From Rossellomorea marisflavi (lineage in GTDB: Bacteria; Bacillota; Bacilli; Bacillales; Bacillaceae_B): a stretch of DNA of 64,000 nt. A program made the position numbers and the translations under genes. Below the pieces are notes generated by a model. That model was not told the DNA's origin and searched no databases. It saw only the letters and a list, made by a program, of their open reading frames with translations. This document shows positions 1 to 64,000 of this stretch, piece by piece; positions within the stretch are counted from its first letter, which is position 1, and each line of letters starts with the position of its first letter. Where the stretch lies: NCBI GenBank assembly GCA_003667865.1, contig CP033051.1, positions 321,501-385,500 on the forward strand, written 5' to 3'.

Positions 1-28
1 AATAACAATTAGATAGGAGATTCAGAAG

Positions 29-343
29 ATGCAATCCATTAAAAACAAAGAAACATTTGAAGAAGTCATTTCAGGCGCTGAGCCTGTTATTGTAAAATTT
101 CATGCAGACTGGTGTCCAGACTGCCGTCGAATGGATATGTTTATCGATGAGATCATGGAGCAATTCAATGGGTACACGTGGTATGACATCAATAAAGATG
201 AGCTTCCTGAAATTGCTGAACAGAATGCTGTAATGGGAATCCCGAGCCTTTTAGTTTTTCAAGATGGCGAAAAAATTGCTCACCTTCACAGCGCAAATGC
301 GAAAACTCCAGAACAGGTAACAGATTTCCTAAAAAGTCTTTAA
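29..343 (+). CDS. Thioredoxin-family protein
   Basis: A single-domain thioredoxin fold of 104 residues, the usual thioredoxin length. The redox motif is W28-C29-P30-D31-C32, that is CPDC rather than the CGPC of TrxA, and the cis-proline is P72 in GIPSLLVF. It has no signal peptide, so it should be a cytoplasmic thiol-disulfide oxidoreductase, probably reduced by the thioredoxin reductase at the other end of the window. The altered motif suggests a dedicated substrate rather than the general TrxA role. AGGAG stands at a good distance before the ATG, and a strong terminator follows, so it is the last gene of its transcript. The family is secure; the partner is unknown. Confidence 0.9.
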   Translation: MQSIKNKETFEEVISGAEPVIVKFHADWCPDCRRMDMFIDEIMEQFNGYTWYDINKDELPEIAEQNAVMGIPSLLVFQDGEKIAHLHSANAKTPEQVTDFLKSL

Positions 344-377
344 AAACAAGTTCTAACAATCTTACTCGACACGGATG

Positions 378-418
378 GCTTTAGAAGATGGACAATCTCA
401 TCTTCTAAAGCTATTTTT
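378..418 (+). terminator. Rho-independent terminator after the thioredoxin-like gene
   Basis: A perfect 13-bp stem (GCTTTAGAAGATG with its complement) encloses an 8-nt loop and is followed by a T-rich tract. Confidence 0.85.
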
Positions 419-434
419 ATGTTTTGCAACACAA

Positions 435-463
435 GAATAAAAACAGGTAACAGAGAAAAACTA
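435..463 (+). promoter_or_regulatory. Possible sigma-G promoter of the small spore-protein gene
   Basis: GAATA is followed after 17 nt by AAAACTA, 5 of 7 matches to the sigma-G -10 consensus CATACTA. The same AAGAATAAAAACA string precedes sspH about 650 bp downstream, which fits forespore control of both genes. The match is weak and is an inference. Confidence 0.3.
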
Positions 464-491
464 ACTCTATCTTTTTAGAGGAGGTCTTTCT

Positions 492-632
492 ATGACAAAA
501 AAATTTAACAACGGGAGTAAGAATCAAAACTCACCTAAGCTTGGAACTACTGAATTTGCTAATGAAATCACTAGCGGTGACAATAGTAAAGGTAATAAGC
601 ATAATAAAGATCAACGTACTAAAACACGATAA
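492..632 (+). CDS. Small acid-soluble spore protein, gamma-type-like
   Basis: A 46-residue, very hydrophilic, Asn/Lys/Ser-rich protein with no cysteine or tryptophan, as expected of minor spore proteins. Residues 18-25 read LGTTEFAN followed by E. This resembles the repeat unit of gamma-type SASP (SspE), where the germination protease GPR recognises TEFASE, so it probably serves as an amino-acid reserve in the spore core. AGAGGAGG precedes the ATG at normal spacing and a terminator follows directly. SspE normally has two or more such units; this protein has one, so it may be a minimal relative rather than SspE itself. The call rests on the motif, composition and length. Confidence 0.6.
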   Translation: MTKKFNNGSKNQNSPKLGTTEFANEITSGDNSKGNKHNKDQRTKTR

Positions 633-639
633 AATAGTA

Positions 640-670
640 AAAAAGCTGACCGTGATTGGTCAGCTTTTTT
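640..670. terminator. Bidirectional terminator between convergent small genes
   Basis: The stem AAAAAGCTGACC / GGTCAGCTTTTTT has a 6-nt loop, with A and T runs on both sides. It can stop both the spore-protein gene and the opposing small gene. Confidence 0.85.
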
Positions 671-678
671 ACTAGCAA

Positions 679-840
679 CTACTCATCATTACCAGTAATT
701 TTTATTGCAGGTGTATTGTTCTGGATGTAGTACGATGCACCTTCTTGGTCGATACTTTTATCTTCATAAAACTTTTCGTTTAATTTCATATTCGCTCGTG
801 TTGCTTCTTCATCAAACAAATATTTTAAATCCTCTTTCAC
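679..840 (-). CDS. Hypothetical 53-residue protein
   Basis: I do not recognise this small acidic protein, which starts (M)KEDLKYLFDEEATRAN and ends near KITGNDE. I chose the GTG start because AAGGGGTGAT stands 6-7 nt before it; an in-frame ATG six bases upstream would overlap that ribosome-binding site. It has no membrane segment or signal peptide. Codon use looks normal for the genome, and it is convergent with the spore-protein gene across a shared terminator. Its size and place among spore genes could suggest a sporulation role, but nothing in the sequence shows this. Confidence 0.5.
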   Translation of the reverse strand: MKEDLKYLFDEEATRANMKLNEKFYEDKSIDQEGASYYIQNNTPAIKITGNDE

Positions 841-917
841 CTTCATCACCCCTTCTACCTTTATTCTCTTCCTCCTTTTATTGGGCTATCCAGTTAGTTT
901 TTTCTAGACTACCAGTA

Positions 918-1060
918 AAATGGGTCCATTAATTTCCACTCCGGGGTGCTTGCTTTCTGCGGGAATTAAGCCTCCTTATCGCTGCGCTTCTGCTGGATCT
1001 CATCTGTCCCACTATTCCTGCAGTAATCAAGCCCTCTCCGCACCAACTAACTCTGTACAT
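918..1060. repeat. Degenerate copy of the dispersed ~140-160-bp palindromic repeat
   Basis: This stretch follows the same order of blocks as three better preserved copies in the window: GGTGCTTGCTTTC, GCGGG, GCCTCCT, TCTCA, CCTGCAG and TCAAGC. It has many substitutions and appears to be an old, decaying copy. It fills most of the gap before sspH; I see no gene in it. Confidence 0.65.
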
Positions 1061-1152
1061 GTTGATTACTCAATACTTTTACCAACCAAGAATAAAAACA
1101 TCACATTTGAAGAAAATACAATAGAAACATTAAGACAAAAGGAGTGTTGAGT

Positions 1153-1335
1153 GTGGAAGCGAATCGTGTAAAGCAGATTTTATCATCAACTGCAGAGATT
1201 GGTGTTACATATAACGGCGTTGCAGTATGGATTGATAAATTAAATGAAGACGGCCAAACAGCAACCGTTCATCTTCGTGGACCTCAAGAAGAAAGAACAG
1301 TTGTTGACATTTCTGAGCTTAAAGAAGTCCACTAA
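1153..1335 (+). CDS. sspH: H-type small acid-soluble spore protein
   Basis: The protein has 60 residues and matches the SspH family: (M)EANRVKQILSS at the start, then TYNGVAVWI and a C-terminal VVDISELKEV. H-type SASPs are minor spore-core proteins made in the forespore. I start it at the GTG that lies 8 nt after AAAGGAG. The GTG and TTG codons just upstream overlap or crowd that site, and family members start at this point. A strong terminator follows and separates it from the convergent DUF421 gene. AAGAATAAAAACA upstream may be part of a forespore promoter. Confidence 0.85.
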   Translation: MEANRVKQILSSTAEIGVTYNGVAVWIDKLNEDGQTATVHLRGPQEERTVVDISELKEVH

Positions 1336-1341
1336 TAGTGT

Positions 1342-1386
1342 TGAGGTTGTCTTTCTTGCACGACACAAAAGACAACCTCATTTTTA
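1342..1386 (+). terminator. Terminator after sspH
   Basis: The 13-bp stem TGAGGTTGTCTTT / AAAGACAACCTCA has a 13-nt loop and is followed by TTTTTATTTT. It also lies at the 3' end of the opposing DUF421 gene. Confidence 0.85.
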
Positions 1387-1388
1387 TT

Positions 1389-2114
1389 TTAATGAAAAAT
1401 CGGAGGAACATTTCGTACGTCTTCTTTTTTTAATGATAAATGAAGTTGTTCCTTTGCATTAATAGCACCATAAAAAACTCGACTTTCATCTGGTATATGC
1501 AATTCATTCAGTTTATCTATCACCCATTTCTTATCCTTTTGTAGTTTATCTAAAATATCCTCTTGAATGACCCCATCTAAGATAATCGGAATTTCATAAT
1601 CCCCTGTTTTTGCTTGTGAGCCTATTGCTTCAATATGCTCGACACGAACCAGTTCCTTATTGGGCACAAGTCGAACAGAAAGCATCCCATTTGCTTCAAC
1701 AAGCGCCATCTCAACATCACTTACATGAAAAACATTTTGCTCACGAAGCATCTGAAGAATGTTATCTATAGAATAGCGAATTTTCTTCATATTCTTTACT
1801 AGGAATATCCCTTTATAAACGACAATCGTTGGCTCAAAAGAGATAAGATTTCCAAACCGACGATGCTTTGTTTTCATATAGATAATGAGCTTATGTAAAA
1901 GGGCAATCACAATCATTGCTACTACCGTATGAATATGTTCAATTTTGGGATCTGCGATATCAGCTCCGACAACAGCACCAAGAACAAGAACCACAAGAAA
2001 ATCAAATACAGGTAACTCACCGACGGATCGCTTACCCATAAAGATTGTCAAAAGCAGCATAAAGGGAAGAATGGAAACAATTCTTAATATCACGATAAAC
2101 AGATCCCAAAGCAT
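1389..2114 (-). CDS. DUF421 membrane protein (YetF/YrbG family)
   Basis: A 241-residue protein with three N-terminal membrane segments (about residues 6-26, 37-55 and 60-80) and a cytoplasmic part holding the DUF421 fold. Family marks are MGKRSVGELPVFDFLVVLVLG near the start and FEPTIVVYKGIFLVKNMKK, then LREQNVFHVSDVEMALVEANG. Bacillus genomes carry several paralogues (YetF, YdfR, YkjA, YrbG), some tied to sporulation or envelope stress; the biochemical role is unknown. It is transcribed towards sspH and shares that terminator region. Length is typical and I see no defect. Confidence 0.85.
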   Translation of the reverse strand: MLWDLFIVILRIVSILPFMLLLTIFMGKRSVGELPVFDFLVVLVLGAVVGADIADPKIEHIHTVVAMIVIALLHKLIIYMKTKHRRFGNLISFEPTIVVYKGIFLVKNMKKIRYSIDNILQMLREQNVFHVSDVEMALVEANGMLSVRLVPNKELVRVEHIEAIGSQAKTGDYEIPIILDGVIQEDILDKLQKDKKWVIDKLNELHIPDESRVFYGAINAKEQLHLSLKKEDVRNVPPIFH

Positions 2115-2195
2115 GTTCAGTCACTCCAAATTTTTATTACTCAGCATTGCCGGTTTACTCCCTTTAGATTCCGCAAAAAACAATAAATACGAGTA

Positions 2196-2235
2196 TTGTA
2201 CAACTTGTATAATCTATGTATAATTATTGTATAAT
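2196..2235 (+). promoter_or_regulatory. sda promoter with three 11-bp phased repeats
   Basis: TTGTAC and TATAAT (2219-2224) are separated by exactly 17 bp, a near-perfect sigma-A promoter. Overlapping it are TTGTATAAT, ATGTATAAT and TTGTATAAT starting at 2205, 2216 and 2227, an exact 11-bp period. Read on the other strand each contains TTATACA, which resembles the first part of a DnaA box (TTATCCACA). In B. subtilis sda is controlled by DnaA, so these may be degenerate DnaA boxes; that is inference. Confidence 0.6.
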
Positions 2236-2258
2236 TTTATAAAGTAAGGATGAGTCCT

Positions 2259-2429
2259 ATGAATAGTAGCATGTCAAAGCTTTCTAATCCGTTACTCATC
2301 AAGACCTATCATCTGGCGATTGAATTAAATTTGGATAAACGTTTTATTAAAATGATTAGCGAAGAGCTAGAAAGAAGAAAGCTTTCACATTCGTTCTATC
2401 TTGTACATTATGATAAAACACCAATGTAA
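2259..2429 (+). CDS. sda: Sporulation histidine kinase inhibitor Sda
   Basis: A 56-residue protein whose core KLSNPLLIKTYHLAIELNL and RFIKMISEELERRKLSH aligns along the whole 46-residue Sda of B. subtilis. Sda binds sporulation kinases such as KinA and blocks phosphorelay entry when replication is perturbed. Here there are about six extra residues at each end, including the tail SFYLVHYDKTPM. AAGGA lies 8 nt before the ATG; a second ATG four codons on would give the classical N-terminus. The gene stands alone behind its own strong promoter. Confidence 0.85.
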   Translation: MNSSMSKLSNPLLIKTYHLAIELNLDKRFIKMISEELERRKLSHSFYLVHYDKTPM

Positions 2430-2530
2430 CACACCATTCTTATCTCCTTTTCACATGAAAATATACCAATAATAAATATCTCCCAAAAGGCTTACAATAA
2501 GTGACAAACATGATAAAGGAGATGGAATAG

Positions 2531-2818
2531 GTGATTTTTTACGCTTGTGTTAACTATGCTGAACATGACCCGAAAACGTACAAAGGAATTGAAGTAACAA
2601 CATTAGGAGATTCAAGCGATGTTGTTGCTAAGTTTGAATCCTATGATCCATTAGAGGATTACCGGAATTTTGTCAGCTGGTCTGAAGGTGTTGGCCTTGA
2701 TAATGTTGGTTTTTGCGATACCTTTAAACATTTTGCAAAGGACTACCAAGCAGTCTCTGAGGAAGCATCCGGTCAAATGCTTTCTATGGTATATGGTGAT
2801 CATCAAGATTGCTATTAA
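2531..2818 (+). CDS. Hypothetical protein, 95 residues
   Basis: I do not recognise a family. It is a soluble, acidic protein starting at GTG behind AAGGAGATGG. It contains KTYKGIEVTTLGDSSDVV and a C-terminal half with many aromatic residues (FVSWSEGVG, CDTFKHFAKDY). It has two cysteines, one near each end of the chain, and no signal peptide. It lies between sda and the DUF3231 gene on the same strand, but gaps of about 100 bp on each side argue for separate transcripts. The start signal and codon use support a real gene. Confidence 0.6.
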   Translation: MIFYACVNYAEHDPKTYKGIEVTTLGDSSDVVAKFESYDPLEDYRNFVSWSEGVGLDNVGFCDTFKHFAKDYQAVSEEASGQMLSMVYGDHQDCY

Positions 2819-2940
2819 TCCCTTACATAAATCCCCACATTTCCCATTAATGTTTCAATTCTTTTTCTCTTGATTGTGGAAGGATATAGATGTCCACAGA
2901 AAAAGGGGGCACATTTATGAAACTCTTAAGGAGGATGACA

Positions 2941-3453
2941 ATGGGAATCTTAAGTGGGAATCCTAAAGAAGAGCCGCTTCATTACGGTGAGGTATTTAGT
3001 ACATGGTCCTATTTATTAACTGCCAAGGGTGCTATTGCTGGTTACCAGACGTTACTTAACCATGCAGGAGATCATGATTTAAAGAAAATTCTAGATGAAA
3101 TCATTCAACTATGTAAGCAGGAAGAAAAGCAGATTGAAGAACTTTTAAAGGAGAATGGCGTTGCACTTCCTCCTTCCCCACCTGACCGCCCAGAAGCATG
3201 TCTTGATGATATCCCTACTGGTGCTCGCGTTCAGGATATGGAAATTGCTGCTACCCTTTCAATGGACGTTGCTGCTGGACTTGTAGCATGCAGTCAGATT
3301 ATCGGACAATCCATTCGCGAAGATGTTGCAATGATGTTTGGACAAATTCACGTTCAGAAAGCTCAGCTTGGAGCAAAAATCTTACGTATGAACAAAGAAA
3401 AAGGATGGCTTGTACCACCTCCTTTACATCAACATAAGAAACAAGACTGTTAG
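2941..3453 (+). CDS. DUF3231 family protein
   Basis: A 170-residue soluble protein opening with MGILSGNPKEEPLHYGE, the characteristic N-terminus of this Bacillaceae family, and containing AGYQTLLNHAGDHDL, PPSPPDRPEACLDDIP and MNKEKGWLVPPPLH. The fold is predicted to be a ferritin-like helical bundle with E/H clusters, and family members are often linked to spores or stress; the function is not established. I chose the ATG directly behind AAGGAGGATGAC, because upstream in-frame ATGs would add residues absent from the family. A bidirectional hairpin follows. Confidence 0.85.
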   Translation: MGILSGNPKEEPLHYGEVFSTWSYLLTAKGAIAGYQTLLNHAGDHDLKKILDEIIQLCKQEEKQIEELLKENGVALPPSPPDRPEACLDDIPTGARVQDMEIAATLSMDVAAGLVACSQIIGQSIREDVAMMFGQIHVQKAQLGAKILRMNKEKGWLVPPPLHQHKKQDC

Positions 3454-3460
3454 CCTAATG

Positions 3461-3505
3461 AAAGGGACGGACCTCCATGGCATATGCCGTAAGGTCCGTC
3501 CCTTT
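3461..3505. terminator. Bidirectional terminator of the GGGACGGACCT hairpin family
   Basis: AAAGGGACGGACCT pairs perfectly with AGGTCCGTCCCTTT around a 17-nt loop that is itself partly palindromic. It sits between convergent genes and reaches the stop codon of yclK. Related full or partial copies occur at 15989, 38290 and 62539. Confidence 0.85.
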
Positions 3506-4907
3506 AAAATGGAAAGATAATGATAAATTTAGTGCCCTTCCCTTCTTCACTTTGCACTTCAATCGTACCTTTGTGAAGATGTACCAATTGCTTTACGATG
3601 GAAAGCCCTAAACCAGATTCTCCGTATGGATTATTTGCTCTTGAAATATCCGCTTTGTAAAAGCGACGCCAAATAGATTCTACTTCCTTTGGATCAATCC
3701 CAATACCCGTATCCTCTATTTCAATAATGGTTTCAGTTCCAGCTTGTTTTCCCCTAAGCCAAATTGTACCATCCTTTGTGAACTGGATACTGTTCTTTGT
3801 TATATTGATCAGAATCTGAATAAGCCGATCATAATCCGCAAGAACTTTGTCTTCTACATTGCTTTCAACTACAATGACATTTCCCTTTTTTTCAGCTTGC
3901 GATTCAAGTTGTTCCTGGATTACTTCAAACACCTCACTAATAGCAATAGGTATTTTCGTTAACGTTATTTGATTTGACCTAATTCTTTCATAATCGAGAT
4001 TTTCATTTACAAGTCTTATCAGTCGTCTCGTTTCTTGTGTGACAAGCTGGAAGCCTTTTTCTTTTTGATCCTCTGGAATCATATCACTTTTCATGCCTTC
4101 AATGACTCCACGAATTGTTGTTAACGGTGTTCGAAGCTCATGGGAAACATCAGCCATAAACTGGCGTCTTCTACTTTCCAGACGATCAATTTCATCTTTG
4201 GATTCTTTTAATTTCCCAACCATTTTGTTAAAATCATCGGCTAAATCACCAATTTCATCAAAATTTGAGCTTGGAATATGGACATCATAATCACCAGCCG
4301 CTACCACTGAAGTTGCATCACGGATACGTTGAATTCTTTTGACATGTAGCTTGGATAAAACAATACTGACTAATAATGAAATAGATAAAGAGATAATGAC
4401 AATATAAAGAAGATATTGATTGATTTGACTGAGCATTTCCCTTGTTCCACTAATTGGAGAGATTAAGATTAACCCACCGGTTAGCTGCTCGTTAATCATT
4501 CTCGGGATGATGACCAACGATACTGCTTGATTAAAACGTCCGAGGTCTTGCTTAATGGAGACGCTTTTCCCTTCAGATATTAAGTTCCACTCTTCTTCTT
4601 TAAGCTGAATTCTAGGATACAAACCATTTCGAGAAAAGGATACAACTCCTTTTTCATTAAACGTAATTAAATCTATATTCCGCGCTTGTAGCAATTTACT
4701 ATATTCGTTCAATGGTAGAAACCTTCTAGGACCCGATTGATCTAAATCCGTTAGTATTTGCTCACCATAGGAAGTAAGTTCATCGACCTTATTTTCATAC
4801 ACTAAATTTTCAACATAATAGGAAAATAGTAAGCTTAATACTAGAAAAGCAATGATGAGAACACTAATATGACTTAGCAGTAGCTGATACAGGTATTTAA
4901 TCTTCAT
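3504..4907 (-). CDS. yclK: Sensor histidine kinase YclK
   Basis: Membrane histidine kinase of about 467 residues, closely similar along its length to B. subtilis YclK, including the start MKIKYLYQLLLSHIS. In order: a membrane segment (about 12-36), an extracytoplasmic sensor region, a second membrane segment (about 168-188), HAMP, HisKA with phospho-acceptor H256 in FMADVSHELRTPL, and HATPase_c with the N box (NITKNSIQFT), DTGIGID and GLGLSIV. The stimulus is not known. I start it at the internal ATG that matches YclK; it overlaps the end of the upstream regulator gene, so the two are translationally coupled. Confidence 0.92.
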   Translation of the reverse strand: MKIKYLYQLLLSHISVLIIAFLVLSLLFSYYVENLVYENKVDELTSYGEQILTDLDQSGPRRFLPLNEYSKLLQARNIDLITFNEKGVVSFSRNGLYPRIQLKEEEWNLISEGKSVSIKQDLGRFNQAVSLVIIPRMINEQLTGGLILISPISGTREMLSQINQYLLYIVIISLSISLLVSIVLSKLHVKRIQRIRDATSVVAAGDYDVHIPSSNFDEIGDLADDFNKMVGKLKESKDEIDRLESRRRQFMADVSHELRTPLTTIRGVIEGMKSDMIPEDQKEKGFQLVTQETRRLIRLVNENLDYERIRSNQITLTKIPIAISEVFEVIQEQLESQAEKKGNVIVVESNVEDKVLADYDRLIQILINITKNSIQFTKDGTIWLRGKQAGTETIIEIEDTGIGIDPKEVESIWRRFYKADISRANNPYGESGLGLSIVKQLVHLHKGTIEVQSEEGKGTKFIIIFPF

Positions 4908-5604
4908 TGGAAACCACCGATTCATCAAACTTATACCCTACACCCCAAACGGTATGCAGGTACGGCTGTTCCTTGCTGCCAATTTTGTTTCGTAAACGCT
5001 TAATATGAACATCGACCGTCCGCTCATCTCCATAAAAATCATAGCCCCAAACACGTTCTAATAACTGCTCTCTAGAAAATACCTGACGTGGATGCTGAAC
5101 TAGATAATATAGTAAATCAAACTCCTTTGGTGTAAGATTTGTTAAAGGCCTTCCGTTTCTCAGGACTTCACGAGTTTCTTTGCTTATTTTAAAATTTTCC
5201 GTTGTTACATAAGCAGTTGTTTCTGTTATAGGAGATGAATCTTGCTGAACTCTTCTCGTCACCGCTTTAATTCGAGCCATTAATGCGAGAGGACTAAACG
5301 GTTTTGTAACATAGTCATCTGCTCCAAGCTCCAGCCCTAGTACTTGGTCAGATTCACTATCCTTTGCCGTTAACATAATAATCGGCACCGTATTCTTATC
5401 ATCACGAACCTTACGGCAAATGGTTACTCCGTCCATATCTGGTAACATCCAATCTAAAATAACGAGATCCCATTGCTCATCTTTCGTGCGACGATACCCC
5501 TCTAACCCATTATGAACAAATTCTCCTTGAATGCCTTCTTTTAAGAAGAACATCTCAATCATAGAACAAACACTTTCATTATCTTCTACGACTAAAACCT
5601 TCAT
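4897..5604 (-). CDS. yclJ: Response regulator YclJ (OmpR family)
   Basis: A 235-residue regulator with an N-terminal receiver (phospho-acceptor D51 in VILDWMLPDMDG, acidic pocket E-D near residue 7, K in DYVTKPFSP) and a C-terminal winged helix (GYDFYGDERTVDVHIKRLRNKIG). The sequence follows B. subtilis YclJ closely. It should bind DNA as a dimer after phosphorylation by YclK, whose gene overlaps its 3' end. I use the ATG behind AGAGG; a GTG three codons upstream would sit on the ribosome-binding site. The upstream secreted repeat protein on the same strand is a natural candidate target but shows no clear binding site. Confidence 0.92.
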   Translation of the reverse strand: MKVLVVEDNESVCSMIEMFFLKEGIQGEFVHNGLEGYRRTKDEQWDLVILDWMLPDMDGVTICRKVRDDKNTVPIIMLTAKDSESDQVLGLELGADDYVTKPFSPLALMARIKAVTRRVQQDSSPITETTAYVTTENFKISKETREVLRNGRPLTNLTPKEFDLLYYLVQHPRQVFSREQLLERVWGYDFYGDERTVDVHIKRLRNKIGSKEQPYLHTVWGVGYKFDESVVSNED

Positions 5605-5709
5605 ATTTGTCACCTCTCACTAGAAAACGACTTCATCTATGTTTCTTCTGTACTATTATAATTGACTCTAGTGTAACCTTTAAACCTGAAACAAGAAAGA
5701 CCGTAATAA

Positions 5710-5789
5710 GATGAGGGTACCTCCAGGCTGTCACAGCTTAACCACAATAGTGCAGTTAAGACTGAAACTGCCTATAAGACACCCTCATC
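5710..5789. terminator. Long hairpin between the repeat-protein gene and yclJ
   Basis: GATGAGGGT pairs with ACCCTCATC about 60 nt away, and the interior holds a second partial stem (CTTAAC with GTTAAG). CTTTTCATTT follows on the plus side. The element is longer than a normal terminator but sits where the secreted repeat protein's transcript should end. Confidence 0.55.
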
Positions 5790-5828
5790 TTTTCATTTAT
5801 CGCTGTATGTGTATGTCATTCAAACCAT

Positions 5829-6722
5829 TTATAATGTATCTGATTCCTTTATATCCTCAGTCGTTGTAGCTTCCTCTTCAATCGGCTTTACTACATCTGA
5901 TCCTTGTCTGTGGTGCCCTTTATCACCGAAGCCTTGTCCATGATGACCTTTGCCACCGTCAAAGAAGAAACCTTTTTGTTTATTGAACGGGAATATCTCT
6001 AACTCTTTAGCTTCTTCAGCATAGTTTGTCACAATTTCTTCCATGATTTCTTTCGATGTTTTGTCTGTTGTATCAATGCCTAATTCTTTTGCTGCATTAC
6101 GTATTTGTGCTTCACGCACTTCTTTTGCGAGGTCACGGAATTCTTTACCTTCAGTTTCAATTCCAAGCTCTTTTGCTTTGTTTGTTAATTCACTCTCTGC
6201 AACTTCTTGTGCAAGGTCACGAAGCTCTTTCCCCTCTGTATCAATTCCCAATTCTTTTGCTTTATTCGTAATGGTCACCTGTTGGATTTCTTCCATTATG
6301 TCTCTACTATCTTTACCTTCTGTCTCAATTCCTAGTTCTGCCGCTTTATTCTTTAGTTCTACTTCATGAATCTCTCGTGCAAGCTCTCGGAGATCCTTAT
6401 CAGCTGTTTCAATCCCAAGCTCCGTTGCTTTCTTATTCAGTTCAACTTCCATCACTTCTTTGGCCAGAGCTTCTAACTCTTTTCCTTCTGTATCAATGCC
6501 TAATTCATCTGCTTTTTCCTTTAGAGCCTCTTCGTTAAATTTTTTTACAAAAGACCCTTTTCCTCTAAAACCTATTTCACTTTTCGTTTCCTTTTCATTG
6601 ACTTGTCCTTCTGTTACTTGGTCTATTGTTTGTTCGGTTGCTGCAAATGCCGGAACAGCTCCTAGGATTCCAAGTGATAGAGCACCTACCATGACATACG
6701 AAAATCTTTTTTTGTTAACCAT
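5829..6722 (-). CDS. Secreted protein with six 28-residue repeats and a His-Gly tail
   Basis: A 297-residue protein with a clear signal peptide (cleavage after AFA near residue 28). Residues about 70-237 consist of six tandem 28-residue units. The anchor ELGI falls at 73, 101, 129, 157, 185 and 213, an exact period, with the pattern KAxELGIxTEGKxxRDLAxEV; a seventh, degenerate start (KELEI) follows. Each unit is likely a helical hairpin. Residues 251-275 are Gly/His-rich (KGHHGQGFGDKGHHRQG), which could bind metal. I do not know the family. It has no lipobox or sortase signal, so it should be secreted or wall-associated. It is upstream of yclJK on the same strand but separated by a hairpin. 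Confidence 0.8.
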   Translation of the reverse strand: MVNKKRFSYVMVGALSLGILGAVPAFAATEQTIDQVTEGQVNEKETKSEIGFRGKGSFVKKFNEEALKEKADELGIDTEGKELEALAKEVMEVELNKKATELGIETADKDLRELAREIHEVELKNKAAELGIETEGKDSRDIMEEIQQVTITNKAKELGIDTEGKELRDLAQEVAESELTNKAKELGIETEGKEFRDLAKEVREAQIRNAAKELGIDTTDKTSKEIMEEIVTNYAEEAKELEIFPFNKQKGFFFDGGKGHHGQGFGDKGHHRQGSDVVKPIEEEATTTEDIKESDTL

Positions 6723-6860
6723 TATTCAATCCTCCTAAGCTTTGTTTTTGAATTCGCTCTCTTTACTTTGTCTTACACGATAAGCTTATCCAGAAGTTAT
6801 GACCAAACTATGAACAAACCTTTTCGATACATGGAAGAATTACATAACATTTTTGTTCTA

Positions 6861-7745
6861 TTATTGTAAAAACGTTTTAATCTCATATTTTTCTTTTTGC
6901 TCTTCTAACCAAGTTGCATATTCTGTTTGTAAGTCTTGATTAAATAATGTTTCTCTTATCTCTTCTGTGTTGTCCTCTAGAACAGCTTCTTGTGCTGCTT
7001 TTTTGTCTACTACTTGAATGATATGAAAGCCATACTCTGTTTCGACCGGATCACTAACCTCATCAATCTCCATTGCGAATGAAACATCCTCGAATGCTGT
7101 AACCATCTCACCTCTAGCAAAATATCCTAAATCTCCACCAGACTCTGCATTGGATGTATCTATAGAATACTCTTTAGCAAGCTCTGAAAAATCCGCTCCT
7201 TCATTGAGCTTCTGTTTTACCTCATTAGCTGTTTCAGCATCTTCTACCAGTATATGATTGGCTTTAACCTGCTCTGGTTGGTTGTAGTAGTCCTTATTCG
7301 TTTCAAAATACTCACTTATTTCTTCATCTGTAATCTCAATTCGGGATTCTAATAATTTTTCTGTTAGTAAATAACTCGTAATATTCTCTTTTACACCTTC
7401 AAGAGTTGTTCCACTCTGTTCAAGTGCTGCCTGTAACTCCTCTTCTCCTCCATATTCTTCGATAAGTACATCCACTTCTGCTTGTATCTCACTGTTTTCT
7501 ACTTTGATTTTTTGCTCTTTTGCTTCAAGATCAACAATCTTCTCAGCAATTAACGTTTCAAGTGCTGCGTCACCATATTGACCAACTAATATATTGTACA
7601 GCTCTTCTTTTTCAATGGTATTTCCACCAACCGTTGCCACCGCTTCTTGTTTTGAAAAAGCAAAGCTGATAAAGATTAGGGACGCCATCACTACAACTCC
7701 TAATGCAATAAATAACTTGTTCTTCCCTTTTACAACGTTTTCCAT
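6861..7745 (-). CDS. PrsA-like parvulin peptidyl-prolyl isomerase, membrane anchored
   Basis: A 294-residue protein with an N-terminal membrane segment (about 11-31), a SurA/PrsA-type chaperone region (about 36-150) and a parvulin domain (about 158-250) with VKANHILVEDAE, GGDLGYFARGEMV and GFHIIQVVDKK. It should fold secreted proteins at the outer face of the membrane. Unlike PrsA it has no lipobox cysteine, so the segment is either an uncleaved anchor or an ordinary signal peptide; B. subtilis YacD has a similar design. A gap of about 140 bp separates it from the repeat protein, so joint transcription is uncertain. Confidence 0.85.
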   Translation of the reverse strand: MENVVKGKNKLFIALGVVVMASLIFISFAFSKQEAVATVGGNTIEKEELYNILVGQYGDAALETLIAEKIVDLEAKEQKIKVENSEIQAEVDVLIEEYGGEEELQAALEQSGTTLEGVKENITSYLLTEKLLESRIEITDEEISEYFETNKDYYNQPEQVKANHILVEDAETANEVKQKLNEGADFSELAKEYSIDTSNAESGGDLGYFARGEMVTAFEDVSFAMEIDEVSDPVETEYGFHIIQVVDKKAAQEAVLEDNTEEIRETLFNQDLQTEYATWLEEQKEKYEIKTFLQ

Positions 7746-7929
7746 ATTCTTCTCTCCTCTTTTTTACTCTGTTAGATTTCTGCATTCCTTGCTCCAACGA
7801 TTACAACGTTTCCTCATCTCTTTAACAGAGTTTTCATTATTTGCTTGTCCTCATCATAGCGAATAAATATGACCAAATTGTTACCAAGCCTTTAACGAGC
7901 TATGAAGGATTCTTATAAACCGGATTTCT

Positions 7930-7957
7930 TTGATTTTCAGATTCGGTGTAGTATATT
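7930..7957 (+). promoter_or_regulatory. Probable sigma-A promoter of the MFS exporter gene
   Basis: TTGATT and TATATT are separated by 16 bp, with the start codon about 40 bp downstream. Confidence 0.5.
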
Positions 7958-7999
7958 GACGGTATTGTGTTGAAAAATAAATTTTGTGAGGAGATTATG

Positions 8000-9487
8000 A
8001 TGGATCAAAATAAAGATGCCACAACGTACGAATTTCTTGCTGACGACCCAAAATTCAATGTTAAACCTGTCATGATATCCCTTATTATTGGAGCCTTTTT
8101 CGCAATCTTAAATGAGACGTTGCTAAATATAGCTCTTACTACATTAAAAGAGCAATTCCTTGTTTCAACGGCAACTGTCCAATGGATGGCTACTGGCTTT
8201 CTACTCGTCATGGGGATTCTGACACCCATCTCGGCAGTACTTTTACAATCATTTACTACAAGACAGATGTTTATGGGAACCATGACCGTTTTTACTATTG
8301 GCACGATTATCTGTTCCTTTGCACCAACATTTCCAATTTTATTAACCGGTAGGCTACTACAAGCTGTTGGTACAGGATTATTAATTCCTATCATTTTCAA
8401 TACGTTCCTACTGATTTTCCCACCAGAACGACGTGGCGTTGTTATGGGGATGGTTGGTCTTGTGATTATGTTTGCACCCGCAATTGGACCAACCCTATCT
8501 GGAATTATCGTAGAGCATCTAGGATGGAGATATTTATTTATAACCGTTATCCCATTTGCTTTATTCTCTATTGTGTTCGCCTATAAATTTTTACGAAACG
8601 TAGGAGAAGTGACAAAACCAAAAATCGATATTCTATCAATCTTTTTGTCAACAGTCGGTTTTGGTGGTATTGTATTAGGCTTTAGCTTTGCAGGAGAAGG
8701 TGAGAATGGATTCCTCCAGCCGATTGTATTTTTACCTATCATAATTGGGGCGATTTCAATTGTTGTCTTTACATTAAGACAGCTTCGTTTAGAAGAACCG
8801 TTACTTGATGTTCGAGTGTTCCGATATCCTATGTTTTCAATCGCGCTTGTTTTATTCATTATAATTATTATGGCGATGTTCTCATCTGAAATCATTTTAC
8901 CGATGTATATGCAAGGACCTCTGGCTCTTTCACCTGCAACCGCAGGCTTAATCCTTTTGCCGGGAGCCCTATTAAACGGATTAATGTCTCCTGTAATGGG
9001 GAAGCTTTTTGACAAGTACGGCCCACGAAAATTGATTATTCCTGCAACAGTCGTGTTAACAGGAACAATGTTCACGTTAAGTCATGTGGGTATTGATACT
9101 CCTCTTATCCTGATTATTGTTTGTTATATCTTATTGATGGTATCTGTTTCCGCTATTATGATGCCAGCGCAAACAAATGGTCTCAATCAGCTTCCAAAAC
9201 GATTGTATCCTCATGGGACGGCTATCATGAATACATTACAGCCGGTATCGGGAGCCGTTGGAGTGTCTGTGTTTATTAGCATTATGACTACGAGACAAAC
9301 GAGTTATCTAAATGACTCTGCAACTCCTAACGACCCATTAACAATGAGTCAATCTCTTGTTGAAGGCGTGGAACTTGTGTACCTAATCGCCTTTGGATTA
9401 TCGCTTCTTGGGATGATTTTGTCGTTTTTTATTAAAAAGGCGTCACCGGGGGATATTAAGGATGAGGTTGGGTCTGTTGGGGAGTGA
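8000..9487 (+). CDS. DHA2-family multidrug MFS transporter (LmrB/EmrB type)
   Basis: A 495-residue integral membrane protein with about 14 membrane segments, the DHA2 (EmrB/QacA) layout. Visible motifs are LNIALTTLKEQF in segment 1, QWMATGFLLVMG in segment 2, LTGRLLQAVGTGLLIPI and motif C GPTLSGIIVEHLGWRYLF in segment 5. Such proteins export drugs or hydrophobic compounds by proton antiport; LmrB of B. subtilis (lincomycin, puromycin) is the nearest type I know. I use the second ATG of a pair because AGGAG is 6 nt before it. No local regulator gene is adjacent. Confidence 0.85.
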   Translation: MDQNKDATTYEFLADDPKFNVKPVMISLIIGAFFAILNETLLNIALTTLKEQFLVSTATVQWMATGFLLVMGILTPISAVLLQSFTTRQMFMGTMTVFTIGTIICSFAPTFPILLTGRLLQAVGTGLLIPIIFNTFLLIFPPERRGVVMGMVGLVIMFAPAIGPTLSGIIVEHLGWRYLFITVIPFALFSIVFAYKFLRNVGEVTKPKIDILSIFLSTVGFGGIVLGFSFAGEGENGFLQPIVFLPIIIGAISIVVFTLRQLRLEEPLLDVRVFRYPMFSIALVLFIIIIMAMFSSEIILPMYMQGPLALSPATAGLILLPGALLNGLMSPVMGKLFDKYGPRKLIIPATVVLTGTMFTLSHVGIDTPLILIIVCYILLMVSVSAIMMPAQTNGLNQLPKRLYPHGTAIMNTLQPVSGAVGVSVFISIMTTRQTSYLNDSATPNDPLTMSQSLVEGVELVYLIAFGLSLLGMILSFFIKKASPGDIKDEVGSVGE

Positions 9488-9505
9488 CTAGTAGGTTACT
9501 ATTAA

Positions 9506-9675
9506 TGTGGACCGTTGCTTTCCGCTGCAGGTGCTTGCTTTCCGCGGGGCGGGAGTGAGCCTCCTCGCTTCGCTGTGGGGTTCCGTTCCAGTGGGTACGG
9601 AACCTTGGTCTCACTTTGCCCGCTATTTCCCGCAGGAGTCAAGCACCTTCCGCTACAAGCAACTCCATAGTTTAA
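9506..9675 (+). repeat. Dispersed palindromic repeat, long variant
   Basis: It begins CCGTTGCTTTCCGCTGCAGG and ends with the near-complement around TTCCGCTACAAGCAAC, enclosing GCTTGCTTTCCGCGGGGCGG and CCCGCAGGAGTCAAGCACC. A central block (TTCCGTTCCAGTGGGTACGG) is shared with the copy near 56.7 kb but absent from the one near 54.2 kb. Any open frame across it is an artefact of its GC-rich sequence. With the following terminator it fills the 333-bp gap between the exporter and protease genes. Confidence 0.85.
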
Positions 9676-9736
9676 ACTAGTTTTCATTATATAGTCCATA
9701 AAGCAAAACTCTTTTTAAACAACTATCCACAGAACA

Positions 9737-9788
9737 AAAGTGCAGGCAAGTTACTATGAAACATTTAATAGCAACTTCCCTGCACTTT
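9737..9788 (-). terminator. Terminator of the HtrA-like protease gene
   Basis: AAAGTGCAGG pairs with CCTGCACTTT, extended by an imperfect inner stem (AAGTTACTA / TAGCAACTT). Confidence 0.7.
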
Positions 9789-9820
9789 ATTTTTGTAAAG
9801 GCTAGATTATTAACACAACA

Positions 9821-11053
9821 TTAAAGATTATTAGTAGTCAAAGTTAACGGGATCTCCATCTTTTCTCCACCACGATAAAGCGTAACCATCACTTTATCTC
9901 CTACCTTTAGATCACTATAAAGATGCTTTCTAAGATCGGAAGCTCCAGCAACTTCTTTGCCATCGATTGAAACAATAACATCTCCTACCTCGATCCCCGC
10001 TTTTGCTGCTCCCGATTCTGGATCAATGTTTGTCACCATAATTCCTTGTGTAACACTTTCAGGTAATCCTTGAAGGTAGTTCTGTGGCACTTGATCTAAG
10101 TTCGCAAGGCCAATCCCAATATAAGGTCTCGTTACTTTTCCAGTGTCTATGATCTCATTTACAATCGGCAGAAGATCATTGCTCGGAATCGCAAACCCTA
10201 ATCCCTCTACTCCACTGTTTGAAATTTTCAAGCTGTTAATCCCAATGACTTCACCTTTTGTGTTAATTAGTGCACCCCCGCTGTTTCCTGGATTAATGGC
10301 TGCATCTGTTTGAATAACATTTAGATCCCATTCACCGGCTGATGTTGAAACCGAAATCGAACGATCGACTGCACTAACAATTCCTTGTGTCACCGTTCTT
10401 GATAGATCCAGTCCTAGTGGGTTACCAATCGCAAGCACTTCATCTCCAGGACGAAGCGTTGATGAATCTCCAAATTCTAAAGTGTTATCACCGTATTGAC
10501 CATCAATCTTTAAAACCGCCAAATCCGTTAACGCATCTGCACCAATGACTTCAGCTTGAACTTTTTCTCCGTCATATAAGGATACTTCAAGCTGTGAAGC
10601 TCCTTCGATTACATGGTTATTCGTTACAATATACGTACCGTCATTTGTTTGTTTAAAAATAACCCCTGTTCCAGAGCCGCTTTCAACACTAGATGCTGTT
10701 GGCGAAAAAGGGCTTCGCTGCTCTTGAAGATTCACAATCCCAACAATAGCTTTAGAGGCATCCTCTACAATATCAGCCACCGAAGCATTTGAATTAGAAG
10801 CTGACGTTTGGGTTGCTGTAATATTTCCAGAAGCTGTTTCAACCTCTGCTGTTTCTAGCTGTTGAGCAGTATCTGTCGCTTTCTGCTGTACCTGTTCCTG
10901 AAAATAATCTGTATGTGGGAGTACAGTAAAGGTAAGCACAGATCCAAGAATACCTGCTGTTAAAGCTGTGAAGAAACCGTCTGTTTTTGAACGTTTTTTA
11001 TTATGGTTATAGTGAATCTCTCTTGTTTGTTCATCTTGTTTATTAAAATCCAT
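9821..11053 (-). CDS. HtrA-like serine protease (S1C family, PDZ domain)
   Basis: A 410-residue membrane-anchored protease: short cytoplasmic head, membrane segment (about 26-46), Ser/Thr/Gln-rich linker, trypsin-like domain and C-terminal PDZ domain (about 310-400). The catalytic triad is H147 (TNNHVIEG), D177 (LTDLAVLKID) and S258 (PGNSGGAL). Family members degrade or refold misfolded proteins at the membrane-wall interface; B. subtilis has HtrA, HtrB and YyxA, and the length is closest to YyxA. I cannot say which paralogue this is. It is transcribed alone, with its own terminator, and I see no clear CssR site upstream. Confidence 0.92.
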   Translation of the reverse strand: MDFNKQDEQTREIHYNHNKKRSKTDGFFTALTAGILGSVLTFTVLPHTDYFQEQVQQKATDTAQQLETAEVETASGNITATQTSASNSNASVADIVEDASKAIVGIVNLQEQRSPFSPTASSVESGSGTGVIFKQTNDGTYIVTNNHVIEGASQLEVSLYDGEKVQAEVIGADALTDLAVLKIDGQYGDNTLEFGDSSTLRPGDEVLAIGNPLGLDLSRTVTQGIVSAVDRSISVSTSAGEWDLNVIQTDAAINPGNSGGALINTKGEVIGINSLKISNSGVEGLGFAIPSNDLLPIVNEIIDTGKVTRPYIGIGLANLDQVPQNYLQGLPESVTQGIMVTNIDPESGAAKAGIEVGDVIVSIDGKEVAGASDLRKHLYSDLKVGDKVMVTLYRGGEKMEIPLTLTTNNL

Positions 11054-11350
11054 ATCATAATTCCTCCTACTATTTTAAAAGATGTCCCTTTGAACGCTTT
11101 TATCTCGTTGCTAGTTCCTATCTTAAATAGTAGATATTACGAAATTATGAACAAGATATGAAAAAGGTTATAACATTTTGAAAAGAAAGTTGTTTTTCCT
11201 ACATCCTGCCCTATATTTCGGGTTATTTTGAACATTAATTGTAGAATTTTAATAGTTTACTTGGTTGCTATCACGAAATAAGCTCTCATTATTTAAATTT
11301 CGCTATAGAATCTGGTGATGCTCAAGTGGAAAATTAGGTGATTTCTTATT
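11054..11350. other. Non-coding stretch upstream of the protease gene
   Basis: AT-rich sequence that must hold the protease promoter. I find no convincing gene, operator or strong hairpin here. Confidence 0.5.
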
Positions 11351-11455
11351 TATGGGAACATTCTTGATGCTTATGGGAACATTCTCGGCTTTTATGGGAA
11401 CTTTCCCCGAACTTATGGGAACATTCCCGACTTTTATGGGAATGTTCCCTCAAGA
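11351..11455 (+). repeat. 21-bp tandem array A (TATGGGAACATTC core, 5 units)
   Basis: Units start at 11351, 11372, 11393, 11414 and 11435, an exact 21-bp period. Each begins TATGGGAA and continues with (C/T)(A/T/G)TTC; the last 7-8 bases vary, usually ending in CT or TTT. Within the core, GGGAA and TTCCC are inverted. Because 21 is a multiple of three, a frame reads MGTFxxx repeatedly, but it has no ribosome-binding site. Array B near 42.3 kb is the same element on the opposite strand. Confidence 0.85.
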
Positions 11456-11542
11456 ACTCTTAAAAACTTCACTCACTTTTTTCAGACGAACCAACACATA
11501 CTACACGCTCATTTCATCAAAACCCCCACTTAAAACAAAATA

Positions 11543-11587
11543 AAAAAAGCCATAAGCATCATTCTTACAAACAATGCTCACAGCTTT
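11543..11587 (-). terminator. Terminator of the mhqE-mhqD operon
   Basis: On the minus strand AAAGCTGTGAGCAT pairs imperfectly with ATGCTTATGGCTTT and a run of seven T follows. Confidence 0.75.
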
Positions 11588-11593
11588 AATCAA

Positions 11594-12202
11594 CTATTTA
11601 CTATTCTTCTCGAACCATTCTCTTGCTGCGTCAACCTCTTCACGTCTTAATTCATGCCCACCATCTGTCCAAAACTCGGTTACTTCAGCTTGTGCACCTC
11701 GAAGCGTTTCAGCCAGTTCCTTTGTTTCGTTTGCAGGAATCAGTGGATCATGCTTGCCTGCTCCGATAAAGACTGGAGTCCCCGTTAAGTCTGGTAATTG
11801 AATATTTCGTAATGGCACCATTGCATGAAATAAGATTCCACCTTGTAAGGCATTTTTATAATGATACAGTAAGCTTCCTGCTATATTCGCACCATTTGAA
11901 TAGCCTATTGCTACCACTTTATTACGATTGAACCCATGCGTTTCTGCCATCTCATCAATAAAGTCATGTAGTTCTTTTGTACGGAATACAAGATCTTCTT
12001 CGTCGAATACACCTTCTGCTAGGCGACGGAAGAATCGAGGCATACCATTTTCAGAGACATTTCCTCTAACGCCTAGAACCGAAGCACCTGGTGCAATCAT
12101 TTCAGCTAGTGGAAGTAGGTCACGTTCATTTCCACCGGTTCCATGTAAGAGCAATAACGTTGTGTCGTTTCCTTCTTTTCCATTTATAAAAATATGTTCC
12201 AT
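11594..12202 (-). CDS. mhqD: Carboxylesterase MhqD (alpha/beta hydrolase)
   Basis: A 202-residue alpha/beta hydrolase with oxyanion motif LLLHGTGGNE, nucleophile S102 in IGYSNGANIAG, and D152 and H183 (GGHELRREEV) completing the triad. It matches the phospholipase/carboxylesterase family of B. subtilis MhqD (YodD), a member of the quinone-stress regulon. It lies 16 bp after the ring-cleaving dioxygenase gene, the same pair order as mhqED, so it probably hydrolyses products of that enzyme. No secretion signal is present. The physiological substrate has not been defined for the family. Confidence 0.88.
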   Translation of the reverse strand: MEHIFINGKEGNDTTLLLLHGTGGNERDLLPLAEMIAPGASVLGVRGNVSENGMPRFFRRLAEGVFDEEDLVFRTKELHDFIDEMAETHGFNRNKVVAIGYSNGANIAGSLLYHYKNALQGGILFHAMVPLRNIQLPDLTGTPVFIGAGKHDPLIPANETKELAETLRGAQAEVTEFWTDGGHELRREEVDAAREWFEKNSK

Positions 12203-12218
12203 CGAATTGTCCTCCTTA

Positions 12219-13208
12219 TCATTCTTTTGTATCTAATGGCTTAAGCTTTGCCTCAATTTGTTCACGTTGATTTTCGAAGTATGGTGGCAGTGCCAGGCTT
12301 TCACCGAGATGCTCAAAGTCCTCGTCACCCTCAAATCCAGGTCCATCTGTTGCAAGCTCAAATAAAATTCCATTTGGCTCCCTAAAGTACAGTGAACGGA
12401 AATAATAGCGCTCAACAAATCCTGAATTCGGAATTTGAACCTGTTTGATTCTCTCTACCCATTTTTTCAGTTCTTCCTCATTTTCAACTCGGAATGCTAC
12501 ATGATGAACACTTCCACGACCTGGTCGTTCTCTTGGAAGATCCGCTCGTTCAGTTATATGAACCTCTGCACCTGTTCCCCCTTCACCCGTCTCATAAACA
12601 TGAGTAGTAAAAGTTGAACCGTCTATCGTCTTTTCATAAGTCCCTACCTCTCGATAACCTAATAGATCCGTTAACACTTTCACGGATGTTTCTAAACGAG
12701 AAACGGTTAAATAGACAGGTCCAAGCCCTCGAATGGCATACTCTGTTGGAACAGGACTTTGATCCCATGGCGTTCCAGCCTCTACTCCTTTATTTCTTTC
12801 ATCTGAAACAAGTGTTAATCGCTGCCCCTCAAAATCACGGAAAGATAATACAGTACGTCCAAATTCTTCTGTAATGTCATCATGCTCAACCTTAAACTCC
12901 TCAAAGCGCTTCTTCCAAAAGTGAAGTGATTGGTCATTCGGTACACGAAGTGATGTTGTTGAAATACTATTTGTCCCATTATACGTACGGCCGGCGCGCG
13001 GGATTTCAAAAAACGTAAGGTCCGTCCCTGGATTGCCTCTTTCGTCTGCGTAAAATAGGTGATAAACAGAGGTGTCGTCTTGGTTAACGGTTTTTTTGAC
13101 TAAACGCATTCCTAGTACCTTTGTATAAAAAGCATAGTTTTCTTTTGCATTTGCAGTAATAGCTGATACATGGTGTTGCCCTTTTAATGGCTTTAACGAT
13201 ATTGTCAT
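12219..13208 (-). CDS. mhqE: Ring-cleaving dioxygenase MhqE (glyoxalase fold)
   Basis: A 329-residue protein of two vicinal-oxygen-chelate modules: residues about 8-135 (GQHHVSAITANAKENYAFYTKVLGM) and about 150-290 (GPVYLTVSRLETSVKVLTDLLG, then GSVHHVAFRV). Likely metal ligands are the first-module histidine, the second HHVAF histidine and the glutamate of NGILFELATDGPGF. It fits the MhqE/MhqO family that opens hydroquinone or catechol rings in B. subtilis. GAAGGAGG precedes the ATG. The gene heads a two-gene operon with mhqD and has an MhqR-like operator across its promoter, so induction by quinones is likely. Assignment as MhqE rather than MhqO rests on the neighbour. Confidence 0.88.
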   Translation of the reverse strand: MTISLKPLKGQHHVSAITANAKENYAFYTKVLGMRLVKKTVNQDDTSVYHLFYADERGNPGTDLTFFEIPRAGRTYNGTNSISTTSLRVPNDQSLHFWKKRFEEFKVEHDDITEEFGRTVLSFRDFEGQRLTLVSDERNKGVEAGTPWDQSPVPTEYAIRGLGPVYLTVSRLETSVKVLTDLLGYREVGTYEKTIDGSTFTTHVYETGEGGTGAEVHITERADLPRERPGRGSVHHVAFRVENEEELKKWVERIKQVQIPNSGFVERYYFRSLYFREPNGILFELATDGPGFEGDEDFEHLGESLALPPYFENQREQIEAKLKPLDTKE

Positions 13209-13252
13209 AAAAAAGATCCTCCTTCAAAGATCAATTTTTGTCTTCTATGTAC

Positions 13253-13286
13253 ATTGTACTCGAAAATATCTTAATTTCAAGATATT
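13253..13286 (-). promoter_or_regulatory. mhqE promoter overlapped by an MhqR-like operator
   Basis: On the minus strand TTGAAA and TACAAT are separated by 16 bp. Across the -35 and spacer lies the inverted repeat AATATCTT-N6-AAGATATT, perfect over 8-bp arms. B. subtilis MhqR operators have the form TATCT...AGATA, so a MarR-type repressor such as MhqR should block this promoter. No mhqR gene is in the window. Confidence 0.75.
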
Positions 13287-13330
13287 AACTCATCGAAATA
13301 TAAAAAACCTACATATGTCTAACTGAACAT

Positions 13331-13373
13331 AAAAAAACTTGCAGGATAGTTAGTATCTACTCTACAAGTTTGG
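13331..13373 (-). terminator. Terminator of the PP2C phosphatase gene
   Basis: On the minus strand AAACTTGTAG pairs with CCTGCAAGTTT and a T run follows. Confidence 0.65.
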
Positions 13374-13389
13374 TGATATTTATCAATCT

Positions 13390-14589
13390 TCATTCATTTT
13401 TTAGATCTATAGTGACAATACAGATATCATCCTGAAAAGACTCTTCAGCTTGTAGCTTTTGCTGGAAATAATGTAGAAAAGAACCCCCGTACCCTTTTGC
13501 CACTAGCAATTCTTCCTTCAGACAGATGATCTTACTATTATTAGGTTCAAAAATTTGGTCTGTAAATCCATCTGTATAAATAAAAATTGATGACTCTTTA
13601 TCAATAGAAATTTTGTGACTTTTATTTGGAAAGTCATTCAGAATGCCCAATGGAACAGTGCCATCATCAAGAAGCGTAATCGTATCCTTTCCAATCACTG
13701 CACCTGGTGGATGTCCTGCATTCATATATTCTAACGTCTGATTATTTGTATCAACAACTAAATATAGGGCTGTTACATATGTTTGAATGCCTTCTTCTTC
13801 TTTAAACAAGTCTAGAATTCTATCATTAAGTGATTGTAGCACCGTATATGGATCTGAGTCCTCGACAATTAATTCCTTAAGCATCGGACAAATCATCATA
13901 CCTACTAGTGCCGATGTCACCCCATGGCCCATGACATCTAGAATAATCGCTCCATATTTTCCTGCCTCAATCTCGTACCACGCACACAGGTCTCCTGATA
14001 AACTACTAGAAGGGCTGTAGAAATAATCAATTATGACATGTTCTTCTTTTATAGGCTTGCTGATAACTGAGGATTGAAGTCTTCTTGCAAGATTTAGCTC
14101 TTTCTTCGTTTGCTTTTTAAATAAGTCTAGTTGGCTGAAAATACCTTCTAACTCTATCGTGTTTGCGATTAAATTTGCATATGCCTCCAGAAGCGGGATA
14201 TGCGCTTCATCTAACGCATTTACCTTAGGGTCTAAGGCACAAAGTGTACCAAAAACGTTTCCATCTTCTAAAATAATCGGGACTCCAAGATATGAGCGTA
14301 TATTAAATAATGAAGTAACTTCTAATTGATTTACGAACGGAGATTCTAGAGAGTCTTTAATAAGAAGAGGCTTCTGGTGTGCTGCAACAATGTTACAGTA
14401 GGAATCCTCAACCGGAATATCAACTTCTGACGGTATATGACAGCCACCTTCAAAATTAATTACTTCCAAGATTTTAAATCTATCATTTTGAGTACTTGAA
14501 ATAAAGTACGTATTTGCCGGTATCGTTTGCTTCATAAGCTGAAAAACATTCTCTGCTGCTTGCTCAAATCGCGATGTTTCTTTCATCAT
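13390..14589 (-). CDS. GAF-domain PP2C-type phosphatase (RsbU/SpoIIE family)
   Basis: A 399-residue cytoplasmic protein: a GAF sensor domain (about 15-150), a short coiled linker (LFKKQTKKELNLARRLQSSVI) and a PPM/SpoIIE phosphatase domain (about 190-395) with metal-binding aspartates in SGDLCAWYE, ILDVMGHG and IYTDGFTDQ. Such proteins dephosphorylate anti-anti-sigma factors or control partner switching; RsbU and RsbP of the sigma-B pathway have the same catalytic domain. The target here is unknown, as no rsbV-type gene is nearby. It follows a histidine kinase gene but a terminator lies between them. AAGGAG is 7 nt before the ATG. Confidence 0.88.
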   Translation of the reverse strand: MMKETSRFEQAAENVFQLMKQTIPANTYFISSTQNDRFKILEVINFEGGCHIPSEVDIPVEDSYCNIVAAHQKPLLIKDSLESPFVNQLEVTSLFNIRSYLGVPIILEDGNVFGTLCALDPKVNALDEAHIPLLEAYANLIANTIELEGIFSQLDLFKKQTKKELNLARRLQSSVISKPIKEEHVIIDYFYSPSSSLSGDLCAWYEIEAGKYGAIILDVMGHGVTSALVGMMICPMLKELIVEDSDPYTVLQSLNDRILDLFKEEEGIQTYVTALYLVVDTNNQTLEYMNAGHPPGAVIGKDTITLLDDGTVPLGILNDFPNKSHKISIDKESSIFIYTDGFTDQIFEPNNSKIICLKEELLVAKGYGGSFLHYFQQKLQAEESFQDDICIVTIDLKNE

Positions 14590-14668
14590 AATGAATCTCC
14601 TTAAAGGTTTTGCCTTCTTACACTAGTATACACTATTCAAATCCGTTTGAATGCTGGTTACTCTCTCC

Positions 14669-14696
14669 AAAAAAACCTACTCTCTAACAGAGTAAG
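14669..14696 (-). terminator. Terminator after the soluble histidine kinase gene
   Basis: On the minus strand CTTACTCT and AGAGTAG form a stem followed by a run of seven T. Confidence 0.65.
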
Positions 14697-14717
14697 CTTT
14701 CCAATAATAGTATGAAT

Positions 14718-15836
14718 TTATAACTCTATGAAAAAAGTTGTCCAATCAGGATTCGATTCACAGTAAATGTCTCCATGATGCTTCTCGATGATCTGTCGAC
14801 AAACATAAAGGCCAATTCCTGTTCCAGTCTTCTTATGAGTAACGAAGGGCTTAAATATTTCCGTAATGGTATTTTTTGGTATCATTGGTCCATTATTTGA
14901 AATTGATATAATCGTTTTCCCTTCTACAACCTGCGCCCTTACATGAATCCGTTTTTCTTTTTTCTCATTTTGCAAGGCATCGATTGAATTTAGAAGTATA
15001 TTTAATAGAACTTGACGAATCTCTTGTTTAAACCCATCAATGAATATTCCATCATCTAACTCTAAGGTAAAACTCACATTATTCTCAGCAAAGCTAGGAT
15101 ATAAGAAACCTTTTATATCTTTTAATAGAACCCCTAGATAGAATTTTTCTCTAGTAGAATCGACAACCTCTTTCTTCGATAATAAAAGGAATTGTGTAAT
15201 TCTAAAATTTAACTGTTCGAGCTCATACGATATAATATCTAAATATGGCAGATGAGAGTATTCATTTCGAAGAATTTTTGTGAAACCAATCACAGATGTA
15301 AGCGGATTTCGAATTTCGTGGACAAAGCTAGAAGACATTTGACCTAGAAGCGTTAAGCGATCATGATGAGCTTGCTCAATATAAGTTTTACTATCTTCAA
15401 GTTCTTTATCCTTTATTTCGGTATAGCGTAAAACGGCATAATAAATAAACTCATCAAATAATACATTGATTCTATTAATTGTCGGTTGAAGATTCACCAA
15501 CTGAATTCCAGAATCATAGAGATGTTTGAAGATTTCACTGCGTCCATTATTCACATTATAAATAAATTCCCCAATGTTCACCTTTGCTTCAACACGCTCT
15601 GCAGCAACCTTAAAAGCATGTTCCTTAATCAGACCTAAGTCTTTATCGTCTTTTAAGCATTGCACAACAAGCTGAAGCATCCTTCTACCATTTTCAGAAA
15701 TATTGTCCTTATAGACATCATGCTCAGAATAAATAATTCTCTTTTTCCAGCTTTCCACAAACAGCTCGAGATTGTCTTCTAAATAAGAACTCAGTTTTTC
15801 ATCTACCATAACCAGAATGATCACATCCTCTTTCAT
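14718..15836 (-). CDS. Soluble sensor histidine kinase (sporulation-kinase-like)
   Basis: A 372-residue kinase with no membrane segments. Residues about 10-145 form an all-helical sensor region of the RsbRD-N kind (LSSYLEDNLELFVESWKKRI, then ERVEAKVNIGEFIYNV). HisKA follows with the phospho-acceptor in FVHEIRNPLTSVIGF, then HATPase_c with the N box NILLNSIDAL and GTGIGLYVCRQI. The catalytic half resembles KinA-E type kinases that feed the Spo0 phosphorelay, and there is no adjacent regulator gene, as for those kinases. The ligand is unknown. The start is uncertain: an ATG nine codons downstream is also possible. Confidence 0.85.
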   Translation of the reverse strand: MKEDVIILVMVDEKLSSYLEDNLELFVESWKKRIIYSEHDVYKDNISENGRRMLQLVVQCLKDDKDLGLIKEHAFKVAAERVEAKVNIGEFIYNVNNGRSEIFKHLYDSGIQLVNLQPTINRINVLFDEFIYYAVLRYTEIKDKELEDSKTYIEQAHHDRLTLLGQMSSSFVHEIRNPLTSVIGFTKILRNEYSHLPYLDIISYELEQLNFRITQFLLLSKKEVVDSTREKFYLGVLLKDIKGFLYPSFAENNVSFTLELDDGIFIDGFKQEIRQVLLNILLNSIDALQNEKKEKRIHVRAQVVEGKTIISISNNGPMIPKNTITEIFKPFVTHKKTGTGIGLYVCRQIIEKHHGDIYCESNPDWTTFFIEL

Positions 15837-16136
15837 TCATAAGGTATTCTCATCTATAATATATCAAGAAAATAATATTGAATAAAATCTTAATGTAAAA
15901 AATATGTAATATTTTGTATTGAGGTTTGAATTTTCAGAATACTTACCAATTCTTTATAATTCGACAGCAACACCAAATCTCCTCTTTTTTGAGGGACGGA
16001 CCTTGCTAATCATTCAATAAAATTTTTATCACGTTACACTAGTCAAAATCTCCAGCAAGATGTGGCCTTTTACATAATCATACATCGCTTTAAAACTAGT
16101 ATAAAAATATGAAACTTGATTTGAACTACCTTTTAT
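15837..16136. other. Intergenic stretch with a GGGACGGACC half-hairpin
   Basis: No gene is visible. At 15989-16003 TGAGGGACGGACCTT repeats one arm of the hairpin family seen at 3461 and 62539, without its complement nearby, so it looks like a broken copy. The rest is AT-rich and must hold the start of the kinase transcript. Confidence 0.5.
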
Positions 16137-16157
16137 TAGATAGTTATCTTATAATAT
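16137..16157 (+). promoter_or_regulatory. Putative operator before the ArsR-type regulator gene
   Basis: TTAGATAGTTATCTTATAAT contains AGATA-GT-TATCT, a perfect short palindrome, overlapping a TATAAT -10. Nearly the same 21 bp (TTAGATGATTATCTTATAAT, then A) lies at 17908 before the ABC exporter operon, which suggests one regulator for both promoters. Confidence 0.6.
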
Positions 16158-16181
16158 CATTTACAAATTAGGAGGTTGAAT

Positions 16182-17216
16182 ATGGCGTTTGAATGGGAGA
16201 AACACGAGGATCAGGAAGTGGTAGTCGAACACCTTTATTCACCAGTTGTAGAAGTCATTTCCTTTTTAGCTTCTTTCGAGAAACCTGAACAAGAAAATAA
16301 ACGAATGACAGCACATAATGATTACCTAGATACATTGGACAAAAAGGCTAAAGTGTTCTTAAGTGAATGGAATGCGAGAACGGATTGGAGCTTTACATTC
16401 TTATTTAATTTTCTAATCCCGTGCCCTTATTTTTACGATATAGAATTGTTCCATAAACAGGTGTCAACGCTATCTTCAAGTGAATTTCTTTATCATTTTT
16501 TCGGAGAATCTATACCTTATCAACAGCTTGAGGAATTCGTTCAGAATCCCTTATTAATCATGGAGGCAGAGACGAACATATGGTGGGAAACGGAGGAAAA
16601 GCGTCAAAACATGACGGAATTCATCTCCAACTTAGAAGAATTTCGTTCAGGTTTATTTCAATTCCTCTTGAATGCGTATGAGTCTGAAGTTTTTCAAAAG
16701 GAGATGTCTAAACGACGTAGTCTTGTTGATCAAACATTAGACAGAATGAAGTCAATGGAAATGGAGCCACTTGCTCTTGCACAATTCATAATGGGAAAAA
16801 CATTTAGACGAACAAGCTTGTATAGAATGTATTATTACATCCCGTCCTACTTTTTTTCCTCCTACCGGATGCGTATTTTTAATCCAAAGATTTGCATTGT
16901 GATTTATGGTGTTCACGCCCCTCTAGTAGACCTAAGAGAAACGAGTGGTAAGCTGGAACTTCAATTAAAAGCACTGTCTGATCGTAATCGCCTTCTAATG
17001 TTGCGTATGCTCTCAGGAAAAAAGGAATATGGTGCAAAAATCGCTGAATATCTAGGGATTACAACTGCCACGGTATCGCATCATCTTGAATTACTTAAGA
17101 AGGCTGGATTTGTAAAAGAAGAAAAAGTCGGCACGATTAAATATTTCACACTCAACAATGAGCATACAGAAGAAACGCTAAAACAATTACAGGATTTTAT
17201 AAAACCGAATCAATAG
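16182..17216 (+). CDS. ArsR-type transcriptional regulator with a large N-terminal domain
   Basis: A 344-residue protein. The C-terminal ~85 residues are a winged helix of ArsR type (LKALSDRNRLLMLRMLSGKK, GAKIAEYLGITTATVSHHLE, LLKKAGFVKEEKVGTIKYF). The N-terminal ~250 residues form an uncharacterised, aromatic-rich domain with a conserved-looking FNPKICIVIYG stretch, probably the ligand- or partner-binding part. GGAGG sits 7 nt before the ATG. Its promoter shares an operator-like sequence with the downstream ABC exporter genes, so I infer autoregulation and exporter control. A decayed transposase and a repeat now separate regulator and exporter. Confidence 0.82.
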   Translation: MAFEWEKHEDQEVVVEHLYSPVVEVISFLASFEKPEQENKRMTAHNDYLDTLDKKAKVFLSEWNARTDWSFTFLFNFLIPCPYFYDIELFHKQVSTLSSSEFLYHFFGESIPYQQLEEFVQNPLLIMEAETNIWWETEEKRQNMTEFISNLEEFRSGLFQFLLNAYESEVFQKEMSKRRSLVDQTLDRMKSMEMEPLALAQFIMGKTFRRTSLYRMYYYIPSYFFSSYRMRIFNPKICIVIYGVHAPLVDLRETSGKLELQLKALSDRNRLLMLRMLSGKKEYGAKIAEYLGITTATVSHHLELLKKAGFVKEEKVGTIKYFTLNNEHTEETLKQLQDFIKPNQ

Positions 17217-17277
17217 AGGCTGTTAAGCAGCCTCTCGGATTGTCAACAAAAGGCATCGAGACTTCGATGCCTTTTTG
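17215..17277 (+). terminator. Two hairpins after the ArsR-type gene
   Basis: AGAGGCTG-N5-CAGCCTCT overlaps the stop codon, but has no T run. It is followed by AGGCATCGA-N4-TCGATGCCT with TTTTTG, a good terminator. The first hairpin recurs at 17831 with a T run, on the far side of the IS remnant. Confidence 0.75.
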
Positions 17278-17359
17278 TCTTTTTTATTTATTTTGGAGGG
17301 GAAATGGTTAATTTCAATCTAATTTTTGTCCTCTTTAAACAACTTTCATGTCCAAGTTG

Positions 17360-17589
17360 CTAGTTATTAGCACTTGCTTTTACATGTGTTGAATCTACAA
17401 ATACATTGTCCGCAAAAAATAATCCTCTGTCTATAATCTTTCTTAATATATGATAAAAGATGTCTTCATACACACCCCTTCATGATAGCGTCGTTCATAA
17501 TTCACTAAAGGTAGATTATCAGGAACTAATTGATCAATCGTGAGCATTACTAATTGTTCGCGTTCAGTGGATTGTTTTTTAGTCATCAT
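17360..17589 (-). pseudogene. Decayed IS1182-type transposase
   Basis: The minus strand reads MMTKKQSTEREQLVMLTIDQ and LVPDNLPL, like an IS1182-family N-terminus. After a loss of internal sequence and a frame change it reads IFYHILRKIIDRGLFFADN and VFVDSTHVKASAN before a stop. That second part matches the FVDxTHVKASAN region of these transposases. Most of the protein is missing, including the catalytic C-terminus, so it cannot be active. It marks an old insertion between the regulator and its probable target operon. Confidence 0.75.
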
Positions 17590-17622
17590 GGTACGTTGCC
17601 TCAAAAAATATTGCAGGTTACT

Positions 17623-17755
17623 TAGTTGATTGGAGTGAAGGGCGACGACTCCTGCGGGAAAAGCGGGATAGTCGAGACCCTGGACTGAGCGTAGCGAGGG
17701 AAGCGGCTCGGCCCCGCCCGCGGAAAGCGTTCGCCCGTAACGTAAATCAACGGTT
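17623..17755. repeat. Dispersed palindromic repeat, second type (GTTGATT ends)
   Basis: It begins AGTTGATTGGAGTGAAGGGC and ends in CCCGTAACGTAAATCAACGG, so the ends are inverted (TTGATT / AATCAA). Inside are GACTCCTGCGGGAAAAGCGG, GTCGAGACCC and CCCGCGGAAAGCG, blocks related to the other palindromic copies but in a different arrangement. It lies next to the transposase remnant. Confidence 0.75.
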
Positions 17756-17830
17756 ACCTAGAGTATAACCTTAATTTAATAAAAAAGACTGTAGGTAACC
17801 TTGAAATTTTCGAGTTTTGTCTACAGTTTG

Positions 17831-17858
17831 AGAGGCTGTTTAAGCAGCCTCTTTTTTG
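17831..17858 (+). terminator. Hairpin AGAGGCTG-N6-CAGCCTCT with T run
   Basis: The stem has perfect 8-bp arms followed by TTTTTT. It is nearly identical to the hairpin overlapping the ArsR stop codon, so the pair flanks the IS remnant and may be left from the insertion or a duplication. Confidence 0.7.
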
Positions 17859-17907
17859 TATTTAAAATATGTTGACATCGTAATAGATATTCTTTAATCT
17901 CTATATT

Positions 17908-17928
17908 AGATGATTATCTTATAATACA
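17908..17928 (+). promoter_or_regulatory. Putative operator before the ABC exporter operon
   Basis: TTAGATGATTATCTTATAAT differs by two bases from the sequence before the ArsR-type gene and likewise includes a TATAAT -10. A wider inverted repeat, ATTAGAT with ATCTAAT, encloses it. Confidence 0.6.
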
Positions 17929-17953
17929 ATAATCTAATATTGGAGGTTAAAGA

Positions 17954-18937
17954 ATGAGTAGTCAAAATGTAATAGAAGTGTCAGATGTAAGACGTACCTA
18001 TGTGACAGAGGTTGGTGTTTTTAAAAAGGAGAAAAAGCATGTAGAAGCATTAAAAGGAGTATCATTCTCTGTTAAAAAAGGAGAAATATTTGGGTTACTC
18101 GGTCCAAACGGCGCTGGAAAAACAACAATGATTAAAATTCTCTCAACGATGCTCATTCCTAATTCAGGCAAGGTTTCCATTTTAGGCTTGGATCCAGTAA
18201 AGGAACATTCTCTATTACGATCACAAATTAATTTTATACTTGGTGGAGAACGCAACCTATATTGGCGCTTATCTGCCTATGATAACCTGTCTTACTTTGC
18301 TGATTTATATAAGATTCCTCAATCAGTAAAGAAACAAAGGATCAATGAATTATTGGAGTTAGTGGGTCTAAAAGAGGTAGCACATCAAAAGGTCGAGACC
18401 TTCTCAAAAGGAATGAAACAGCGATTACAAATTGCTAGAGGACTTGTAAATCAACCAGATATCTTATTTCTTGATGAACCATCCATTGGGCTTGACCCTG
18501 TTAGTGCAAGGCAGCTACGCGATATTCTAAGAAAACTCAACAATCAAGGGACAACAATCCTGTTAACGACACACTATATGTATGAAGCAGATGAACTCTG
18601 TGATCGCATTGCTTTCGTTAATAAGGGACAGCTAGTGGAAATTGATACACCCACAAATTTAAAAAAGAAAGTAGATGACGTATCCATCATTGAATGTAGC
18701 ATTTTAGGAGCAACTCCAGTACAGGTGGATTCTATAAAAAATCATGCAAGTCTTCACCATGCACAAGTGGAGCAGTATGATTTCACCTATAAGCTACGCC
18801 TTCAAACGAATGATCCACAAAGGCTAGTTCCATACATTTATGAGACATTAAAAGCTGCAACGATTACCGACTTAACGATTTTAAAACCAACACTCGAGGA
18901 TGTTTATGTTAAAACCATTGGAGAGAAAGTATCATGA
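17954..18937 (+). CDS. ABC transporter ATP-binding protein
   Basis: A 327-residue nucleotide-binding subunit with Walker A GPNGAGKTT (about 50-58), signature FSKGMKQRLQIARGL, Walker B ILFLDEPSIGLDP and the H-loop TTHYMYEADE. After the ABC domain comes a ~90-residue C-terminal extension typical of DrrA/NodI-like drug or lipid exporters. It is the first gene of a three-gene operon with two ABC-2 permeases and its stop overlaps the next start. TTGGAGG precedes the ATG. The substrate is unknown. Expression is probably set by the upstream ArsR-type regulator through the shared operator. Confidence 0.92.
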   Translation: MSSQNVIEVSDVRRTYVTEVGVFKKEKKHVEALKGVSFSVKKGEIFGLLGPNGAGKTTMIKILSTMLIPNSGKVSILGLDPVKEHSLLRSQINFILGGERNLYWRLSAYDNLSYFADLYKIPQSVKKQRINELLELVGLKEVAHQKVETFSKGMKQRLQIARGLVNQPDILFLDEPSIGLDPVSARQLRDILRKLNNQGTTILLTTHYMYEADELCDRIAFVNKGQLVEIDTPTNLKKKVDDVSIIECSILGATPVQVDSIKNHASLHHAQVEQYDFTYKLRLQTNDPQRLVPYIYETLKAATITDLTILKPTLEDVYVKTIGEKVS

Positions 18938-19716
18938 TGATTATAAAATCTTTATTTCATACCATTCTTGTTCATATGAAGCTATCTATTGCCAGACCCA
19001 TGTTCAAGTTCATTATTTGGATATCTCCACTTGTTTTTTCAACGATAGCTGTTTTTGTCTATGGTACAGAATCGAATGAAACATTATTTCATTATGTCGT
19101 TTTAGGCTCAGGGTTTATGGCACTTTGGTCCTCTATCGTGTTTTCATCCGCAAGTGATGTAAATCGAGAGCGATTTTATGGAACATTAGAAATAATTTAT
19201 GTCTCCACTGTTCCATTTGCCATTACACTAATTGGAAAAATCATCGCCAATACAATCTGGGGACTTATTTCTATGATCTTGTCATTTATATACTTAAAAT
19301 TTATCTTTCAACTCGAGCTCGTTTTTTATCATCCCTGGTTATTTGCTGGTGCACTCTTGTTTGTATTACTGGCGTTATCGGTATTTTCTTTCTTTTTAGC
19401 TTTATCTTTTACATTATCCAGGCAAGCAGAGGCTCTTATGAATTTTATTGAATATCCCATCTACTTGGTTTGTGGATTTCTGTTTCCGATTTCCTTTTTA
19501 CCAAACTGGGTTCAGGTCATTTCGAAATTACTCCCACCGACATGGGGCATTCAATTGCTTCGAGATGTGACAGCAAAAACATTATCCTATCAATCTATCA
19601 TGATTTCTTTAACCGCTATTCTTATCCTTACATTATTGTACATATCTATTGGCATTTATTTTTACCGCCTTATGGATTTAAAGGTTCGAAAAAGTGGAAA
19701 ATTGGGGGTTTATTAA
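18934..19716 (+). CDS. ABC-2 type permease
   Basis: A 260-residue membrane protein with six predicted segments and the ABC-2 family pattern: cytoplasmic N-terminus, long segment 2-3 region (DVNRERFYGTLEIIYVSTVP) and FLFPISFLPNWVQVISKLLPPTW before the last segments. It should form a heterodimeric pore with the next gene's product. Its ATG overlaps the stop of the ATPase gene (ATGA), so the genes are translationally coupled. Confidence 0.88.
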   Translation: MMIIKSLFHTILVHMKLSIARPMFKFIIWISPLVFSTIAVFVYGTESNETLFHYVVLGSGFMALWSSIVFSSASDVNRERFYGTLEIIYVSTVPFAITLIGKIIANTIWGLISMILSFIYLKFIFQLELVFYHPWLFAGALLFVLLALSVFSFFLALSFTLSRQAEALMNFIEYPIYLVCGFLFPISFLPNWVQVISKLLPPTWGIQLLRDVTAKTLSYQSIMISLTAILILTLLYISIGIYFYRLMDLKVRKSGKLGVY

Positions 19717-19719
19717 TTC

Positions 19720-20508
19720 ATGGAGTCTATACAACGTTTTGCCCGTCATAGTGTGTTATCTTATAAGGCGCTTTTCGGCTGGCTAGATCCGAAGGTGTAT
19801 CTATTCGTCATGGTATTAAGTCCGCTTAGTCAGCTACTCTTTTTCGCTATGTTAGTAAATTATGTTTACGAAGGTGAAGATTTAGTCGGCTATATTGGTT
19901 CTAATGCTCTTCTTCTTTGTGTTTTGAATTCTGTATTTGGCATCATGTCTGTTGTCACCTCCGATAGGAGAATGGGGACACTTCATCTTGTAATGAGCTC
20001 ACCCGCTAATAAAGCAAGCTTGTTTCTTTCAAGATCCATCGCACATGTTGTTAATGGACTCGTAACAGCAACTTTAGGATTACTGTTTGGGATAATCCTT
20101 TTCCAACTAAGCATCTCATTTAAGGCCAGTATGGTTTTATTACTGATCTGGTTCTGTTCCATCTTCTCTGCATGTGGGCTTGGTCTTATTGTTGGGAGCT
20201 TTTGTCTTTGGTCATCTTCCATGCATCTTTGGTCAAATTTACTCGCAAGTTTACTTCTTATTATAAGTGGAGCCAATTATCCACATGCACGGTTGCCTGA
20301 ATGGCTTCAGTTTATTGGACAATTTACACCTTTAACAAGAGGTGTTGTGCTAACAAAAGAGATTTTAAATGAGGGAAATTATTCAAACGTTCTCCCTTTA
20401 TTGGGAGAAGAGCTCCTGTTAGGCTGCTTCTTCTTTGCTATCAGTCTGTTTTTACTTAAATATGCTGAGTTCCTTTCACGATCACAAGGAACGATGGAGT
20501 TAGACTAA
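19720..20508 (+). CDS. ABC-2 type permease, second subunit
   Basis: A 262-residue membrane protein with six predicted segments. It shows the same ABC-2 layout as the preceding gene: SDRRMGTLHLVMSSPANKAS after segment 2 and GANYPHARLPEWLQFIGQFTPLTRG before the final segment. It starts 3 bp after the first permease, with GGGGG about 9 nt upstream of the ATG. The two permeases are only distantly alike, suggesting a heterodimer. About 140 bp separate it from ohrR, which has its own transcript. Confidence 0.88.
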   Translation: MESIQRFARHSVLSYKALFGWLDPKVYLFVMVLSPLSQLLFFAMLVNYVYEGEDLVGYIGSNALLLCVLNSVFGIMSVVTSDRRMGTLHLVMSSPANKASLFLSRSIAHVVNGLVTATLGLLFGIILFQLSISFKASMVLLLIWFCSIFSACGLGLIVGSFCLWSSSMHLWSNLLASLLLIISGANYPHARLPEWLQFIGQFTPLTRGVVLTKEILNEGNYSNVLPLLGEELLLGCFFFAISLFLLKYAEFLSRSQGTMELD

Positions 20509-20648
20509 ATCAACTTCATTTTCTAAAGGGTGAACTTGTTCTTATTCTGTTATCTTTCTTCTTTTCTAAAAGAGGTACACCACATTTCTAGGAAAAGTAC
20601 GCATTATCCTTTACAATAAGAGAGATCATTAAAAGAGTTGGTGACAGA

Positions 20649-21089
20649 ATGAATAACCCCCTTGAACATTTAAAGCTGGATAATCAACTATGCTTTCTTC
20701 TTTATGCAAGCTCTCGTGAGATGACAAAGCATTATCAGCCGCTTTTGAAAGAATTAAACATTACCTATCCACAGTATTTAGTCCTGCTGTTGCTATGGGA
20801 ACACTCAGAGCTTACAGTGAAGCAATTAGGTGATTATTTGTATCTTGATTCCGGTACACTAACACCGATGCTAAAAAGAATGGAACAGAATGAGCTGTTA
20901 ATTAGAGAACGTTCTCAGCAAGATGAACGCTCTGTTATGATCCGTTTAACCGATAAAGCGATTTTGCTACAAGAAAAAGCAGCCACGATTCCTAACAGTA
21001 TACTAGACATTACTGGTTATAACGAAGAAGAATATCATCTTTTGAAAACGTCTCTATATCAACTTTTACAAAGCTTACATGCAAAATAA
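20649..21089 (+). CDS. ohrR: Organic hydroperoxide sensor/repressor OhrR (MarR family)
   Basis: A 146-residue MarR-type winged-helix repressor. The peroxidatic cysteine is C15 in KLDNQLCFLLYASSREM, the exact position and context of B. subtilis OhrR, and it is the only cysteine, as in the 1-Cys type. The DNA-binding wing includes QLGDYLYLDSGTLTPMLKRM and DERSVMIRLTDK. Oxidation of C15 by organic peroxides should release it from DNA. It converges with ohrA across a shared terminator. Confidence 0.93.
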   Translation: MNNPLEHLKLDNQLCFLLYASSREMTKHYQPLLKELNITYPQYLVLLLLWEHSELTVKQLGDYLYLDSGTLTPMLKRMEQNELLIRERSQQDERSVMIRLTDKAILLQEKAATIPNSILDITGYNEEEYHLLKTSLYQLLQSLHAK

Positions 21090-21146
21090 AAGGATTTCCC
21101 TAATCGACCCTCAAAACGGATCAGATTGGGAAATCCTCTTTTTTTC
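21089..21146. terminator. Terminator between ohrR and ohrA
   Basis: AGGATTTCCCTAATC pairs with GATTGGGAAATCCT around an 18-nt loop, followed by CTTTTTTTC on the plus strand. It can serve both convergent genes. Confidence 0.8.
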
Positions 21147-21173
21147 TTTTATAGCAAGCCCATCAATGATGGT

Positions 21174-21599
21174 TTATTTTACAACCTCTACAGTTACATC
21201 GATGTTCCCTTTAGTTGCTTTAGAATAAGGACAGAAGTGATGTGCCTTTTCAACAAGATCCTTCAGTTGATCTTCTTCAATGCCTGTTCCTTTTACCTGA
21301 ATGGTTACACCTAATTTAAATCCTTGGTCTTCTTCATCTTTAAGAAGGCTAACATTTGCTGTTACCTCTGAGTCGAAGCTTACTTTCTCTCTTTTAGCGA
21401 TTAGCTGTAATGCACCATCAAAGCATGCAGAGTACCCTGCAGCAAAAAGCTGTTCCGGATTCGTTGCACTCGTTAATTCTTTCGCTCTTGGTGTTCCTGG
21501 CATTGCCAAATCCATGTTAATAGCTCCATCATTTGATACAACTTTACCTTCTCTTCCACCAATTGCAGAAGCAGTTGACGTAAATAGTGTGTTAGACAT
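21174..21599 (-). CDS. ohrA: Organic hydroperoxide resistance protein
   Basis: A 141-residue OsmC/Ohr-family peroxidase opening MSNTLFTSTASAIGGREGKV, with the two catalytic cysteines in AAGYSACFDGAL and HHFCPYSKATKGNI. It reduces organic hydroperoxides and works as a cytoplasmic dimer. I use the ATG that matches the family N-terminus; an in-frame start six codons upstream would have its ribosome-binding site inside the coding sequence. It is paired with ohrR, whose product probably represses the promoter upstream. Confidence 0.92.
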   Translation of the reverse strand: MSNTLFTSTASAIGGREGKVVSNDGAINMDLAMPGTPRAKELTSATNPEQLFAAGYSACFDGALQLIAKREKVSFDSEVTANVSLLKDEEDQGFKLGVTIQVKGTGIEEDQLKDLVEKAHHFCPYSKATKGNIDVTVEVVK

Positions 21600-21627
21600 A
21601 ATAATCGTCATCTCCATTCATTTTTAA

Positions 21628-21670
21628 TTGTGCACAACTATATTGTAAACAACTCAATTTCATTTTGCAA
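21628..21670 (-). promoter_or_regulatory. ohrA promoter with OhrR-like operator
   Basis: On the minus strand TTGCAA and TACAAT are separated by exactly 17 bp. Overlapping and following the -10 are ACAA-N5-TTGT and the perfect palindrome TTGTGCACAA. They resemble the ACAATT/AATTGT halves bound by OhrR, but the match to the B. subtilis operator is partial. Confidence 0.6.
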
Positions 21671-21727
21671 TTTTTTTGCTTGTAATCGTGAAGCTGAGTA
21701 AAATTTTCAAAGAACTATTACTATAGA

Positions 21728-21991
21728 TTATTGGAACTGCGATCCTATTTGCTCTAGTTCCTTCAATAGTTGCTCTACTTCGTCATGTGATAGACGAATA
21801 GGAATACTATCATAGAGGGTGATGATTTGACCATCCTGATCGTCTTTATGTTCTTTCAAATAAGATAGTAATTGTTGAAATTTTTCTTCGTTTAGTGTTG
21901 ATTCAGTAGAAAGGCTTTTTACTTGTCGAACGGAAAATTCATTCGCACTTGAATCAAATTCACCTGATAGAATATCACCTTTAAAGTCCAT
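21728..21991 (-). CDS. Hypothetical protein, 87 residues
   Basis: I do not recognise the family. The protein is acidic and soluble, with an N-terminal beta-like part (MDFKGDILSGEFDSSANEFSV) and a C-terminal helical part (LSHDEVEQLLKELEQIG). I use the ATG preceded by GAGGGG at 8 nt; a GTG three codons upstream would overlap that site. It stands alone between ohrA and the DedA gene, in the same direction. Confidence 0.65.
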   Translation of the reverse strand: MDFKGDILSGEFDSSANEFSVRQVKSLSTESTLNEEKFQQLLSYLKEHKDDQDGQIITLYDSIPIRLSHDEVEQLLKELEQIGSQFQ

Positions 21992-22073
21992 ATCTTTCAC
22001 CCCTCAGTCATTCATTCTCTTTTACTATTCCCTATTTATTAAAGTGCACACTTTTTAGTAGAAATTTATCGGA

Positions 22074-22103
22074 ATAAAAAAAAGACCCACTAATAGGGTC
22101 TTT
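22074..22103 (-). terminator. Terminator of the DedA-family gene
   Basis: AAAGACCC-N7-GGGTCTTT; on the minus strand it is followed by a run of eight T. Confidence 0.85.
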
Positions 22104-22115
22104 ACTTACTATACT

Positions 22116-22727
22116 TTATGATTTTATAAATCGTTTTCTAAAGAAAAAGACTAGTGCCCCGATACCAATTAAGGCAATACCAGCATAGGCAATGGTGGAA
22201 TACAGATCCATAAATTCAAGAATATCTTCCCATGACTCCCCTAATAAAGCCCCGATTGATACTAAAATGATATTCCAAACGAGTGTCCCAATCGTTGTAA
22301 ATAATAGAAATACCCAAAACTTCATGTTGGACATCCCAGCTGGAATAGAAATCAGACTTCGAATTAACGGAACCATTCTACAGAAAAGGACAGTCCAATA
22401 GCCATATTTATCAAACCACGCATCTGCTTTATGAATATCTTCTTTTTTCACACGTAAAATATGTCCCCAGCGATCAACAATCTTTTCTAGCCTTTCAACG
22501 TCTAACAATAACCCGATACCATATAAGATGATTGCGCCAACAACCGATCCAGCAGTTGCAGCAATAATGACACCAGGGATTGTTAGATCTGTATAGGTTG
22601 TCATAAAACCACCAAATGGCAGAATCACCTCAGATGGTATCGGTGGAAATACATTTTCTAGCGCAATCATAAGAAAAATTCCAATATAACCAAATTGCTC
22701 CATAAAATCAGTGATCCAGTTTTGCAA
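22116..22727 (-). CDS. DedA-family membrane protein
   Basis: A 203-residue protein with the DedA/VTT signature: ALENVFPPIPSEVILPFGGF near the start, AGSVVGAIILYGIG, and FDKYGYWTVLFCRMVPLIRSLISIPAGMS in the second half. About five membrane segments are predicted. Members act in membrane potential and lipid (undecaprenyl- or phospholipid) scrambling. I start it at a TTG because TTGGAGG lies 7-8 nt before it and family proteins begin at about this point; an ATG nine codons upstream would span the ribosome-binding site. Confidence 0.88.
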   Translation of the reverse strand: MQNWITDFMEQFGYIGIFLMIALENVFPPIPSEVILPFGGFMTTYTDLTIPGVIIAATAGSVVGAIILYGIGLLLDVERLEKIVDRWGHILRVKKEDIHKADAWFDKYGYWTVLFCRMVPLIRSLISIPAGMSNMKFWVFLLFTTIGTLVWNIILVSIGALLGESWEDILEFMDLYSTIAYAGIALIGIGALVFFFRKRFIKS

Positions 22728-22927
22728 ACTAATTCCTCCAATAAATCTCTTCAATATACTACACGAGCCGATTATCTCATAGTAGTGTGTAGGAGCAAGT
22801 ATGCTTTATAACCTTATTAGTGAACCTTATGACGTCAATCACAACTTCACTTTGTATACATAGAAAGGTCATCCATAAACCACACTAATATTACCATTTA
22901 TTAAATCCATTGTTAGGTGGACGTCCG

Positions 22928-23704
22928 ATGAAAGTTCAAGAACCCAGTTACCCAAGAAGATTCCGAACCTATTTAAGTCCTTACGGAGCAAATATCATCC
23001 ATAAACAAAACCCTTATATGATTGCATGGTGGTCTGCGGCGTTTCCTGGATTCGGACATATTCTTCTCCAGCAAAATATAAGAGGTGTCATCCTAACTTT
23101 AATGGAGGTCTTTTTAAATTACAATGCTAAAATCAATCTCGCGATGGTCTATTCTTTCACAGGACATTTTCAGGCAGCCAAAGCAGCTGTAAACCCTAAG
23201 TGGGCAATCATCTATTTAGTTTTATATACATTTACTATTTTTAATAGTTTTCATTCAGCTAGCACCCTTAATCTTGTATCCGTACTCGCAAAGCGAGAGC
23301 ATTATCAGACCAGACCGTTGTCCATGAATACCTTTGAAGTCTATGCATTGGACAAGCTAAACCCCATCACTGCTCTTACGTGGTCGATGTTTATGCCTGG
23401 AGCAGGACAGCTTTATATACAAAGGTATTTGTTGGGTTTTTTTGCCTTTTTTTGGTGGGGGTGTTATGCCTATATTTCTAACTTCTATTTAAGTATCACC
23501 TATATCTTTTTAGGAGATCTGACTCTTGCTAAAGAGGTCTTAGATATTCAGTGGCTATTATTTATGCCCTCTGTCTATGCCGGTGCCGCCTTCCATTGTT
23601 ACCAAAGCTGTGTCGAAGTAAACAAAGCATTCAAAGATGAACAACGATTTCATTTAGAAAACACATATAAAGCTGCTACACTAAAACTGCCAAGGCTCAG
23701 GTGA
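22928..23704 (+). CDS. Multi-span membrane protein with duplicated PGxGH/Q motif
   Basis: A 258-residue integral membrane protein with about six segments. Two halves share a pattern: WWSAAFPGFGHILLQQNIRG near residue 40 and TWSMFMPGAGQLYIQRYLLG near residue 160, each followed by hydrophobic segments. PGxGQLY is typical of TM2-like domains, so the protein may be an internal duplication of such a unit. The function is unknown. AGGTGG precedes the ATG. The next gene begins 6 bp after it and also encodes a membrane protein, so they probably work together. Confidence 0.75.
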   Translation: MKVQEPSYPRRFRTYLSPYGANIIHKQNPYMIAWWSAAFPGFGHILLQQNIRGVILTLMEVFLNYNAKINLAMVYSFTGHFQAAKAAVNPKWAIIYLVLYTFTIFNSFHSASTLNLVSVLAKREHYQTRPLSMNTFEVYALDKLNPITALTWSMFMPGAGQLYIQRYLLGFFAFFWWGCYAYISNFYLSITYIFLGDLTLAKEVLDIQWLLFMPSVYAGAAFHCYQSCVEVNKAFKDEQRFHLENTYKAATLKLPRLR

Positions 23705-23710
23705 AGAAAT

Positions 23711-24169
23711 ATGCACATTGTTTCAACCTTCGAGCATAGTCTTTCATTAGAATATGCTCTCTCCGGTATTGAAGAAATAGGAATCACTAGGGATTGCATC
23801 TGGACAATTCCATTAGAGAGTCAACTTCCTCATGCGAACATCTTGGACACTACACATGGTGCAGATGGCATATCTGTTATAAATGCTGCAGCCGTGTTTG
23901 GTACCATCCTCGGAGTACTTGGGGCTAGTTTTGGGTTCGCTTTATACTTGGGGCCAATTATATGGGGCTTAATTGGCTTTGGTACTGGAGCACTCATTGG
24001 TTTCACTTCGCAATATTACATAAAAAAACGAAAGCAAAAAAAGGCGGGCCAATTAAGCTTCTATTATTCTGAGGTTGTTGTCATTATTGATTGCCAACAA
24101 GATCATAATATAGAAAGAGTTGTGTCAATTTTAAAAGAAGCAAAGGCTAATGGCATTGGAACCTTATAG
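23711..24169 (+). CDS. Membrane protein of unknown function
   Basis: A 152-residue protein with two adjacent membrane segments (about 57-80 and 84-106; AAVFGTILGVLGASFGFALY and IIWGLIGFGTGALIGF) between two soluble parts. The N-terminal part starts MHIVSTFEHSLSLEYALSGI and the C-terminal part ends with a ferredoxin-like strand/helix (SEVVVIIDCQQDHNIERVVSIL). This Gly-rich hairpin layout is seen in general-stress membrane proteins of Bacillus, but I cannot name it. It is almost certainly co-transcribed with the preceding gene. Confidence 0.7.
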   Translation: MHIVSTFEHSLSLEYALSGIEEIGITRDCIWTIPLESQLPHANILDTTHGADGISVINAAAVFGTILGVLGASFGFALYLGPIIWGLIGFGTGALIGFTSQYYIKKRKQKKAGQLSFYYSEVVVIIDCQQDHNIERVVSILKEAKANGIGTL

Positions 24170-24604
24170 TTATTTTTTATTAAATAAATAAACAGCAATT
24201 AGAAATAGCACAACGGCCACCAGTCGTTTACTATCAAATGGAATCTGCTTTCCTCCAAGTAAGCCAAAATGATCCATAATGGCACCCATGATGAGCTGTC
24301 CTGTGATGACAGCAACTAAACTAGAAGCGACACCTAATTGTGGTACAACCAGTACCATAATAAAGATATACACTGCTCCTAATAATCCACCAATTAACTG
24401 AAGCTTAGGAACTTGTCCTACTGCTAAGAGATTTCCTTTTCCAAAAAAAATTACAAGAAACAGCAGTGCTAATGTTCCAATGGAAAAAGAAACAAATGAT
24501 GCTTCAAGCGACCCGATTCGCTTTCCCAGCCCTCCATTTACAGAAGCTTGTATCGCTACAGCAAGCCCTCCAATAAGCGGCAAAAGTGCCATTACCCATT
24601 TCAT
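24170..24604 (-). CDS. YdcZ-type DMT-family membrane protein (DUF606)
   Basis: A 144-residue protein with five predicted membrane segments and the DUF606/YdcZ pattern: PLIGGLAVAIQASVNGGLGK at the start, GLLGAVYIFIMVLVVPQLG in the middle and GQLIMGAIMDHFGLLGG near the end. These half-size relatives of drug/metabolite transporters usually act as dimers; the substrate is unknown. It directly follows the nucleotidyltransferase gene (2 bp gap), so the two form a transcript. Confidence 0.85.
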   Translation of the reverse strand: MKWVMALLPLIGGLAVAIQASVNGGLGKRIGSLEASFVSFSIGTLALLFLVIFFGKGNLLAVGQVPKLQLIGGLLGAVYIFIMVLVVPQLGVASSLVAVITGQLIMGAIMDHFGLLGGKQIPFDSKRLVAVVLFLIAVYLFNKK

Positions 24605-24606
24605 CC

Positions 24607-25224
24607 TTATCCCTCACTTTCTTTTTGCTTAATATAGTCAATCCATTGATGCCCACTAGGAAATTGCTCATATAACGCGTCCTTTAACCAATTTCTCTCT
24701 TCTCGTTGTAAAAAAGGGAGTGTATTGTATAAATCAACATAATCCTTGTCCCTTACCTTAGAACTACCACCTTTATACAAAAGCTGAATTTCTGGTCTTA
24801 AATAAGGTGTTCCGTCATGAGTTTCATTTCCTATTCCTTCTATAGATTTTCGGATGGTTGGTTTGCGTTTATATAACCACATACCATCTTCCGAGTCTAA
24901 GATCATAATCTGAAAAGCCCAAAAATGTTGATTCGGATCTCGTACCCAAAGATTATCAATATGTGAGGGTAATTCCTCATGGTGCTGCCAAGGGATTAAA
25001 GTGCCTTTAAATGCCTGATATAACGCCCAATCTTTCGACAGATGTCTATGAAGAGTACGGTGATGTTCTCGAAAAATGACAATATCAAGATCATCGTGTT
25101 CTCTTGTTTGCTTTCCAATATGTAAATCCAATGCCCATCCTCCTGCAACCCACCATGAAAACGAAAAATCCTGAAAAATTTCTTTAACAGCGTCAACAGA
25201 AAGCGGCTTCCACATGTCACTCAA
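24607..25224 (-). CDS. Nucleotidyltransferase-fold protein (aminoglycoside/lincosamide adenylyltransferase-like)
   Basis: A protein of about 205 residues with the nucleotidyltransferase signature WWVAGGWALDLHIGKQTREH followed by DDLDIVIF, where the D-x-D pair binds metal. Later motifs DGTPYLRPEIQLLYKGG and RDKDYVDL also fit the AadB/LinA-like group that adenylylates antibiotics. Whether it confers resistance cannot be read from sequence; many chromosomal members have no known substrate. The start is uncertain: TTG after GGTGGGG is used here, and an ATG three codons on is the alternative. Confidence 0.75.
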   Translation of the reverse strand: MSDMWKPLSVDAVKEIFQDFSFSWWVAGGWALDLHIGKQTREHDDLDIVIFREHHRTLHRHLSKDWALYQAFKGTLIPWQHHEELPSHIDNLWVRDPNQHFWAFQIMILDSEDGMWLYKRKPTIRKSIEGIGNETHDGTPYLRPEIQLLYKGGSSKVRDKDYVDLYNTLPFLQREERNWLKDALYEQFPSGHQWIDYIKQKESEG

Positions 25225-25466
25225 AAACCCCACCTCATCTCTTATAACCTATCAAATTATAATGCATTTTTTTCCAGTGGTATAGAGCCCTTCGAAGGTA
25301 ATCTTTGTAGTCGATTTATTCCTTATACAAATCTACTCATAACCCAGTCCGTTTTGGTAGTAAATCCTACGAGCACTATTAATAGCATAAATACCATGGT
25401 TCTTATTATAATAAAGGAGTTATGTATATTTTGAATCTTAAAAAAATGTAGAAAGGTTGTTTTCAT

Positions 25467-26477
25467 ATGTCACAAAACCAATCAGCTTCTTCTTTTAAAA
25501 CAGCTAGTGAAATATCTAAAGATGGATCGTTCAAACGCCAAACGAATAGATTTGTGACACCTTTTGGGAATGAACAAGGACAGCTTCCCGTTGAAAAGGA
25601 CCGCTATCGTCTTATCTGGTGTGCTGCCTGTCCATGGGCTCATCGTACCGTTATTGTTCGCAGTATCTTAGGACTAGAGGATGCCATTAGTTTAGGAACG
25701 GTCAGTCCGATGCGACCAAGGCTTGAACATGTTGACTGGGCATTTTCTTTAGACACTAATGAAGTCGATCCTGTATTAAATATTCAATACTTAAGTGAAA
25801 TCTATCGTAAAACAGACCCAGATTATACCGGAAGACCAACAGTACCCGTTATGATTGATCTAGAGACACGTGAAGTCGTAAACAATGACTACTTTACATT
25901 AACCAATTACTTTGAAACAGTTTGGTCTCCGTTCCATAAAGTAGGTGCACCAGATTTATATCCAGAGCATCTTCGTAAGGATATTGACGAATTAAATGAT
26001 ATTATTTTCCACGATATTAATAATGGTGTATACAAATGTGGATTTGCAAACTCGCAAGAAAGCTATGAAGCTGCTTTTGATGCCCTTTTCGCAAGACTCG
26101 ATGAACTTGAAAAACGGTTATCTACAAAACGCTTCTTACACGGTGACTATATTACGGATTCTGATGTTCGTCTATACACAACACTCGCTCGTTTTGATGC
26201 AGCCTATTACAACGGATTCAATACAAACCGTAATCTAATAAGAGAGTTTCCGAACCTATGGGGGTATGCTCGTGACCTCTATCAAACTCCTGGTTTTGGA
26301 GATACGACTGATTTTGATGCGATTAAAAGACATTATCATGTTTCCATTACCATCAACACAGATAAAAGTGAGGTTCAAATTTTACCAAAAGGGCCTGATC
26401 TAGCTGTTTGGAATTCTGAGCATAACCGTCATGAGCTCAGTAAGAAAGAAGAAAAATTCCTAGTTGTTTCAAAATAA
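25467..26477 (+). CDS. Glutathionyl-hydroquinone-reductase-like protein (Xi-class GST, YqjG/ECM4 family)
   Basis: A 336-residue protein with an N-terminal thioredoxin-like domain and C-terminal GST-type helices. The active-site region reads LIWCAACPWAHRTVIVRSIL; the cysteine before PWAHR is the catalytic one. Other family marks are GRPTVPVMIDLETREVVNND, DINNGVYKCGFA and SDVRLYTTLARFDAAYYNGF. Family enzymes reduce glutathionyl-hydroquinones. Bacillaceae normally use bacillithiol instead of glutathione, so the true co-substrate here is open. With mhqED and ohrA it suggests strong quinone/peroxide defence in this region. It probably forms an operon with the next gene. Confidence 0.88.
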   Translation: MSQNQSASSFKTASEISKDGSFKRQTNRFVTPFGNEQGQLPVEKDRYRLIWCAACPWAHRTVIVRSILGLEDAISLGTVSPMRPRLEHVDWAFSLDTNEVDPVLNIQYLSEIYRKTDPDYTGRPTVPVMIDLETREVVNNDYFTLTNYFETVWSPFHKVGAPDLYPEHLRKDIDELNDIIFHDINNGVYKCGFANSQESYEAAFDALFARLDELEKRLSTKRFLHGDYITDSDVRLYTTLARFDAAYYNGFNTNRNLIREFPNLWGYARDLYQTPGFGDTTDFDAIKRHYHVSITINTDKSEVQILPKGPDLAVWNSEHNRHELSKKEEKFLVVSK

Positions 26478-26489
26478 GGAGTGAAACAG

Positions 26490-26990
26490 ATGATGATACG
26501 TGATGCGTTACTTCAAGAATTGGACCTCATTCGAGAGCAACGAGTACAAGCATACGAAGAGCACGCAAGGGTGCTGCCAGAGGAGCATTGGTTGGCACTA
26601 AAAAAAGCTATTTCTTCTGCAGTGGATACTCACGAAGGTGTAGAGCTCATCGTTGCTGAAGAGGACGGTGCTATCCTTGGCAGTGTTGTATTGTTTCCTC
26701 CGAACACCGACGCATATGAAGGCTATGTTGAGGAACTAGATTATTATGAAATCCGAATGTTAGCTGTAGATCCAGCCGCACGTGGAAAAGGTGTCGCCTC
26801 TGCTCTCATCCAGGAGTGCATTGACCGTACGAAAGCAAAAGGATATGACGCGATTGGCCTGCACACAGGTGAATTCATGAAAAGTGCCATGCGCTTATAT
26901 GAAAGAATGGGCTTTCAACGTCTCCCTCAATATGACTTTGAGCCTGCAAATGACGGTATTATTGTTAAGGCATTCAAACTTACTTTTTAG
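26490..26990 (+). CDS. GNAT-family N-acetyltransferase
   Basis: A 166-residue acetyltransferase with the acetyl-CoA loop RMLAVDPAARGKGVASALI and the C-terminal YERMGFQRLPQYDFEP. The acceptor substrate is unknown. It starts 12 bp after the GST-like gene, with AAGGAG 8 nt before the first of two ATGs, so it is the second gene of that transcript. A terminator follows. Confidence 0.85.
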   Translation: MMIRDALLQELDLIREQRVQAYEEHARVLPEEHWLALKKAISSAVDTHEGVELIVAEEDGAILGSVVLFPPNTDAYEGYVEELDYYEIRMLAVDPAARGKGVASALIQECIDRTKAKGYDAIGLHTGEFMKSAMRLYERMGFQRLPQYDFEPANDGIIVKAFKLTF

Positions 26991-26991
26991 T

Positions 26992-27022
26992 AGACTTACC
27001 TATTGCGGGTAAGTCTTTTTTT
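26992..27022 (+). terminator. Terminator after the acetyltransferase gene
   Basis: AGACTTACC-N7-GGTAAGTCT with a run of seven T. Confidence 0.9.
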
Positions 27023-27110
27023 GTTTGAAAAATATTTTACGTTTTTTGTAACCCTATTTGATATCTTTTCGTCTAAAAACTTGAACAATAAAATTTGGAG
27101 GAATATACCA

Positions 27111-28085
27111 ATGAAAAAGACCATGATAACTAGTGTTTTAAGTTTGGTATTAGCCGGAGCCACATTCACCCCTACGTTCGCAGCAGTAGATGGTAACTGT
27201 GAAGAAGGAGAAGTAACATGTCTTGAAGTGATTGAAAAATCTTTAACCATCAACGAGAAATATTCCTTTTTAAACGAAAAAGAGATCTTTAAAGGCAAGT
27301 CTGATGGAGAAGCACATCTAGAAGATCATATGACACGTGCACAATTAGCGGTTGTTCTCGACCGTATGCTCGAATTAGATTCAGATAGGGATGTACATTT
27401 TACAGATGTAAAAAACCACTGGGCTCAAGATGAGATCACATCTGTTGTTGCTGCTGGCTATATGGAAGGAAAAGATGGACTCTTTAATCCCAACCAAACA
27501 GTAACTTTAGAAGAGCTTGCGCAAGTTCTTGTTAACGTTGTAGAGTTGAACACAGATGAATATGCATCAATCTGGTTACCTGGATCAGACTGGGCTCAAG
27601 GGTATCTAGCTGCAGCATTAACAGAAGACCTACTGGCAAAATCAGATGATTATATGGTCAAGGCAACTCGTGCTGAACTTGTTTACGGGATCTATCGTGC
27701 TCATAACCTCTTGTTTCACAATGGCGGAATCGTAGCAGGAACACTTGAGCCATCCTTAGATTATGAAAAAAAAGAAGATGGTTCAATTGAATTCACCTAT
27801 ACCGTAAAAAATCAAACGGAAAAAGAACAGACTTTAGCGTTTAGCAGTGGACAACGTTTTGACTATAAGCTGTTCAAAGACGGAAAAGAGATCTACCAAT
27901 ATTCGATGGATAAACTGTTTATGCTAGAGTACGCAGAAATCTTTTTAGCTCAAGGTGAAGAGCTTTCATTTAAGGACACGTTACGAGACCTAAAACCAGG
28001 AAAGTATGAAATTGAGTTTTGGTTAGCGGATAAAGAACAGGCATGGCCGGATTCTCGGGTTCGGGTTGGGTTTGAGGTTAAGTAG
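27111..28085 (+). CDS. Secreted SLH-domain protein with a BsuPI-like domain
   Basis: A 324-residue protein. It has a signal peptide (cleavage after TFA near residue 24), two SLH-type segments (about 60-185; MTRAQLAVVLDRML, HWAQDEITSVVAAGYMEGKD, FNPNQTVTLEELAQVLV), and a C-terminal domain of about 110 residues. The last reads FTYTVKNQTEKEQTLAFSSG, then GQRFDYKLFKDGKEIYQYSM, the pattern of the intracellular proteinase inhibitor BsuPI family. SLH segments bind pyruvylated wall polymer, so the inhibitor-like domain is displayed on the cell surface. I start at the ATG behind TTTGGAGG that opens the signal peptide. A third SLH repeat is weak or missing. Confidence 0.82.
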   Translation: MKKTMITSVLSLVLAGATFTPTFAAVDGNCEEGEVTCLEVIEKSLTINEKYSFLNEKEIFKGKSDGEAHLEDHMTRAQLAVVLDRMLELDSDRDVHFTDVKNHWAQDEITSVVAAGYMEGKDGLFNPNQTVTLEELAQVLVNVVELNTDEYASIWLPGSDWAQGYLAAALTEDLLAKSDDYMVKATRAELVYGIYRAHNLLFHNGGIVAGTLEPSLDYEKKEDGSIEFTYTVKNQTEKEQTLAFSSGQRFDYKLFKDGKEIYQYSMDKLFMLEYAEIFLAQGEELSFKDTLRDLKPGKYEIEFWLADKEQAWPDSRVRVGFEVK

Positions 28086-28183
28086 AGCGATACAATAGAT
28101 TGTTCTATAATCAGATGTCTTTCTCATTTAGCTATAGAACTTCCTCTTATGATCCTAAATACTCTGTCGAAACTCCAGAAAAA

Positions 28184-28219
28184 GAACGTTCAGGACCACA
28201 CTGCTCTTGAACGTTTTTT
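28184..28219 (+). terminator. Terminator after the SLH-BsuPI gene
   Basis: AACGTTCA and TGAACGTT form the stem, followed by TTTTTATTTG. Confidence 0.8.
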
Positions 28220-28389
28220 ATTTGTTTATTTATATAAACTCTATCCTCACAGTGACCTATTGCTACAATTTTTCTATTCATAAACTTTTAGCAAAAGATA
28301 TTTGTAATACTAGTGATACATAACTATTTTTTATATAAATCATATGATATTCCCCAATAGATTTATGGATTAAAGGTTCCTCAATACAT

Positions 28390-28420
28390 AGAAAGAGGCG
28401 TCACAAGGACGCCTTTCTTT
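28390..28420 (-). terminator. Terminator of the SLH-cohesin gene
   Basis: AAAGAGGCGTC pairs with GACGCCTTTCTTT around a 4-nt ACAA loop. Confidence 0.8.
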
Positions 28421-28437
28421 GAAGGGTATTTTATTTT

Positions 28438-29991
28438 TCATTTATATAAATAACGATACACAATTGCGGCGGCATGGGCCCTAGTTGAATTTTCAAGCGG
28501 AGCAAATGTACCATCATTTCTACCGTGCATTAATCCATGTTTCATAGCAATTGCTACCGTACTTCTGGCATATTCAGAAATGGTATCCTGATCTTTAAAG
28601 TGAGAGAGTATGTCCGTAATCTCTGATTGAGTAATTGTTTTTAGTTCTTCTTGATATACAGCACGTACAAGTATAGCCGTCATTTGTTGACGGGTAATAG
28701 AATCATTTGGATTGAATTTTCCGTTACTACCTTTAACGAGTCCAGCCTTATATGCAGTTTCCACATATGTTGCATACCAGGTATCGGCTCCGACATCACG
28801 AAATGGTATAGTAGATGAATCCTCTAATGGTAAGTTCAACATTTCAACTACCATTTTTGTAAATTGCGCACGTGTAAGATGGTGATCGGGCCTATAGAAA
28901 TCCTCCGTGAATCCCTTTACGATTCCTTGTGCAGCAATACTTTCAATTTCTTTTTTCGCCCAATGAGATTGAATATCAGCAAATGTAATGGAATTGTTTA
29001 ACACTGCATAAATACTAAAATGTGATAATCGTATGCGAAGTGTGTTCGATGCATAGTCAATTACACCTCTTACCTGCTCCCATTCTTCTGTTTTTTCATT
29101 GAAGTGATACACGGAGAGTTTCTCTTTATCTGTACTACTTGCAGGTATCGGGAAGGAAACTGTAACTGGCTGTCCAAAACTTGTTCCTGAAGGTCCAAAG
29201 TGATACACTTCATCAGCAAAGGATAAAGTTGTTCCTTTCAAGGACAGTTTTTTTGACTGTTCAACTTGTAACTTCGTAATCGAAATGTCTCTTTCTTGAG
29301 TCAGTGCATCAGGCGGGATTTGAAGAGTTAATCCCTCACTTTGAACTACTCCGCCTACTTCATTCATTGTCTTTACGACGGGTTTCCCACTTATCGTTAC
29401 ACCTAAATCTTCTAATACGTCTTCGTCTATAACAGGTGCTGGGCTTTGTTGTTGAGGTTCTGGTTTATTGGATATTGGTCGGTCATTGTTATCGTTGTCT
29501 CTATCTTGTTTTGTTATAGAAATCACAAGCTTTTTCTCATCTAGTGTCACCAATTGATTTGAATTATCCTCAAATACAACTAACTCACCTTTAGCAATCA
29601 CTTCCGTTGATCCTGACTTTTGTGCTTCGAATGTAATCTCTACAAATTCTATATCTCCATCTACGGGTTCCTTTACCGCGGATGCAATAATGATTTCACC
29701 TTTCTCTTTATCTAGTTTTTTCACAAGAAAGTTACCATTAAAGGGACCTTTAAGCTGTATATCGTCTTCTGAAACGAGTAAGCTGTTAGGGTCAAAAGTT
29801 ATGACTGTTTCAATTCCTTTTACATTTTCTATACCATTGACATCTAGAGTCACTACAGTTTCCTTTTCTTCTTCTATGGAAGAATGAGTTGTATCTAATT
29901 TTATTTCTGCACTGCCTGCTCCTTTTACTTCATAAGGAAGAGTTGATAGAAAAAGAATAACAAGCATTGCAAAGGACAATATTTTTCTCAT
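28438..29991 (-). CDS. Secreted SLH protein with cohesin-like domain
   Basis: A 517-residue surface protein. It has a signal peptide (about 1-24), a cohesin-like beta-sandwich (about 28-158; VTLDVNGIENVKGIETVITF and VEITFEAQKSGSTEVIAKG), an Asn/Asp/Pro/Gln linker, a ZU5-like domain (about 195-320; LTLQIPPDALTQERDISITK, then RIRLSHFSIYAVL) and three C-terminal SLH repeats (about 335-517; HWAKKEIESIAAQGIVKGF, RAQFTKMVVEML, MTAILVRAVY). The SLH part should anchor it to the wall polymer, leaving the cohesin-like part to hold partners. The upstream giant protein, on the same strand, ends in a dockerin-like segment. TTAGGAGG precedes the ATG. Confidence 0.82.
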   Translation of the reverse strand: MRKILSFAMLVILFLSTLPYEVKGAGSAEIKLDTTHSSIEEEKETVVTLDVNGIENVKGIETVITFDPNSLLVSEDDIQLKGPFNGNFLVKKLDKEKGEIIIASAVKEPVDGDIEFVEITFEAQKSGSTEVIAKGELVVFEDNSNQLVTLDEKKLVISITKQDRDNDNNDRPISNKPEPQQQSPAPVIDEDVLEDLGVTISGKPVVKTMNEVGGVVQSEGLTLQIPPDALTQERDISITKLQVEQSKKLSLKGTTLSFADEVYHFGPSGTSFGQPVTVSFPIPASSTDKEKLSVYHFNEKTEEWEQVRGVIDYASNTLRIRLSHFSIYAVLNNSITFADIQSHWAKKEIESIAAQGIVKGFTEDFYRPDHHLTRAQFTKMVVEMLNLPLEDSSTIPFRDVGADTWYATYVETAYKAGLVKGSNGKFNPNDSITRQQMTAILVRAVYQEELKTITQSEITDILSHFKDQDTISEYARSTVAIAMKHGLMHGRNDGTFAPLENSTRAHAAAIVYRYLYK

Positions 29992-30129
29992 ATGTACCTC
30001 CTAAAATAGTTATTCAAATTACTGTTCATAATTGTCTCTATGGTACTATTACCAAATGCTCCAAATTCCTTATAATACCTCTTTAGTTGGGAAAGAAATA
30101 TTAAATCTTCTGGAATTTATATAGAACAA

Positions 30130-30156
30130 GATGCCGAGCCGAAATAGCTCGGCATC
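30130..30156 (-). terminator. Terminator of the giant surface-enzyme gene
   Basis: The perfect 10-bp stem GATGCCGAGC / GCTCGGCATC has a 7-nt loop. The following T-rich tract on the minus strand is weak, so read-through into the SLH-cohesin gene is possible. Confidence 0.65.
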
Positions 30157-30164
30157 CCTATATA

Positions 30165-33100
30165 TTACTCTGTAATAACAGACAGTCCTTGTTCCTCTAA
30201 TAGAGAAATGAAATCATCTAACGTACCCACTTCATATGTGTGTAGAACTCCATTTTCTTTGTAATTTTTTGCTAAATAAATGAAGTCTGTTCCATCAACC
30301 TGTTCGCTACCATTGAAATCTGAGAATTCTGCTGTTTCCATGTATTCATCTACAAACTTTGTTAAATCAAGTAATTGAATAACATCGTCTTCTGCTGAAA
30401 TGGCAGTTGCTTGTGTATCACCAGTTAGTAGATTGAAGTGGATTTCTAGTGATTCACCTTCAACTACATTGAAGATATATGGTCTCTCTGTTTCTTCAAT
30501 GTTTTTATTAATTGCCATCGCTGATAGATAACGGTCCCGATCAGCAAAGAACATGTAGTGGCCTGGCTCAAGATTCATTGTATATTCTCCCGATGCATCT
30601 GTTACAAACTCTCCTGCTTTTTTAACCTTGTTTGTTTCAATATCTACCTTCATGGCCACAATTCGTGCACCAGAATTATCATTTATTGTTGTATTGCTTG
30701 CTGCATCATAATCTCCATCACGTCCTTCAAGAGAAACTTTACCTGTAATCCCTGGTTCCACAAGAATCGTCGCAGTTACAGAGCTTTCTGGTACATCAGT
30801 AGACACGATTTCTGATGAAACAACCTTTGCGTCCTTGAAAGAAACAGATGCTTCTTCGTTGTTTTCTCCAATTACAGTGAGTGGGATTGTAATTATTGCA
30901 TCACCGTTTACCACCGTTTTACTTGCAAAGCTCACAGTTAGCTTCCCTTCATCAAGTTTGCTAGTATCAGAGATTAATTGAAAATCTGTACCTTCAAATG
31001 CACCGAAGTCAATAATATCAGCTAACTCTCCCTCCTGAAGCTTTAGAGTATCTGGAGTAAACTCTAGGATAAACTCCATTCCTTGAATTTGTTCCAAATC
31101 TTCGATCGTGATTGCTGCATGGACAGCTTGACCATCCTTCTTAATGACACCTTCCGTTACACCTGATCCTATAAATTCTGTTTTAGAAGCTAATTTTGCT
31201 TTTGACAGCTCAAAGGAATCTACCACTTCACCATCAATATTTGTTGTTTCAATAATTAATTTATTACCATCTACTTTAATCGCTGAGAACACTTGCTTAT
31301 CTTCACCGTAAAGGAAATCGATATAGCTATATTTTTCTTCAGGATAGAATTTAGGACCTGAAGAGCCACCGATCATGTATAAGGTTCCCTCTCCTTTTTC
31401 AACTGGAACACCATCATTCATGCTATAGGTTCTTGCATAGGCATGGTCATGACCAACAAGTGCTAAATCAACACCTAATTCCTCAATTACAGGTGCAAAG
31501 ATTTTTAACGTTGCATCAGCACCGCGTAATGGATTACTGTGATATGGTGCTCTGTGGAACATGACCACTTTCCACTTTTTGTCTGTATTACTCATATCTT
31601 GGCGCAACCACTCTGCTTGAGCTTGCATAGAATCCGCACCAAACTCAGAGTTAAGCATCGCGAAATGAACATCTCCATAATCAAATGAATATACCCATTC
31701 TTCTTCACCAGCTAATCCATTTTCTGGATTCGCGAAAAATGCTTTAAAGAAATTCTCCCCTTCACCATATACATCATGGTTTCCAAGTACTGCCTGCATT
31801 GGTAAATTGGCAGTTTGTCCTTCAATAGCATCAAAGAAATATTCCCACTGCTCCATTTTAGCTGCATCATCTACAATATCACCGCCATGTAGCATAAATT
31901 TTGCTTCTGGATATTTTGTCCTCGCAGCGTTAAATACTTGTCCATAAATTTGATTTCCTTCCCAATTCGCTGCCTGAGAATCTGCTGTAAAAAGGAATGT
32001 AAATGGTTCATTTGTTTCAGGCTCCGTTGTGAATGTATACGGATCAGACCAACCATGCTCTGTACCACTTCCGACACGATAGGTGTACGTCGTGTTTGGC
32101 GATAAATTTCTCACTGTTCCTTCATGAATTCTCATTTCCCCACTAACATCGACCACAAGCTGACTTTCCCCATGAACTTGTTGTACATTTTCTGCATCAA
32201 AGCTAGTAAATTCAGATGACTTTACAAATTGTATAACTGAATTCGTGATTGTTGGAAGAGTTCTCCATGTTACACTTTGCGTCGTTTTAGGACTTTCCTT
32301 CCATGAAAGAATAACGTGCTCCGGCTTTTCAATCCCTAACTGTGGTACGATGGTGAAGGCTTTAACGGTACTTACTTGTCCCTCTTTAACTGCTTGGATC
32401 TCAAAATCCAACTCAGCTAATGATAGAAGGTTTGTTTTTAACTCTCCATTCGTATCTGTAACTCCTAGAGGTGAAGGCATAGTATTTACCGCAACCTCAG
32501 ATGCTAAAACATACCCAATGGATCCATTCTTTAAATAAACCTCTATGAAAGAATCTCCTTCCCCTTTTACATATACAAGGGTACTCTTTTCTAATGATGT
32601 AAGGACTTCTGATTGATTGTCTGCATTTTTGTAGATAGGAGCTGTATCTGTTAGGACCTCAGCATACTTCGTAATACTAGAAGGATTTAAGATATTTACT
32701 TCAGCTCCTTCTATAGGTGCTCCTTCTTCATTTTTTACAGTGACAATCGAATGTGAATCAATAGACAGACCTTTAATATCTGTTGTAAATTTATAAGCTA
32801 TTGGGGAGATATAAGGTTTGTGGAACGTTTTCTTCTCATCACCTCTTACATAAGTAAACAATCCATTTTTTAATTCAATCTTGATCTCATGATTCGTGAT
32901 TGAACTAGCTTTGAAAGGTATCTTGGCAATCACATCAGTTGCTGAAAGACTTGTATTGCCATCCAACTTTGTTGTGTTGATGATGATTTCGCCGGTTGTA
33001 TTATCAACCGAAAGAACTTCAATATTTTCAGCTGTTATGTTCGGACCCGCATTAATTTGCACACCAGCAGTGGTATTGTCTTGATCTACAACTTTCACAA

Positions 33101-36032
33101 CAGCTGGATCAAAGAGAATCTTGACTTGTGTCTCTTTCAGCTCTTTTATACCTTTAACCTTAAGATCAACATTAAACTCTTCACCAGCATATACCTTCTC
33201 TGGACCCTCCATTACATATTCAGTACCAGCTGAAATAAAGAAAGACCAAGTTAATTCAGTAGGATTTTCAAATCCATCTTTTACAAAAACAGAGGCTTCG
33301 TGGTATCCCGCTGTTAAGAAGCTCTCAGGCATAAAGCTTACTCTACCTGTTACAGGATCATAAATATGCTCCACAACCTCACCATCAACTTTCATAACCG
33401 TCTTGGTTGGGTCAATTCCTGTACCACCAACGTTATCTTTTGCGATTATACTAATCGTTGGCTGAGCTGCAGGTGTAGTTGCACCATCAGCAGGAAATGC
33501 TTCTGTTAATGACGGATTAATAAGATCATCATTTGTTTCTCCATATACAGCTCTAAAATTATCCAGAAATACTGTTGCGGCATTCTTATTTCCATCACTT
33601 GTTTCCATTACCCGAATGGCTAAATCAAGCTTAAGAGGAGTCTGCTTCCCTTTAGGCACATTTGCTTCAATGTACTTCCAGCCCTCCCAATTCACCCCTG
33701 TTTTTTCTCCAGTAAAATCAACAGGAAATGCACTTCCAGATCCATCTCTCAACTGTGCACGTAGCCAATGCCCATCATTTGCTCCGTAAAACCACAACCC
33801 GATTTTCTCTGGATATCCTTCTATTTCTATATCATTGACTGGATAAGCATATGCTCCTGACGTACCTTTTTGCCCAGTGAAATCATAATCTAATCGTAAA
33901 GAGCCTTGCCCAAATCGAATAGGATCCCCTGGTTTATTTGCAGAAATGGCAATTGAATTATAACGTGCACCTGACTTTGTCCACCCTTCAATCCCATCCT
34001 CAAAGTCTTCCAAAATAATTGGGGGTTTACCAATATCAACCTTTATTTCTTGTACAAGTTCACCATAACGAACATTGATTACCCCTGAAGCCGCTCCTTC
34101 TACTGCTTTAAAATTCCCTTTTGAATCAATTGTTCCAATTTCTCCTTCTACCTCATAGGTGAATGCTGTTTCATCTGTGATGACAGGTAGATTGTTATGA
34201 TATGCATTAACCAATACCTTTCTTTCATCACCAGGTCCAAGCGCAAGCTCCGTTTGACTCACTTCAATGCGATCCAATGTATCTACAACTTCAACTTTTG
34301 CTGTCGAACTAATGGAATGAGTAGTTGCTGTTATAACGCCCATACCCGCGGTCGCCCCAGCTTGAAATACATGACTAGAGAATTCTCCTAAGCCCGCATT
34401 TGCTGTAAAAATAACATCCTCTGTTATCGTTGCAGGATTGTAAAATTCATCCTGTGCCTTTACTTCAAAGGAAGTATGAGAGCCTGCTAGAATTCTAGTT
34501 TCACTTGGTAAAACTGTTATATGCTTAATTGCTCCTTCTGATGGAGCTGTACTTACTACTAATAATGAATTGGCTACATTTCTCTGACTTCCATCTGAAG
34601 GAGAATTCACGACACTTAAATGACGATCACCTGGTTGACGTGCCACGAAAGTAGTAGAACCACCACCATCAAGATTGATTGCATCAACCGCACCTAAATC
34701 CTTCATGATTTTTCCTAAGTCATTAAGAGTAACACCTTCACTAAATCCTGGCTGTCTTCCATCAATAACAGTAAAAAATACTGAACCATCTGCTTTTACA
34801 CCAAGTGCAGTTCGCGGATGCTTATAGGGATCTGTAGATGCAACCGCATCACCATCCTTCACAAGCAAATGATAACCTCCAACCGCTTCATCGACTTTGT
34901 CAAATGGCGCATTGGTTGTAGTCTTAATTATTATTTGATCACCAGGTTGTAAAGAATCTAGAATTTCTTTAGATGTTCCTTCACCAGACAGAACAAATTG
35001 TCCTTCTGTTAAGCTTGTATTTCCTTGATTAGATAAAACTTCTTTAACTGTAGTTGTAACCTCACCCGAAGGCTTCAATACATCACTTACATTCTCTAAG
35101 ATTACTTCTGTTCCATTCGTATTTGTATATGTAGAAGTATCATAATCTTGATTAAAAATAACGAGACTATTGCTGCCACGTTCTCTGTTAATTCCATTAA
35201 TTTTATGTGTGATTGGTTCTACTAGAGGTTGTGTGCCAATGACTGTTTCTTGTGTAGACTCTTCTGCTTTCGTCGGATTCTCATCTATGGTAGGATTTTC
35301 TGTTGGTACTTCATTTTCTGGCTTCTCTTCTAGCGTAGATTCTTCTTCTGTTGGTGGTGTCTCACTTGTTGGGGATTCTTCAGCATTTGGTTCTTCTATC
35401 TCTTGTTCTTCTGTTGGTGTGTCTTGATCTTGTGACTCTTCTGCCCCTGCCTCTTCTGTATTTGATTGATCTTCAAGTATCGGAGTTTCTGATACTGATG
35501 CTTCAGTTTGTACAGGTGTCACTTGCATTTCTATTGAAGTTGTTATTTTTTCTAGCATAACCTCTCCATTATCTAATATTGCCACTACTGGTCTTGATCC
35601 AGTACTTCTCATAATGCGTCCGTCATGTATAACACCTTCAATAGGAACACCATTAGACGTGTTATAGAAATCACCATTTATGCCACCTATAACTTGATAG
35701 CCTGGTTTACTTATTAAAGCAGCCTGGTTTGTGACTGTTTGAAAACCAGCCAATTTTCCATTTGAAGACCCTACCTCAAGTTCTACATACGGATTTTTTG
35801 TATCAATGTCCATATTGTAAATTTTCAAGGGACCATAATCTGTTGTAACCTCCATCTTTGTTTGTGTTACTCCAGGTGAAATATTTAAGGCGGTTTCTTT
35901 CGTAATTTCACCTAACGAAAACGAATCCCTCTCTTCAGCAGTAATTAGCGAACTAAAACTGGATAATACTAATGTAAAAACCAATAATAGTGCTAGCAAC
36001 TGTCTGTAAAGTACATTCCTATGCTTTACCAT
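30165..36032 (-). CDS. Giant secreted phosphodiester glycosidase / metallophosphoesterase
   Basis: A 1955-residue multidomain protein. In order: signal peptide (about 1-32); phosphodiester glycosidase (NAGPA) domain with GGINGDFYN near 118 and DAINLDGGGSTTFV near 455, split by an acidic Glu/Pro/Thr linker (about 178-265); Ig-like regions (about 500-665); a carbohydrate-binding-like jelly roll (about 670-830); a cohesin-like domain (about 938-1068); an SH3-like domain (about 1125-1183); a purple-acid-phosphatase N-domain (about 1238-1340); a calcineurin-like phosphoesterase (FTADSQ, GGDIVDD, LGNHDVY, FHRAPYH, GHDHAYART; about 1344-1600); a second cohesin-like domain (about 1628-1760); a carboxypeptidase-regulatory-like domain; and a dockerin-like end (about 1881-1921; DFNGSEQVDGTDFIYLAKNY). 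It probably acts on wall polymers or other phosphate esters. It lacks SLH repeats, so it may be held by the SLH-cohesin protein. Confidence 0.85.
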   Translation of the reverse strand: MVKHRNVLYRQLLALLLVFTLVLSSFSSLITAEERDSFSLGEITKETALNISPGVTQTKMEVTTDYGPLKIYNMDIDTKNPYVELEVGSSNGKLAGFQTVTNQAALISKPGYQVIGGINGDFYNTSNGVPIEGVIHDGRIMRSTGSRPVVAILDNGEVMLEKITTSIEMQVTPVQTEASVSETPILEDQSNTEEAGAEESQDQDTPTEEQEIEEPNAEESPTSETPPTEEESTLEEKPENEVPTENPTIDENPTKAEESTQETVIGTQPLVEPITHKINGINRERGSNSLVIFNQDYDTSTYTNTNGTEVILENVSDVLKPSGEVTTTVKEVLSNQGNTSLTEGQFVLSGEGTSKEILDSLQPGDQIIIKTTTNAPFDKVDEAVGGYHLLVKDGDAVASTDPYKHPRTALGVKADGSVFFTVIDGRQPGFSEGVTLNDLGKIMKDLGAVDAINLDGGGSTTFVARQPGDRHLSVVNSPSDGSQRNVANSLLVVSTAPSEGAIKHITVLPSETRILAGSHTSFEVKAQDEFYNPATITEDVIFTANAGLGEFSSHVFQAGATAGMGVITATTHSISSTAKVEVVDTLDRIEVSQTELALGPGDERKVLVNAYHNNLPVITDETAFTYEVEGEIGTIDSKGNFKAVEGAASGVINVRYGELVQEIKVDIGKPPIILEDFEDGIEGWTKSGARYNSIAISANKPGDPIRFGQGSLRLDYDFTGQKGTSGAYAYPVNDIEIEGYPEKIGLWFYGANDGHWLRAQLRDGSGSAFPVDFTGEKTGVNWEGWKYIEANVPKGKQTPLKLDLAIRVMETSDGNKNAATVFLDNFRAVYGETNDDLINPSLTEAFPADGATTPAAQPTISIIAKDNVGGTGIDPTKTVMKVDGEVVEHIYDPVTGRVSFMPESFLTAGYHEASVFVKDGFENPTELTWSFFISAGTEYVMEGPEKVYAGEEFNVDLKVKGIKELKETQVKILFDPAVVKVVDQDNTTAGVQINAGPNITAENIEVLSVDNTTGEIIINTTKLDGNTSLSATDVIAKIPFKASSITNHEIKIELKNGLFTYVRGDEKKTFHKPYISPIAYKFTTDIKGLSIDSHSIVTVKNEEGAPIEGAEVNILNPSSITKYAEVLTDTAPIYKNADNQSEVLTSLEKSTLVYVKGEGDSFIEVYLKNGSIGYVLASEVAVNTMPSPLGVTDTNGELKTNLLSLAELDFEIQAVKEGQVSTVKAFTIVPQLGIEKPEHVILSWKESPKTTQSVTWRTLPTITNSVIQFVKSSEFTSFDAENVQQVHGESQLVVDVSGEMRIHEGTVRNLSPNTTYTYRVGSGTEHGWSDPYTFTTEPETNEPFTFLFTADSQAANWEGNQIYGQVFNAARTKYPEAKFMLHGGDIVDDAAKMEQWEYFFDAIEGQTANLPMQAVLGNHDVYGEGENFFKAFFANPENGLAGEEEWVYSFDYGDVHFAMLNSEFGADSMQAQAEWLRQDMSNTDKKWKVVMFHRAPYHSNPLRGADATLKIFAPVIEELGVDLALVGHDHAYARTYSMNDGVPVEKGEGTLYMIGGSSGPKFYPEEKYSYIDFLYGEDKQVFSAIKVDGNKLIIETTNIDGEVVDSFELSKAKLASKTEFIGSGVTEGVIKKDGQAVHAAITIEDLEQIQGMEFILEFTPDTLKLQEGELADIIDFGAFEGTDFQLISDTSKLDEGKLTVSFASKTVVNGDAIITIPLTVIGENNEEASVSFKDAKVVSSEIVSTDVPESSVTATILVEPGITGKVSLEGRDGDYDAASNTTINDNSGARIVAMKVDIETNKVKKAGEFVTDASGEYTMNLEPGHYMFFADRDRYLSAMAINKNIEETERPYIFNVVEGESLEIHFNLLTGDTQATAISAEDDVIQLLDLTKFVDEYMETAEFSDFNGSEQVDGTDFIYLAKNYKENGVLHTYEVGTLDDFISLLEEQGLSVITE

Positions 36033-36230
36033 TCTGCTTTCCCTCCCATCAAAGATTAACTAGTCTACGAAACTAGCATTCTATACAACTTTAATTGGGA
36101 AGTTTTAAACAAATTTTTTATTTACGTTAATTTTCATGTAGAAGTTCTTTGAGATTTGTAAATTTTTATAACATGTAGCTGTTAGTACATAGTATGCACT
36201 ACTTCGTTTAGCGCGGTCAGTTCAAACTCA

Positions 36231-37199
36231 TCATAAATCAGTATAATCGAGGATATAGTACTTCCCCTTTTTACTGCCAATAGAGTTTAGCTCTAAGGAT
36301 TGTAAAATTCTTGTTGCAAGTGATGGTGACTCTATTTGGAGGAAGTGTCTTAGTTTTTGGTTGGTAATTATGTTTCCAAAAAGAAAGAAATAGTCTCTTA
36401 TTGCTTGTGTATGAGCATCTTTTGAATACTTATCACATCTTGCGCAATACCATTTTCCATTTGCTCTACTAATCCGCACCGTTTCACAGTATGGACAGAA
36501 TACTCCTTGCATAAGATCATCTTCTGATATTTTATATTTTGCTAATACTGAGGTTTCCAATGGGGTGTGATGTTTTAAAATCTTACGAGTAATTTTCTTG
36601 AGTTCGTGTTCTGGTGCTATCTCACTGATCGTCGTTTTCTCTAGTTCAGTAATTTTTAATGGTAATAACTCAGAATGGAAAACATAGCGATGAAGGCTTT
36701 TATTTTCTGGTGACGTTTTAATGATTGTGGAGGGCTTACTGATTACAACAAAGGAATGGAGTGGAATTGAAGTGAGTTTATTAGCTTGCAGCCATTTCTG
36801 AAAATGACCCTCTTGTCGCTGCACTTGTAGTAGTGGATCCTGAAAAGCCGTCTCTTCGCCATCCAGCATTCTTAATAGCTGATGAAATTTTTGGTCAAAG
36901 TATAAAGTTCCTGCTATATTTTTAACCTCTAGCAAAACAGCAAACTTTGATGAAAAAATAAGGGTATCAATTTGGAAGAAATGAGGGCCGGTTTTCAGTC
37001 TAATATCATGTAGAATTTTATAATGCTCGGGAAGAAAGGATAAGTGATAGTCGATTGCCTTCTCTCCATTGAATCCAGAAAGATTCATTAAGAGTTGCTC
37101 TTTAATAATCGTGTATTTGGGGTGATTTTGAGGAAGCCTGCGGAGAAGTGCTTCTAGTTTCAGGATAATAATGGGGATTTTTCTTTGTTTTAGGATCAT
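36231..37199 (-). CDS. NERD-domain protein with zinc-ribbon-like motif
   Basis: A 322-residue cytoplasmic protein with a NERD (nuclease-related) domain at about 42-150. Key parts are GFNGEKAIDYHLSFL, FFQIDTLIFSSKFAVLLEVKN (the D and E-x-K of a restriction-endonuclease-like fold) and QVQRQEGHFQKWL. After a helical region comes a Cys4 zinc-ribbon-like motif, CPYC followed by CARC about 17 residues later, and a possible winged-helix end. NERD proteins are common in Bacillaceae; nuclease activity is inferred for the family and not proven. GGAGAG precedes the ATG. The gene is alone. Confidence 0.85.
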   Translation of the reverse strand: MILKQRKIPIIILKLEALLRRLPQNHPKYTIIKEQLLMNLSGFNGEKAIDYHLSFLPEHYKILHDIRLKTGPHFFQIDTLIFSSKFAVLLEVKNIAGTLYFDQKFHQLLRMLDGEETAFQDPLLQVQRQEGHFQKWLQANKLTSIPLHSFVVISKPSTIIKTSPENKSLHRYVFHSELLPLKITELEKTTISEIAPEHELKKITRKILKHHTPLETSVLAKYKISEDDLMQGVFCPYCETVRISRANGKWYCARCDKYSKDAHTQAIRDYFFLFGNIITNQKLRHFLQIESPSLATRILQSLELNSIGSKKGKYYILDYTDL

Positions 37200-37281
37200 T
37201 TTATCTCTCCAATGCAGTTTTATGCTTAAGATTTCGCTTTTGGATAGGGAATTTCCTTTTGAGGAGGTAAAATAATTGGTT

Positions 37282-37386
37282 TTATTATCAATTTTTCGGT
37301 TTTTATTATCGAATTTGTCAATATATCAACGAAAACAGCAAATATATTATCAAAAATGAAGATATAATTATTTTTCGACACAAACC
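37282..37386. repeat. 21-bp tandem array E (TTATTATCRAA core, 5 degenerate units)
   Basis: Units start at 37282, 37303, 37324, 37345 and 37366. The cores are TTATTATCAA, TTATTATCGAA, TATCAACGAA (a compensated 3-nt shift), TATTATCAAAA and AATTATTTTTC. It is the most degenerate of the five arrays, but the 21-bp lattice is kept. It lies between the NERD gene and ssrA. Confidence 0.55.
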
Positions 37387-37420
37387 TACAAAAACTCCAG
37401 CGAAAATCCCCGTTAAATGT

Positions 37421-37450
37421 AAAAAAGACCTACCAAAAGGCAAGTCTTTG
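37421..37450 (-). terminator. Terminator of ssrA
   Basis: On the minus strand AAAGACTTGCC-TTTT-GGTAGGTCTTTTTT, a strong stem with a T run, about 30 bp after the tmRNA CCA end. Confidence 0.85.
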
Positions 37451-37481
37451 AATTAGCGTATAGAACCACCAAATTATGTAT

Positions 37482-38120
37482 TGGTGGAGACGGTGGGACG
37501 TGCGATCCATGCTTTCGTCATGGCACTGACTATATCTTGAACCTTTTGTTGTAGTAAGGTCCTTTGGCGTATTATGCGAAATATATTTTTTACCGAAACG
37601 GTAGGATTTCGCATCCTAGTACTACCAATTTGGCAGCCTATGAGTCGATACACAGCTGTTGGATTGCTCCACATACTGCTCGGTATTGCCATATCACACT
37701 ATTGTGACTTAGGTTTCACCGATAAAGCCAAATTTTCACTTGCGTGTTACCACACAAGGCGACTATTTACTAATCGAACCCACGTCCAGAAATAACGGCA
37801 CTTAGGCGTCTACGAGCGTAGTCGATATATTGCGAGTTCGCTACTTCTTTTGCCTATCGACAGGCGTCCGAGTAGCTAGCCTGATTGATCTCTTCCTTTG
37901 TCCTCAGACGGTGGACTCCGGCGTATCCCACTTAAGTTGAGTCCCTTACCCTACCACATGGGCGATGGAGGGAGGAACCGCTAAGCTAGCTTACGCTGCT
38001 AAAGCGAAGTTGTTGTTTGATTTGCCAGTTATTATTGGCGATTGCCGTTTTTTACGAGGACGAACACCCTCGGCTCGCGACCCAAGCTCGAACTATCCCT
38101 GTCGAATCCGTAACGTCCCC
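37482..38120 (-). ncRNA. ssrA: tmRNA (ssrA), interrupted by an intron in the T-loop
   Basis: The minus strand carries the 5' tmRNA end GGGGACGTTACGGATTCGAC and the 3' acceptor end TCCCACCGTCTCCACCA with encoded CCA. The two parts form the tRNA-like domain only if a 274-nt insert inside the T-loop (GGTTCGAT^TCCC) is removed; the exons are then 348 and 17 nt, 365 nt in total, a normal tmRNA length. Together with SmpB, encoded just upstream, it rescues stalled ribosomes and tags the nascent chain for ClpXP. The tag reading frame (38026 down to 37991) encodes GKSNNNFALAA, shorter than the B. subtilis tag but with the usual ALAA end. Confidence 0.93.
37499..37772 (-). other. Group I intron in the ssrA T-loop
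   Basis: All four conserved group I elements can be read on the minus strand: P (TCGGTGAAACCTAAG, 37708-37722), Q (GGCAATACCGAGC, 37678-37690), R (ATCGACTCATAGG, 37637-37649) and S (AAGATATAGTC, 37528-37538). TCGGT of P pairs with ACCGA of Q (P4), and GACT of R with AGTC of S (P7). The 5' exon ends in CGAT and pairs with intron GTCG (37760-37763) to give P1 with the required U.G at the splice site, and the intron ends in G. A stem CCATG/CATGG after S fits P9. It has no homing-endonuclease gene. Confidence 0.88.
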
Positions 38121-38314
38121 ATATAGAGGAAGAACGGGAAGAATAAGTTGAGCAAATGTCAACTATTCAGTTGTCCTTGTGTCCAAACCGGAATCACTCA
38201 GTTACGAAATGATCACCAGCGACAATTCTTATTATAACAAATCTGCACGATAATGCAAATTCCAATATACGGAAATACGTAACCTTAGCAGGGACGGACA
38301 TTCCATCGTGCCTC
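38121..38314. other. Gap between smpB and ssrA
   Basis: It contains the ssrA promoter region on the minus strand; TTGACA lies about 60 bp before the RNA start, but I cannot assign a well-spaced -10. At 38290 AGGGACGGACATTCC is a partial copy of the GGGACGGACCT hairpin arm. Confidence 0.45.
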
Positions 38315-38788
38315 TTAGAATCTACCTTTTTGACGATCTGCAAGCTCACGCTGAATGGAACGATTCGCTTCTTTACGCTTTAACGATTCACGCTTATCGT
38401 ATTTCTTTTTACCTTTACCTAATCCAATAAGCAATTTTGCATAACCATCTTTGATATACAGCTTTAATGGAACGAGTGAGTAACCAGCTTCCTTTGTTTC
38501 ACCAATTAGCTTATTGATTTGCTTACGATGTAACAGAAGCTTGCGCGTTCTTAAAGGGTCATGATTATAACGATTTCCTTGCTCATACGGACTAACGTGC
38601 ATATTGAAAAGATACACCTCACCGTTACGAATCCGAGCAAAAGAATCCTTTAAGTTCACACGACCTGCACGAATGGATTTGATTTCTGTACCTTGAAGGA
38701 CCATTCCCGCTTCGTAGGTTTCTTCAATCGTAAAATCATGACGTGCCTTTTTGTTTTGGGCAAGAAGCTTGCCATCTCCCTTTGGCAT
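38315..38788 (-). CDS. smpB: SsrA-binding protein SmpB
   Basis: A 157-residue protein opening [19 protein letters not shown], with [29 protein letters not shown] in the OB-fold and a basic tail ([20 protein letters not shown]) that enters the ribosomal channel. It binds the tRNA-like domain of tmRNA and is required for trans-translation. Length is normal. It lies between rnr and ssrA on the same strand, the standard Bacillus order. Confidence 0.97.
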
Positions 38789-38906
38789 TTCGGAGACCCC
38801 CTTCTTCTCTCTTTATTGGGTGTAATCTTACATATATTCCTTCATTATACCGAATATGCATGAAAGGAGCAAAGTGAAACCTCTCACCTGCTCCTTTGCT
38901 CATCTT

Positions 38907-41243
38907 TTATCTCTTTTTACTGCGCTTAGGCTTACGTTTGTTAATTGGAGCATTTTCGAATGACTTCTTCTTTTTCTTTTTCGGTGGACGTGTGCTCCAT
39001 TCGTCTGATCCACCACGTGACTTTCCTTCTGTTGTTGGTTTTTTACGCCCACCTTGGTCGGCTCTAAAAGAACGTGGTGCATCAAGGCGTTCACGTTGAT
39101 TATTTTTCATACCAACAATTTCAAAGTCGATTGAACGCTCGTCTTTATTTACTTTCACTACTCGAACTGTAATTTCGTCTCCGATCCGGAAGACATTCCC
39201 GGTACGTTCCCCAATCATGGCTAACTGGCGCTCTTCATATCGGTAATAGTCATCCGTCATATAGCTAACATGAACGAGACCTTCTATCGTATTTGGTAGT
39301 TCGACAAACATCCCAAAGTTGGTTACAGAACTAATGATTCCATCGTACTCTACACCAATTTTATCTTCCATAAATTCAGCTTTCTTGAGTTCATCTGTTT
39401 CACGCTCTGCATCGACTGCACGACGCTCACGGTTTGATGTATGGTCAGCAATCTCATCAAGTCTTGCATTCCATTTTTCACGTGTTGTCTCATCTAGCTG
39501 CCCTTCAATTAAATATGTTCGAATTAATCGATGCACAATTAAGTCAGGGTAACGACGGATCGGTGATGTAAAGTGTGTGTAGAACTCAGCTGATAGTCCA
39601 AAGTGCCCTAAGCTCTCAGGGAAATACTTTGCTTGCTGCATAGAACGAAGCATAACCGTTGAAACGACCATTTCCTCAGGTTTGCCTGCCACTGCTTCAA
39701 TGATTTCCTGAAGTGCTCGTGGGTGTATCGAATTAGCTTTCCCTTTTACAACTAACCCGAAGTTTGTAATGAATTCAAAGAAACGTTGTAGCTTATCCTC
39801 TTTTGGATCCTCATGGATACGGTAAATAAACGGAACTTCCATCCAGTGGAAATGCTCAGCTACCGTCTCGTTTGCTGCTAGCATAAATTCCTCAATTAGG
39901 CGCTCTGAAACCGATCTTTCACGTAAGACAACATCTGTTGGTTTGCCCTCTTCATCTACTAGTACTTTTGCTTCTTTAAAATCAAAATCAATCGCTCCAC
40001 GCTCCATACGCTTAGTGCGTAAGATAGAAGCAAGCTCTTCCATATCCTCAAACATTGGAACTAATGGCTCATAGCGTTTACGTACCTCTTCATCCTTATC
40101 TACAAGGATTTTATTAACATCAGAATACGTCATACGCTCTGTTGTTTTGATGACACTTTGGAAAATTTCATGATGAACAACTTGTCCTTTGTCATCAATC
40201 TCCATTTCACACCCAAGTGTAAGACGGTCAACTTTTGGATTTAAAGAACAGATACCGTTTGATAGACGATGTGGAATCATTGGTATGACTCGGTCTACTA
40301 AGTAAACACTTGTCCCTCGTTCAAATGCTTCTCGGTCAATCGGAGATTCTTCTTTTACATAGTAACTAACGTCTGCAATGTAGACTCCTAGCTTGTAGTT
40401 CCCATTTTCAAGCTTTTTAACGGTGACGGCATCATCTAAGTCCTTTGCATCGGCACCATCAATCGTAACAATGGTTTCATTACGTAAGTCTCTTCTATTT
40501 GTAATCTCGGATTCGTCAATCTCATCTGGAACACTATTTGCCTGCTCCATGACATCATCAGGGAATTCGACTGTAATGCCATACTTGTGAATAACAGAGA
40601 GGATATCTACACCTGGATCATTTTTATGACCAAGGATATCAATAACTTCTCCTTCAGCACTTTTACGGCCTTCAGGGTATGACGTCAGTTTTACCACGAC
40701 TTTATGCCCTTCAACCGCACCCATACTCACTTCTTTCGGGATAAAAATATCACTAGTAAACTTCTTATCATCCGGAATAACAAAGCCGAAGTGTTTGCTT
40801 TCTGTATACGTTCCGACAATCTGCGAAGCACCACGTTCTACAATACGTACGACTGTTCCTTCTCGACGCGTACCAGATGATGTTGTCGATACCCGAACAA
40901 GTACTATATCCCCGTTCATCGCATTACTCGTTTCATTTGGTGGAATAAAAATATCATCCATCCCAGGATCATCTGTAATGACAAATGCGAATCCTTTTGC
41001 GTGAGCAGAGAATTTCCCTCTTAATAGGTTCATTTTTTCCGGAAGACCGTAGCGATTACTTCGTGTCCTTACGACAAGTCCTTGCTCTTCCATTACAACT
41101 AGAGCTTTTACAAATTCTTTAAAGTCAGTTGACCCTTCAATCCCAAAGGCTTCTTCAAGCTCTTGTACGGTTAGCGGCTTATAAGCCTCTTCCTTCATAT
41201 AAGATAAAAGTCGGTCAATGTGACCTTTTATGTTTTGATCCAT
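38907..41243 (-). CDS. rnr: Ribonuclease R
   Basis: A 778-residue 3'-5' exoribonuclease: N-terminal winged helix, two cold-shock domains, the RNB catalytic domain ([20 protein letters not shown] with its cluster of metal-binding aspartates, then [11 protein letters not shown] and [16 protein letters not shown]), an S1 domain ([20 protein letters not shown]) and a long Lys/Arg-rich tail ([30 protein letters not shown]). It degrades structured RNA and the mRNA released by trans-translation, which fits its place next to smpB-ssrA. I use the ATG behind AGGAGG; a TTG just before it is unlikely. Confidence 0.97.
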
Positions 41244-41266
41244 CAAAATCCCTCCTAGGAACGGTT

Positions 41267-42013
41267 TTACACACTCCAGCTGAGAGATTCTAAGAATTCA
41301 TAAACATCCTCATGGAGCGTTTCCTTTTCTTTATCTAATGTAATGACATGACCAGATTCTTCATACCATTTTATTTTTTTATCATCATTTTCTACTGCAT
41401 TAAAAATAATATTTGCTGAATCTGTATTAATCATATGATCATGTCTTGCTTGCACAACAAATGTTGGCGCATAAATCATATCTACATGGTCACGAACATC
41501 TGAGATCAAATCCTGAAGAGCCTTTAACGTATTCATCGGTGTCTTTTTAAACTCTTCTATTTCTTTTTCAATTTGCTCCTCAGGTTTTCCTTCAAACTTT
41601 TTAAATTCGCGAGCATAATCTACAACGCCTTTATACATAACTTCTTCACTTTTTATATACATAGGCGCACACATTGGTATAATACCCTTTATTGGTACAG
41701 TGTAACCCAATTTTAAGGAAAATACCCCACCTAAAGACAAACCTGCTACAGCAATTTCTTCATAGCCTAGGTTTTTTAGGTGCTCATAGCCGTCCATCAC
41801 GTCCTGCCACCAATCTTCAGGGCCTGTATGGACTAGTTCTTCAGGTGGTACACCATGTCCTTTATAATGAGGGGCATGTGACGTATATCCTTTCTTCTCT
41901 AAAAATCTTCCTAGCATTCTTACATCTGCCGAATTACCCGTAAATCCGTGCAATAATAGAACTGCTCGTGGTCCTGCTTCAAATGTAAATGGTTTTGGTA
42001 ATACTGTTTTCAT
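41267..42013 (-). CDS. yvaK: Carboxylesterase (Est30/YvaK family)
   Basis: A 248-residue alpha/beta hydrolase nearly collinear with B. subtilis YvaK. It has [18 protein letters not shown], nucleophile serine in [19 protein letters not shown], acid in [10 protein letters not shown] and histidine in [11 protein letters not shown]. Family enzymes hydrolyse short- and medium-chain esters; the natural substrate is not known. The ATG used is 7 nt after AAAGGAG and matches the family; an ATG two codons earlier is too close. It precedes rnr in the same direction with a 23-bp gap. A duplicated CAAACGTTTG palindrome lies upstream. Confidence 0.93.
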
Positions 42014-42030
42014 CTTCATGCTCCTTTATT

Positions 42031-42102
42031 TTCAAACAAACGTTTGAACAATGTTTGAAAAGCCTCTAATTTAGCTTATGTAGCATTTGAACAAACGTTT
42101 GA
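42031..42102 (-). promoter_or_regulatory. Duplicated ACAAACGTTTGA operator-like sites before yvaK
   Basis: ACAAACGTTTGA occurs at 42036-42047 and 42091-42102, 55 bp apart. Each holds the perfect 10-bp palindrome CAAACGTTTG, and two further GTTTGAA/TTTGAAC halves lie close by. The arrangement suggests a repressor dimer bound at two sites around the yvaK-rnr promoter, perhaps of TetR type; the regulator is not in the window. Confidence 0.55.
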
Positions 42103-42261
42103 TTCATTTTCTTTTACCGTATCACGTAAAAGCCTCCTATCTATTTTTAGCAGAGATTGGTGTTTCAATCCAATATTTCGTATTATTGGAGTGTTGGATT
42201 TTGAGTGGGGAATCTTGATTGGTGTGAATTGCTTATGCTGACTTTTTTTAAAAAAAAGCCT

Positions 42262-42366
42262 ATGAAACGAGAATCTTCCATAAAACCTAAGAAAGTTCCC
42301 ATAAACGGATAGAATCTTCCCATAAATCCTGAGTATGTTCCCACAAACGAAAAGAATGTTCCCATA
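42262..42366 (-). repeat. 21-bp tandem array B (TATGGGAACATTC core, 5 units)
   Basis: On the minus strand units start at 42366, 42345, 42324, 42303 and 42282, exactly 21 bp apart, with cores TATGGGAACATTC, TGTGGGAACATAC, TATGGGAAGATTC, TATGGGAACTTTC and TATGGAAGATTC. It is the same element as array A near 11.4 kb. Beyond the array both carry a related tail, ATCAA...CCCCACT(T/C)AAAA (minus 42219-42199; plus 11516-11535). It lies between yvaK and secG. Confidence 0.85.
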
Positions 42367-42413
42367 ACCTACATTTCACCATTAAAAAGACCACAATCTT
42401 GGTTGCAAAACAA

Positions 42414-42446
42414 CAAAAAAGCCTACCCAAACGGATAGACTTTTTA
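42414..42446 (-). terminator. Terminator of secG
   Basis: On the minus strand AAAAAGTCTATCC-GTTT-GGGTAGGCTTTTTTG, a strong stem with one mismatch and a T run. Confidence 0.85.
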
Positions 42447-42456
42447 TAAAAACAGA

Positions 42457-42690
42457 TTAAATTGCAAAGTAAGATACACCAACAGTTAAAATGAAGAATA
42501 AAACGGAAAGAACAATTGTTAAACGGTGTAGCACAAGATCGATTCCGCGAGCTTTTTGCTTACCGAATAGTTGCTCTGCACCACCAGAGATGGCACCTGA
42601 AAGTCCAGCACTTTTACCAGATTGAAGTAATACAAGTACGATAAGGGCGATACAATCGATTACTAATAGTGTCAAAAACAATGTGTGCAT
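42457..42690 (-). CDS. secG: Preprotein translocase subunit SecG
   Basis: A 77-residue protein with two membrane segments (about 4-22 and 53-75) joined by a short loop containing [31 protein letters not shown], the diagnostic SecG region. It assists SecYEG protein export. A clear AGGAGG ribosome-binding site precedes the ATG. In Bacillus secG lies between eno and yvaK-rnr, as here. Confidence 0.96.
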
Positions 42691-42840
42691 AATTCCTACC
42701 TCCTAAAAACGATCATAACATTATGTCAATAATATCATATTATATCCTAGTAGGACAAGATAGTCTTCATTTATTCCTTTTTCCAGTTTTTTTATTTGGT
42801 TGTTCATCGAAATCCATGCTAAAAGGGTGAGCTTGCTCCT
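42691..42840. other. Upstream region of secG
   Basis: AT-rich sequence with repeated ATAT/TATT blocks that should hold the secG promoter; no gene is visible. Confidence 0.4.
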
Positions 42841-42945
42841 TATAAACGACTCAAAACCAACTATAAGCGACCTAACTTCCGGTATAAACGACTCAAATCC
42901 CCGGATAAACGCCCTAACTCCATCTCTAAACGACTTTTCCCCCGC
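42841..42945. repeat. 21-bp tandem array C (TATAAACGACTCAA core, 5 units)
   Basis: Units start at 42841, 42862, 42883, 42904 and 42925, an exact 21-bp period. The cores are TATAAACGACTCAAAACC, TATAAGCGACCTAACTTCC, TATAAACGACTCAAATCC, GATAAACGCCCTAACTCC and TCTAAACGACTTTTCCCC. The core differs from arrays A/B but the design is the same. On the minus strand the period reads as a 7-residue repeat (ESFIxxx). It fills the gap between eno and secG with the eno terminator. Confidence 0.85.
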
Positions 42946-42971
42946 CACCACACAAGCCCCACAACCCAATT

Positions 42972-43001
42972 AAAAAAGACCGCCCACAAGGACGGCCTTC
43001 A
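42972..43001 (-). terminator. Terminator of the glycolytic operon after eno
   Basis: On the minus strand AAGGCCGTCC-TTGT-GGGCGGTCTTTTTT, a strong stem with a T run. Confidence 0.9.
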
Positions 43002-43014
43002 CACAACAATAAAA

Positions 43015-47811
<4,797 letters not shown>

Positions 47812-47959
47812 ACAAAAAGGCCTCCTTAACAGAAAAGCGTGGTCTCTAGCTAGACACTTTTCTTTGTTTTATTAAAAGACTCTATTGACTGCTGTTGATT
47901 ATGTATCGAGCTCATTACATGTGACTGCATGATCAACGGCACAGTGTAGAGCTTTATGA

Positions 47960-47995
47960 AAAAAGGGAGAAGGGAATAATCCCCGCTCCCCTTTA
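47960..47995 (-). terminator. Hairpin/terminator after gapA
   Basis: On the minus strand AAAGGGGAG pairs with CTCCCTTTT, with an inner GGGG/CCCT stem and a T run. It probably reduces read-through from cggR-gapA into pgk. Confidence 0.75.
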
Positions 47996-48065
47996 ACACT
48001 TCTTATTATAGATGGTGGGACATCATTTATCCAACTAAATGATGTCATAATTCCGTAATTACGGA

Positions 48066-49073
48066 TTAAAGTCCTTTAGAAGCGATATAGTCTACTAAGT
48101 CTACTACACGGTGAGAGTAACCACTTTCGTTATCATACCAAGAGATAACCTTCGCCATGTTGCCTTCCATAACCATTGTAGATAATGCATCAATAGTAGA
48201 AGAAGCTGGGTTACCGTTATAGTCACCAGATACTAGTGGCTCTTCGCTGTAATCAAGAACTCCTTTAAGGTCACCCTCTGCTGCAGCCTTGAATGCATTG
48301 TTAAGGTCATCTACCGTTACATCTTTCTCAAGCTCAACAACTAAGTCAACTAGAGAAACGTTCGGAGTTGGAACACGCATTGCTCCACCGTTTAGTTTCC
48401 CTTTTAATTCAGGTAAAACTAGAGAAACAGCTTTAGCAGCACCTGTAGTAGTTGGGATGATGTTTTCTGCAGCTGCACGAGCACGACGGTAATCTTTATG
48501 TGGTAAGTCTAAGATTTGTTGATCATTTGTGTATGAGTGAACTGTCGTCATCATTCCGCGCACGATACCGAATTGATCGTTAAGTACTTTTGCGAATGGA
48601 GCTAGACAGTTTGTTGTACAAGATGCATTTGAAAGTACATGATGATTTGCTGCATCGTACTTATCTTCGTTAACACCCATAACAATTGTAATATCTTCAT
48701 CTGTCGCTGGAGCTGAGATGATAACTTTTTTCGCGCCTGCTTCTAAGTGCTTAGCAGCATCTTCGCGTTTTGTGAAACGACCAGTAGATTCAACTACTAC
48801 GTCTACACCAAGATCTCCCCAACCAAGTTGAGCAGGATCACGTTCAGCTAAAACTTTTACTTTTTTCCCACCAACTACTAGCGTGTCACCATCAACAGTA
48901 ACTTTTTCATTAAGCTTACCGTGGATAGAATCATATTGTAAAAGGTGAGCAAGCATGTTAGCATCTGTTAAATCATTAACTGCAACTACCTCTACGTTGT
49001 CATTTTTTAATGCTGCACGAAATACGTTACGTCCGATACGTCCAAAACCATTAATACCAATTTTTACTGCCAT
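48066..49073 (-). CDS. gapA: Glyceraldehyde-3-phosphate dehydrogenase, glycolytic
   Basis: A 335-residue NAD-dependent enzyme: [17 protein letters not shown] at the N-terminus, catalytic cysteine in [17 protein letters not shown], and catalytic histidine region [10 protein letters not shown]. The Asp in VAVNDLTD favours NAD, as in glycolytic GapA rather than gluconeogenic GapB. It follows cggR by 156 bp, with a processing-type hairpin between them. Confidence 0.98.
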
Positions 49074-49150
49074 GAATACTTCCTCCTTTGATTCTTTAAG
49101 GATGTTTTATTTTTTGTAATGGCTCTATTACGATGTGTTGTTTCTAGCTG

Positions 49151-49182
49151 TTAGAAATCTAGTAGAAAAAATAGATTTCTAA
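49151..49182 (-). other. Hairpin between cggR and gapA
   Basis: The perfect 11-bp stem TTAGAAATCTA / TAGATTTCTAA has a 10-nt loop, about 80 bp before gapA. In B. subtilis the cggR-gapA mRNA is cut just upstream of gapA and a stem-loop stabilises the gapA part; this hairpin is in a matching place. Confidence 0.6.
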
Positions 49183-49229
49183 ATACTAAACAACAATTCA
49201 AGTAACAGACCCTATATTTTAAAAGGGCG

Positions 49230-50252
49230 TTACCCTTTCAAAAGCTCTTTTGCTGCACCTTCATCTGTTATCAAAACAGTTGAACTAGGTGCACTTTTCA
49301 TGTAAGCACGTATTGCCTTTGCCTTTGAGGCTCCGCCAGCTACAGCAATGACATTTGGTACATGCTCTAAGTCTTCTAGTTGTAGCCCAATTGTTGCGAC
49401 CTTATGTACGACCTCTCCTGCTTCATTAAAGTAGTAGCCGAATGACTCACCAACAGCATGACCTGAAAGAATTTTCTTCATATCCTCTTCACTGGTCTTT
49501 CGACGCTCAGCCATGGTTTTCGCATCACCAATACCATGTAATACAATCGTAGCTGAACGAATAAGTGTTAGAACTTCTTGAATCATCGGTTCCTTAGAAA
49601 AGGATTGATACACTTCTTTGCTGACTTGGTCTGGAACATACAACACACGATGCTTCGTACCTGTTTGTTCTGCCATTGTTGCACAGATGGTATTGGCTTG
49701 GTTTCTTACGTCCTCTCCAATTCCACCTCTTGCCGGGACAAAAAGCGTATCACTTGTTGAGATATCAGGTGTCAGCATTTTTGCTACACTGGCCATTGTC
49801 GACCCACCTGTTACCGCGATGATATTTTTCCCAGAGATTCTGTTTTTCATACAAAGAGCTGTTGCTCGACCTAACTCTTCTTTCACCCAAGGAAATTCAT
49901 CACTGTTGCCTGGAACAATGACGACATCATCAACACCAAGAAGGTCTTTCACTTTTCCTTCCATTACGTTTATACCCGAAATCTCTCTCATCATGCTTTC
50001 AATTTTCTCAAGAAGTTGCATGCCATCTTCTAGTATGGTCATTCCCGAAGTTTTAATTTCAATTAAATCTTGAGCCTTTAAAAATTCGACTTCACTTCTG
50101 AGAACGCGCTCTGTAAATCCGAGTGATTGTGCAAGACTTCTTCTACCAACAGGCTGCATAAATCGAATGGATCGCAGGATTTGATATCTTTTTTGCATAA
50201 TTTCAAGCAGGTCAGGCAATAATTTTTTTTGTATTTCAATTAATGATTTCAT
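49230..50252 (-). CDS. cggR: Central glycolytic genes repressor CggR
   Basis: A 340-residue SorC/DeoR-type regulator. Helix-turn-helix at about 25-60 (VGRRSLAQSLGFTERVLRSE), then a sugar-phosphate-binding domain (IIAVTGGSTMASVAKMLTPD and GGIGEDVRNQANTICATMAE). Fructose-1,6-bisphosphate is the inducer of the B. subtilis protein. I start it at the internal ATG that gives MKSLIEIQKKLLPDLLEIMQ, which aligns with B. subtilis CggR, also 340 residues; the longer frame would translate through its own operator. It heads the gapA operon and represses it. Confidence 0.95.
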   Translation of the reverse strand: MKSLIEIQKKLLPDLLEIMQKRYQILRSIRFMQPVGRRSLAQSLGFTERVLRSEVEFLKAQDLIEIKTSGMTILEDGMQLLEKIESMMREISGINVMEGKVKDLLGVDDVVIVPGNSDEFPWVKEELGRATALCMKNRISGKNIIAVTGGSTMASVAKMLTPDISTSDTLFVPARGGIGEDVRNQANTICATMAEQTGTKHRVLYVPDQVSKEVYQSFSKEPMIQEVLTLIRSATIVLHGIGDAKTMAERRKTSEEDMKKILSGHAVGESFGYYFNEAGEVVHKVATIGLQLEDLEHVPNVIAVAGGASKAKAIRAYMKSAPSSTVLITDEGAAKELLKG

Positions 50253-50283
50253 GTAGTGAATACTCCTTTTAAACAAGTGTTTG

Positions 50284-50319
50284 GTCGCTATATGTCCCAC
50301 TAAGACATATTATGTCCCA
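50284..50319 (-). promoter_or_regulatory. CggR operator
   Basis: On the minus strand the site reads TGGGAC-N6-TGTC-N4-TGGGAC-N6-CGAC. The B. subtilis CggR operator is CGGGAC-N6-TGTC-N4-CGGGAC-N6-TGTC, so spacing is identical and only three positions differ. It lies downstream of the promoter, where bound CggR would block elongation. Confidence 0.88.
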
Positions 50320-50356
50320 ACACCTCCAAAAAAAATTCATCCCTGCTTTCAATCCC

Positions 50357-50385
50357 ATTCTAGCAGTAGATGAATTCTAATTCAA
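50357..50385 (-). promoter_or_regulatory. cggR-gapA operon promoter
   Basis: On the minus strand TTGAAT and TAGAAT are separated by 17 bp. The predicted start of transcription lies about 30 bp before the CggR operator. Confidence 0.65.
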
Positions 50386-50628
50386 CTAACTTCTCTCATG
50401 TAAACGTTTCCTAATTGAAAAATAATCAATTTGCCCAAATTGGACGATCTCTCCGTCTACTTCCACGACTGGAATCATCAGTCCAAATTTTTCTGTGAGC
50501 TCATCACTTGTATCAATATCAATTTCCTGTAGCTGAAATGGAACGTCCTCTTGTACTAGTTTGAGCATTAACTTCGCTTCATCACATAAGCCACATTTTG
50601 ATCTCGTATAAAACTTCACTTCTAACAT
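50386..50628 (-). CDS. Glutaredoxin-family protein (DUF836 type)
   Basis: An 80-residue thioredoxin-fold protein starting VKFYTRSKCGLCDEAKLML, with the CxxC motif C14-G-L-C17 and the cis-proline in LMIPVVEVDG. It is a short glutaredoxin-like thiol oxidoreductase; the partner is unknown, and since Bacillaceae lack glutathione it may work with bacillithiol or thioredoxin. It starts 11 bp after sigL and ends at the -35 of the cggR promoter. AAGGAG precedes the ATG. Confidence 0.85.
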   Translation of the reverse strand: MLEVKFYTRSKCGLCDEAKLMLKLVQEDVPFQLQEIDIDTSDELTEKFGLMIPVVEVDGEIVQFGQIDYFSIRKRLHERS

Positions 50629-50639
50629 ATGAGTCTCCT

Positions 50640-51968
50640 TTATTCTTTCTCATATCTTTTTCGTAATGAAGAAGATGGAATGCCTAGTTCGTCTCGATAT
50701 TTCGCTACCGTCCTTCTCGAAATATCATAACCTTTATGTTTTAATTGATCAGCAATTTTCTGGTCTGACATCGGCTTCTTTTTACTTTCTTCTTCTATTA
50801 TCTTTGATAGTGCCTTTTTTATTTGAGCTGTTGATATTTCCTCTGAATCACTGGCATGCGTTGTTTTAAGTCCTGTAGCGAAAAAGAACTTCAATTCAAA
50901 GATTCCATACGGTGTCTGCATATACTTATTACGCACTGCCCGACTTACCGTCGATTCATGAAGACCGGTTTCATCTGCAATTTGCCTTAAGGTTAAAGGC
51001 TTCAGTGCATCTGGTCCACGCAGAAAAAACTCCTGTTGCTTTTCAACAATTTGTTTTCCGACCTTTAAGATCGTGTCCTTTCGCTGCTGGAGACTTTGAA
51101 CAATCCAATCAAAATCTTTTCGCTTATCTTGTAAATACTTTTTAATATCTTTATCCTTTGTTTCATCTAAGATTCTAGCATACTCATCATTAATCTTCAC
51201 ATCGACAGTTGTTCCATCGAATAACGTGACAACAAGCTGATTCTGATTTGTCGTCACAACCATCTCAGGTATCACATATTGTGGTGAGTCAATAGAAAAG
51301 GAAGCCCACGGTCTTGGTTTTAACGTTTGGACATAATCATAAACAGCTTGAACGGCTGCAAGATCTACTTGTAATTCCTTAGCAATAACACTCCATTTCC
51401 GATCAACAAATTCATCGAAATAATGTTGTAGCACGTCCTCACTAATCTCAGGAGCATGTAAGTCCCGGATAACTTGAAGATAGAGGCATTCCTTTAAATT
51501 TCGAGCTGCAATACCCGCTGGCTCTAACTGCTGAAGCGTATCAATGTAAAACTCAAGCTCTTCTTCTGTGATAGAAAAATACTTCCTTAAATAGTCACCA
51601 TCAGTATGAAGGTATCCATTTTCATCTATACATTCTATAAGATACTTAAACAATGAATATTGCTTTTTTGTAAACGATTTCATATTTAATTGGAGGAGAA
51701 GGTGTTCCGTTAGAGAATGCTTAGGTGCACTAATTTGCTCAATCCAATTATAAGAAGACTGATCTGTGTGTGCTTGTTTTGAGAAAAAGGACTCCTCATA
51801 ATATGTAGACTCTAATTGAATAAGAGGATTCTCTAATTCCTTTGATTGTAAAAACTCGTGTAATTCCTGGGAAGAGTATTGTAATAGAGCAATGGCTTGG
51901 GAAAGCTGCTGTGTCATATTTAATTTTAATGATTGCTGTTGCCATAGACCCGTTTTCATATTCATCAT
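50640..51968 (-). CDS. sigL: RNA polymerase sigma-54 factor SigL
   Basis: A 442-residue sigma-54. The Gln-rich region I (LWQQQSLKLNMTQQLSQAIALLQ) contacts activators, a central core-binding domain follows, and the C-terminus holds the helix-turn-helix (LTLRQIADETGLHESTVSRA) and the RpoN box in SRRTVAKYRDELGIPSS. It directs transcription from -12/-24 promoters with enhancer-binding activators. It is located directly upstream of cggR, as in B. subtilis. Three ATGs lie close together at the start; the second or third may be the true one. Confidence 0.96.
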   Translation of the reverse strand: MMNMKTGLWQQQSLKLNMTQQLSQAIALLQYSSQELHEFLQSKELENPLIQLESTYYEESFFSKQAHTDQSSYNWIEQISAPKHSLTEHLLLQLNMKSFTKKQYSLFKYLIECIDENGYLHTDGDYLRKYFSITEEELEFYIDTLQQLEPAGIAARNLKECLYLQVIRDLHAPEISEDVLQHYFDEFVDRKWSVIAKELQVDLAAVQAVYDYVQTLKPRPWASFSIDSPQYVIPEMVVTTNQNQLVVTLFDGTTVDVKINDEYARILDETKDKDIKKYLQDKRKDFDWIVQSLQQRKDTILKVGKQIVEKQQEFFLRGPDALKPLTLRQIADETGLHESTVSRAVRNKYMQTPYGIFELKFFFATGLKTTHASDSEEISTAQIKKALSKIIEEESKKKPMSDQKIADQLKHKGYDISRRTVAKYRDELGIPSSSLRKRYEKE

Positions 51969-52249
51969 CTCCCCTCCATCTATCTATTCTACAACATATT
52001 TACTTGTTCGTTAATGGAAATAGTTGTTGTTGGGCTTAGTAGATTTTTATGATGGTGGGTGGGGGTTTTGAACTATTGATTGCATTGGGGCTATTTTTCA
52101 GTATTTGATTTTTTAGACTTCTGCTTTTTTTGAGGGTTCGGTCCATTTTAGGAGTTGTAGTTCATATTGAGCTATTTTGAGTTAGTTTGGATAGCTTGTG
52201 CTTTAGAGAGTGGTCTTTCTATGCTGGTTTTGGTAGTTTTTCCTGGAAC
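51969..52249. other. Upstream region of sigL, no gene
   Basis: T-rich sequence with several TTTTTGAG/TTTTGAG runs that may be decayed array units, but no reliable period is left before 52250. No coding frame of note. Confidence 0.45.
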
Positions 52250-52505
52250 TGTGCACTTGCTGCGGTATGTTCGCTAGATTGTGTGCCTTGAAATATACTT
52301 TTTGGGGCACTTTCGCTAAGTTTTGCCTTAGCGCGTGCTTTTTCTCAGGCATGTTAGCTAAGTTATGGCTTAGTGTGTGCTTTTTCTATTCGACGTCCGC
52401 TAACTTGTGCCCCTATTGATGAAACTTGTTACTCTTTTTAGAGAACTTGTTAATCTTTTATTAAAACTTGTGCATCTTTTTAAGAAACTTGTGCATTTTA
52501 CCAAA
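52250..52505. repeat. 21-bp tandem array D (about 12 units, partly alternating)
   Basis: A 21-bp lattice starts at 52250 and can be followed to 52481 plus one unit. In the last five units AACTTGT falls at 52402, 52423, 52444, 52465 and 52486, always 5 bp into the unit. In the earlier part two unit types alternate and give a 42-bp period: TCGCTAAGTTTTGCCTTAG (52271, 52313, 52355, 52397) and CGTGCTTTTTCTCAGGCATG (52250, 52334, 52376). It occupies most of the 700-bp gap between the DUF4181 gene and sigL. Confidence 0.8.
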
Positions 52506-52611
52506 ATATGTAATCATCATTACGCAAGAAAGCTCGTTTAAACATTCATTCAACTTTGCAAAATTCATAGATAAGAACAGCCATTCATATGTTTTAAATG
52601 TAAAAATAACA

Positions 52612-52643
52612 AAAACGCTTGAGCAATAAAATACCCAAGCGTC
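52612..52643 (-). terminator. Terminator of the DUF4181 gene
   Basis: On the minus strand ACGCTTGG pairs with CAAGCGT, followed by TTTTTG. Confidence 0.75.
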
Positions 52644-52668
52644 CTTTCACACTTCGTCAGATTATGTA

Positions 52669-53070
52669 CTAAAACACCCAATAACTTAAGAGCTCCCCAA
52701 TTGTAACAAATAGAATCATAATAAGAAAAATTATTGAGCCTAACCATTCATGATAATAGGCTTTTTCATCTCTTCTAACCATCCATTCCTCAAGTCCTCG
52801 GAAGAAATACAGAAGTAAGAAAAAGAAAAGAATCGGCAATCCCCTGATATAATAAGAAAGATTAAAATGAATGATCACAAAATATGAACTTATTATAAAT
52901 ATAATCACCAAGATAACTTCAATCATGATGAACACGTTATGTCTTCCGTTAGAAAATAATCCCTTTCGAGCAGGTGTGATTTTCAAATGTCTCTTTAGAT
53001 AAAATTCTGATATGAGAAGTTGAATTGATAATAAAACTAATAATCCTATTAGACTTATCGTATAAGCCAA
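52669..53070 (-). CDS. DUF4181 membrane protein
   Basis: A 133-residue protein with four predicted membrane segments. The C-terminal stretch FFLLLYFFRGLEEWMVRRDE followed by KAYYHEWLGSII is the DUF4181 hallmark in Bacillus. I start it at TTG because GGAGGGGG lies 8 nt before it; an ATG five codons upstream overlaps that site. Function unknown. It is transcribed alone, with its own terminator. Confidence 0.8.
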   Translation of the reverse strand: MAYTISLIGLLVLLSIQLLISEFYLKRHLKITPARKGLFSNGRHNVFIMIEVILVIIFIISSYFVIIHFNLSYYIRGLPILFFFLLLYFFRGLEEWMVRRDEKAYYHEWLGSIIFLIMILFVTIGELLSYWVF

Positions 53071-53344
53071 ACTTTCCCCCTCCATTCTTGTGTGATTTAT
53101 CTTTGTTCAACTCACTCAGTTGCCCGAAGTTGAAAAACAACCCTTAACATACTCCCACTCATATTTTAACAGAAATTACAATTTCCAAGTTTATAAAATG
53201 AACAGTTTGCAACAGCCGTTGTCAATGTGCAATTGTGTTGCTATTTTCTATGAAAGTTCGAGTCTTAATTTTATAAAAGAAGAAAGACCAACTCATATGT
53301 GAATTGGTCTACAATTTAACGATATGTTATTTATATGTACTATT

Positions 53345-53416
53345 ACGCCCTCGGAGGGAATCGAACCCCCATTTCAAGAACCGGAATCTTACGTGCTATC
53401 CGTTGCACCACGAGGG
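53345..53416 (-). tRNA. tRNA-Arg (anticodon CCG)
   Basis: On the minus strand a complete cloverleaf of 72 nt: acceptor GCCCTCG / CGAGGGC, D-arm with GGATAGCAC, anticodon arm TAAGA-TTCCGGT-TCTTG with CCG, and T-arm GGGGT-TCGATTC-CCTCC (GTTCGATTC). CCA is not encoded. It reads CGG codons. No integrated element is attached to it here. Confidence 0.95.
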
Positions 53417-53517
53417 CAAAAAGTTGATTGAAGCCTATCACGAAGTACGATTGTGACATTTTTACATTTTACTAAAAAAAGTGCAAGTTTGCAATGGAAA
53501 TCAAATTGAATAGACTA

Positions 53518-54038
53518 CTATTGAAAATTATTTTCTATATATTCTTGTTCCTCTTCAGTATTCAAAAGCCTTGTCGCCATCCCAGTGTTCCCATTTTGCA
53601 ATCTCCAAATCGCATTATGATCATGAACAGCTTTTGAAAAATCTCCTTGGTCCCATCGCTCCAGAATAGATAAATAAACAGATTCATGATCATACTTCTC
53701 CCTATCCGATTCCACCACTTGCATCAAACGCTGCACTCTTTCAGGAGTCAACTGAAGTGCCCCCCATTTCTCATCAGCCTGTACCTTCTGATGAGACATA
53801 TGATGAAGAGCATGCTGAACCGCCCCCTCACTAAAATCCAAAGGAAACAACTCCTCAGCACTCGCACCATCTTTACTAGAATATGAATCTTCAACAGCAA
53901 AAGGTAGAACCTCAACGTAGAATTCTTATTTACATATATGTAATAGGAAGAAACCCCAAGGAAAAGCAACAAAAGAACACCCATTCCAACAAACCTAGTT
54001 CTTTTACTCTGCTCCTTTTGTTTTTCATTAGACTCCAT
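53518..54038 (-). pseudogene. DUF6241-type membrane-anchored protein, frameshifted
   Basis: Two overlapping frames make one gene. The first gives MESNEKQKEQSKRTRFVGMG, a membrane segment (VLLLLFLGVSSYYIYV) and NKNSTL. The second continues with VLPFAVEDSYSSKDGASAEE, LFPLDFSEGAVQHALHHMSH, QKVQADEKWGALQLTPERV and ends near LLNTEEEQEYIENNFQ. The frames differ as after a single-base deletion near 53905-53925. Intact relatives carry a short membrane anchor and the DUF6241 region. It may be a recent pseudogene or a sequencing error; both halves still look like good coding sequence. Confidence 0.75.
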
Positions 54039-54162
54039 ACATTCAACTCCATGAAAATGTTCTTAGCTCTTTAAACAGACTTTAAAATACTGTTGTTATT
54101 ATTAAAATATGAAGAAAGTTACCCCAAAAATATATTCAAGTTTATAATGAAATCCAGTAACA

Positions 54163-54303
54163 CTGCAGAGTTGCTTGGAGCGGAAGGTGCTTGACTCCTG
54201 CGGGATTAGTGAGCCAGGTGAGACCCCGCAGGAGCGAAAGCGACGAGGAGGCTCACCGCTCACCCCGCGGAAAGCAAGCACCTGGAGTGGAAAGCAACGG
54301 TCC
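54163..54303 (-). repeat. Dispersed palindromic repeat, short form
   Basis: It reads GAGTTGCTTGGAGCGGAAGG at one end and TGGAGTGGAAAGCAACGGTC at the other, with GACTCCTGCGGGA, GGTGAGACCCCGCAGGAGCG, GAGGAGGCTCACCG and CCGCGGAAAGCAAGCACC inside. It is inverted relative to the copies near 9.5 and 56.7 kb and lacks their extra central block. No gene is involved. Confidence 0.85.
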
Positions 54304-54435
54304 AAATATATAAAGATACCTATGTACTTCTAATAACTAAGATCTTCACATAAATATATATTACCCAACCTCTCCACAAATGCGCACAAGTGATAAAAAC
54401 CAACGAATTTTATAAGGACAAGACAGCATTTCTCT

Positions 54436-54460
54436 GTTTAAAAAAGGAAAGAATGGGTAT
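54436..54460 (+). promoter_or_regulatory. Sigma-B promoter of clpP
   Basis: GTTTAA-N13-GGGTAT is a perfect general-stress promoter. B. subtilis clpP is also read from a sigma-B and a sigma-A promoter. Confidence 0.8.
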
Positions 54461-54505
54461 GATGTAGAAAGACTTGTATAAAGGTTAAAAGTTAAATGCT
54501 TATAG

Positions 54506-54535
54506 TTTGACCTTTATTGACCAACAGTGTATCAT
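54506..54535 (+). promoter_or_regulatory. CtsR operator and sigma-A promoter of clpP
   Basis: TTTGACC-TTT-ATTGACC is the reverse form of the CtsR heptad repeat GGTCAAA-NNN-GGTCAAA with one mismatch. It overlaps TTGACC (54507) and TATCAT (54530), spaced 17 bp, so CtsR binding would cover the -35. Confidence 0.88.
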
Positions 54536-54597
54536 ATCAATACATAAGGTTTAATAGTGTAAAATTTTACTTAATACAAGGAAGAGGAGGATTCATA

Positions 54598-55194
54598 ATG
54601 AATTTAATTCCTACAGTTATCGAACAAACAAACCGTGGTGAACGTGCATATGACATTTACTCTCGTTTATTAAAAGACAGAGTAATCATGTTAGGTAGCG
54701 CAATTGACGATAATGTTGCGAATTCCATTGTAGCACAATTACTATTTTTAGAGTCTGAGAACCCTGAAAAGGATATCTCTATCTACATTAACAGCCCTGG
54801 TGGTAGTATTACAGCAGGTATGGCCATCTACGATACAATCCAATACATCAAGCCTGATGTACAAACAATCTGTATCGGTATGGCAGCATCAATGGGTGCA
54901 TTCCTATTAGCTGCTGGTAAAGAAGGTAAGCGTCTTGCACTTCCAAATGCAGAGGTGATGATTCACCAACCACTTGGTGGAGCTCAAGGTCAAGCAACAG
55001 AGATCGAAATTGCTGCAAAACGTATTCTTTTCTTACGTGAAAAGTTAAATAAAATTTTAGCAGAACGTACTGGTCAACCTTTAGAAGTGCTTGAAAAAGA
55101 CACAGATCGTGATAATTTCATGACTGCTGATAAAGCACTAGAATATGGTTTAATTGACCGTATTATCACTCGCAACGAAATGAACAATAAGTAA
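54598..55194 (+). CDS. clpP: ATP-dependent Clp protease proteolytic subunit
   Basis: A 198-residue serine protease with the ClpP triad in [14 protein letters not shown] (Ser), [20 protein letters not shown] (His) and KDTDRDNFM (Asp), plus the N-terminal axial loop [20 protein letters not shown]. It assembles as two heptamers with ClpX, ClpC or ClpE and degrades misfolded and ssrA-tagged proteins. I use the ATG behind GAGGAGG, which gives the family N-terminus. Sigma-B and CtsR-controlled sigma-A promoters lie upstream. Confidence 0.98.
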
Positions 55195-55202
55195 TGTTCA
55201 CG

Positions 55203-55233
55203 AAGTGTCCCTAACTCGGGGACACTTTTTTTG
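55203..55233 (+). terminator. Terminator of clpP
   Basis: AAGTGTCCC-N6-GGGGACACTT and a run of T. Confidence 0.9.
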
Positions 55234-55249
55234 TTATTAAAAATGAAAA

Positions 55250-55274
55250 AAACAGCACCTATTATGTGCTGTTT
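55250..55274 (-). terminator. Terminator after crh
   Basis: On the minus strand AAACAGCAC-N7-GTGCTGTTTTTTTC. Confidence 0.9.
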
Positions 55275-55283
55275 CATTTTATA

Positions 55284-55541
55284 TTACCCTTCGTTATGAA
55301 CAAACTGCTCTAACACTTTAATTGCTTCTTCTTCATCTGAACCATCCGCTACAAGGTTAATGCTTGAGCCTGTGGAAATTGCTAAACTCATTAGTCCCAT
55401 AATGCTTTTAGCATTTACCTTTTTACCATCCTTCTCTAAAAAGATTTCAGAAGAAAACCGATTTGCTTCTTGTACGAAAAGTGCTGCTGGTCGTGCTTGT
55501 AAACCTGTTTTTAATTTCACTTCAACCTGCTTTTCAATCAT
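55284..55541 (-). CDS. crh: HPr-like catabolite repression protein Crh
   Basis: An 85-residue HPr-fold protein. The position of the catalytic His15 of HPr is a glutamine (LQARPAALF), so it cannot carry PTS phosphate, while the regulatory serine in NAKSIMGLMSLA (Ser46) is kept. These are the two marks of Crh, which after HPr-kinase phosphorylation acts as co-repressor of CcpA. It is the last gene of the yvcI-rapZ-yvcK-whiA-crh series, as in B. subtilis. Confidence 0.95.
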   Translation of the reverse strand: MIEKQVEVKLKTGLQARPAALFVQEANRFSSEIFLEKDGKKVNAKSIMGLMSLAISTGSSINLVADGSDEEEAIKVLEQFVHNEG

Positions 55542-55642
55542 GAATACTCTCCCCTTTGTTTCGTTTATATTTATAATGAATGGAATAGCCTATTTCTCAA
55601 ATTAATTATACTCCAGCTTCTGTGATGAGGTTCTTTACATTT

Positions 55643-56587
55643 TTATGAAATTGGCTCCCCAGCACGTAGCTTCTCTGCAATCTGATCTATTTTGCGCAGT
55701 CGGTGATTGATTCCTGATTTACTGATTGTTCCCCCTGAAACCATTTCACCTAACTCTTTTAGCGTGACATCCTGATACGTAATTCGTAATTCTGCAATTT
55801 CACGCAGCTTCCCTGGTAGCGCCTGTAAGCCTACAGATTGCTGAATATATTTTATATTCTCTACCTGACGAAGAGCAGCACCGATTGTTTTATTTAAGTT
55901 AGCAGTTTCACAATTTACGAGACGGTTTACGGAATTTCTCATGTCTCGAACAATCCGAATATCTTCAAATCTGAGCAGTGCATTATGTGCTCCGATGATA
56001 TTTAGATACTCTGTAATCTTTTCAGCTTCTTTCAAATACGTAATAAACCCTTTTTTTCTTTCTAGTGTTTTACTATTAAGTCCAAAGGAATTCATTAGCT
56101 CACATAATGCATTGCTATGCTCTTCGTATAGAGAAAAAATTTCTAGATGATAGGATGATGTTTCTGGGTTGTTAACAGAACCACCAGCAAGGAAAGCACC
56201 TCGTAAATAGGATCGTTTGCAGCATTTCTTTTTTGTTAAGTCTGGTGAAATATTATGGATGAAATTAAAGCCTTGTTCGGTTATTTTCAGATCTTCTAGT
56301 ATAAATTTGGTGTCTTCTTTTATTCGGACAATGTATACATTGTTCTTTTTTAATCTCATTTTTTTACGAACCAGTAGTTCAACAGGGGTGTCGTAGTTTT
56401 TCTTGATTAGTGTGTAGATTCTTCTCGCAATGGCTGCGTTTTCTGTTTGGATATTAACGACTAGAGTTTGGTTTGAGAATGATAGTGAGCCGTTCATTCG
56501 TATGAGTGCAGATAGTTCGGCTTTGGCACAGCATTCTTTTACTTCTATGTTCGTTAATTCCTTTTTTGTTTCAGATGCAAACGACAT
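55643..56587 (-). CDS. whiA: WhiA, DNA-binding cell-division/sporulation protein
   Basis: A 314-residue protein with an N-terminal LAGLIDADG-like homing-endonuclease fold that lacks catalytic function ([20 protein letters not shown], then [20 protein letters not shown]) and a C-terminal helix-turn-helix ([20 protein letters not shown]). WhiA influences cell division and chromosome segregation in Bacillus. GGAGG stands before the ATG. A ~300-bp gap with a palindromic repeat separates it from yvcK, unusual for this normally compact cluster. Confidence 0.96.
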
Positions 56588-56667
56588 CCCCTCACCTCCT
56601 AGATAAACGGTTGCATTTTGTTTTCATAGTGAAAATTTAACAATAATATGAAATTTCTTTTAATTAT

Positions 56668-56828
56668 GTCCGTTGCTTTGCGCTCCAGGTGCTTGCTTTC
56701 CGCGGGGCGGGGGTGAGCCGCCTCGCTTCGCTGTGGGAGTCCGTTCCAATAGGTACGGAACCTAGGTCTCACACTGGCCCGCTAGTCCCGCAGGAGTCAA
56801 GCACCCCTCCGCTCCAAGCAACTCTGTA
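56668..56828 (+). repeat. Dispersed palindromic repeat, long variant
   Basis: It begins CCGTTGCTTTGCGCTCCAGG, continues with CTTGCTTTCCGCGGGGCGGG, a central GTCCGTTCCAATAGGTACGG block, then CCCGCAGGAGTCAAGCACCC and ends TCCGCTCCAAGCAACTC. The central block matches the copy at 9.5 kb. It is inserted inside the whiA-yvcK part of the operon and could form a long RNA hairpin in that transcript. The rest of the 303-bp gap is AT-rich and empty. Confidence 0.85.
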
Positions 56829-56890
56829 ATTTTACAGTAAACCAAAAAATCTTTACTTAGGGTTCAAATCTCTCTTTTCAAACTCAAGTT

Positions 56891-57850
56891 CTAAGCTCTT
56901 AAACGATTATAAATAATCTGTGATACTTTATCTGTGTTGTGACGGAGTACGTCGTTTTGGTATGTGATGATGTTGTCTGCTAGTACTTCTAGGCCTAGAG
57001 TTTGTAGTGTTTCTATGTCGTATATGACTGGTTTTGCTAGTTCTTCTGCGTATAGGGCTTGAATATTATCTGGTACTTGTTTGTTGTTCACTAAGATTGT
57101 ATCGATAAAGGATTGACCGAGGTGGTCGTGTATCGCCCTTACGTGATCGCTAGCTGAGAAGTCCAAGGTTTCTCCTGCTTGTGTCATGATGTTGCAGATG
57201 TATAGTTTTGGTGCTTGTGCTTCAACGACTTCCTTCCCGATTTGGGGTACGATTAAGTTTGGAATAATGCTCGTATATAAGCTTCCTGGACCAATAACAA
57301 TCAAGTCTGCTTCACGGATCGCCTGTATCGTTTCTGTAACTGGATGAATGGAATCTGGTGTGAGAAACACTTTCTTTATCCGTTTGTTCGCTGCAGGAAT
57401 TTTGGATTCTCCTGTTACGATTGACCCATCTTCCATCTCTGCATTGAGGACGACACTTTGATTTGCTGCTGGCAGAACCTTGCCTTTTACATTTAATACT
57501 CTACTCATTTCTTGAATCGCATGTGCAAAATCTCCTGTAACAGAGGTCATAGCTGCTAGTATGAGATTTCCTAATGAGTGTCCAGATAATTCATTCGATG
57601 TATCAAAACGATGCTGAAACATTTGAATGATTAAAGGCTCCACTTCTGAAAGAGCTGCTAGCACGTTACGAATATCTCCTGGTGGAGGCATACTCAGATC
57701 ATCACGAAGTCTTCCGGAACTTCCTCCATCATCTGCTACCGTTACAATCGCTGTTAAGTCAACGGGATAATGCTTTAGCCCTCGTAACAATACGGGTAAG
57801 CCTGTTCCGCCACCTATTATGACGACTCTTGGTTGCTCAGATTCATTCAT
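56891..57850 (-). CDS. yvcK: YvcK/CofD-like protein (gluconeogenesis factor)
   Basis: A 319-residue protein of the CofD-like family with [18 protein letters not shown] (nucleotide-sugar binding), [27 protein letters not shown] and [12 protein letters not shown]. In B. subtilis YvcK (MgfK) is needed for growth on gluconeogenic carbon and for normal cell shape, and binds UDP-sugars. Its ATG overlaps the rapZ stop by 4 bp, so the two are coupled. Confidence 0.95.
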
Positions 57851-58743
57851 GTAGTGGGGTCCTTTCTTTTGTTTATATCACGATGACAAATTTCAATATG
57901 AAAATCCTCTTCAAAATGGTGACCAATATGCTCAGCTAGTGTTACAGAGCGATGTTGACCGCCTGTACAACCGATTGCGACTACAAGCTGGCTTTTTCCT
58001 TCACGTTTGTACTGAGGAAGCATAAAGGTTAACAAATCTGTTACCTTTTCAATAAACTTATTAGTTTCATTCCATTTTAATACATAAGATGACACTTCTT
58101 GCTCTAAGCCCGTCTTCGGTCTCATATGTTCTACATAATGTGGGTTAGGCAAGAATCGTACGTCAAACACAAGGTCTGCATCAATTGGAATTCCATATTT
58201 AAAACCGAAAGACATCATGTTGACTGTGAAAATCTCTTGGTTTTCTGCAGAAAATTCAGTCAGTATCTTTTCGCGCAGCTCCCTTGGCTTCATGGAGGAA
58301 GTGTTATATATCGTTTGTGCACGACCTTTTAACTCTTCTAGAAGAGTACGCTCCTGGCGAATTCCTTCTAGCGGAAGTCCTGATGGTGCCAGTGGATGGA
58401 AACGTCTTGTCTCTTTATATCGTCTAACAAGTGCAGCATCGTCTGCATCTAAAAAGAGGATTTGTGGTGTAACCCAAGAAGTCTCTGATAAGTCATCTAA
58501 CGCTTGAAATAAGTGGTCAAAGAATTCACGTCCACGGAGGTCCATAACGAGCGCCACTTTGTTCATTTTATTACCAGATTCCTTCATTAACTCCAAAAAT
58601 TTTGGTAGAAGAGTTGGTGGCAGGTTATCAACACAGAAGAAGCCGAGGTCTTCAAAGCTTTGGATTGCAACTGTTTTCCCTGCACCGGACATCCCTGTAA
58701 TGATGACTAATCTGACATCATTTGTTGTTGAACCGTTTTTCAT
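57847..58743 (-). CDS. rapZ: RapZ-family nucleotide-binding protein (YvcJ)
   Basis: A 298-residue protein with P-loop [20 protein letters not shown], Walker B-like [18 protein letters not shown] and the conserved C-terminal block [20 protein letters not shown] with [10 protein letters not shown]. The B. subtilis protein YvcJ hydrolyses GTP and is linked to competence; E. coli RapZ is an RNase adaptor, and that role is not established in Bacillus. It lies 28 bp after yvcI and overlaps yvcK. Confidence 0.95.
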
Positions 58744-58771
58744 TTCATTTCCCCCATGTTTTATTAATATA

Positions 58772-59239
58772 TTAGCTAGGATCTAAACGATATGAAATCA
58801 GTTGAAAATCTGGTGTATACGTAAAGGTACCGTAGATGGTGTTGTTCCCATGAAGTAAGTATTCAAGTATGTGATGGTCCCCTTCTGCCATAGGGAGCTT
58901 TGGTATTTGATCAATGGTATGCCATTGTAGGATGCCTTCCTCCGATTGTTGGAGGCTGACTCCATCTCCTTCTGTAGCTAAAAACGAGAACATCATCCAT
59001 TCTGAAATCACTTGGTCATTTTCTTGAATAATGAACGTGAAAATTCCTTTCACTTCCGGATTTCGAAGAAAAATGCCTGTTTCCTCTCGAAATTCTCGAA
59101 TGACTGAATCTCGAATTGATTCTCCTGGTTCCATTTTTCCTCCAGGTGCTACCCACCAATTTCGTCTAGGTTTTTGAAGGAGTAACACCTTGTCGTCTTT
59201 CAAATAAAGACAGTTTGTAACCCGTTGCACTTCCTTCAC
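58772..59239 (-). CDS. yvcI: Nudix hydrolase YvcI
   Basis: A 155-residue Nudix enzyme with the box [24 protein letters not shown] matching GX5EX7REUXEEXGU, and the flanking start [20 protein letters not shown] and end [16 protein letters not shown] shared with B. subtilis YvcI. The substrate, presumably a nucleotide derivative, is not defined. Start is GTG, chosen because the resulting length agrees with YvcI. It is the first gene of the yvcI-rapZ-yvcK-whiA-crh operon. Confidence 0.92.
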
Positions 59240-59379
59240 CTCAAATGAACAGCTGAATTGTGTAAAGGCTTTCAGAAATTCAACAAAGGATAAATAGTAA
59301 TGAAGAACGTTTTTTAATCCCTTCTATGAAAGAAGAATGCCTAATTTTACAGCTTAAGTTATTGGATTTCGTTCCTTAC

Positions 59380-59408
59380 ATTATACTATGATTCACAAGC
59401 ACTCACAA
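59380..59408 (-). promoter_or_regulatory. Promoter of the yvcI-rapZ-yvcK-whiA-crh operon
   Basis: On the minus strand TTGTGA and TATAAT are separated by exactly 17 bp, about 140 bp before the yvcI start. Confidence 0.7.
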
Positions 59409-59547
59409 TGTTTCAAGCTTATGATAGCATGAGCCTTATTCTGGAACTTGTTTTCAAGGTTGTGTCGACCGAATTTTTAGTGTCTATCAGAGAAGGTTCA
59501 TTTATGTAGGAGTTGTGTCGTTCATTTGAAGATAAAAAAATAGGACA

Positions 59548-59572
59548 CAAGCGAATCCTGTGTCCGTCTACG
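59548..59572. other. Hairpin in the yvcI-trxB gap
   Basis: GGACACA-N9-TGTGTCC forms a clean stem. No T run follows on either strand, so it is not an obvious terminator. Confidence 0.45.
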
Positions 59573-59771
59573 GATTATTACTATAAAGGGGGTCAATTTC
59601 TTATTTTCTATATTACCCTAAAATTATTTCACTACTGTTACAACAGTCTTAAATGATGATTACGATTTGTTAAGTATCTCCTCAAATACTGACATTTCTT
59701 TACATAGTATTAATAATTCTGAAAATAAATCTGTCCCACCTTATCACTTGTTCGACATATTCTGTACAATC

Positions 59772-59810
59772 AAAAAAAGAGAGAATTATTTTAGAAAAAT
59801 AACTCCCTCG
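59772..59810 (-). terminator. Terminator of trxB
   Basis: On the minus strand GAGTTATTTT-TCT-AAAATAATTCTC, then a run of seven T. Confidence 0.85.
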
Positions 59811-59817
59811 TTTCCAT

Positions 59818-60819
<1,002 letters not shown>

Positions 60820-60929
60820 TTATTGGAGTCTATACAATCGTTGCGTTACTTCGTTTAAGTCGCTACAACGTAGTATTTCCTTACTATGTCTATCCTATAA
60901 AAAACATTTCGTAACGTCCAAATATTTGC

Positions 60930-62444
60930 TCACACCAAGTATGATTCAACGATCGTCATATATTTTGTTAACGTTGAGGATGAGACATTGTATTTTTCAC
61001 ATGTATCTTTCTTTGTGATTTTCTCGTTTCGTAATCGATGCCATACCTGCTCGACTGCACCGGCAAATGCTCTGTGATTTTTAAAGTTGTATCCATCCCG
61101 TAAACCATTGAAGGCCACAGTAAACCAAGTCAAGTATAGTCCTGAAGTAACACTATTAATCGGTTGATAATGACCGTATAATTCAAGTGCAATGGCATGG
61201 ATGTTTTTGACTTCATCCATTACTTGAATGGTTGTATCACGATTAGAATTGAGTACCTCAGCAAGATAAAGCTTCTCTAATAAAGACAAGTCTTCAATAT
61301 CACAAAAGTCTGCATGCGAAAGGATCTCTGCTTGAAGCTTCGAGACACTCGTTAAGAACAGTCCAAACAAACGCTCTTCGCTATAGTTACTTTTGAGCTT
61401 TTTGAGAATTGAGGTCGTATGATTTTCAAAACCATCTAACTGATCAACATTCTCTTCCCAAGGCTCGCTTCCTTCTTTTTCCGGACTAAGCTCTAGTACT
61501 CTTTTCCAAGCATGCTGAGATGTCGAGTGATGCCCTGTATGATGAGCAGCATGTGAAAGCCAATAGTAAAATCCACTATCTCCTTCAAACCCTGATTTTT
61601 GCAGGGATTTTAACCAATTATAAGCTTCATGATATCGACCAATTAGGGCGAAGGTAGCTCCAAGCTTATAACGATGTTCATTTAAAAGTGGGCGAATTTT
61701 TTCCAAACCTATTACCAGTTCATCAAGCTCTTTGTAACGCTGTTGGTAAAAATAAAAGACCGCCATATTGCATAGTGCATGTAAATTACCTGGATTCTTA
61801 CTAAGAACCTCGGCAATGGTTTCTGCAGCTTGGTCCGTTTTCCCCTGGTAAAAATACGCAAGTGCTAGGTTATTATAGGCAGACCAAAATTCTGGGTAAT
61901 CTTCTATAATTCCCTTTAAGTCATGAACAGCTCTTTCAAAGTTCCCGGACTCTAGTAATCCTCTTGCATCGTCTTGTCGTTGAATCAATTCATCCTGCTC
62001 ATATAAGGTATCTACTGCAATATCAGAATCTAACTCTAATAGCTCTAAAAGGTCCTCCGCATCCTCAGAAAACTCACCAAATTCATCTTCTTCTAGATAC
62101 GTTGTCACGTGTTTGTATGCTTCTTTAAAAAGTCCCAAATGGGCATAATTATTCGCTAAGAAGTAATGACACTCAATCATTCTTGGATCAAGATCTGAAA
62201 TAATGTCATGCAGGAGTTCGTTCGATTTTCGATACTCCCCTTTTTCTGTATAACAAATTGAAAGCTGACAAGCAATAATCGGTTCTAATGGTTCCAATTG
62301 CAATGCTCTTTCAAAGTATTTTAATGCTTTGTTTAATTCTCTACGGTGATAGGCTTTCATGCCTTTATTGAAATAATATTCACCCGTAGGGACAAAAGAT
62401 AATATTTTTGTGCGCTCTGCTCTTGTCTTTGACCCTTTTTTCAT
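60930..62444 (-). CDS. yvcD: TPR-repeat protein (YvcD-like)
   Basis: A 504-residue cytoplasmic protein with tetratricopeptide repeats from about residue 20 to 300. Examples are GMKAYHRRELNKALKYFERA, WSAYNNLALAYFYQGKTDQA and LHALCNMAVFYFYQQRYKEL. The last ~30 residues (KKDTCEKYNVSSSTLTKYM) look like a helix-turn-helix. It should act as a protein-interaction scaffold; the partner is unknown. Its place between trxB and the his genes agrees with yvcD of B. subtilis. I start at the ATG with TGGAGG upstream. Confidence 0.85.
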   Translation of the reverse strand: MKKGSKTRAERTKILSFVPTGEYYFNKGMKAYHRRELNKALKYFERALQLEPLEPIIACQLSICYTEKGEYRKSNELLHDIISDLDPRMIECHYFLANNYAHLGLFKEAYKHVTTYLEEDEFGEFSEDAEDLLELLELDSDIAVDTLYEQDELIQRQDDARGLLESGNFERAVHDLKGIIEDYPEFWSAYNNLALAYFYQGKTDQAAETIAEVLSKNPGNLHALCNMAVFYFYQQRYKELDELVIGLEKIRPLLNEHRYKLGATFALIGRYHEAYNWLKSLQKSGFEGDSGFYYWLSHAAHHTGHHSTSQHAWKRVLELSPEKEGSEPWEENVDQLDGFENHTTSILKKLKSNYSEERLFGLFLTSVSKLQAEILSHADFCDIEDLSLLEKLYLAEVLNSNRDTTIQVMDEVKNIHAIALELYGHYQPINSVTSGLYLTWFTVAFNGLRDGYNFKNHRAFAGAVEQVWHRLRNEKITKKDTCEKYNVSSSTLTKYMTIVESYLV

Positions 62445-62538
62445 GAAAGTCCTCCATCGTAAATAGTAACTAATGTAGTATATCATACAATATATCGTTC
62501 CTAAACCACTTCCACGATTTAAATTTTGGTAACAAACA

Positions 62539-62584
62539 AGAGGGACGGACCTTGCGGCAAAAAGCCGCTGAGGTCCGTCCCTCT
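62539..62584 (-). terminator. Terminator after hisI, GGGACGGACCT hairpin family
   Basis: AGAGGGACGGACCT pairs with AGGTCCGTCCCTCT, and the loop holds an inner GCGGC/GCCGC stem. It is the second complete copy of the hairpin seen near 3.5 kb. It closes the histidine operon. Confidence 0.85.
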
Positions 62585-62588
62585 TCGC

Positions 62589-63242
62589 TTATTTATTATG
62601 TCGTTCTTGCAATACATTGAATACGTCTTGAAGTGGTAGCTTTTGTTCTCGAAGAAGTACGAGCAGATGGTAGAATAAGTCTGCTACTTCCCATTTCAGT
62701 TCTTCACTGTCTCGATTTTTGGCTGCAATAATGACTTCAGATGCTTCTTCTCCAACCTTTTTCAGAATTTTATCCACACCTTTTTCAAATAGGTATGTTG
62801 TGTAAGCTCCCTCTGGTCGTTCTAGATCACGGGTGGCGATCAGATCTTCTAGCACAGTCAGAATACTTTCTGAAGTAAGGGATGCTCCCACAAGATCTTG
62901 CACTTCGTGAGCTTCATTTTTATAGATTGTTTCCTCAAAGCAACTAACGCTACCCGTATGACAAGCAGGTCCCTTCGGATCAACGAGTACAAGCACAGCA
63001 TCTTGATCACAATCATATTTCATACTGACAATCGTTTGTGTGTTGCCACTTGTTGCTCCTTTATGCCACAGTTCCTGTCTTGAGCGTGAATAAAGCCATG
63101 TTTCACCGGTTTCAATTGACTTCTTTAAAGATTCTTCATTCATATACGCTAGTGTTAGGACTTCCTTCGTTACAGCATCTTGAATAATGGCTGGAACCAA
63201 TCCCTTTTCATCAAACTTTATAGAATCTGTTATTATGTCCAT
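62589..63242 (-). CDS. hisI: Bifunctional phosphoribosyl-AMP cyclohydrolase / phosphoribosyl-ATP pyrophosphatase
   Basis: A 217-residue fusion catalysing the second and third steps of histidine synthesis. The N-terminal cyclohydrolase (about 1-110) has [36 protein letters not shown] and the zinc-binding DCDQDA and [11 protein letters not shown]; the C-terminal pyrophosphohydrolase (about 125-217) has [20 protein letters not shown] and [13 protein letters not shown]. The ATG overlaps the hisF stop by one base (TGATG), so translation is coupled. It is the last gene of the his operon. Confidence 0.96.
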
Positions 63243-64000
63243 CACCTTACAGGCACCTCCTTTTCGTGTAAAAAGTTCTTCACTTCCTCAACACTCGTTT
63301 CTTTATAGTGGAAAATGGAAGCCGCTAATGCTGCATCTGCTTTTCCTTCTGTGAATACTTCGTAAAAGTGATCTGCATTTCCTGCTCCACCAGACGCTAT
63401 AACAGGAATAGAAACAGCTTCACTTATCGCTTTTGTTAAGGCAATGTTGAAGCCTTTCTTCTCACCATCACTGTCCATGCTCGTTAAGAGGATTTCTCCT
63501 GCACCAAGGTTTTGAGCTTCCTTTGCCCATTCAACAGCATCTCGCTCTGTTATGTTCCGACCACCATGAGTATAGACCTTCCAGCTGCTAGAAGCTTCAT
63601 CGTACTTCGCATCAATAGCCACAACGATACATTGAGAGCCAAAGTAGTCTGCTCCTTCTTTAATAAGCTCTGGACGAAGGACTGCTGCTGTATTTAATGA
63701 CACTTTATCTGCACCCGCTCGTAAAATGGCTTTCATATCCTCAACAGTATTGATGCCACCACCAACAGTAAACGGAATAGCTAACTGTGCCGCAACGCTT
63801 TGCACAACATCAATCATTGTTTTTCGTCCTTCATGGGAAGCAGAAATATCTAGGAAAACAAGCTCATCAGCACCCTGCTCATCGTATACCTTCGCAAGCT
63901 CTACCGGATCCCCTGCATCACGAAGCTCAACAAATTGTATTCCTTTTACAACACGACCTTCTTTTACATCTAGGCATGGAATAATACGCTTCGTTAGCAT
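63242..64000 (-). CDS. hisF: Imidazole glycerol phosphate synthase cyclase subunit
   Basis: A complete 252-residue TIM barrel; its ATG is the last codon of the window. [20 protein letters not shown] and [14 protein letters not shown] carry the first catalytic aspartate, [15 protein letters not shown] the second (D130 region), and [14 protein letters not shown] the phosphate site. With HisH it makes imidazole glycerol phosphate and AICAR. The insertion in the AIDAKYDE loop is short, as in Bacillus. The rest of the his operon should continue beyond the window. Confidence 0.97.

Follow-up and report, generated by a model that had tools for sequence, protein, structure and literature searches.

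Rossellomorea marisflavi almost certainly carries an autocatalytic group I intron of the T-loop position-7 type in the only recognisable tmRNA gene of its genome, and this intron appears to have been inherited mainly vertically within the genus, with repeated precise loss and some exchange. The gene lies on the minus strand of the window, by which we mean the whole stretch of 64,000 nucleotides analysed here (contig CP033051.1, positions 321,501 to 385,500). Its exons, the helices of the intron and the adjacent genes are collected in Table 1.

Table 1. Features of the interrupted tmRNA gene, its intron and its neighbours (positions within the window)
Feature	Position	Strand	Basis or remark
tmRNA (ssrA), whole split gene	38120..37482	minus	group I intron inserted at 37772..37499
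tmRNA 5' exon, 348 nt, from acceptor 5' strand GGGGACG to T-loop nucleotide 6	37773..38120	minus	RF00023; ARAGORN on the spliced gene
tmRNA tag reading frame, GKSNNNFALAA and stop	37991..38026	minus	ARAGORN on the spliced gene
Group I intron, 274 nt, first base U, last base G	37499..37772	minus	RF00028; 86-pair structure; empty sites in relatives
tmRNA 3' exon, 17 nt: T-loop nucleotide 7, 3' strands of T-stem and acceptor stem, encoded CCA	37482..37498	minus	sequence
P1, exon CGAU and intron UA (37776-37771) with UAGUCG (37765-37760)	37760..37776	minus	U.G at the splice site
P3, UUUGGC (37732-37727) with GCCAAA (37568-37563)	37563..37732	minus	two-sided change in 4 of 6 pairs
P4	37722-37718/37684-37680	minus	inside P3, along with P5-P6 and P7.1-P7.2
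P7, GACU (37646-37643) with AGUC (37531-37528)	37528..37646	minus	pseudoknot with P3
P9.0 (GUG/CAC) and P9 with GAAA loop	37500..37526	minus	sets the terminal G at 37499
Hairpin CCACCA/UGGUGG, 5' arm containing the mature CCA end	37466..37487	minus	by eye, window and relatives
smpB, tmRNA partner protein, just upstream of ssrA	38315..38788	minus	PF01668, E = 2.3e-63
RNase R-like gene	38907-41246	minus	order: RNase R-like gene, smpB, ssrA

The match of the tmRNA model RF00023 to the window (38112-37771, minus strand, 164.2 bits, E = 5.5e-65) breaks off at 37771, so that the 3' strands of the T-arm and of the acceptor stem are missing from it. The first bases of the gene, GGGGACG, begin at 38120, and its missing 3' end, the 17-nt UCCCACCGUCUCCACCA, is found 274 nt further along, at 37498-37482; the severed 3' exon described in an earlier note on this DNA is thus present in the sequence. 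ARAGORN detects no tmRNA in the unspliced window and calls a tmRNA of 365 nt, with the tag GKSNNNFALAA, once the 274 nt are removed. Despite its cut T-arm, the gene has the tRNA-like domain, the tag frame and the secondary structure of a tmRNA.

The hairpin that spans the CCA end of the tmRNA, with the arms CCACCAAAUA...UAUUUGGUGG at 37466-37487, is terminator-like; by eye, it is followed in relatives by a run of T that is broken in the window, and a second terminator-like hairpin lies downstream of it, at about 37421-37449 of the window. On its downstream side ssrA adjoins a gene for a NERD-domain protein (36231-37199; PF08378, E = 1.2e-18). A protein of 1955 aa encoded at 30165-36032 looks, by eye, secreted and multidomain, with a metallophosphoesterase-like stretch.

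The 5' exon terminates in GGGUUCGAU, and the insertion falls between T-loop nucleotides 6 and 7, after UUCGAU and before U; its precise removal restores the T-arm, as in the T-loop position-7 class. The earlier note had placed the insert exactly to the base, and all of the elements that it named are there: P1 (CGAU/GUCG with its U.G pair), P4 (UCGGU/ACCGA), P7 (GACU/AGUC) and the terminal G. In the covariance-model check that it proposed, RF00028 (Intron_gpI), searched on a stretch of 481 bases, gave a match to the whole model (1-253) at 37507-37782 on the minus strand with E = 7.5e-10, but its 43.3 bits fall under the gathering score of 50 bits, so that a permissive search was required and the default Rfam thresholds left the window intron unmatched. 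The group I core, P3 to P9 with the P3/P7 pseudoknot, is nevertheless recovered both by this match and by a structure of 86 pairs, and these, with the covariation seen in 77 relatives, uphold the assignment of the insert to group I. Two open reading frames over the insert (72 and 73 aa) gave no Pfam match up to E = 0.01; the window intron therefore lacks the endonuclease gene that characterises a homing intron, as the earlier note had stated, and the idea of a hidden endonuclease gene was dropped.

Helices were placed by hand on the window copy (T-stem, P1-P5, P5a, P6, P6a, P7, P7.1, P7.2, P7.2a, P8, P9.0 and P9), with P1 reaching 6 bp when extended to CGAUUA/UAGUCG. Intron forms were collected at 198 places, of which 176 are complete and match the strict 3' exon pattern and 22 do not match it, 6 of these being cut by the end of the locus and 16 being complete without an encoded CCA (L077, L107, L109, L124, L125, L128, L129, L139, L142, L151, L164, L171, L173, L184, L192 and L205). 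As the 176 complete loci include the same gene fetched repeatedly, they amount to 115 unique introns, of which 77 were aligned after leaving out those longer than 300 nt or more than 93% alike. A terminal G closes the intron in 176 of 176 complete loci (115 unique). A U.G pair marks the 5' splice site in 77 of 77 aligned introns; this constancy, like that of the exon ends, is mostly an effect of selection, because the script accepted only loci with GGGUUCGAU and the 3' exon, and most searches asked for the guide G. The 22 introns of the genus, found by DNA similarity and free of those requirements, also show the exon ends and the guide G.

Across the 77 aligned introns, standard pairs occupy 96.3% of the 6611 cells. 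Slid-partner controls were paired in 33.7-40.0% of cells and had two-sided change in 9-18 pairs; since a structure drawn on one sequence tends by that alone to beat its slid versions, the two-sided changes constitute the stronger evidence. Such changes were found in 42 of the 86 modelled pairs and in 361 cells, as against averages of 21.6 pairs and 104.9 cells when the letters of the 3' strands were shuffled. They are distributed over P1 (1/6), P2 (6/8), P3, P4 (1/5), P5a (4/4), P6 (2/4), P6a (3/4), P7.1 (2/9), P7.2 (7/9), P8 (4/7) and P9 (3/5). P7.2a shows two-sided change in all 5 of its pairs, yet is paired in just 45.6% of cells, and as drawn on the window copy this helix fails in most relatives in the alignment. 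No two-sided change occurs in the T-stem, P5, P7 or P9.0: P7 and the T-stem are invariant in 77 of 77 introns, 5 of the 6 P1 pairs never vary, and P9.0 is paired in 100% of cells with one-sided changes only (P9, 97.7%). The invariance of P7 is consistent with the model and lends it no covariation support, and that of the T-stem is equally neutral. Folding of the locus as a single strand likewise gave an unusually stable structure (z = -4.36, 100 shuffles).

Empty sites are available within the genus itself. Among 36 genomes, 22 carry the intron and 14 an uninterrupted tmRNA gene (RF00023, 194-203 bits), with exactly one tmRNA above the cut-off in each, that of the window included. ARAGORN recognised a tmRNA in all 14 intron-less genes and, of the 22 intron-bearing ones, in all 22 once they were spliced but in none before; run without its intron option, the program thus overlooks the tmRNA in all 22 intron-bearing genes tested. 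In 11 of the 14 intron-less genomes the T-arm is the exact spliced form, GUGGGUUCGAUUCCCAC, with the same 17-nt 3' end, which, together with the ARAGORN call on the spliced window gene, bears out the claim that precise removal would restore a normal T-loop. The other three (G011-G013) carry GAGGGUUCGACUCCCUC, with an altered T-stem. These are sister species (loci L029, L030 and L031) with C instead of U at position -1 and a T-stem of GAGGG/CCCUC; because of this C, the U.G pair of the intron would be impossible in them. Covariation in relatives and natural intron-less alleles, taken together, exclude a chance insert.

Over the final 343 nt of the 5' exon, the six closest of ten pairs of genomes with and without the intron agree at 99.1-100% of positions (343 of 343 nt between the intron-bearing G009 and the intron-less G002), and the four more distant pairs at 93.9-98.5%. 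The 3' exon and the 400 nt downstream of it are 72.5-93.0% identical in such pairs; this figure is uninformative on the event, because two intron-bearing sisters diverge similarly (77.5%). Four of the 14 intron-less species (G002, G018, G021 and G034) have an intron-bearing nearest neighbour both by rpoB and by the stretch upstream of the site. The genus thus offers natural pairs of close species with and without the intron for asking what it costs.

When mapped on an rpoB tree of the 36 genomes, intron presence requires at least 10 changes, 9 of them forced by well-supported branches. Presence is unclustered on this tree: shuffled presence labels required a mean of 11.3 changes, and 139 of 500 shuffles were as low as the observed value. 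Such patchiness might reflect repeated gain by horizontal routes, for example from phage-borne copies, instead of vertical descent with repeated loss; the intron tree itself conflicts with rpoB, the rpoB topology being rejected for the introns by an AU test (p = 0.0007), and intron-form tmRNA genes do occur on viral contigs. We consider repeated gain the less probable reading, though a live one. Against it, intron distances are strongly correlated with rpoB third-position distances (Mantel r = 0.93, p = 0.0005, 22 genomes), the intron and rpoB trees share 5 of 19 splits where label shuffles shared 0.18 on average and 4 at most, and the window intron gave no endonuclease match and, at the DNA level, none to the phage and plasmid collections searched. 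Because the AU test rejects the rpoB topology, inheritance cannot have been purely vertical either. We read these results as an intron that was anciently present, often lost precisely and sometimes exchanged; losses may have proceeded through recombination with an intron-less allele or with a copy of the spliced RNA.

The viral copies that would feed repeated gain deserve closer description. A pattern scan of IMG/VR matched 19 stretches. Ten were discounted as chance matches: Rfam recognised nothing in nine of them, and the tenth, L289, resembles L288 at the site. The remaining nine correspond to eight loci (L274, L276, L279, which looks like L290, L281, L284, L287, L291 and L292) in which a tmRNA-like T-arm is interrupted at the same subsite. 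In the seven that are not truncated at a contig end, as L284 is, the T-stem is restored on excising 236, 669, 672, 240, 246, 777 or 195 nt, and behind it comes an acceptor strand for which a complementary 7-mer (G.U allowed) exists upstream; as such a 7-mer can occur by chance, this is weak evidence if taken alone. Both RF00023 and RF00028 matched L281. L291 matched RF00023 and reached 41.5 bits with RF00028 (E = 3.2e-7), under the gathering score; L276 matched RF00028 only, L279, L290, L284, L287 and L292 RF00023 only, and L274 neither. Endonuclease-like reading frames lie antisense in three of the seven complete inserts: that of L276 matches Pfam LAGLIDADG_3 (E = 4.8e-9), that of L279 matches LAGLIDADG_3 (E = 3.1e-5) and, as its best PHROG, a family named HNH endonuclease (E = 4.4e-23), and that of L291 matches a PHROG endonuclease (E = 1.6e-17) and no Pfam family. 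The L291 contig, at least, is that of a phage, since PHROGs, though not Pfam, identifies a terminase large subunit on it (E = 6.3e-37), while the viral status of the others rests mainly on the assignment by IMG/VR. In the available portions of PMC11915505, 79 phage tmRNAs are counted, and the passages there on phages and viruses are silent on intron forms among them. A phage reservoir of the tmRNA intron is therefore possible, with support that is uneven from one viral locus to the next.

In group I splicing, a guanosine attacks after the 5' exon, and the freed exon end then attacks after the terminal G of the intron. The intron of the window very probably cuts itself out in this manner, and proteins may assist. 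The transcribed intron would fold through P1-P9 and bind a guanosine in P7; cleavage would follow the U of the P1 U.G pair, that is, UUCGAU, and the freed U would attack past the terminal G, joining UUCGAU to UCCCAC in the predicted junction UUCGAUUCCC. Ligation would restore the T-loop and the acceptor stem, and only afterwards could the tmRNA mature and be aminoacylated. As just one tmRNA per genome passes the cut-off, trans-translation in this host should depend on splicing. The earlier note had raised this dependence on a ribozyme; the case for it is strengthened by the single tmRNA in 36 of 36 genomes and by the smpB gene upstream, but the claim stays conditional. If correct, ribosome rescue in the host would very probably rest on a catalytic RNA.

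It might be objected that the insert is a degenerate group I intron, dead for splicing, that has left the tmRNA a pseudogene in a cell using another rescue factor; no genome of the genus, indeed, has a longer branch in the rpoB tree than that of the window, and the RF00028 score of the window intron falls short of the gathering threshold. Every pair of the model is nonetheless formed in the window copy, the tag frame is complete, smpB has a full Pfam match and no second tmRNA above the cut-off is present in the genome, and we dropped this explanation as very improbable. A two-piece tmRNA, from which tRNA-processing enzymes remove the insert and leave the exons unjoined as in permuted tmRNAs, is less probable still and was likewise dropped, for although two-piece tmRNAs are described (PMC11915505, in the portions available), the present gene is unpermuted, with its 5' half ahead of its 3' half, the insert folds as a group I intron with the U.G pair and terminal G, and the same exons are joined in intron-less relatives.

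Returning to self-splicing, one element of many introns is missing here. P10, the pairing of the guide sequence with the 3' exon, is common in group I introns, though not defining. When P10 was sought in the 115 unique introns, contiguous pairs from the first base of the 3' exon numbered 1 in 114 introns and 2 in the remaining one, and a GGG in the P1 segment, which could meet UCCC, was absent from 114 of 115. The exons, for their part, contribute an invariant T-stem of 5 bp that is able to pair across the intron with P1 formed, the two being compatible because P1 occupies T-loop nucleotides 3-6. The T-stem and the acceptor stem may thus stand in for P10, a role that invariance of the T-stem cannot prove, since tRNA function predicts such invariance anyway. 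We tentatively suggest, as a scheme that is by no means the likeliest outcome, that splicing proceeds free of P10, the T-stem and acceptor pairing of the exons holding the 3' splice site and serving as a fold check, and that phage copies, some with an endonuclease, form the mobile reservoir of the site, while bacterial copies shed the endonuclease and turn over through precise loss. The tRNA-like fold of the product would then be part of the splicing machinery and double as a check on folding.

The intron form extends beyond the genus. Within the order, from which genomes were drawn evenly, a strict pattern (5' strand of the T-arm, non-C, guide GUYG) matched 90 of 397 genomes, belonging to 39 of 135 genera; read backwards, the same pattern gave 0 hits among the matches listed. 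Inspection of the loci behind 30 of these matches showed, in each case, an intron-form tmRNA gene that has a 3' exon. With a narrower pattern at least 117 stretches were retrieved, from genera including Oceanobacillus, Mesobacillus, Metabacillus, Fredinandcohnia and Sutcliffiella. The 115 unique introns measure 270-426 nt, six of them exceeding 300 nt. With the intron in 22 of 36 genomes of the genus and the strict pattern in 90 of 397 of the order, the earlier description of the class as rare is wrong here.

The statement in the earlier note that T-loop introns of tmRNA genes had been reported was, by contrast, sound. The available portions of PMC11915505 (Nawrocki, Petrov and Williams 2025) describe the class: 883 unique intron-form tmRNAs, all with the intron in the T-loop and most at position 7, the position-7 forms occurring in 21 phyla and predominantly in Bacillota, with an endonuclease gene in 36 of the 883; Williams 2002 is cited there for the first case of a tmRNA intron. 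We found no paper on tmRNA introns of Rossellomorea, judged by title and the start of the abstract; the word intron is absent from PMC4131195 and appears once in the available portion of PMC4383926.

A second group I intron in the same genome, outside the window (C1:4242733-4243042, equivalent to L001:1501-1810; RF00028, 83.6 bits), differs from that of the window in lying inside a protein gene that reads, from its open reading frames and by eye, as a ribonucleotide reductase. Closer is the tmRNA intron of Clostridium botulinum, which the available text of PMC2729099 states was shown to self-splice: it too is a group I intron in a tmRNA gene, with the substrate strand CGAU, and measures 287 nt, although the host is another, the exons of the construct are 338 nt (5') and 24 nt (3'), and the likeness is drawn from the description. 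With the class as described in the available portions of PMC11915505, the window intron shares the tmRNA gene, the T-loop 6/7 subsite, the U at -1, the terminal G, a similar size (274 nt, against a mean of 293 bp in the founding set), the lack of an endonuclease gene, as in most members, and a host in Bacillota, as is mostly the case there, and from those portions we see no essential difference. The class is already known and the window copy is an ordinary member of it, a well-supported additional example of an arrangement documented in hundreds of sequences.
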